Below, one piece after another: positions 1 through 35,911 of a DNA stretch of 35,911 bases; within the stretch, counting starts at the first letter, position 1; the number at the start of each line of letters is the position of its first letter. A model generated the notes under the pieces. It was not told where the DNA came from and made no database searches. It worked only from the letters and a program-made list of their open reading frames with translations. Position numbers and translations under genes: made by a program. The stretch lies in contig PFXJ01000024.1 in the NCBI GenBank assembly GCA_002791595.1, forward strand, positions 33,339 to 69,249. The letters are read 5' to 3'. Origin of the DNA: a candidate division Zixibacteria bacterium CG_4_9_14_3_um_filter_46_8. Its GTDB lineage: Bacteria; Zixibacteria; MSB-5A5; UM-FILTER-46-8.

Positions 1-2
1 TC

Positions 3-914
3 TTGCTTTTATACTATCGCCCCACAGCCGAAGCCGCGTATGAATCAGTGAAATTTATCAGCACGGAAGTTCATTTCGGGTGGCTCGTGCGCTCGGTTCA
101 CAGCTGGTCGGCCAATTTGATGATTGCCGCCTTGTTCGTTCATATGTTTTCGGTATTCCTTTTGAAATCATATCGCCGTCCAAGAGAGGTTACCTGGATA
201 ACGGGGGTTATCTTGCTCTTCATATCGCTGGGCTTCGGTTTTTCAGGTTATCTTCTGCCATGGAACAAGCTGGCGTATTTTGCAACCAAAGTCGGCACCG
301 ATATCGCCGGCAGTCTTCCGGTGATTGGCGGGCCGATTCTGACCTTTCTGCGCGGGGGTGAAGAGGTAACCGGAGCCACCTTGACCCGATTTTTCGGGAT
401 GCATGTGGCGGTTCTTCCGATGGTTACTGCAGCCATGCTGGGCATTCACCTTTATTTGGTGCAAAAGCATGGCATGGCCCTGCCGATTAAGGAGGCGCGC
501 GAAGAGAGCCAGGGGAAAACCATAGAGACTATTCCATTTATCCCTGATTTCTTGTATCGCGACGTTATTGGATGGATTTTGGCGCTGGGGATATTGGTAT
601 TTTTGGCATCGATTTTCCCTTGGGAACTTGGAACGAAGGCAGATCCTTTGGCATCGGCGCCAGCCGGTATCAGGCCAGAGTGGTTTTTTGTGTTTATGTT
701 TCAGACCTTGAAATATATTCCGGCCAAGATTTTGTTCATCGAAGGCGAGCTTCTGGGAATTGCGGGATTTAGTCTTGCGGGATTGATCTTATTCTTCATC
801 CCATTTCTCGATAGAAAATCCAATGATTTGAAGGATAATAGATTGTTTTTGATCCTGGGCGTAGTGGTCATACTCTATATCATAGTATTGACGATTCTCG
901 GGTATTCATCTTAA
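3..914 (+). CDS. Cytochrome b (b6 plus subunit IV-like fused), 5' partial at window edge
   Basis: Membrane protein with [31 protein letters not shown] and [17 protein letters not shown] motifs typical of the cytochrome b N- and C-terminal domains; the ORF runs off the window start. Confidence 0.93.
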
Positions 915-931
915 GCGAGATTGATACAGGA

Positions 932-2212
932 ATGAATATGAGCAGGTTGAAGCTAATTTTAGGATTAATAGGCGCTATTTCAATTTGGATCGGAAACCAA
1001 TCCGCATTCTCAGACACATGCTTGCAATGCCATTTGGAATTAGATAGTTCCCCCAATTCGCCTGCTGTATTGATAAATAATGATATTCATTACCAGCGCG
1101 GTTTATCTTGCGCGGACTGCCATGGCGGGGATCCAACTGTGGGATATAAGGAAGGGGATCCCACGTTGGCAATGGATCCGGGGAAAGGTTTTCGCGGGGT
1201 TCCATCCTATGACCAGATTCCGGAATTTTGCGGGCAATGCCATAGCGATGTCGAATATATGAGGAAGATTGAACCGAAGCAGAGGGTGGATCAACTTCAG
1301 CTTTACTGGACCTCGATTCACGGCAAAAACCTAAAACTCGGTGACAACAAAGTTGCCCAGTGTGTGAGTTGTCACGGTGTTCATAATATATTGCCCGCCA
1401 GTGATACCCGAAGTCCGGTCAATCAGCATAATGTTCCTAAGACCTGTGCCAAGTGCCATTCGCAAGCTAATTATATGGCATCATACAAGATCCCTACTGA
1501 CCAATATGATAAATATGCTCAAAGCGTCCACGGGAAGCTTTTGCTTGAAAGGGGCGACAAATCGGCACCGGCCTGCAATTCGTGCCATGGTAATCACGGC
1601 GCCGCCCCGCCGGGATTGGCATCGATTTCTGCGGCTTGCGGTGAATGTCATGGGCTGAATCGCGATTTGTTCAACAAAAGCCCTCACAAAAAGCCGTGGG
1701 AGGAGATGGGGCTACCAGAGTGCGTGCAGTGTCATGGCCAGCATCTGGTTTTGTCGCCGAACGATGAGCAGATTGGCACCGGCAAAGATTCTTATTGTAT
1801 CCAGTGCCACAGTGAAGGTGAAGCCGGCTATAGAGCGGCCGCGCAAATAAAATCGTCAATTGACTCATTAAAGATGAAAATTACACGGGCGGCCGAAGCT
1901 CTGGAACAGGCGGAGAAACTCGGCGTTGATATCGATGATGCGCGATTCGAATTGGGTGAAGCCTCCAATGGGTTGACCGAAGCCAGAAATAAAGTGCATT
2001 CATTCACGCCGGCAATCGTTGCAGAAGTGACTTCAGCCAGCCTCGCCAAGATTGAAAATGTCCAGACCGTCGGCGAAAATAGGCTTAAGGGCTTATGGCA
2101 CAGACAATTAGGATTGCTATTTTCATCCATTATAATCCTTCTTTTGGCAAGCTTGCTATTTGTCAAAATGCGGACACTTGACAAGAAGAGAAAGAACAAA
2201 ACGCAAAATTAA
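932..2212 (+). CDS. Multihaem cytochrome c with C-terminal transmembrane anchor
   Basis: Nine CXXCH motifs counted (CLQCH, CADCH, CGQCH, CVSCH, CAKCH, CNSCH, CGECH, CVQCH, CIQCH), N-terminal signal-like segment, C-terminal hydrophobic helix LGLLFSSIIILLLASLLFV. Confidence 0.92.
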   Translation: MNMSRLKLILGLIGAISIWIGNQSAFSDTCLQCHLELDSSPNSPAVLINNDIHYQRGLSCADCHGGDPTVGYKEGDPTLAMDPGKGFRGVPSYDQIPEFCGQCHSDVEYMRKIEPKQRVDQLQLYWTSIHGKNLKLGDNKVAQCVSCHGVHNILPASDTRSPVNQHNVPKTCAKCHSQANYMASYKIPTDQYDKYAQSVHGKLLLERGDKSAPACNSCHGNHGAAPPGLASISAACGECHGLNRDLFNKSPHKKPWEEMGLPECVQCHGQHLVLSPNDEQIGTGKDSYCIQCHSEGEAGYRAAAQIKSSIDSLKMKITRAAEALEQAEKLGVDIDDARFELGEASNGLTEARNKVHSFTPAIVAEVTSASLAKIENVQTVGENRLKGLWHRQLGLLFSSIIILLLASLLFVKMRTLDKKRKNKTQN

Positions 2213-2373
2213 ATAAAGCTCAGCGGTTGCCGATAATTCCTTCAGAAGTCTTCTAACGTCAATTGTTAATTCCATTCCTTCATCGGAGAAGGGCTGGAGT
2301 GGACAAGACAATCATTTTAGGGGAAGAAATTAAATCTTACCGGTGCAATTTATTGAGCGCTGGCAGAAAAAGA

Positions 2374-2760
2374 ATGGGGCTGAACATGGCAGCAGATGTG
2401 AGCAGGAAAATTTTGATTGTTGACGACAATAGAAATATGTCGTCGCTATTAACCGAAATATTGGAGGTCTTTGATTTCGAGGGAGTCAATGTGGAAAATG
2501 GGGACAAGGCCCTCGACAAGTTAAGAAATGACCATTATGATATGGTTATTACCGATCTCAAAATGCCAGGGATGAGTGGCGAGGAGTTATTCGGGGCGAT
2601 AAAGCATGCTTATCCCAAGTTGCCGGTGGTTGTGATAACCGGCTATTCCGTGTCATCGCCAGAGACACAGAAAATTCTCACCAAAGCCGATGGGTTCTTG
2701 CACAAACCATTCAAAGTAACTGATGTCGAAGGCCTTCTGAAGGAAGTACTGAAGACTTGA
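2374..2760 (+). CDS. Single-domain response regulator (receiver); start probably 2374 or 2386 rather than the ORF start 2263
   Basis: ILIVDDNRNMSSLL, VITDLKMPGMSGEEL, VVVITGYS, FLHKPFK receiver motifs. Confidence 0.88.
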   Translation: MGLNMAADVSRKILIVDDNRNMSSLLTEILEVFDFEGVNVENGDKALDKLRNDHYDMVITDLKMPGMSGEELFGAIKHAYPKLPVVVITGYSVSSPETQKILTKADGFLHKPFKVTDVEGLLKEVLKT

Positions 2761-2792
2761 CACCCGATATTACATAGAGTGGCGGTCCCCCT

Positions 2793-3308
2793 CTATCCCG
2801 ATTTGGGAAATACCTTCTTAAGAGATGGAAGCAGGAGAGGGATAGCAACTAACTGAATTATGATTCCCGGTAATCCAGTGATTGCTGAAGCATAGAGCCA
2901 CGTTTTTGGGGAGTATGGCAGGGCCAAAAATAGGCCTACCGCATAAAAACCCGCCGCAAATCCAATTCTACCGACGATCAAAGCTATTATCAATGCCGGC
3001 AACGGATGCCACTTCAATTTGTTGGCAATTATGCCAATCGAGAGTCCGTAGAGAGGCAGTTCCAAAGCCATCATAGGCACCGCATAGGGGGGCGGCATTC
3101 CGGTTAGAAGGAAACTTAGCGGAGGAGCCAGGATGCCGACAAGCAATCCGGAAAACGGTCCTATCAAAAGACCTGCAAGAAGGACTGGCAGATGCATGGG
3201 AAGAAAAATGCGGCCCTGTAATTGGAACTGGTGGAAAACTATGGGCAGGACAACTGCCAATGCCAGCAAAAGACCGCTTTGCACGATGTTTCTAACGCGC
3301 TTATTCAT
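2793..3308 (-). CDS. ECF-type transporter S component-like membrane protein, substrate unknown
   Basis: About six hydrophobic helices; PMHLPVLLAGLLIGPFSGLLVGILAPPLSFLLTGMPP typical of ECF S components. Confidence 0.7.
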   Translation of the reverse strand: MNKRVRNIVQSGLLLALAVVLPIVFHQFQLQGRIFLPMHLPVLLAGLLIGPFSGLLVGILAPPLSFLLTGMPPPYAVPMMALELPLYGLSIGIIANKLKWHPLPALIIALIVGRIGFAAGFYAVGLFLALPYSPKTWLYASAITGLPGIIIQLVAIPLLLPSLKKVFPKSG

Positions 3309-3311
3309 TGG

Positions 3312-3914
3312 TCATACTTTTTTCTTTGAACTCATTATGAATTTTCCCTGGATATCTTCAATTTGAATATCCTCGAAACCGGACTTCGCTAAGATTTTCA
3401 TAAAGTGATTTTTCGGCGGCAGAAGGTCATTTTTGACTTCCTCTCCAGCACATTTATGATGATTCTGAAGATCAAAGCTGCTCATCAAGTGGACAACGCT
3501 GAAAATTCCGGAAGGTTTCAATATTCTATTTGCTTCCCTGCAAACTAACTCCTTATCTGCGAAATGGGGAAAGGAGGCAAAGGCAATAATATGATCGAAG
3601 TAGGAATCGGTGAATGGGATCGCGGAAGCATCGCCACAAACTATGAAATCGGCATTTGTCAAGTCGGCGGAAATCTTGAGCATCGCCAAAGAAAAGTCAA
3701 GACCGCACAGAAAACCCGAATTGCCTATGATATCTCTGAATATGGGAAACAGAACGCCATTGCCGCATCCAAGATCAAGCACTTTTTCACCAGTTTGGAT
3801 TCCTAATTCCCGGAGGACACGCCCGGCGCGCAAAAGCGTCTCCGGGGGATAATTCTTATCCCAGCTTGAGGAATGCCTGTCAAAAAACTCTTTTCGCTTA
3901 TCGTGGTGTTTCAC
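3312..3914 (-). CDS. Class I SAM-dependent methyltransferase
   Basis: VLDLGCGNGVLFPIFRDIIGNSGFLCGLDFS and downstream DHIIAFASFPHF motifs. Confidence 0.88.
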   Translation of the reverse strand: MKHHDKRKEFFDRHSSSWDKNYPPETLLRAGRVLRELGIQTGEKVLDLGCGNGVLFPIFRDIIGNSGFLCGLDFSLAMLKISADLTNADFIVCGDASAIPFTDSYFDHIIAFASFPHFADKELVCREANRILKPSGIFSVVHLMSSFDLQNHHKCAGEEVKNDLLPPKNHFMKILAKSGFEDIQIEDIQGKFIMSSKKKV

Positions 3915-3971
3915 CCGAATTCATCATACCTTGATAACGCCACCCTATGATATATTTATGCCAAGAAAGAA

Positions 3972-4745
3972 TCAACTGAATCTGATACCACCCAGGAAGT
4001 CGCGGAGGATTTCTTCGACTCTTCCCAGTCGAAATGGCTTTGATAGGAAACAGTCAGCGCCGGCTTCGAATGCCTTATGACGGGTATAAGCTTGAGCATA
4101 ACCTGTGATGATCACTACTGGAGTAGCCGGGTAGCGATCCTTAATTTCACGCATCAATGAAATTCCATCCATCTCAGGCATCCGAATATCGGAGATGACC
4201 ATATCGAATAATTCACCATCCATTTTATCCAATGCTTCATACGCATCTTTGGCTCCATGTGGATTATACCCATACGTCCTCAATGCTTCCATCAGGGTTA
4301 TCCGTAGATTGTCATCATCGTCAACCACCAGGACTTTCTTATTCAAGAAGGCATGCAGTCCTATTTGACGGAAATCATAGAGGGTCAGAGTCTCTTCAAT
4401 TACCTTTTCAACACGCTCGATACGGAATGGACGTTGAAGCACCTCATCGACACCGGCAGCTTTGGCCTCTTCGAGATTGAAATTTATGACTGGACTCGTA
4501 ATCAGGATGATGGGAATATGGGAAAAACGGGAGCGGACCGCTTTGATGAAGCGATAGCCCGGGCAATCCACCATGATATTGTCCAGTAGGAGTAGATCGA
4601 CGGGCTGATCGTTTAGGATTTCATCAGCGATAAAGAGGTCTTCGGCCAATCTTACTTTATAGCCGATCGCCTGCAATGTTTCCTGCAGAAGGTCCCTGAT
4701 TTGAATGTCACTGCTGGCGACCAAGATTTCGATTAAATTGCCCAT
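3972..4745 (-). CDS. Tandem receiver-domain response regulator (two REC domains)
   Basis: REC1: ILVASSDIQIRDLL, LLLLDNIM, LQRPF. REC2: VLVVDDDDNLRITL, VISDIRMPEMDGISL, VVIITGY, FLSKPF. Confidence 0.9.
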   Translation of the reverse strand: MGNLIEILVASSDIQIRDLLQETLQAIGYKVRLAEDLFIADEILNDQPVDLLLLDNIMVDCPGYRFIKAVRSRFSHIPIILITSPVINFNLEEAKAAGVDEVLQRPFRIERVEKVIEETLTLYDFRQIGLHAFLNKKVLVVDDDDNLRITLMEALRTYGYNPHGAKDAYEALDKMDGELFDMVISDIRMPEMDGISLMREIKDRYPATPVVIITGYAQAYTRHKAFEAGADCFLSKPFRLGRVEEILRDFLGGIRFS

Positions 4746-4981
4746 CTTGTTTTAATATAACTACAAAAGATGCATTTTGTCAAGGCTGAATTGGGTTGGC
4801 TAATTATAGATAGGAACTTATATTTTTCCACAATCTCAATTTGATTGACTCCCTATAAATCGTTCACTATTTTGTTTGATGACAGTTCAACCGACGGAAC
4901 ATAAAGAATGGGAACGAGTATCACCCATAATGGCCAATGAATTAAGTTGGATTTCATTATTGAAAATTATGATAAAGAAAG

Positions 4982-6514
4982 ATGACTGAATTGTTATTAT
5001 CGGAAATGAATACTCGAAAGGTTCGGTTCACATTGGCAAGGGGCGAATTGGTTTTACTTGTGCTTCTTTGTATCATGTTGACCCATTTCAATAATGTCGC
5101 GAAAGGCGATCCGATTCCTCGTTTCGGCGCGTGCAATATCCTTAACAAAATAGATCCCAACGTTATGAAATCCTTGGGGCCGGAGATTATTCGTGCAGGG
5201 ATTCACTGGGGCAAGGTTGAACCGGTCCCGGGCAAATATCTGATTACCCAGGAAGTCTTAAATTTCATTGGAGAGGTAGTCCCTCCCGGTGCCGAACCCT
5301 TGGTGGGAATCTCAACCCATAATCCATGGGGCAACATAGGACCTTGGAAAAACTCCGACGAGTTTCTCAAACAATTCTCGGTCTCCCCAACCTTCCATCC
5401 TATTAAGAATTATGATGATTATCGAAGATTCATCATGGTTCTTGCGGATTCTTTGAAAGGCAAGGTTAAGTATTACCAAATCCTAAACGAACCGGATTTG
5501 ATAAGGCCCGAGAATAATTCGAGATGGTGGGGGGGTACCGCCGAAGAGTTGATAAAAACTGTCCGGATTACGTATGAGGCGCTTAAGGAATCAGATCCTG
5601 ATGCTTATTTGATTATGGGGGGATTTGCATTGCCATGGGACGACAATATCAACCGTCCGGTCAATGAAGATTTTATTAACACTGTTGTAAAGGGAGTTCG
5701 CGACTATGTTGATGCGTTCGACATTCACCATTATAGGGAGTATAATCTGCTTTCGCCTAAGATCCAATATATCAAGGAATTAGGTCGGAAGCCGATTTGG
5801 ATAACCGAGATGGGGGCGCCATCCGCCAACCGCCTCCGCGAGGTTTGGCTGAAAATGCAGCCATTCTTTAAGGAATTGGAGGTCAATCAGTCATTGCTTA
5901 GCTCCAAAATGATGCAGGATACAATTCTAACCGTAGTTCGGCAAAGTGATCCAGGATTCATATATCTCCCGGAAAATAGGAGCGTCCTCGAAAAAATCAA
6001 AGCGGAGGAATTGGTGAAGCTTTACGCAATCGCATTTGAAGAAGGTGTTTCCTCTGCCTTTTGGTTTCAAGTTTTGAGGGACAAAATGCCGGTTTGGTAC
6101 ACAAAAAGACCTGACAAAGCCAATGCTCGAACCCTTCAATCCGTTGACAAAAGATATCGTGGGTCTGAACAGGGTCTATATGATGAAGAATCCCGTGAGC
6201 CACTGCCGGCATTCTATACCTACCGCCTTTTAGTTCAAAAATTATCCGGATTCACTGAAGCGAAATTCATTGGGAATGAAAGGGCGCAGATTTACGAGTT
6301 CCAATTTTCTGCAGGCAATAAGAAATATGTCTGCTGGAGCGATAACGGCCCAATTGCCTATGAATTGAAAGCCGTGGAAGGGGAATATCAGGCTACGAGG
6401 ACTATTACCGATATGGATCAGACTGATCCATCCACAACCAAGCTGAGCGTTCATGGCGGAAAACTAAAGCTTGAGCTTGACTCCACTCCGATTATTATAG
6501 AAGCCACTAAGTAA
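4982..6514 (+). CDS. Secreted clan-A-like glycoside hydrolase (TIM barrel)
   Basis: N-terminal hydrophobic segment; YYQILNEPDL (acid/base NEP motif) and PIWITEMGAP (nucleophile Glu) spaced as in GH5/GH39-like enzymes. Confidence 0.75.
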   Translation: MTELLLSEMNTRKVRFTLARGELVLLVLLCIMLTHFNNVAKGDPIPRFGACNILNKIDPNVMKSLGPEIIRAGIHWGKVEPVPGKYLITQEVLNFIGEVVPPGAEPLVGISTHNPWGNIGPWKNSDEFLKQFSVSPTFHPIKNYDDYRRFIMVLADSLKGKVKYYQILNEPDLIRPENNSRWWGGTAEELIKTVRITYEALKESDPDAYLIMGGFALPWDDNINRPVNEDFINTVVKGVRDYVDAFDIHHYREYNLLSPKIQYIKELGRKPIWITEMGAPSANRLREVWLKMQPFFKELEVNQSLLSSKMMQDTILTVVRQSDPGFIYLPENRSVLEKIKAEELVKLYAIAFEEGVSSAFWFQVLRDKMPVWYTKRPDKANARTLQSVDKRYRGSEQGLYDEESREPLPAFYTYRLLVQKLSGFTEAKFIGNERAQIYEFQFSAGNKKYVCWSDNGPIAYELKAVEGEYQATRTITDMDQTDPSTTKLSVHGGKLKLELDSTPIIIEATK

Positions 6515-6551
6515 ATTATATAGCATTCAGAGGGTATTTACGGAAATTTTT

Positions 6552-6581
6552 ATACCCCGCCATGGGGTCACGACGGGGTAT
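6552..6581. terminator. Hairpin downstream of the glycoside hydrolase; possible transcript end
   Basis: ATACCCCG (6552-6559) / CGGGGTAT (6574-6581) inverted repeat 38 bp after the stop codon; no U-tract follows. Confidence 0.35.
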
Positions 6582-7023
6582 GGGTAGTAGTAGGTAGGGT
6601 ATGTGTCCCCCTTTGTGTTAGGGAGGGATTTATTTGAATCCGTGGTCTCACAACGCAAAGACGCCAAGCCTTAGCGGATGCCCACGTAACCAAATTCTAT
6701 AACTTATCGAATGGGATTATATTAATATTACTTAAAAAGATCGTGATGGGGAATTATTATTACCCAATCTACCTTAGCCTCAATAAAACATATTAATTCT
6801 CAAAAAGCAAGAACTATTTTTGAAATAAGCAGTTTTTTGGGAAAATAATATTCATAATTTTCGAAATTTAGTTTTGACAACCCGAAGGCAACGCAAATAA
6901 GTGTGGTGTGAGTAGAATTTTGCCTGATGTAATCGGGGGATCCAAAGGCCTTACAGAATGCTGAAAACTAAAACCCCGGCCGCCCGGGAGCTCAAGAATG
7001 CTCTTCTAAACCGGCAATGACAT

Positions 7024-8424
7024 CTACTCCAGCAACGTCATCCGCTTGGTGAGAGCCTTGATTCCTGCCGTCAATTTGGAGAAGTAGATACCGGAAGAGT
7101 AATTTGCCGCATCCCAGATTACACTATGCTGGCCCGCTTCACTGTAGCCATCCACCAAGGTGGCAACCCTCTGGCCGGCAATGTTGTAAACCGCAAGGTT
7201 CACATTACCGGCTGACGCAAGAGCATAAGTGATAGTGGTGGTGGCATTAAACGGATTGGGATAGTTACCGATCAAAGTATATTCGCTTGGCAGATCCTCT
7301 CCGACGTTCCATCCCCCCTCCAATATCCATCCCTCAAGCTGTGGCATGCCTTTGTTGGACTCACGATGTAATCGTGAGGATAACAAAGGCATGTCTTTAT
7401 CCCCTTGTTCCGCAATACATGCTTGCGCCTTCCCATCTCCCCTCAACTCCCCGGGCGAAAGCATGCCACCCGCGACAACTGTAAAATCAAACTTTGCCGA
7501 ATCGCATTTGTTGGTGTTATAATCACCGCAATAGGCGACATATTCATAACTTCCCAACGGCGCATAAATCGGCACATTCTGATTCAGATGCGTTGATAAT
7601 GATTGCCCCGGATTGAGAGCAATATTGTTGAATAGCCAGAGTTGATAGAAAACATTATTGTATTTGACTCCCACCCACACATCGGTCTGAATCGGATCGG
7701 TTGTCGGATTACTGATTGTGCCAGTCAAACCGAAACTCCCACCCGGGGGGACTGTTACGGGAGATGTATCGGGAGTCATACTGACATCACAGCAAGGGAC
7801 TACGGTACATTCTACCCAGGCGACATAATCCGATATTGAGCAAGGAGGTCCAGCGAAAGTAGAAGGACCAACCCAAAGCCAATAATTCCCGGCAGCCACT
7901 TCAGCGTTAATACGGAGCGTATCGCCGGAAATCGCAAGGCCATAGGTTAGAATTTCGTAATCAGAACAATTTGTTGATCCCGAATTGATAATGAACATAA
8001 GCAGGGGAAAGGTTGCTACACCACTCCACTGGAGCTCACAACACGATGCAATAGCGATTTGGTACCAATCCGTATCCCTGTAACTATATCCATGGCGTAG
8101 GAAAGCCCCAGATGTACCGCATATTGTATCGCCATTTTGAATTTGTTGAAAAATGGGCGGATTTGAATCGCAACCACCATTGTAGGCATCTACATAATCA
8201 TCAAAGCATCGTGGCTCCCCTTCCTCAATTCCCTCTGGTGGGCAGTTAATTAAATTTTCTTCATCAAGAATCCCTCCGCCTGAATTTGAGCCCGTAAGCA
8301 TATTTTCCAGAATAGAGGGAATGAACGCGTTATTATCACCAGCGAATGCAAAGATACCAGTGAGTTCATATATAATGAAGATAAAGATAATCAGACGATT
8401 CATAATGTATTCTCCGTATTTCAA
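7024..8424 (-). CDS. Secreted protein with C-terminal sorting (T9SS/Por_Secre_tail-like) domain
   Basis: N-terminal signal peptide; C-terminal YPNPFNATTTITYALASAGNVNLAVYNIAGQRVATLVDGYSEAGQHSVIWDAANYSSGIYFSKLTAG. Confidence 0.85.
   Translation of the reverse strand: MKYGEYIMNRLIIFIFIIYELTGIFAFAGDNNAFIPSILENMLTGSNSGGGILDEENLINCPPEGIEEGEPRCFDDYVDAYNGGCDSNPPIFQQIQNGDTICGTSGAFLRHGYSYRDTDWYQIAIASCCELQWSGVATFPLLMFIINSGSTNCSDYEILTYGLAISGDTLRINAEVAAGNYWLWVGPSTFAGPPCSISDYVAWVECTVVPCCDVSMTPDTSPVTVPPGGSFGLTGTISNPTTDPIQTDVWVGVKYNNVFYQLWLFNNIALNPGQSLSTHLNQNVPIYAPLGSYEYVAYCGDYNTNKCDSAKFDFTVVAGGMLSPGELRGDGKAQACIAEQGDKDMPLLSSRLHRESNKGMPQLEGWILEGGWNVGEDLPSEYTLIGNYPNPFNATTTITYALASAGNVNLAVYNIAGQRVATLVDGYSEAGQHSVIWDAANYSSGIYFSKLTAGIKALTKRMTLLE
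7345..7393. repeat. 49-bp imperfect palindrome inside a coding region
   Basis: CATGCCTTTGTT-GGA-CTCACGAT-GTA-ATCGTGAG-GAT-AACAAAGGCATG: 12-bp outer and 8-bp inner arms, both perfect, symmetric about 7369. Confidence 0.95.
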
Positions 8425-8481
8425 TAATAGATTAACAAATGAAATTTATGATATCAAGACCAATCAGAAATAGACTGGCGC

Positions 8482-9533
8482 TTACTTCAATAGAATCATC
8501 TTCCTGATAATCATCCTTTCATTGCACCGCAATTTATAGAAATAGATTCCGCTCGGCATTCCATTTCCCTTTCCATCCATACCGTTCCATGGAATAGAAT
8601 ATGAACCTCGGTCGAATTCTCGATTAATTAGAACCGTTACCTCCTGCCCCAATAAATTGAATATCCTTAGCTCCACATTTGAGTTTTCACTAATCTCAAA
8701 CATAATAGAGGTTGAGGAGTTAAAGGGATTAGGGTAATTCAGAGTATAAGAGCGATTCAGAAGTAAGTCATCATGCTTTCCTCCATCAGGAAATCGTTTC
8801 GGATCTGCCAATTGACCCCAAACTCTATAATTCAGCGAGATTGACTCCGGCTCACATGGATACCAACCCAGAAATTGCATCGTAATCGGATTGTAAACCT
8901 TGTAAACATAAGTAAGCAATTGGCATCCTGTTTCGCTTACCGATTGAGGATCGACTACGCAGTAACCGCTCTGGTAATTTGGATTCGAGGCAGACCAACC
9001 TATAGTGCCATGCCCTACACCCCATACATTTGGCTCGGAGCACTTTTCGAAATCGATAAAATTCGGCTCCGCATAAAGCACCGCGCCATGCTCATAAACC
9101 GCCTCAATAGCGTGAAGAACATCTACACTATTCTCCAAATGAAATAGATAAACCTGTGATAAGTCCGGCACCAGAACCCTACGCCCACGAACATATCTGA
9201 TGGTGTCCCCCGGTTCGCAATCTCCGAAAACACGATGACTGAAATCACTCCGATCTCAGTCAGAAGATTAAATAGACCGTTATCAACTTCGCATTGATAG
9301 AGCGGTGTGTCTGTTCCCCCATTTGGCATATCCAAGTATCCATTCTTGAGCCGGGCGATGAATTGGTCGGCCTTGAAATCGATCCCCGGCTCACCGGGCG
9401 GCGGAATCCTAATCTCATTTCCATTCTCGTCGCGGATTATCTCTCTGGGCCTGATGGCGAATGCCGCTTCAAAGATAGCGAGGCAAATAATTACCCCTAC
9501 CCCAATTACAAGAATCGCCTTTTTGAAATCCAT
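8482..9533 (-). pseudogene. Frameshifted secreted protein: S8-protease-type N-terminal prodomain fused to a C-terminal sorting domain, no catalytic domain
   Basis: ORF 9123-9551 (ADQFIARLKNGY...LLTEIGVISV) continues in another frame as HRVFGDCEPGDTIRYVRGRRVLVPDLSQVYLFHLENSVDVLHAIEAVYEHGAVLYAEPNFI, then YPNPFNSSTSIMFEI...GIYFYKL; one base appears missing near 9236. Confidence 0.75.
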
Positions 9534-9565
9534 AACATTCCCGATCAGCATATTAAATCGGAGTA

Positions 9566-9589
9566 AAGACCGTGGGGGTCTTGACCTAC
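9566..9589. repeat. Dispersed repeat copy containing GGTCTTGACCTAC
   Basis: AAGAC-CGTGGGG-GTCTT-GACCTAC; the 13-mer GGTCTTGACCTAC recurs at 12152-12164. Confidence 0.6.
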
Positions 9590-9745
9590 AGAATCGTTCG
9601 AGAAATATAATTCGAAGCTTCCATCACATCCGCAAGCAGTATTGGATTTGGCATTATCCTGAATATATATGAAAATAATATAATCATTGGAAACCCAATT
9701 GTCAATCAAAATCCCCAAGAACGACTGTTTCTTAATGAGAATGGA

Positions 9746-9791
9746 AACCCCCGGTCGAGGATCCCGATTTAATCGGGGGCACCCGGGGGTT
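9746..9791. repeat. Nested palindrome 3' of groEL; may also act as a terminator
   Basis: Outer arms AACCCCCGG (9746-9754) / CCGGGGGTT (9783-9791); inner arms CCCGAT (9763-9768) / ATCGGG (9772-9777) with loop TTA. Confidence 0.85.
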
Positions 9792-9829
9792 AAAAATAGC
9801 ATTGCAAAAATGGATTTCGAGGATGAGGA

Positions 9830-11482
<1,653 letters not shown>

Positions 11483-11770
11483 CTAACCGACGATAGCCAG
11501 GATGTCGGATTCCCGCATTATTAAATATTCAACGTCATCAACTGTAACTTCAGTGCCGGAATATTTGCCATAAAGCACCTTATCGCCGGCCTTGACTTCC
11601 ATTGGCACCGTTTTGCCTTCATCGCTGACCCGGCCCGGGCCGACTGCGATTATTTTCCCTTCCTGCGGCTTTTCCTTGGCAGTGTCGGGTATAATGATGG
11701 AACCTTTTTTTACCTCTTTTTCCTCCAAGGGCTTTATTAAGACCCTGTCAGCAAGCGGTTTAACGTTCAT
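11483..11770 (-). CDS. groS: Co-chaperonin GroES
   Basis: [47 protein letters not shown]; directly upstream of groEL. Confidence 0.99.
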
Positions 11771-11840
11771 CTTCTCCTCCTACGTGTGGTAGATATTGAT
11801 AGTTTGTTGTTATTGAATCATAATGTAAACAGTATAATTG

Positions 11841-11867
11841 TTAGCACTCATCTGTTTAGAGTGCTAA
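11841..11867. promoter_or_regulatory. CIRCE operator (HrcA-type) upstream of groES
   Basis: TTAGCACTC-N9(ATCTGTTTA)-GAGTGCTAA, exact 9-bp consensus arms. Confidence 0.98.
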
Positions 11868-11988
11868 TAATATTATACGCCGAATTTAGCTTGGGGTTCC
11901 GGAGTTGTCAAGGATTATTTTTTTAGCAGTCGAATTGACTCATAAAAAGGGTAACCGCAAAGGATAAAAAATGGGGTGGGGAAAGGGT

Positions 11989-12075
11989 CGTTGCCTCATA
12001 TTACAGGTAACTTAATGAATTCAAATTGAAAGGAATTTTTAAACTGGTTAAAGTTACCACCTATATGAGGCAACG
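11989..12075. repeat. 87-bp palindromic element upstream of groES
   Basis: CGTTGCCTCATAT (11989-12001) / ATATGAGGCAACG (12063-12075), perfect 13-bp arms; nested GGTAACTT (12006-12013) / AAGTTACC (12051-12058). Confidence 0.95.
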
Positions 12076-12085
12076 TATCTAAACC

Positions 12086-12113
12086 TAAAGTTACCTTTTT
12101 GAATGAGGGAACG
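12086..12113. repeat. Additional direct copy of the palindrome half-unit
   Basis: TAAAGTTACC-N7-ATGAGGGAACG, compared with TAAAGTTACC-N6-ATGAGGCAACG at 12049-12075. Confidence 0.85.
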
Positions 12114-12138
12114 CGGGCTTGACTCCTTAGAAATATGC

Positions 12139-12164
12139 GTCAAGACACGAAGGTCTTGACCTAC
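12139..12164. repeat. Hairpin repeat containing GGTCTTGACCTAC
   Basis: GTCAAGAC-ACGAAG-GTCTTGAC perfect 8-bp arms followed by CTAC; shares a 13-mer with 9577-9589. Confidence 0.75.
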
Positions 12165-12178
12165 GAGACCAAAAGATA

Positions 12179-12208
12179 AGGGGTTTCGATGATGCAATCG
12201 AAACCCCT
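12179..12208 (-). terminator. Strong hairpin 29 bp past the serC stop; likely 3' end structure of the serC transcript
   Basis: AGGGGTTTCGAT-GATGCA-ATCGAAACCCCT, perfect 12-bp arms; weak T-richness on the minus-strand 3' side. Confidence 0.6.
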
Positions 12209-12236
12209 AATTTCTGGCTAAATATTAGATGGCCCG

Positions 12237-13322
12237 CTAATTGGATTTCTTGAATTTCTCCATAAATTCGACTACTTTATGGGCGCCATCAAGGGTCAAA
12301 GCGTTATAAAGCGAAATCCGTATCCCGCCGACGCTCCGATGTCCTTTCAGCCCAATAAAAGCTTCAGTTTTGGCTTCGGATAGGAATTTTTTTTCCAGGT
12401 CCTCCGAGGGAAGGCGCAGGGTGATATTCATCCAGCTACGGCTATCTTTCTCGGTAGTCCCCTTGAAATAATCCGGATATCTGTCCATTATTCCATACAC
12501 GGCATCTTTTTTGGCTGCGTTCACTTTTTCGATTGCCTGCAAGCCGCCCTGTTTCTTTATCCATTCCAGAACCAGTTTCACTATATACACGCCAAACACC
12601 GGCGGAGTATTATAGAGTGAACTGTCTTTGGCGTGGGTGCGGTAATCGAACATCGTGGGAAGGCCATCTTTGCATTTCGCCAGCATCTCATTGCGAATTA
12701 TCACCACAGTAACTCCGGCAGGACCGAGATTTTTCTGGGCGCCAGCATAAATAAGCGAGTATTTGCTGAAATCAGTCCGCATAGAAAGGATATCGGAGGA
12801 CATATCGGCCACCAGAGGCACATTGCCTGCTTCAGGAACAAAATGATATTGGGTGCCTTCGATGGTATTATTGGTGGTGATATGGAGATAAACTGTATTG
12901 GACGGGAATTTGATATCAGCTTTCTTGGGAATAAATGAATAATTCTTTTCTTTGGAGGAAGCGGCCACGTGAACATCACCAAATATCTTGGCTTCTTTCA
13001 TTGCTTTCGATGACCAAGTGCCGGTATTAACATAAGCCCCAGTTTTGCCGCCAATAAGGAAATTCATCGGGACCATCGCAAATTGCGAAGATGCCCCTCC
13101 GCCGACGAAGAGGACTTTGTAATTATCACCCAATCCCATCAGATCTTTCATTAGAGCCATCGCCGTATTATTGATTTCCTCGTACTCCGCAGAGCGATGG
13201 GAGATTTCGATGACCGACATACCGGTTCCCTTATAGCTGATGAACTCTTCCTGGACTATTTTCAGGACATCCAGAGGAAGAGTGGAGGGACCGGGGTTGA
13301 AATTAAAGACTCTATTTGTCAT
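12237..13322 (-). CDS. serC: Phosphoserine aminotransferase
   Basis: RVFNFNPGPSTLPLDVLKIVQEEF, YAGAQKNLGPAGVTVVIIR PLP-lysine region, GHRSVGGIRISLYNA. Confidence 0.96.
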   Translation of the reverse strand: MTNRVFNFNPGPSTLPLDVLKIVQEEFISYKGTGMSVIEISHRSAEYEEINNTAMALMKDLMGLGDNYKVLFVGGGASSQFAMVPMNFLIGGKTGAYVNTGTWSSKAMKEAKIFGDVHVAASSKEKNYSFIPKKADIKFPSNTVYLHITTNNTIEGTQYHFVPEAGNVPLVADMSSDILSMRTDFSKYSLIYAGAQKNLGPAGVTVVIIRNEMLAKCKDGLPTMFDYRTHAKDSSLYNTPPVFGVYIVKLVLEWIKKQGGLQAIEKVNAAKKDAVYGIMDRYPDYFKGTTEKDSRSWMNITLRLPSEDLEKKFLSEAKTEAFIGLKGHRSVGGIRISLYNALTLDGAHKVVEFMEKFKKSN

Positions 13323-13357
13323 ATTTTATCCTCACATAATTAAATCATTTTAGTCGC

Positions 13358-14236
13358 TTATTTTTTGCCAGCATATTCGCCAATCAATTTATCCACGATT
13401 TCGCCGATTCTCAACAAGTTTTCATTAGTGGAAGCTCCGATATGGGGCGCCATCACGACATTGGGGGCATTCATTAGTGGCGAATTTTCGGGGGGGTCCG
13501 AGTACCAGACATCATTGCCATAGCCAGCGAGCTTCCCACTTTTGAGGGCGCCCACGACATCTTCCTCGATTATGGATTTAGCGCGACCAGTATTAATCAA
13601 GTAAGCTCCGTTTTTGAATTCTTTCAAGGTTTCCTTGTTGATCATTCCCCTAGTCTCATCTGTAAGGGGCATGTGTAAGGAGATATAGTCGGAGACATTG
13701 AGGACTTCCTTGATGGATGGCTTCATTTGGGCGAAAGGATTGGATTTGACGAAAGGATCATAGGCAACCACTTTCATTCCGAAGGCGACTGCTCTTTTAG
13801 CCAGCTCAGTGCCGATACGGCCGATACCGAGGATTCCCAAAGTTTTTTCATATAGCTCGGTGCGCTTGAGCTCTTTTTTCAGCCATTTCCCTTCATGCAT
13901 AGACTGATTCGCTTCAGTCAGACGGTTGGGCATAGCGATCATCAGGGCGAAAGCCAATTCGGCCACAGCGATAGAGGAGGCTTCGGCGGTATTATAAACT
14001 ATGATCCCCTTCTGCTTGGCATAGGCCTGATCGACATTGTCCAGTCCGACGCCTCCGCGGATTACGAGCTTCATTTTGGGGGCGGAATCGATATACTCTT
14101 TAGTGACTTTGGTTTTACTGCGGATCAAGACAATTTCAGCCTCTGCCAATCTGCTCTTATCTTCGGTTACTTCACCATATCTGGAGAGCTTTTTGGGGAG
14201 GCCGGGGTCGAATGCATCTGAAATTAGAATTAACAT
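13358..14236 (-). CDS. serA: D-3-phosphoglycerate dehydrogenase (short form, no ACT domain)
   Basis: TLGILGIGRIGTELAKRAVAFGMKVVAYDP Rossmann motif, NTGRAKSIIEEDVV, APHIGASTNE; next to serC. Confidence 0.9.
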   Translation of the reverse strand: MLILISDAFDPGLPKKLSRYGEVTEDKSRLAEAEIVLIRSKTKVTKEYIDSAPKMKLVIRGGVGLDNVDQAYAKQKGIIVYNTAEASSIAVAELAFALMIAMPNRLTEANQSMHEGKWLKKELKRTELYEKTLGILGIGRIGTELAKRAVAFGMKVVAYDPFVKSNPFAQMKPSIKEVLNVSDYISLHMPLTDETRGMINKETLKEFKNGAYLINTGRAKSIIEEDVVGALKSGKLAGYGNDVWYSDPPENSPLMNAPNVVMAPHIGASTNENLLRIGEIVDKLIGEYAGKK

Positions 14237-14253
14237 AAAAAGTATCCTTTAAG

Positions 14254-15498
14254 CTAATCAGTTAATAAATTTACTACAAGGCCATCGCGGAGTTTGGGCT
14301 CAAACCAAGTCGATTTGGGCGGCATCACTTCTCCGGCGTCAGCCACCTTTAGTAATTGGCTAATTGAAGTTGGATATAGAGAGAAGGCGATTTTGTATTC
14401 TCCGGAATCAACCAATTTGATTAATTCATCAGTCCCCCTGATACCGCCAATAAAATCGATTCGTTTGTCAGTTTTCGGGTTGGCAATCCCAAGGATGGGA
14501 GCAATTAGATTTTCTCCAAGGATGGCGGCATCGATGGAGCCGGTGGGATCATCCGGATTAAAGCTACCGGGTTTACATTTGAAAAGAAACCATTTCCCTT
14601 CGCAATAGATACCGATGTTATGAGGTTGCGAGGGCTTTATGGGGCCGCTTTGAGGCCTAATTTCGAAATTTCCCGCCGCCACATTAAGGAATTGCTCAAG
14701 TGTAAGGCCATTCAAGTCCTTGATGACCCGATTATAAGGCATAATGCTGAGTTCCTTATCCGGGAAGATGACATTTAGGAAGAAATTATAAATTTCACCG
14801 CCGGTATGCTTGGGATTTTTTTCTTTGAATTGACGGCGGATTTCAGAAGCCGACTGGCTACGGTGATGCCCATCGGCGATATACATATAAGGAAGTCGTG
14901 CAAATGCTTCGGTTATATTTCTAATGGTGGCTTCTTCAGCAATCACCCAGAATTCGTGCCGTATCCCGTCATCGGCAACAAAATTATATGCGGGGGGGAT
15001 AAGCATAATATGTTTGAAAAGCCGATCAATTTCCTCATTATATCTATAAGTGGTGAAAACGGGTCCCACTTGAGCTTGAAGGAATGATATGTGTTTGGCG
15101 CGGTCGGCAACTTTTTCGGGACGGGTATGCTCGTGCTTTTTGATTTTGCCGGCATCATATTCATCTACCGAGGTCAATGCCACCAAGCCGGTCTGACGGC
15201 GGTTTTCCATAGTCAGGCGATATAAGTAAAAGCAGGGTTTGGGATCGCGAATCATAATGCCATCATTGATGAGTCGCGCTAAGTTCTCTTTGCCGCGTTG
15301 ATATACTTTTTCGCTATAGGGATCCGTATTATCATCGAATTCCAATTCCGCCTTACTTATGCGAAGAAATGAGACAGAGTTAGCCCCAGCCATCATTCGG
15401 GCCTCTTTCGTATTAAGCACATCATAAGGCGGTGAGGCGACCTGTTTGACATATTCTGGTTTTGGTCTCAAGCCTGTGAATGGTCTTACTATTGACAC
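14254..15498 (-). CDS. DUF1015 family protein in the serine biosynthesis cluster
   Basis: VRPFTGLRPKPEYVKQVASPPYDVLNTKEA, KIKKHEHTRPEKV, YIADGHHRSQSA motifs. Confidence 0.88.
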   Translation of the reverse strand: MSIVRPFTGLRPKPEYVKQVASPPYDVLNTKEARMMAGANSVSFLRISKAELEFDDNTDPYSEKVYQRGKENLARLINDGIMIRDPKPCFYLYRLTMENRRQTGLVALTSVDEYDAGKIKKHEHTRPEKVADRAKHISFLQAQVGPVFTTYRYNEEIDRLFKHIMLIPPAYNFVADDGIRHEFWVIAEEATIRNITEAFARLPYMYIADGHHRSQSASEIRRQFKEKNPKHTGGEIYNFFLNVIFPDKELSIMPYNRVIKDLNGLTLEQFLNVAAGNFEIRPQSGPIKPSQPHNIGIYCEGKWFLFKCKPGSFNPDDPTGSIDAAILGENLIAPILGIANPKTDKRIDFIGGIRGTDELIKLVDSGEYKIAFSLYPTSISQLLKVADAGEVMPPKSTWFEPKLRDGLVVNLLTD

Positions 15499-15657
15499 TT
15501 ATACCTCCGGACCGAATCGGACATTGTGAAAAGATATACAATCTAATAATCTAAACAAAATGCTCGTGATATTCAAGATATTTATCAAACAATCTAGCGA
15601 AATTGGGCCCGACGGATTAGCCGCGGCGAATGGTAGCAATACCCAAAGTCGATTAAT

Positions 15658-16260
15658 TTATGAGGATAGCGAACAAAGCATTTGGTAAATTTTCTTGACC
15701 ACCGGCCCTAAATCCTTGACCATACGATTATTCTCTATGGTGATATCTGCCCGCCGTATTTTTTCTTCTTGATTCAGTTGAGCATCTGTTCGCTGTTGCG
15801 CTTCCTTTTCGGTCAAACCGGAGGAGACCAACCTTTTGATACGAAGCCAATACTCCGCGTGAACGGTTATGATTTTGTCAAACCAATCGGCGATCCCCCA
15901 CTCAAAAATAAGAGCGGCATCAACCACCAGGAGACCTTGGGGACTCACGGCAGGGTGAGCTTCTATTTGCCTTTTCAATTCGATCAGCAAAGGGGGATGT
16001 ACTATTTGGTCAAGCTTGCTCATTTGAGTTGGAGAGGAGAAGGCGATTTTGCCAAGTTTTCTTCGAAGCAATTTGCCATCGTCGTCAAGTATTTCTGCGC
16101 CAAATGCCTTAGTCAATGAATTGAGGATCTTAGGACTGGAATCCACCACTTCTTTGCCGATTTGATCGCCTGAGATAATTGCAGCTCCGAGTTCCTTCAG
16201 GATGCCTGCCACAATAGTCTTGCCCGCACCCGGGCATCCGGTAAGACCAATAACCGGCAT
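15658..16260 (-). CDS. coaE: Dephospho-CoA kinase
   Basis: VIGLTGCPGAGKTIVAGILKELGAAIISGDQIGKEVV; LLVVDAALIFEWG. Confidence 0.93.
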   Translation of the reverse strand: MPVIGLTGCPGAGKTIVAGILKELGAAIISGDQIGKEVVDSSPKILNSLTKAFGAEILDDDGKLLRRKLGKIAFSSPTQMSKLDQIVHPPLLIELKRQIEAHPAVSPQGLLVVDAALIFEWGIADWFDKIITVHAEYWLRIKRLVSSGLTEKEAQQRTDAQLNQEEKIRRADITIENNRMVKDLGPVVKKIYQMLCSLSS

Positions 16261-16263
16261 TTT

Positions 16264-18963
16264 TTAATGTGCCTCCAACCAGTTGCGGCCTGTGCCCATC
16301 TCAACTTTAAGTGGGATTTTCAAATGAGTTATGTTTTCCATTCCTTCCTTGACAATATTCCTCAAAACATCAAGTTCCGGAAGAAAGACATCAAACAGCA
16401 GCTCGTCATGCACTTGCAGTACCATCCTGCTTTTCAATCTCATCTCGATAATGCCTGCGTGGATTTTGATCATTGCCAGCTTTATGATATCAGCCGCGGA
16501 ACCCTGGATGGGAGTATTAATAGCCGCCCGTCGGGAAAACTCTCGAATTTGTCGGTTGAGAGATTTAATATCGGGGATATAACGCCGCCGCCCGAATATG
16601 GTAGAGACATATCCGTTTGCCTCCGCCTGACGAATCGCCTCATCCATGAATTTTCTCACGCCCGGGTAACGTTCGAAATAAATATCGATAAAATCTGCGG
16701 ATTCTCTTACCGAGAGTTCCACCTGGCGGGATAAGCCATAGGCGGAGACGCCATAAATTACGGCGAAATTGGTAACCTTCGCCTTGCGCCTCATCTCCGG
16801 GGTAACCTCCTTCAATGCGACGCCATAAACTTCGGCTGCGGTTCGGCTGTGAATGTCTTCGTCTCGAAGAAAGGAATCGATCATGGCCTGGTCATCAGCG
16901 ATATGCGCCATCAGGCGCAATTCTATCTGTGAATAGTCGGCGGAAAGAAAGATATGCTCATCATCGGTCGGGACAAAGGCTTCGCGCACCTCCCTTCCCA
17001 AAGCGGTTCTCACGGGGATATTTTGCAGGTTGGGATCCGCAGATGATAACCGTCCTGTGGCCGTGACCGCCTGATTGAATGAAGTATGAATGCGGCTGGT
17101 CTTGGGGTCAATCAAGTCCACGAGGGCATCCGAATAAGTCGATTTCACCTTGGTCAATTCGCGATATTCGAGGATCAATTTGGGGAGCGGATGCAATTCA
17201 GCCAATTCCTCCAAGACCGCGGCGTCGGTGGAGTATTCTTTTTTCTTAGCAGTTCTGCCTTTCATAGGCAACTGAAGTTCCACAAATAAAAGCTTTTGCA
17301 TTTGAGCGGGTGAATTTATGTTAAATTCGTAGCCGGACAGATGGTAGATTTCGGAACTTAAGCGGTTCAGTTCGCCTCCAAGGTTGGCTGAAATTTCGCG
17401 CAGCTTATTGGGATTTACTCTAACTCCAGTGGCCTCCATACACCGCAGGACTTCCACAAGAGGCATCTCGATATCATAGAATAAACTTTGGAGATCATTT
17501 TCCGCCAGTTTCGCAGAGAGGACGTGATATAAGCGCAGGGTGATATCGGCATCTTCGCAGGAATAAAAGACCGCTTTATCAACGGGGACCTCAGCGAAAG
17601 ATTTCTGGTTTCTGCCGGTGCCGATTAGTTCGGTTATTTCCTGCATAGTGTAGCTGAAGTGTTTTGAAGCCATTGCGGAAAGGCCATGCTGGTGCGCCGA
17701 TGGATCCAGAACATAAGACGCCAGCATAGTATCGAATGTTTTTCCTCCGAAATCGATACCTACATTTATTAAGACTTGAAGGTCATATTTCAGATTTTGG
17801 GCGATTTTGAGGAGGTTCTCATCACGGCAGAGACTCCCTATTATTTCGACCGTCTCATTTATCGGGAGATTATGTTCTGATTGTTTATGTCCCACCGGAA
17901 TATAGAATGCGGCTTTTTCTTCAATGCTAATAGAGATGCCGACTAATTGTGCATTGCGAGAATTAAGAGAAGTGGTTTCAGTGTCGATGGCGAAATGTCC
18001 TTTTTGACGGATGCGCTCGGCAAGCTGTTTTAGTTCCTTGATGCTGGCAATCCGTGAATATTCAATATCGCCATGGCTCTCAGGCGGAGGCGCCAGCATG
18101 GCCATTTCGGATGCCATTCGATCAAATTCAAGATCCCGTAACAGCGGCAAGAGCTTGCCGTAGTCCGGACTGCCCAGGCGATAATCATCCCATCTCACTT
18201 CAAGCGGAATCTCGGTATTGATAGTTACGAGATGATGCGAAAGCTCTGCCTGTTCTTTGCATTGGATAAGATTTTCCTTAATCTTTTTTCTATCGATTGA
18301 ATCAAGTGATTGGTATAGGTTTTTGAAACTTCCATATTTCTCAATCAATTGAATCGCGGTCTTAGGCCCTATGCCATCGACCCCGGGGATATTGTCCGAG
18401 GAGTCTCCCATCAAGCTCAACACATCGATTACCTTTTCTGGAGATACCCCGAATTTGATTCTAACACCTTCTCGATTCAGGATCAAATCATCTTCTCCTT
18501 TTTTCCCCGGTGAGATTATGGTGATTTTATCATTCACCAATTGGAAGAAGTCCTTATCCCCGGTGTAGATGAGAACGTCGAATCCCTCTGCGGCGCCTCT
18601 CAGCGCCAGGGTGCCGATGATATCATCCGCTTCGACTCCTTCCATTTTTATTACCGGCCAATTCATCGCTTCGGCTATTTCATCGAGACGCGGCAAGGTG
18701 TCAATCATTTCCTCAGGCATTCTGGCGCGGGTTGATTTGTATTCAGGGTATATCTTATGCCTAATAGTAGGGGCGCCCATATCAAACGAGATAATGAGAT
18801 GGTCGGGGTTATGCTGACGTATGAGCTTGTTGATGGAATTGATAAACCCAAAGGAGGTGGAAGTAATTTCACCTTTGGAAGAGCGAAGCGGCCTAGCTAT
18901 AAAGGCAAAATAGCTTCGATAAGCCAGCGCGGTGCCATCAACCAAAATTAATTTGGGAGTCAT
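16264..18963 (-). CDS. polA: DNA polymerase I with 5' nuclease, 3'-5' exonuclease and polymerase domains
   Basis: LVDGTALAYRSYFAF; FAIDTETTSLNSRNAQLVGISIS; LSADYSQIELRLMAHIA; VHDELLFDV. Confidence 0.98.
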   Translation of the reverse strand: MTPKLILVDGTALAYRSYFAFIARPLRSSKGEITSTSFGFINSINKLIRQHNPDHLIISFDMGAPTIRHKIYPEYKSTRARMPEEMIDTLPRLDEIAEAMNWPVIKMEGVEADDIIGTLALRGAAEGFDVLIYTGDKDFFQLVNDKITIISPGKKGEDDLILNREGVRIKFGVSPEKVIDVLSLMGDSSDNIPGVDGIGPKTAIQLIEKYGSFKNLYQSLDSIDRKKIKENLIQCKEQAELSHHLVTINTEIPLEVRWDDYRLGSPDYGKLLPLLRDLEFDRMASEMAMLAPPPESHGDIEYSRIASIKELKQLAERIRQKGHFAIDTETTSLNSRNAQLVGISISIEEKAAFYIPVGHKQSEHNLPINETVEIIGSLCRDENLLKIAQNLKYDLQVLINVGIDFGGKTFDTMLASYVLDPSAHQHGLSAMASKHFSYTMQEITELIGTGRNQKSFAEVPVDKAVFYSCEDADITLRLYHVLSAKLAENDLQSLFYDIEMPLVEVLRCMEATGVRVNPNKLREISANLGGELNRLSSEIYHLSGYEFNINSPAQMQKLLFVELQLPMKGRTAKKKEYSTDAAVLEELAELHPLPKLILEYRELTKVKSTYSDALVDLIDPKTSRIHTSFNQAVTATGRLSSADPNLQNIPVRTALGREVREAFVPTDDEHIFLSADYSQIELRLMAHIADDQAMIDSFLRDEDIHSRTAAEVYGVALKEVTPEMRRKAKVTNFAVIYGVSAYGLSRQVELSVRESADFIDIYFERYPGVRKFMDEAIRQAEANGYVSTIFGRRRYIPDIKSLNRQIREFSRRAAINTPIQGSAADIIKLAMIKIHAGIIEMRLKSRMVLQVHDELLFDVFLPELDVLRNIVKEGMENITHLKIPLKVEMGTGRNWLEAH

Positions 18964-18969
18964 AATTGT

Positions 18970-19575
18970 TCAGGCATACAGTTTATGGCGGCCTATATAA
19001 GTTTCGACTCCTGGAGGAAGAAGATATCGGCAGGGTTTGGCATCCTTGAGGGCATTCCTTATTTGAGTTGAAGAAATATCAATGCCCGGCAGATCAATTT
19101 CCATGACCCTGCCGGGTAAATTGATCTCATTTGACCTTGACCTGGCACCGGGACGAGTGACTACGACTACCCGCGAGAGTTCGAAAAGTTTTTCGGGCTC
19201 TTTCCAAGTGAGGATCTCGCCGAGATTATCGGCTCCCATAATAAAATGAATTTCCCAATCCGGATGAATCCGACGCAACTCGATCAGGGTATCCACCGAA
19301 TAAGATTTCCCCGAACGCCGCAATTCCAGGTCGCTGACCTCAATCTGAAGATTATCTGAAACCGCCAATTTCAGCATTTCATACCTGTGGTTTCCTAATG
19401 CGATTGGTGATGAGCGTCTGTGTGGGGGATCGCCCGCGGGGATTAGAATTACCTTGGAGAGTCCCAGCGTGCGGAGCACGCCATCGGCGATATGCATATG
19501 CCCGATATGTATCGGGTCAAATACTCCTCCGAGCACGCCGACTTTTTTCATAGCAATCACTTTGCGTCGAGGCAA
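18970..19575 (-). CDS. nadD: Nicotinate-nucleotide adenylyltransferase
   Basis: GVLGGVFDPIHIGHMHIADGVLRTLGLSKVILIPAGDPPHR; FIMGADNLGEILTWKEPEKLF; ISSTQIRNAL. Confidence 0.97.
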   Translation of the reverse strand: MPRRKVIAMKKVGVLGGVFDPIHIGHMHIADGVLRTLGLSKVILIPAGDPPHRRSSPIALGNHRYEMLKLAVSDNLQIEVSDLELRRSGKSYSVDTLIELRRIHPDWEIHFIMGADNLGEILTWKEPEKLFELSRVVVVTRPGARSRSNEINLPGRVMEIDLPGIDISSTQIRNALKDAKPCRYLLPPGVETYIGRHKLYA

Positions 19576-19577
19576 GG

Positions 19578-20369
19578 CTATTTCTTAGCCTGAGGTTTAT
19601 CTTCAAGGATTCGCAACTTGTTGGTTGCGTCCTTATGGAATTTCCCGTTTTCATATTTATCGATGTATTCGAGAAATGCGTCCCTGGCGCGAATATCCTT
19701 CTTCAAACTGATGAGGCATTCGCCTTTGTGATAAAGGGCTTCCTCACTAAAAGGAGAATCTGCATAATCATCAAGGACTCTATCGTAGTAAAGAACGGCC
19801 GGATCATATTCATTTAATTTTTGATACAATTCACCGGCCTTGAAGGTTTTGCGGGCCAGTTTATTTCGCATCTCTTTCAGATAAAAATTGGCCGAGTCCG
19901 AAAACTCACTAATGGCGTAATTATCAAGAAAATTGAGGAACTCTTCAATAGCAATATAAGTGTCGGTCTGATCAAGGTAGTAATTTGGCGATTGATGATA
20001 ATGGGACATTGCCAATCGGTACTGAGCATCATCGGCAAAGGCGGATGCGGGAAATGAAGTAAGCAGTTTCTTAAATTCGCCACCGGCCAGGGCATAGTCA
20101 TTATCGTCAAAATAACACATCGCCAGATAGTATTGCGCGGTGTCCACCGCGGTGTTGCCCGGAAAGTTATAAATAAACCTCTGGAATTCGGTTTCAGCCT
20201 CATAATATTTTTTCTTGTTGAACAATTCCATAGCGCGTTTGAATTGAGATTGGGAATCTTCAATTGGCTTGACCCCACCGGCGCCGCAACCACCCAAAAG
20301 CAAAACCGCTGGCAAGCACAGCAATATGGCAATGCCGATGAGAGGAAATATCTTGAATTTAATTTGCAT
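19578..20369 (-). CDS. bamD: Outer membrane assembly lipoprotein, BamD/YfiO-like, TPR
   Basis: Signal with lipobox LLLGGCG; FKRAMELFNKKKYYEAETEFQRFIYNFPGNTAVDTAQYYLAMCYF repeats. Confidence 0.88.
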   Translation of the reverse strand: MQIKFKIFPLIGIAILLCLPAVLLLGGCGAGGVKPIEDSQSQFKRAMELFNKKKYYEAETEFQRFIYNFPGNTAVDTAQYYLAMCYFDDNDYALAGGEFKKLLTSFPASAFADDAQYRLAMSHYHQSPNYYLDQTDTYIAIEEFLNFLDNYAISEFSDSANFYLKEMRNKLARKTFKAGELYQKLNEYDPAVLYYDRVLDDYADSPFSEEALYHKGECLISLKKDIRARDAFLEYIDKYENGKFHKDATNKLRILEDKPQAKK

Positions 20370-20378
20370 TGATTACAA

Positions 20379-21011
20379 TCACCTGTTGCTGAAGAAAAGC
20401 ACAATCAAGGTAGCCACCGTGGCTCCGACCAGGACTGGTTCAACATAGCGTAAGAATCCTTCCGAAATCTCCGGTTTGATATAAAAATTACCCAGTCCAT
20501 TAAAATGCATTGCTTCCTTCCTGCTTATGAAGTCACCATCAGCGATATTTAGCTCTTCAGTTTTGATAACTTCACCATCATCGTTTGAAATGAGCCGAAA
20601 TATACCTGCCAGATTTCCATTGCGCCATAACTTTTTTCCCGGCGGGGATTTGCCTCGCGCCTTTTCATATCTCAGATCAGCCATCAGGATTTTATATTCG
20701 ACGGTGTATCCCGCATTCGGCTTTTGGTTAATTTCGCTGTTTGATTCCAAGAAGGCATGAGCGCCTTTGGCTTTTATATAATTAATAAGGGATTGTTCCA
20801 GGATAAAATTCGCATTGTGGGTTTGTTGGGATTTTATGATAAATCCATCGTCATCATTTATGGTCAATGAAGAGAGGAACAAGGTTGTTGCGGAATCGGC
20901 GATACCGGCATAAAACCTTAAATTATCGGGGGGAATTGAGAAAGCGGGCGAGGACAGGAGCAGTAGGGGCAAGGCAATGGCAATGAGCTTCATCTTTGAA
21001 ATTTCATCCAA
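20379..21011 (-). CDS. Hypothetical exported protein with C-terminal transmembrane helix
   Basis: N-terminal signal LIAIALPLLLLSSPAFS and C-terminal VLVGATVATLIVLFFSNR; no recognised family; packed between bamD-like and lytic transglycosylase genes. Confidence 0.75.
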   Translation of the reverse strand: MDEISKMKLIAIALPLLLLSSPAFSIPPDNLRFYAGIADSATTLFLSSLTINDDDGFIIKSQQTHNANFILEQSLINYIKAKGAHAFLESNSEINQKPNAGYTVEYKILMADLRYEKARGKSPPGKKLWRNGNLAGIFRLISNDDGEVIKTEELNIADGDFISRKEAMHFNGLGNFYIKPEISEGFLRYVEPVLVGATVATLIVLFFSNR

Positions 21012-21702
21012 ACAACGAATCGGGGTAATTTGATTTCAACATTTCGTATTTTTTCATCACGGTGTTAACGAAACCACGGGGCAGGTCCATTTTTAGGCTG
21101 ATTCGGCCTTCCATCGCGTATTCGCCAATGTTGTAGGCCACCAATGCCTTCTTAACATCACCATATTTCAATATCAATTCAAAGAGGTAGTAGCTGCCCA
21201 TACGGATATTATAATGCGGATCAAAAAGAGATGATTCATCTTTCCACGGCATCTCATATTTGTGCGAAAGCAGATATCCGGTTGAAGGTAAAAGTTGCAT
21301 TAAGCCCAGGGCTCCCATTTCAGATTCCTCCCCCTTTCTAAAAGAGCTCTCGGTTAGGATCAGAGCCATAAGCAAGAGAGGGTCGTATCCGAAGAGTCTG
21401 CTCTGATCAAAGATCGTTTCTCCTATTTTCTGAACTTCCTTAGGCGTGAACCCTCTCTGAAAATCATCTATAATCTCGAATATCTTTAATTTTTCGCGAA
21501 GCTCGGCATTTTGACGCTCCATTTCAGCAATCTGGGCATCTTTCGCGATGATTTCTTCTTGAAGTTTTGTTCTTTCCAAGAGAAGGTGAACAAGGATGGC
21601 GGTCTGGGCAACATAGAAGAGAATCAAGATGAGAGTAATTGACCTGGAAAGGGTTATTCCGGTCTTTCGAGCCATTCTGATCAGGGCGGTCATATCAATC
21701 AC
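21004..21702 (-). CDS. Membrane-anchored lytic transglycosylase (SLT domain)
   Basis: TM plus coiled coil, then LLLMALILTESSFRKGEESEMGALGLMQLLPSTG and KKALVAYNIGE. Confidence 0.92.
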   Translation of the reverse strand: MIDMTALIRMARKTGITLSRSITLILILFYVAQTAILVHLLLERTKLQEEIIAKDAQIAEMERQNAELREKLKIFEIIDDFQRGFTPKEVQKIGETIFDQSRLFGYDPLLLMALILTESSFRKGEESEMGALGLMQLLPSTGYLLSHKYEMPWKDESSLFDPHYNIRMGSYYLFELILKYGDVKKALVAYNIGEYAMEGRISLKMDLPRGFVNTVMKKYEMLKSNYPDSLFG

Positions 21703-23051
21703 TTCACCATTCGCAAGGCAGTTTCATCAGCAATTATCGCATCGAGGTCATAAAGATCATATCCCGTAATCTTTATATTGGCAAAATCGCCTGGCTTTAG
21801 TTGACGGGGATATCCCACAAGTCGGACATTTCCATCAATATCAGGAGATTGTGATTGTAAGCGGCAGTTATAGATGTTCTCAGCAGAATCGAGGCTATCA
21901 ACAATAGCCTGAAAAGTTTTGCCCATTCGTTGTCGGTTGTGGTTTTCAGCAATAGTCGATTGAATCAGCATCAGTTGTTCATATCTTTCACTGGCGATTT
22001 CACTGCTGATTTTATTTTCCATAGCGGCAGAGGCAGTTTGCTCCTCTTCGGAATATACGAAGCAACCCAGATTTTCGAAACGGGCTTCCTCCACAAAGCG
22101 CGACAGTTCTTCAAAGTTATCTTGAGTTTCACCTGGGTGACCAAGAAGAAATGTGGTGCGCAGGGCAATTTCCGGAAATTCATTTCTCATCGATGAGACC
22201 AGCGTTTTGATTCTTGAAGCAGTAATGCCTCTATTCATTCGTGAAAGCATATTATCAGAAATATGCTGTAAAGGCAAATCCAAATAGGAACAGACTTTAT
22301 TTTCTTCGGCGATGATCTGAAGCAACGATTTTCTGGTTCGGGCCGGATGCGCATAAAGTATCCTCAACCATTTTAGACGGTCATCAGCGCAAATTTCCTT
22401 GATCAGATATTCAAGATTTTCATTTCTGGCCAGATCCTGGCCGTAACGGGTAGTCTCCTGCGCAATCAGGATTATTTCCTTGATGTCATTCGATAAGAGA
22501 AAATCGACCTCTTTGATGACATCATCAATGGGGCGGCTTCGATAACCCCCTCGGATGAGTGGGATGGCGCAATAACTGCAGAGGTTATCGCAGCCGTCAG
22601 CTATCTTAACATAAGCATAGGGCGATCCGGGATTGATGAATCTCCCGCCAGATGATTGATAGGTCTGGCTGACTTCGAATGTGCAATCAAGATGCTTTGG
22701 TTCCTGATGCAGAAGAATATCGGCAACCGTATCTGGGGAAGAGATTCCAAAGAAATAATCGACTTCGGAAAGCTCGGCCAATAGTTCCTTGCGGAAGCGT
22801 TGCGATAGGCACCCGGTGACAGCCAGAATGGTGCCATCATGCTTTAATTGTGCCAATCGCAGGATTTCATCGATAGACTCCTGTCGAGCATCGGCAATAA
22901 AACCGCAAGTGTTGACGATGAGGATATCGGCTTCTTCCGGATCCGACGGAGATAATCCTCGTTGGATTAACTGGAATTCGAGGGACTGCCCATCGACTTC
23001 ATTTTTAGGGCAGCCGAGGTTTAGAATGAAGTATGTGCGGGGGCGTTTCAT
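21699..23051 (-). CDS. rimO: Ribosomal protein S12 methylthiotransferase
   Basis: FILNLGCPKNEVDGQSL, radical SAM CDNLCSYCAIPLIRGGYRSRP, C-terminal TRAM-like domain. Confidence 0.95.
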   Translation of the reverse strand: MKRPRTYFILNLGCPKNEVDGQSLEFQLIQRGLSPSDPEEADILIVNTCGFIADARQESIDEILRLAQLKHDGTILAVTGCLSQRFRKELLAELSEVDYFFGISSPDTVADILLHQEPKHLDCTFEVSQTYQSSGGRFINPGSPYAYVKIADGCDNLCSYCAIPLIRGGYRSRPIDDVIKEVDFLLSNDIKEIILIAQETTRYGQDLARNENLEYLIKEICADDRLKWLRILYAHPARTRKSLLQIIAEENKVCSYLDLPLQHISDNMLSRMNRGITASRIKTLVSSMRNEFPEIALRTTFLLGHPGETQDNFEELSRFVEEARFENLGCFVYSEEEQTASAAMENKISSEIASERYEQLMLIQSTIAENHNRQRMGKTFQAIVDSLDSAENIYNCRLQSQSPDIDGNVRLVGYPRQLKPGDFANIKITGYDLYDLDAIIADETALRMVK

Positions 23052-23701
23052 TATTCGAATAAATTAACTATCCGGCATCCTTCGGGAATCTTGAATTCAA
23101 ATGTCCCCGGCGGAAAATTAGGTTTAAAATTTATGGGGCCAAATTCCCAGGCAATTCGCCTTTCCAATCCATCGGTATAACTCAGCGATTTGGGCATATA
23201 GAAGGAAACTTGCTGGTTGGTAATGGCCTCCAACACTACATTCTGGTATTCATTGCGTTCGTCAGTGGAGGCTAATTGAAATCTAACGCCCACTATGGAT
23301 GGATTTTGGGCAATGACCCGGTAATTCTCCAAGGATCCGGAGATGAATAACTCCTGGATTTGATTCTCGCCCGACATTGAGATAGTCAACTGGTTATGAG
23401 AGCCGGAATAATCGAAGGTTGTATCGTTATTGGTGACTATTATTCGATCATCAATGGTAACTCGAGAAATATTATCGCCCTGAATTTTAACATTTCCGGA
23501 AGATGAATCACAAGCCCCGGTGTGGGTGGACTCGACCATGCGTTTGAATTCGAATTCCATCATCTGCGATTGCTTCAAAATGCGAACCATCTTGTCGTAG
23601 ACTGCCTGCGGTTGTGAGCTCTGGCAGATGCCTTGGTTGCCGAACCATAGACTTAGGACAACCACAGCAATGATTAAACTAAATACCTTAATTTTTGTCA
23701 T
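23051..23701 (-). CDS. LolA-like outer-membrane lipoprotein carrier protein; start probably 23701 (MTKIKVFSL)
   Basis: Signal peptide, VYDKMVRILKQSQMMEFEFKRMVES, C-terminal FGPINFKPNFPPGTFEFKIPEGCRIVN. Confidence 0.75.
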   Translation of the reverse strand: MTKIKVFSLIIAVVVLSLWFGNQGICQSSQPQAVYDKMVRILKQSQMMEFEFKRMVESTHTGACDSSSGNVKIQGDNISRVTIDDRIIVTNNDTTFDYSGSHNQLTISMSGENQIQELFISGSLENYRVIAQNPSIVGVRFQLASTDERNEYQNVVLEAITNQQVSFYMPKSLSYTDGLERRIAWEFGPINFKPNFPPGTFEFKIPEGCRIVNLFE

Positions 23702-25973
23702 TGGCGTTATGGGAGAACAGGGTCTGTAAGTATTGCTCATTAACCAAAACCTTCCGAGCCTTGGAGCCATCATAAGGTCCAACGACACCGGTTTCCTCCA
23801 GCTGGTCGATGAGACGTGCCGCCCGTTGATAGCCTACGCCCAGTCGTCTCTGCAGAAGCGAAACGGAGCCCTGCTTGTGCAGGACCACTGTTTCCGCCGC
23901 CTGCCTGAACAGCTCATCAGTGACACCAGACGTCACGGTTTCTTTCCTCGATTGGCCATCCTGTTGAAGAGAATCCACTGGTTTGGGCCGGTAATCTTCG
24001 TGCCTCAGAAATTCGACAATTCGGGAGGTTTCCTCGCTGGAGACATACGATCCATGAACACGTATCAACTCTTGCTGTCCGGTGAGCATTACCAGCATAT
24101 CGCCGGACCCTAGGAGTTTCTCAGCGCCATTGGCATCCAGAATTGTTCGGGAATCGACTTTGGAAGCCACCTGGAAAGCGATTCGAGATGAAAAATTGGC
24201 TTTGATCAACCCGGTGATTACATCAACCGAAGGTCTTTGGGTAGCCAGTATCAGATGGATTCCAACGGCGCGCGCCATCTGCGCCAGGCGAGTTATCATC
24301 AATTCAATTTTATTTGAAGAACCGACCAACAGATCTGCCAGCTCGTCAACAATTATTATCACGTAGGGCAATTGCTCTTGGGAAGCGATTTTTTGGTTAT
24401 AGTTCTGGATATTTCTCACGCCGCTTTCGGCCAGAATGCTATAGCGATTTTCCATCTCCTCGACGGCATCCATCAAGACCCGTTCAGCCTGACGAGGCCG
24501 GGTAACTACGGGACGTTCCAAGTGCGGGATGCCGGAATAGACCGAGAGCTCCAGCATTTTCGGGTCGATGAAAATAAATCTGGCCTGGTTGGGGTGTAGT
24601 CGGTAAAGGATACTGGTGATGATTCCATTTAGGCAGACCGACTTGCCTGATCCGGTGGCTCCGGCAATCAGCAGATGCGGCATTCTGGCCAGGTCGGCAA
24701 TAAATGGATGTCCGCCGGTATCTTTGCCCAGAGCCAGCGGAATCATATATTTGTTGGAACGGAATTCCGGGGAGCTCATCAAATCGGAGATAGGCACGAT
24801 ATGAGGCTTCTTGTTGGGGATTTCGATACCAACTGCACCTTTGCCGGGTATGGGAGCAATGACGCGGATGCTTTTGGCCTTCATGGCCAACGCAAGGTCA
24901 TCAGCGAGAGTAACGAATTGGCTGACCTTTATTCCTGGCGCCGGCTGGAATTCAAAGCGGGTTATGACAGGCCCCGGATAACTTTCGACCGAATCCTCAT
25001 TGATTTTGACTCCGAAAGTATTTAATGTTCGTTTCAAAATCTCTGCTCGTTCCTTGATATCGGCATCGCTTTCGGAATCGCCGCCCGGTTCAACTTTATC
25101 AAATAATGAAAGCTCCGGGAAAGAGTATTCGCCTTCGAGGGATGACCGAATCGGAGTTTTTTCTTCCACCGGCTCCTGGACTCTAATTTCTTCTCTTTTG
25201 ATATTTACCTTTACCGGTTGTCTTTCATTTTGGATTTGATCGTCAGTTGGGGCCGCGGTTTCGGGCTTGATAATCTTTATCTTGGATTTGCCAGCTACTC
25301 GTTTCGACAATCCTTTGGATTTAAATATTCCGGGCGATTTCTTGATGTAATCTAAGCCTGCTCCCACCATCCTGCCAATCAGAGATAAAAGGCCATTGAA
25401 AATCTTTCTCACCGCGCGAGGGGATATCAAACCCATAGCGCAAATGATGGCCAGGATAGTCAAGATATATGCGCCGGTGGTTCCCGCCATCACTTTGATG
25501 GTTTTGGCAATGAGATAACCGATGGCTCCTCCGGGACCATGGCCGTCTCGATCGCCGGCATCTAATCCTGCAATGGGAACAGTGAATAAAGCGGACGTCA
25601 GCATGAGGATTATCAAACCAAGTTTCACATTCTTGGAAAAATGCCATTTGCCGCGCCCAGTGAGGGCACTGAAACCTGATAAAAATATCATAATTGGGCA
25701 AAGCCATCCCAATTTACCAAACACAAACATGGTGAATGAGGCGCAAAACGCACCGACGACTCCGCCCGCGTTGGCAACTTTAATTCTCAGCAGTTCTCGG
25801 AAGTTGCCATCGGTGAGCCTGGCCCAGATGCTTCGCCAAATACCGCTGTCAGACTCCGGGCTATAAGTGTAGACGCTGATTCCGTATAGTATGGATAGGA
25901 TGATAATGACGGAACCCAGTATCGGTGTCCCGCTGTATTTTTTTCTGCGTCTTTTCGCCATGCCAGAGATCAA
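23688..25973 (-). CDS. ftsK: DNA translocase FtsK/SpoIIIE
   Basis: N-terminal TM helices; LLIAGATGSGKSVCLNGIITSILYR Walker A; IVDELADLL Walker B; C-terminal winged-helix gamma domain. Confidence 0.98.
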   Translation of the reverse strand: MISGMAKRRRKKYSGTPILGSVIIILSILYGISVYTYSPESDSGIWRSIWARLTDGNFRELLRIKVANAGGVVGAFCASFTMFVFGKLGWLCPIMIFLSGFSALTGRGKWHFSKNVKLGLIILMLTSALFTVPIAGLDAGDRDGHGPGGAIGYLIAKTIKVMAGTTGAYILTILAIICAMGLISPRAVRKIFNGLLSLIGRMVGAGLDYIKKSPGIFKSKGLSKRVAGKSKIKIIKPETAAPTDDQIQNERQPVKVNIKREEIRVQEPVEEKTPIRSSLEGEYSFPELSLFDKVEPGGDSESDADIKERAEILKRTLNTFGVKINEDSVESYPGPVITRFEFQPAPGIKVSQFVTLADDLALAMKAKSIRVIAPIPGKGAVGIEIPNKKPHIVPISDLMSSPEFRSNKYMIPLALGKDTGGHPFIADLARMPHLLIAGATGSGKSVCLNGIITSILYRLHPNQARFIFIDPKMLELSVYSGIPHLERPVVTRPRQAERVLMDAVEEMENRYSILAESGVRNIQNYNQKIASQEQLPYVIIIVDELADLLVGSSNKIELMITRLAQMARAVGIHLILATQRPSVDVITGLIKANFSSRIAFQVASKVDSRTILDANGAEKLLGSGDMLVMLTGQQELIRVHGSYVSSEETSRIVEFLRHEDYRPKPVDSLQQDGQSRKETVTSGVTDELFRQAAETVVLHKQGSVSLLQRRLGVGYQRAARLIDQLEETGVVGPYDGSKARKVLVNEQYLQTLFSHNANDKN

Positions 25974-26011
25974 TTTATAACGGCATACGCCTTAAGTCAA
26001 TCAATAAGGAA

Positions 26012-29000
26012 TCAGCGGCTGAAGCCAAGGTAGTAGTATCCGGCCCAGTAATAGGGATGGGATCTGCCGGAATCAATGATTTCTTTCTGGGTTTTAGCAA
26101 GAGCATTCTCCGGACTTGAGCTCTCGATTTCCTGAAGGAATCTCTTGAGAAATATGCCGCGTTCAAAATCATTATAATTCCAATAAGGCAGAATAATGCC
26201 GCTTAACCCGCTGCATAATAACACTCGCCATAGCAGAATGGCTTGATCAGGTGGAAGAATCGTTGGCAGGCTGTTTCCGCCGTCAAATTCAAATATGAAA
26301 CCGTTACCATTTCGATTCTCCACGAGCCAAGCCAGATCAACCATTGCGGTGTCAGAACCAGTAGGAGCGCCCCCCAGAGTATAGTTGAGCGGCTGACCAT
26401 CATTGGCAAAAATACCAATGTCGGAGATGATGAAAGGCGGCGTTTGGGTTTCGAGTAAATGCCGGAAATCCTGGCCGCGGCGCATCGGGTAGGTCCTTCG
26501 GACTTCCTGACGAGCTAAAGCTTTTTTCCAAAAGCCATCTTGAAGTGTTCTTTCATCCTCATCGGGAAGCAAATAAGCTATCCCGTCGAAGCTCTCATGC
26601 CTTATGTCCTCGTTCCTAATGTAAATGTCATAAATTGATGGTATTACATTTATAGTCATCGTTGCTGAATCAGCCCCCATCCATTTCGGAATCAAGCAGC
26701 CAAATGGCAGGCCCGCGATACTACCATTGGGGATAATGGCTATTTTTCTGTAGCCTTTAAGTTCATTTTCTAATCCGGCGATCAGGAATGAGCATAGCAA
26801 TGAATCCAATCTTCCTGCTTGACCAAGCGATGTGATAGCGGAAGAATATTGGCGCGTTAAATCCGAAAAATTAAGAGCAGTCGTGGAAACGGCACCTTCG
26901 ACACGAGCGCCATCAGTGAAAAATCTATAGAGCTTGTTAGCATCGATGAAATAAGCTAAGGCACAGGAGCCTTCAAGGGCTTGAGCCATGGGAGTCATTT
27001 CTAATGAAGGGACCGCGAACAAGAGAAAGACCGTTGGATAGGCAGACCTGATGGCAGAAAGTGATGCAAAATATTGGCTTCGGTGATTACCCAATTCATC
27101 GAGAGATTCCCACAAGGAGTCTATCTTTGAATCGTGGCTCCTATTGATTAAGGAGTAATATTCGATCTGGGAGGCGGTCAATTGAGATGCCAGCGAATCA
27201 AGCCGCGCATCCTTAAATCGATAGCGATGGCTTGCCAACAGCGACGTTTGAGAATATTGGAAGGATTTCTGGAAGTTCTGCAATGATGTTTGATAATTCC
27301 CATTAGAAAACTGGACCGCCGCCAGAAGACGATAGGCATCTGCGGGATGATAAGGCAGACGTGATCTCAGCAGTTCTCCTTCGGGAATTACCGGAATGGA
27401 ATCAAGTAAAGTTACGGCTTTCATCAGCGCTTCCTGTGCAGAAGCAAGATCGTTCTCATTATAAAAGCATCTTGCCAGAAGATAGGAATACCGCCACTGC
27501 AATTCCTCAAATACCCTGGAAGTCGAAGTAGTCAACGTTTCATTGAGATATTTTATAGCATACTTGAATTTGCCGTTGGATTCCAGGATCGAGGCGTAGA
27601 TCAGATGATACTTCATCCGAAGGAATTCATTCTGAGTTGAAGTTATCAGAAAATTGGCCTGCGTCAGAAACTCCATGGCGGAGCTCAGATTGCCTTCGTG
27701 GGCGATGGCCAATGACAAATCGAGAAGCGATTCTATACGCTCACGGAGATTACCCTTCCCCTCCTGGGGAATGGTGATAGCCAGCCTTAAGAAATCGACC
27801 GCTTTGCCATATTGTTTTTCCCGTAAATAATACCTTCCGAGATTATCAGAAAAAACAGCACGGTGCAAGTGAGACTTCAAGGAATCTGCCTCGGCAAATC
27901 CATTAATCAGCAGTTTTTCGCCCTCACCTTTGTATCCTGAATATATTTTAATTGCTGCTTTTGTCAAAATGGCATCGAGGTAGCCATTAGCGATTCCCCG
28001 GTGTTGGCTGTAATTGGCGGCAAAATCAGCCAAAACCTCTGCCGAATCATAATCTCCTACCGCCCATTTCACCGAAGAGAGAATCTGGGCGCATCGGGCC
28101 GCATTCGCGGAATCGTTGGCATTGCGATACAGGTCGCAGGCGGTTGTAAGATAGCCTTCAGACCGAAGATAACGAAATTGCTTAAAATGCGCCAACCCCA
28201 ATAATTGGTATGCCGCCGCTCTATCCGGGGATGAGAGCGAATCGAAAATGGCCACAGCGATTTGCAGGGCGGATGCGGCTTGACGATAATCACCGGAATT
28301 GATGAGTATCCGTCCACGTATGAATTCGGTGGCGGCATATTCTTTTCCCTTATAATCGGGAGGGAGGTTCGCCAGGGCGGTGTCAATCGCGGAAAGCGCC
28401 AATTCATATTTGGCGCCTGAGTCATAAAGCGAGGCAACATTTCTGAATCCGATGGCGGTTTCCAGCGAATCAGTCTTATCACTGGCAACAGCCATATATT
28501 GGCGTTGATAACCGGCGGCAGACTCAAAAAAACCTCCGCTATTGGCAATGTCACGAAGAAGCAGTAATACTTTGCCAATGCTATGGGTATCTCCCCGGGA
28601 TTGGGCTAATTCGAGGACCTGCTTTTGATATTTCTCGGCAATTCGATAATTGGCGGCCTTGAAAGCTGAGAAAACCACTCGCTGCAACAGAACATCAGTT
28701 TTGGCTGGCTCGAGGTTCAATCTGGGCGAGAGTTGGTAAGCCTTTTCGAAATACTCCAGGGCATCTTCCCAGCTCTCCTCTTTAGCGGAAATATTGGCTT
28801 TAAGCATAATCTCGCCGAACTGTTGCTGGGCGAATGTAATCTCCTGTGGCTTATCCATCCCACGAAAACCGATCTGTTCGAATCCAGCCCAGAATCGGGA
28901 ATCGGGATACCTGTTTCGAAATTCATTTTTGGCGCTCCCAAGCGCAGTCGCCACGTCGGAAACCGATAACTTGGGCACGAGCAATTCCAAAAAGCGATTG

Positions 29001-32000
29001 AAAATCGAGTCAGGTATCGTCCATCGGGAAATCACCAATGAGGAGGAACCGGCATAATTGAAAACCGCTTGAAAAATGGGAAGCATCTCTGCCCAGTCGA
29101 TGTCATTGGAATTTCTAAGGATCACAGCTTTGCAATTCAATCTGTATCTGAGGAGTTCACTTAACTGGGGGCTGATTTCCATGGGCATAACGAGCCTTGA
29201 GCCCAGGGGGTAGTCGTCTTTTGCCTGGATTCCCCCTCCGAATATCAATACACCATAATTAGTCAGAGCATCCGGAATGCTGTCTGCGCTGGCTACGAAA
29301 TAATCGGGAATCGCAAAGCTTGATAAATCCGATTTTGATGGAATGACCATAATCTTCGGCGAAGGGACTCGGCGGTTCTGATATCCGTTAAGGATCATCG
29401 ATATACTCGATGAGATGGAATAATCGCAAATATCCAGCAGAGCCGTTTCACCATCATTCAGCGCGGAGAAAGGTATCTTTGAGAGAATCTGGTCCGGGAT
29501 TATGTAAACATGGCTTCTGTCCTCAAGGCGAGCCCTATGGTCATGAATCAATAAATCAAAAAGATATTTTAGATGATCGTTGACAAACGGATCGCCCATG
29601 GAGTCTTGCAGGGAATTTATTATGTTACTCAGTGAGCCGATATTTAACGGTCGAAATGAAAACTCGATGGTGTCAGCATCGATATACCAGATACCGAGGC
29701 CATCCTTGAATAGGCGGTAGTCCAATATGCAGCTTTCCTGGCCCAGCACTGTTTGGAGCAGTAATGTATCGGGTACCGATGGATAAACCATTGGTACCAG
29801 CGCCGGAAAATCGGATTTAATCCTTGCGAGAGTATTATCCAACTCAGTTCGAATATTGCCAAGCTCGATATTTAGGGAATCGGCCGCCTTCAATGCGGCG
29901 GCATCTTTCCTGATTTCAAGGGCACGTATCATCGATGTTAATGAATCGACCATCTGATCGAAATATCTTATATTCTGCCAGTACACTTTATGGAGTTCGC
30001 TCCGGAATTCGCGCAGAGGATAGCGCGAGAATTCGCCGGCTAAGGTCATAGATCTATACAGTTCGACGGCGTTGAGGGCTTCATCTGGCTCCCCAGAATC
30101 AATGAGCTTCTTGAGATAGGCTGAGTAATATTCATTGAGCTCCGGCAACTCCTCGCGAAATGCGAAAGGATTCTTGCCGCCGCGCAAATTCCGCATGATC
30201 TTCACCGCATCTTCCAATGCCGCCAGCGATGAATTGGGAACGGGATCAGACAATCCTTTTATCATAAACACTCGCCAGAGAATATCGCTGAATCCATTTT
30301 CAACCGCGAGGTCCCGCGCCTGGATTAGTGAATTCTGCGAATCTATTGAAAGGCCCAGATCAAAATAAATGGTCGCAAGATTCAAATTGATTGCGGATAA
30401 ACCATATTTATTCTCCAGCCGTTTGGCCATAATGGCCGCGGATTGAAAATGGAGTATGGCCTTTTTCAGTTCAATGCCGAAATTGGCCATTTCTTGATGC
30501 CCAATAACTGCGGCGGAGGCAGGGCCATCGGCATTGATGAGCTTAAATTCATATCCCCTGGTGATTTTCCCGGCATCATTATGGAAGCGTGAATAAATCC
30601 AGGCCCCGATGGCACAATGAAGATACATCTTTAATGCCGAAATATCACCGGGCAGTTTTTCAAGAGACTCTGATAGGTTGCTTTCTATACCAGATATGAT
30701 CGGGGGATCGACCCTTAATGCCAAGCCGGGATAGGCCAGAAAGAGATTGCAGAGATTGATGGCATTAGTTGCGGCGCCGGAGAGTATTTTCGCCTCTTTG
30801 GAGATATTCATAGCCTTATAAAAATAGGCAAAAGCCGAATCAGGATTGCCGGCATTTTGATAGAGATTGCCCAGGCGATTGGAAGTAATCGCCATTGATT
30901 TTCGGTCTCCGACTTTCATCTCCGATTGCATTTTAGCTTTGAAATAAAAGGCGGCGGCATCAATATCTCCCTGTCTTACATTACTTTCAGCCTCATAATT
31001 TCTAAGGAGCCTTTCGCTGATATTGAAGGGAAACCCTTTGGGATAAAAAGAGCCTCCGATTTTGAACTCCTCCAATTCGGCAATCTGAAAATCAACTGGG
31101 AGCAATGGCAACCTTCCCAGAAGCAGGCCGGAGGTTTTAAGGTCACCGATGCTTCCCAGGGAAATATAGATCGAGTCGGATTTTGAGGCAGATTCCTCGC
31201 ACCTGGCATTTTCCATATCAATAAAGCTGACAGTCGCCAGAGCTTTCAGCATCTCCGCCTCGTGGTGTAAATCGGAACGGGATTTATAGATCTCAAGGGC
31301 AAGTTCGAAATAGCGTTGGGCATCATCGAAATTCTCGTCGGCCAAATACACAAAGCCCAATTTTTTAAGGATCTGCAAGCGGAATTGGGCATCGGACTTT
31401 TCCTCGGCGATTCGTAATAACTCCTGGAAGCACTCCGCGGCCACTTTCATGCTATCAATCTGCAGCGCGGCCTCCCCCAAATTCCATAAATAATCGTTCA
31501 GCAGTTTGCTGTCTCCACGGTGATCGACAAAATCACGGCAGCTCCGATAATAAGAGAATGCCTGCGAGAATTGGCCGATATTGAAATAGCCGGTGGCGGC
31601 ATTGAGCTCGAGGCTATGTCTTAGCGCTTTGGGCGATCCCGGATTCAGGTTGCTGATACCAATGGAGGCGATATCGATAGCTCTTTCAGAGAACCCAGAT
31701 TCATCAGGGGCGATATCTCCCTTTTCGAATTTGAGATAAACCTCTCCGAGGGCGACATAGGGGAAAATCCATTCGAAGTATTCATCATTGAGGTTCTCCA
31801 ATAACCTCCGTGAACGCCTGAGTTCACTCTTGCTCCCCTTCGCGTCATAACGTTTCAGTGACACGAGGGCGCGGCCATACGTTATTCCTCGATTCTCGCC
31901 TATTGCTATTTCGAGCGAGTCATAAAATTCCTGCGCATAATCAAGGCCATTCTTGAGCGCACAACTCATCACGAAGCCCCAATGGCAGTCACCCCTGTCT

Positions 32001-33994
32001 GGAAATTGCCTGATCATTCCCTGGAACGAATTCTGGGATTTGTCATAATCATTTTCCTCGAAACTTGAGGAGGCCGCGTTCAAGAGATATTCATACAATT
32101 CATTTCCGGCTTGCAGACGCACCTCGTCAAGCGCATCTTTGGATTTCATCAAGGAATCCAACTCCGCGAGGCCTTCATCGGCCGCGCCGGTGGCAATTTT
32201 CGTTTTTGCGGATAGCAGTCTGGCCTGTTGGCTGTATGACAACTGCTCGGGGCAAGAGATAAAAACCGTTGCGTACTGGTCGATAGCCGAGTAAAAATTC
32301 CCGCTCTCCTCCAATACCTTCGCGATATTAAATTTACCCGCCGCCCGCAGCAGCCTTATATCGGGAAAAGATTCCATCAAATGACGCATACCAACAATGC
32401 GATCATTGGGCGGGAGATCGGCATATTGATTGAGAGCGTAAGCCACCGCGCTGTCCGCAAAATCCTGACGGTCAGGATGACTGGCAATGACCCGGAGATA
32501 ATTGGAAGCGTTTGAGAGGCGATCATCGGGATTGAGAACACTGTATAAGTCTCCCATACGGAGAATCGCCCGGCACGCTGTTTCGTCATTGACTGCAAAA
32601 CTATCAATCACTGTTTGAAATGATTTCAATGCTTCTCTGAAATTGCCATAACGAAACAGGAGAATTCCAGCTGTATAATGCACTTCGGAAACTGTTGCCG
32701 GCTCGTCTCCGGACTCCTCGCGCATTTCGGCCAACGAATTCAGAGCTTTCTTCAGGGCAGATCTTCTATCGAGATCCCATTGCCGATTGGTTTCCAACTG
32801 CACTCTTTTAATGCGAGCCAGGAATTTGTCTGCGGGACGAAGGCTTATGCTGTCTGCAGCAGCCCAGGCCAGATCCGCCTCCCGGTAAAACCCCTCCTGC
32901 TGATAAATATCTCCGCATTTTATGATCGCTTTCGTTGAGCCATCATAAGCAGGATAAATAATCGCACAGGACTCCAAATATTGGATGGCGGCCAGACGAT
33001 CTTCCCTTTCACGAGATCTCGCCAATTCCATTCCGTATTGAAAAAGCGAGTCGGGGAAAGAGTATATCTTCAAAAGGATGGAAAGGTCGGATTTTGCGAG
33101 ATTTATTCCGCTTCGATCCGAAATAGTATAATATATCCATTTCGCTTGATGGTCAGGAACGGGATAATATACGGCATGGGGCTTAAATATGAATTTGACC
33201 GTTTGATGAGATCGCAGGTAATATCCGGAAATACAGGGGATATCATTAATCGTAAGCGCTCCATCTTTATCGGTATCTACACAATAGTGAGTAAAAAATA
33301 TGATGCTCCCATCGGATGAATATTGCGGGTTCATTACCGGACCGGGGCCAGTTTCTACATATTCGATTTGTCCAGATGAATCAGCGATAGCCAGCCGATT
33401 GTCGCCGCCGAGTCCGGTGGCATCGAGGGCGATAAACGCCAGGTGCCTGCCATCTGGTGACCAGCATGGACTGATGCCGCCGCCGGTGGTAATGCGTTTT
33501 ATAATCTCGCCATTTTTTAGGGCGATGAATACTTCAAGGTAACCGGTTTCACGGTCGGAACATAAGGCGATGTGTCGCCCGTCGGGTGAGATCGCCGGGT
33601 CAATGTCATATCCCTGGCGGTTGGTGATGCGATCGGTGGACTTGGTTTCAAGATTTAGCCTATAGATATCTCCCAGGGCATCATCACGTCGGGAAACGAA
33701 ATATAGCGACTTTCCCTCTTCATCATAGCAAGGACTGAAGTCAGCAGAGGAATGGGAGGTCACTGCCCTAGGAAGGCCTCGAGAGGTGGATTTCAGATAG
33801 ATGTTAAAATCGCCATCTCGGAAGGATGTAAATGCAATCCAATTATTGTCCGGAGAAATGGTCGGTTCAAAATCAACGGCAGGATGGCCGGTGAGTTTTA
33901 TCACCGCAGGAATCGGTATCGCCACCCCGGATTCAAAGGGCAATAGTAATATGAGTATTATCAGAAAACTTGGAAATTGAAGGACTTTAGGCAT
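26012..33994 (-). CDS. Giant (2660 aa) exported protein: TolB-type beta-propeller, extended TPR arrays, two CHAT-like domains
   Basis: Signal peptide; PD40-like SPDNNWIAFTS, SPDGRHIALCSDRE, SPDGRHLAFIA; many TPR-like helices; two CHAT-like modules ending RFWAGFEQIGF and HPYYWAGYYYLGFSR. Confidence 0.88.
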   Translation of the reverse strand: MPKVLQFPSFLIILILLLPFESGVAIPIPAVIKLTGHPAVDFEPTISPDNNWIAFTSFRDGDFNIYLKSTSRGLPRAVTSHSSADFSPCYDEEGKSLYFVSRRDDALGDIYRLNLETKSTDRITNRQGYDIDPAISPDGRHIALCSDRETGYLEVFIALKNGEIIKRITTGGGISPCWSPDGRHLAFIALDATGLGGDNRLAIADSSGQIEYVETGPGPVMNPQYSSDGSIIFFTHYCVDTDKDGALTINDIPCISGYYLRSHQTVKFIFKPHAVYYPVPDHQAKWIYYTISDRSGINLAKSDLSILLKIYSFPDSLFQYGMELARSREREDRLAAIQYLESCAIIYPAYDGSTKAIIKCGDIYQQEGFYREADLAWAAADSISLRPADKFLARIKRVQLETNRQWDLDRRSALKKALNSLAEMREESGDEPATVSEVHYTAGILLFRYGNFREALKSFQTVIDSFAVNDETACRAILRMGDLYSVLNPDDRLSNASNYLRVIASHPDRQDFADSAVAYALNQYADLPPNDRIVGMRHLMESFPDIRLLRAAGKFNIAKVLEESGNFYSAIDQYATVFISCPEQLSYSQQARLLSAKTKIATGAADEGLAELDSLMKSKDALDEVRLQAGNELYEYLLNAASSSFEENDYDKSQNSFQGMIRQFPDRGDCHWGFVMSCALKNGLDYAQEFYDSLEIAIGENRGITYGRALVSLKRYDAKGSKSELRRSRRLLENLNDEYFEWIFPYVALGEVYLKFEKGDIAPDESGFSERAIDIASIGISNLNPGSPKALRHSLELNAATGYFNIGQFSQAFSYYRSCRDFVDHRGDSKLLNDYLWNLGEAALQIDSMKVAAECFQELLRIAEEKSDAQFRLQILKKLGFVYLADENFDDAQRYFELALEIYKSRSDLHHEAEMLKALATVSFIDMENARCEESASKSDSIYISLGSIGDLKTSGLLLGRLPLLPVDFQIAELEEFKIGGSFYPKGFPFNISERLLRNYEAESNVRQGDIDAAAFYFKAKMQSEMKVGDRKSMAITSNRLGNLYQNAGNPDSAFAYFYKAMNISKEAKILSGAATNAINLCNLFLAYPGLALRVDPPIISGIESNLSESLEKLPGDISALKMYLHCAIGAWIYSRFHNDAGKITRGYEFKLINADGPASAAVIGHQEMANFGIELKKAILHFQSAAIMAKRLENKYGLSAINLNLATIYFDLGLSIDSQNSLIQARDLAVENGFSDILWRVFMIKGLSDPVPNSSLAALEDAVKIMRNLRGGKNPFAFREELPELNEYYSAYLKKLIDSGEPDEALNAVELYRSMTLAGEFSRYPLREFRSELHKVYWQNIRYFDQMVDSLTSMIRALEIRKDAAALKAADSLNIELGNIRTELDNTLARIKSDFPALVPMVYPSVPDTLLLQTVLGQESCILDYRLFKDGLGIWYIDADTIEFSFRPLNIGSLSNIINSLQDSMGDPFVNDHLKYLFDLLIHDHRARLEDRSHVYIIPDQILSKIPFSALNDGETALLDICDYSISSSISMILNGYQNRRVPSPKIMVIPSKSDLSSFAIPDYFVASADSIPDALTNYGVLIFGGGIQAKDDYPLGSRLVMPMEISPQLSELLRYRLNCKAVILRNSNDIDWAEMLPIFQAVFNYAGSSSLVISRWTIPDSIFNRFLELLVPKLSVSDVATALGSAKNEFRNRYPDSRFWAGFEQIGFRGMDKPQEITFAQQQFGEIMLKANISAKEESWEDALEYFEKAYQLSPRLNLEPAKTDVLLQRVVFSAFKAANYRIAEKYQKQVLELAQSRGDTHSIGKVLLLLRDIANSGGFFESAAGYQRQYMAVASDKTDSLETAIGFRNVASLYDSGAKYELALSAIDTALANLPPDYKGKEYAATEFIRGRILINSGDYRQAASALQIAVAIFDSLSSPDRAAAYQLLGLAHFKQFRYLRSEGYLTTACDLYRNANDSANAARCAQILSSVKWAVGDYDSAEVLADFAANYSQHRGIANGYLDAILTKAAIKIYSGYKGEGEKLLINGFAEADSLKSHLHRAVFSDNLGRYYLREKQYGKAVDFLRLAITIPQEGKGNLRERIESLLDLSLAIAHEGNLSSAMEFLTQANFLITSTQNEFLRMKYHLIYASILESNGKFKYAIKYLNETLTTSTSRVFEELQWRYSYLLARCFYNENDLASAQEALMKAVTLLDSIPVIPEGELLRSRLPYHPADAYRLLAAVQFSNGNYQTSLQNFQKSFQYSQTSLLASHRYRFKDARLDSLASQLTASQIEYYSLINRSHDSKIDSLWESLDELGNHRSQYFASLSAIRSAYPTVFLLFAVPSLEMTPMAQALEGSCALAYFIDANKLYRFFTDGARVEGAVSTTALNFSDLTRQYSSAITSLGQAGRLDSLLCSFLIAGLENELKGYRKIAIIPNGSIAGLPFGCLIPKWMGADSATMTINVIPSIYDIYIRNEDIRHESFDGIAYLLPDEDERTLQDGFWKKALARQEVRRTYPMRRGQDFRHLLETQTPPFIISDIGIFANDGQPLNYTLGGAPTGSDTAMVDLAWLVENRNGNGFIFEFDGGNSLPTILPPDQAILLWRVLLCSGLSGIILPYWNYNDFERGIFLKRFLQEIESSSPENALAKTQKEIIDSGRSHPYYWAGYYYLGFSR

Positions 33995-34003
33995 TATGCT
34001 ATA

Positions 34004-34618
34004 TTATTTTTTTATGATCCATTCGCCATTATCAGCCTGCACCATCCGACCGGGCTTTTCCTCCTGAAAATTTCGTTGAGCGAATATTTTTTCGATTTCA
34101 GGAAGATTTTCTTCGGTGAGATCTGCTCGGAGGGCAATTACCCTTAGCATTATGATTCGTCTGCCGCGGTTTTCTTCATCGAGAACTTCCTTCAATACGG
34201 CGGCATCAGGTGGCGGCAATTGAAATACCTTATCATTGAATTGATAGAGGTAGCCACGATTATCCTCGCCGAGAACCCCGATATCTTTGAATTTGTCAAC
34301 ATCATCGAGATTGAATCGGTGATTCGCCAACGCCGAAAGATATTCCTTCCGTCCCGATTCAACTTCAAGCCGGGGATGGTCGCTTCTATGAAGGGTATCA
34401 GGAAGGCCGATCGAATCCGGAGTATAAATACCTCCGCTGGCCGCCGGCAGAAATATCGATTTGGGTGAGAGTTCGTAATCCCCGAATAATTGGCGCTCAA
34501 GAACCGTTTTCTCGCCGGTGACAGTGATTTCGGGCGGCTTGACAGTGCATGAAGCTAAAACCAAAGGTAACGCAACAGGGATAATCAACATTAATCTATG
34601 GGTCATAATCCACCTCAT
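34004..34618 (-). CDS. DUF1318 (YdbL-like) lipoprotein
   Basis: Lipobox LVLASC; C-terminal DUF1318-like KFKDIGVLGEDNRGYL...VLKEVLDEENRGRRIIMLRVIA...PGRMVQADNGEWIIKK. Confidence 0.75.
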   Translation of the reverse strand: MRWIMTHRLMLIIPVALPLVLASCTVKPPEITVTGEKTVLERQLFGDYELSPKSIFLPAASGGIYTPDSIGLPDTLHRSDHPRLEVESGRKEYLSALANHRFNLDDVDKFKDIGVLGEDNRGYLYQFNDKVFQLPPPDAAVLKEVLDEENRGRRIIMLRVIALRADLTEENLPEIEKIFAQRNFQEEKPGRMVQADNGEWIIKK

Positions 34619-34620
34619 AT

Positions 34621-35907
34621 TTATTCTTCAATAGGAGTGGCGGCAGCGGCTTTAAGCATTGTCTGGAGTTGCTTACGGTCGTATTCCACAGGCATAGTCA
34701 CCGCGCCAATTCTGAGATATTTGGCATAGAACGGCTGGTCCATATCAATGGTTGGGTTGATATTGCCGTGTTTAATCTTCATCGAAAATCTTTTGGGTTG
34801 ATAGCTCATATCTAAAAATAAAATTTTCCTATCGATTAACTTGCGTGTTTCGGCAATACTAAGATCTGTACCGGTGGGGTCGAGAAAATCCAGAAGCTTC
34901 CTGGTGGCGCGAGAACCGATCTTGGTAATATTTAATTGACCCTCCAGCTCGAAGTTGGACTGCGGATCCACGATTCCCCTTCCCACGAGAGAGATGTCCC
35001 CGCAAATATCCGCGCTCTGGGAGATAGTCTGGCTACCAGCCAATCTGTCGAAATTGACTCCTGATAATTGAAAATTGGCGGCGTAGCGCAGACTATCAGG
35101 TTTAATCTCGACTGCCCCAAAATCGATACTCTTGAGATCAAGATAAAAATCTCCGAGTAAATTTCCTCCATATACGTCTGAGAATAGCCTTCGACCGATT
35201 ATCCTGCCATTACCGACTTCGATGGTCAAATCGAAATTCTCGATATAAACCCGACCCGCCTCCATTCGCTCAAACGATAAACTGCCTTCAGTCTTCTCTC
35301 GCCGATAATATTTGCCCTTTTCATAATCCAAAAGGTTGAGGCCTGCGACCGCATTATCATTGCTTATCAGTCTGAGTTGCGGCAAGGCAATATCCTGTTC
35401 AAACGGGATGGATCCTGTGATCGATTCAATTGAAAACACTCCCGGCGAAATTACTGACAGCAGAAGAGGAGTCAACGAACCCCGCAGAGAGAGGAGACTA
35501 TCGTTCATTGCCAATTCCATTGTGGCCTGGAAACGTCCAGTAATGCCCACATTCTTCATAACCTCGACCGTATCCTTTGACTGAAATTCAATGCCGCTGT
35601 TCATCGTCATAGTTGGCGAATCGCTGACAATATAATTGCCCCTGGAAACTATATTTAGATGATGTGATTTTATGCCCATTGTGGCATTCTCCCAGGAGAA
35701 AGTGGAGTCACGGTACGCCAATGAAGTCTGCCCGCTGATATCAGCGAAAGGGAGCATCAGAGTGTCTTCAAAGGCAAATCTCATTATTCCGAAATTGCAT
35801 TTAGCCTTGAAATTATCATCAATGAGGTCAAATTGGGTAATCAGTTGTATGTCCTGAGCATTGAATGAATATAGCTCGACCGCGGCAGTGTCCATTTTCG
35901 ACTTCAT
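34621..35907 (-). CDS. AsmA-like/YdbH-like envelope protein, C-terminal part (start probably beyond window)
   Basis: Beta-rich AsmA-type C-terminal repeats (FQLSGVNFDRLAGSQTISQSADICGDISLVGRGIV, FSMKIKHGNINPTIDMDQPFYAKYL); followed by DUF1318; ORF start abuts the window edge. Confidence 0.65.
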   Translation of the reverse strand: MKSKMDTAAVELYSFNAQDIQLITQFDLIDDNFKAKCNFGIMRFAFEDTLMLPFADISGQTSLAYRDSTFSWENATMGIKSHHLNIVSRGNYIVSDSPTMTMNSGIEFQSKDTVEVMKNVGITGRFQATMELAMNDSLLSLRGSLTPLLLSVISPGVFSIESITGSIPFEQDIALPQLRLISNDNAVAGLNLLDYEKGKYYRREKTEGSLSFERMEAGRVYIENFDLTIEVGNGRIIGRRLFSDVYGGNLLGDFYLDLKSIDFGAVEIKPDSLRYAANFQLSGVNFDRLAGSQTISQSADICGDISLVGRGIVDPQSNFELEGQLNITKIGSRATRKLLDFLDPTGTDLSIAETRKLIDRKILFLDMSYQPKRFSMKIKHGNINPTIDMDQPFYAKYLRIGAVTMPVEYDRKQLQTMLKAAAATPIEE

Positions 35908-35911
35908 AGCT

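Follow-up and report, generated by a model that had tools for sequence, protein, structure and literature searches.

How did a strong palindrome come to be read in frame within the gene of a secreted protein? The question is raised by an open reading frame at 7024-8424 of the window, which is the whole 35.9-kb stretch of Zixibacteria DNA analysed here. The analyses indicate that the palindrome is very probably one half of a GTGG-tagged inverted REP doublet (REPIN/BIME-like), most likely moved by a RAYT, which was inserted in frame where the linker of this T9SS-type secreted protein is encoded. The coordinates of the features are listed in Table 1.

Table 1. Features of the host gene and of the element inserted in it.
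Feature	Position	Strand	Evidence
Host CDS	7024-8424	-	Signal peptide, domain common to ~20 paralogues, linker with insert, T9SS sorting tail
Por_Secre_tail (type IX secretion C-terminal sorting domain)	7039-7263	-	Pfam PF18962, E 2.9e-9; TIGR04183, E 1.9e-10
Putative REP doublet, GTGGCATGC...GCATGCCAC, 129 nt (43 codons), read in frame (GGMLSPGELRGDGKAQACIAEQGDKDMPLLSSRLHRESNKGMPQL with flanks)	7341-7469	-	Two hairpins with common feet; length and frame
REP unit B, GTGGCATGCCTTTGTT...AACAAAGGCATGT, includes the predicted palindrome	7341-7394	+	Model R3, E 2.5e-6 (rough); model R2, E 2.3e-5
Palindrome of the original prediction	7345-7393	.	Inverted repeat, folds, shuffle and Markov controls
Spacer between the REP units, 22 nt	7395-7416	.	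Model-match coordinates
REP unit A, GTGGCATGCTTTCGCC...GGCGCAAGCATGT, inverted relative to unit B	7417-7469	-	Model R3, E 1.6e-6 (rough); fold

Palindrome and host gene

An inverted-repeat search of the window placed the arms of the palindrome exactly at 7345-7367 and 7371-7393, as originally predicted for a 49-bp element. Its lower stem of 12 bp and its upper stem of 8 bp are separated by a symmetric internal mismatch of 3 nt, and the upper stem closes a loop of 3 nt. The palindrome folds very well on both strands, with -28.3 kcal/mol (z -6.4) as RNA and -21 kcal/mol (z -7.6) as DNA. No other palindrome in the window scores as high (17); the maximum was 12 in 300 codon shuffles of the CDS, and 14 in 30 Markov windows. 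The palindrome is real and lies far beyond chance. It encodes DMPLLSSRLHRESNKGMP on the minus strand, and its predicted location, in frame and directly before the sorting domain, was borne out by translation and by the Por_Secre_tail match.

The host protein begins with a signal-peptide-like segment and ends with a type IX sorting tail; the start codon is likely the ATG at about 8403. Secreted proteins with T9SS tails form a large paralogous family, with dozens of matches per genome in the source genome and its relatives. The distance from the conserved FTV to the first W of the tail is 49 residues in the host protein, versus 9-12 in 19 paralogues of the same genome and likewise in one paralogue from another, related genus. 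About 38 residues are extra in the host protein alone. Domain-tail gaps, which were read by eye from the paralogue search, range from 3 to 42 nt in about 50 domain-tail pairs. The extra linker segment is, by this comparison of sequences, an insertion. The proposal that a palindromic element of mobile type sits in frame in a tolerant linker agrees with this, and the same residues are missing from the paralogues. Given its position between the folded domain and the sorting tail, the linker most likely tolerates the insert.

Structure of the inserted element

Folding of the whole extra segment revealed two hairpins, A and B (units A and B in Table 1). The original prediction had located the palindrome correctly, but had underestimated the feature, since the element extends over both hairpins. 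Hairpin A, which reads GTGGCATGCTTtCGCC...GGCGcAAGCATGT from 7469 to 7417, folds weakly when taken alone (z -1.8) and is not exceptionally stable. The two hairpins have the asymmetric feet GTGGCATGCYTT...AARGCATGT in common, and they are inverted, with the tags outermost. Measured from GTGG to CCAC, the doublet is stop-free in the host frame; both other coding-strand frames of its 117-nt core contain stops. Removal of exactly 129 nt leaves a linker of 6 residues, versus 11 expected, so either the exact element boundaries or the ancestral linker is uncertain.

In a comparison with classical MITEs, which have terminal inverted repeats and a target-site duplication, the outer feet GTGGCATGC/GCATGCCAC of the window element are inverted ends, but no separate duplication was found outside these feet. 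Another model, in which a 117-nt insertion had duplicated 7 bp of a 12-bp palindromic target, was dropped because the flanking GTGGCATGC sequences are the element's own feet.

Related hairpins at RAYT loci

Sixty loci around Y1 transposase genes were retrieved; they were selected by the transposase rather than by hairpins, and were then inspected for hairpins. The foot GTGGCATGCTTA...TAAGCATGT was found in hairpins of three loci from the same family, L304, L305, and L307. At L305 (genome G002), a 670-bp element carries one unit at each outer end and the RAYT gene in between; L304, in the same genome, has its own inverted doublet about 0.9 kb from a Y1 gene; and L307 (genome G003) has two units upstream of the transposase gene. 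Hairpins of the window type flank the RAYT gene at L305 and L307. The transposases of these two loci share 53% identity, and both match NCBIfam NF047646 (REP-associated tyrosine transposase, REP_Tyr_transpos) above the cut-off; the G003 RAYT is 188 aa long. The GTGG tag, not the usual GTAG, precedes the hairpin on its 5' side in all eight units of the relatives and in both window units. The short imperfect hairpin with an internal mismatch, which is a REP trait, is present in the window element and the relatives, and the inverted pair as a unit recurs with this arrangement in L304 and, as the terminal units, in L305. The window hairpins are the counterparts of those at the left and right ends of a RAYT element from a related genus, minus the transposase gene.

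Host duplications were observed at two of these loci. A 93-nt direct duplication of the host flank brackets the 670-bp RAYT element (L305:889-1789; G002, C5); it stops 8 nt before the element and resumes 37 nt after it. The transposase frame of L305 has an early in-frame TAA relative to L307. The doublet at L304:2297-2400 (G002, C61) immediately precedes a gene and is flanked on each side by a host duplication of 26 nt.

Six hairpins, all from the relatives' RAYT loci, were used to build a covariance model (R3), which contained no window sequence. It matched hairpins A and B, and apart from these no match below E 0.05 was found in the window. Over the models made from such hairpins, R2 and R3, the matches at A and B had E-values of about 1e-5 to 1e-6. 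The E-values are rough and involve some selection, as three of 75 RAYT loci were chosen after the foot was known; both window matches stay significant after correction for this selection. The element was identified as a REP doublet because this RAYT-derived model matches both window hairpins. A pattern search with the feet also led to an intergenic pair in genome G019 of the same phylum. This pair of GTGGCATGC hairpins lies at L204:1497-1558, in another family. When R3 was run across 0.89 Mb (own-genome stretches plus L204), the window hairpins were still at the top, followed by the G019 pair, which was recovered although it was outside the training set. The own-genome stretches scanned contained no further match under E 0.1; L166:15980-16030 resembles a weak third unit (E 0.34).

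Copy number and candidate transposases

No other copy of the doublet was found in the source genome by whole-genome blastn. DNA and peptide searches of this genome and of phylum genomes (133 with DNA, 58 with peptide) also identified no other copy, and the weak peptide matches looked like chance; blastn against phages and plasmids gave no match. The high copy number usual for REP families was thus absent from both the whole-genome blastn and the 0.89-Mb model scan, in which no other clear copy appeared. This weakens the label "repetitive" in the source genome, but not the homology to the RAYT-associated units. For the predicted mobility, the genome-wide blastn result cuts both ways: near-single copy number counts against it, yet the relatives in other genomes mark mobile DNA. 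Small REP families, with 20-100 units or fewer, are on record (PMC3733652).

Several other candidates were rejected. Searches of genome and viral collections with patterns of the palindrome arms gave either no match or unrelated hairpins that resemble terminators. The single hairpin matched by a model from the palindrome alone (R1), in G052, was also terminator-like. Among the viral contigs with GGTGGCATGCC..GGCATGTCT there were two real hairpins (L256 and L260), but mostly chance coding matches. The hairpins L160 and L170 lie in possible ORFs, but these reading frames look spurious.

The draft genome, which is 94% complete, has five RAYT loci; these lack a RAYT with the GTGG tag and carry other REP types. 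The doublet was most likely mobilised by a RAYT that is not visible in this draft. The matching RAYT may have been lost, be missing from the assembly, or never have been present, with the insertion derived from a relative. In other systems, RAYTs recognise a hairpin with a 5' tetranucleotide in single-stranded DNA and cut close to it, and REP doublets in inverted orientation act as mobile units (PMC8266576, PMC3116915). In the proposed mechanism, a RAYT (HUH, single tyrosine) would recognise the GTGG-tagged hairpins in single-stranded DNA, and the doublet, moved in trans, would integrate in frame in the host linker. The copy might survive because the frame is open and 129 is divisible by 3, and because 38-43 added residues would be tolerated in the linker. 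The insert is presumably translated, and may be neutral for the host protein.

Comparison with known systems and alternative origins

REPINs are REP doublets that form hairpins (Bertels and Rainey 2011, PMC3116915). The window element has the same two inverted REP units with a spacer and the same relation to RAYTs, and its size is of the same order (129 bp, versus a spacing of 71-110 bp in REPINs). It differs in its GTGG tag, its essentially single copy, its intragenic position, and the matching RAYT, which was not found in the draft. REP dimers in frame within genes are already documented for the GTAG and CGTC families (superfamilies), and linkers and loops have been argued to be tolerant (PMC3733652). 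The GTGG-tagged doublet is therefore an addition to these intragenic dimers, with which it would share in-frame translation; what is new is the tag. It also differs in its T9SS-type secreted host and in its length, 43 codons versus 20-30 for dimers or groups. As in RAYT/TnpA-REP systems and REPtrons (PMC8266576), hairpins with a 5' tetranucleotide accompany an NF047646 transposase in G002 and G003; the window copy has no transposase, and its mobility is presumed.

The element also resembles the Rickettsia palindromic elements (RPE; PMC10969869, PMC3733652), as a palindromic insertion in frame in a protein gene. A family of this kind, in which a selfish element with a conserved peptide spreads in frame through many genes, would fit a palindrome in a linker and a length of about 130 nt. 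It is nevertheless quite improbable, as the peptide occurs in no other gene of 58 genomes and the window hairpins match hairpins associated with RAYTs. RPE are described with a CGTC end tag (PMC3733652), whereas the insert contains neither CGTC nor GACG and has no RPE-like copy number. The likeness suggested in the original prediction holds in principle for an in-frame palindromic insertion, but does not extend to membership, because the tag and a second copy of a conserved peptide are lacking and the relatives flank RAYTs.

Equally improbable is a local origin without a mobile element, by quasi-palindrome or template-switch mutation or by microhomology-mediated capture of a fragment. Single copy in the genome would be consistent with it, and a 7-bp direct repeat (GGCATGC), which about 1% of codon shuffles reach, bounds the 117-nt segment. 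However, two inverted REP units with self-complementary feet account for this repeat. The GTGG..CATGT feet, which RAYT elements of other genera carry, would not be recreated by template switching, and R3 matches at both hairpins. A functional mRNA or DNA hairpin (attenuator, thermometer, terminator, or inversion site) under selection in the host gene seems more improbable still: the fold is stable and the top Rfam match is FourU, but its 20.6 bits fall far short of the gathering score (60), neither strand has a U-run after the hairpin, and the hairpin is missing from the paralogues. An ordinary linker of variable length that contains a palindrome by chance has almost no probability: linkers before sorting tails can vary in length, but the range is only 9 to 12 residues across twenty paralogues, and the palindrome is far outside the shuffles.

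If the REP doublet reading is correct, the locus is a clearly delimited natural example of hairpin DNA from a transposon turned into protein sequence, with ~20 paralogues as controls. With a GTGG-tagged REP family defined and a candidate transposase in sister genera, mobilisation and tolerance become directly testable.

Further observations

On another contig of the source genome (C86:402-2777; L076:3-2378), a type ISP restriction-modification gene contains, in frame, a whole RAYT element with REP hairpin arrays. An interruption of some 0.93 kb divides the Type_ISP_C domain of this gene at about profile position 182-186; the domain is uninterrupted in 11 relatives. As a second in-frame insertion with REP hairpins in the same genome, this case was counted in favour of the REP doublet reading. 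Because the lineage repeatedly tolerates in-frame RAYT-derived DNA (the secreted protein and the type ISP enzyme), it was also proposed that RAYT elements may be selected for stop-free frames and add new peptide segments to proteins; this proposal is doubtful.

Elsewhere in the window, the strong hairpin ATAAGGGGTTTCGATGATGCAATCGAAACCCCTAAT at 12176-12211, in the gap before the gene at 12237-13322, is terminator-like or REP-like, and a further inverted repeat lies at 11989-12013/12051-12075. The ORF at 26012-33994 encodes 2660 residues, which comprise a WD40-like propeller, TPR repeats, and a CHAT domain.
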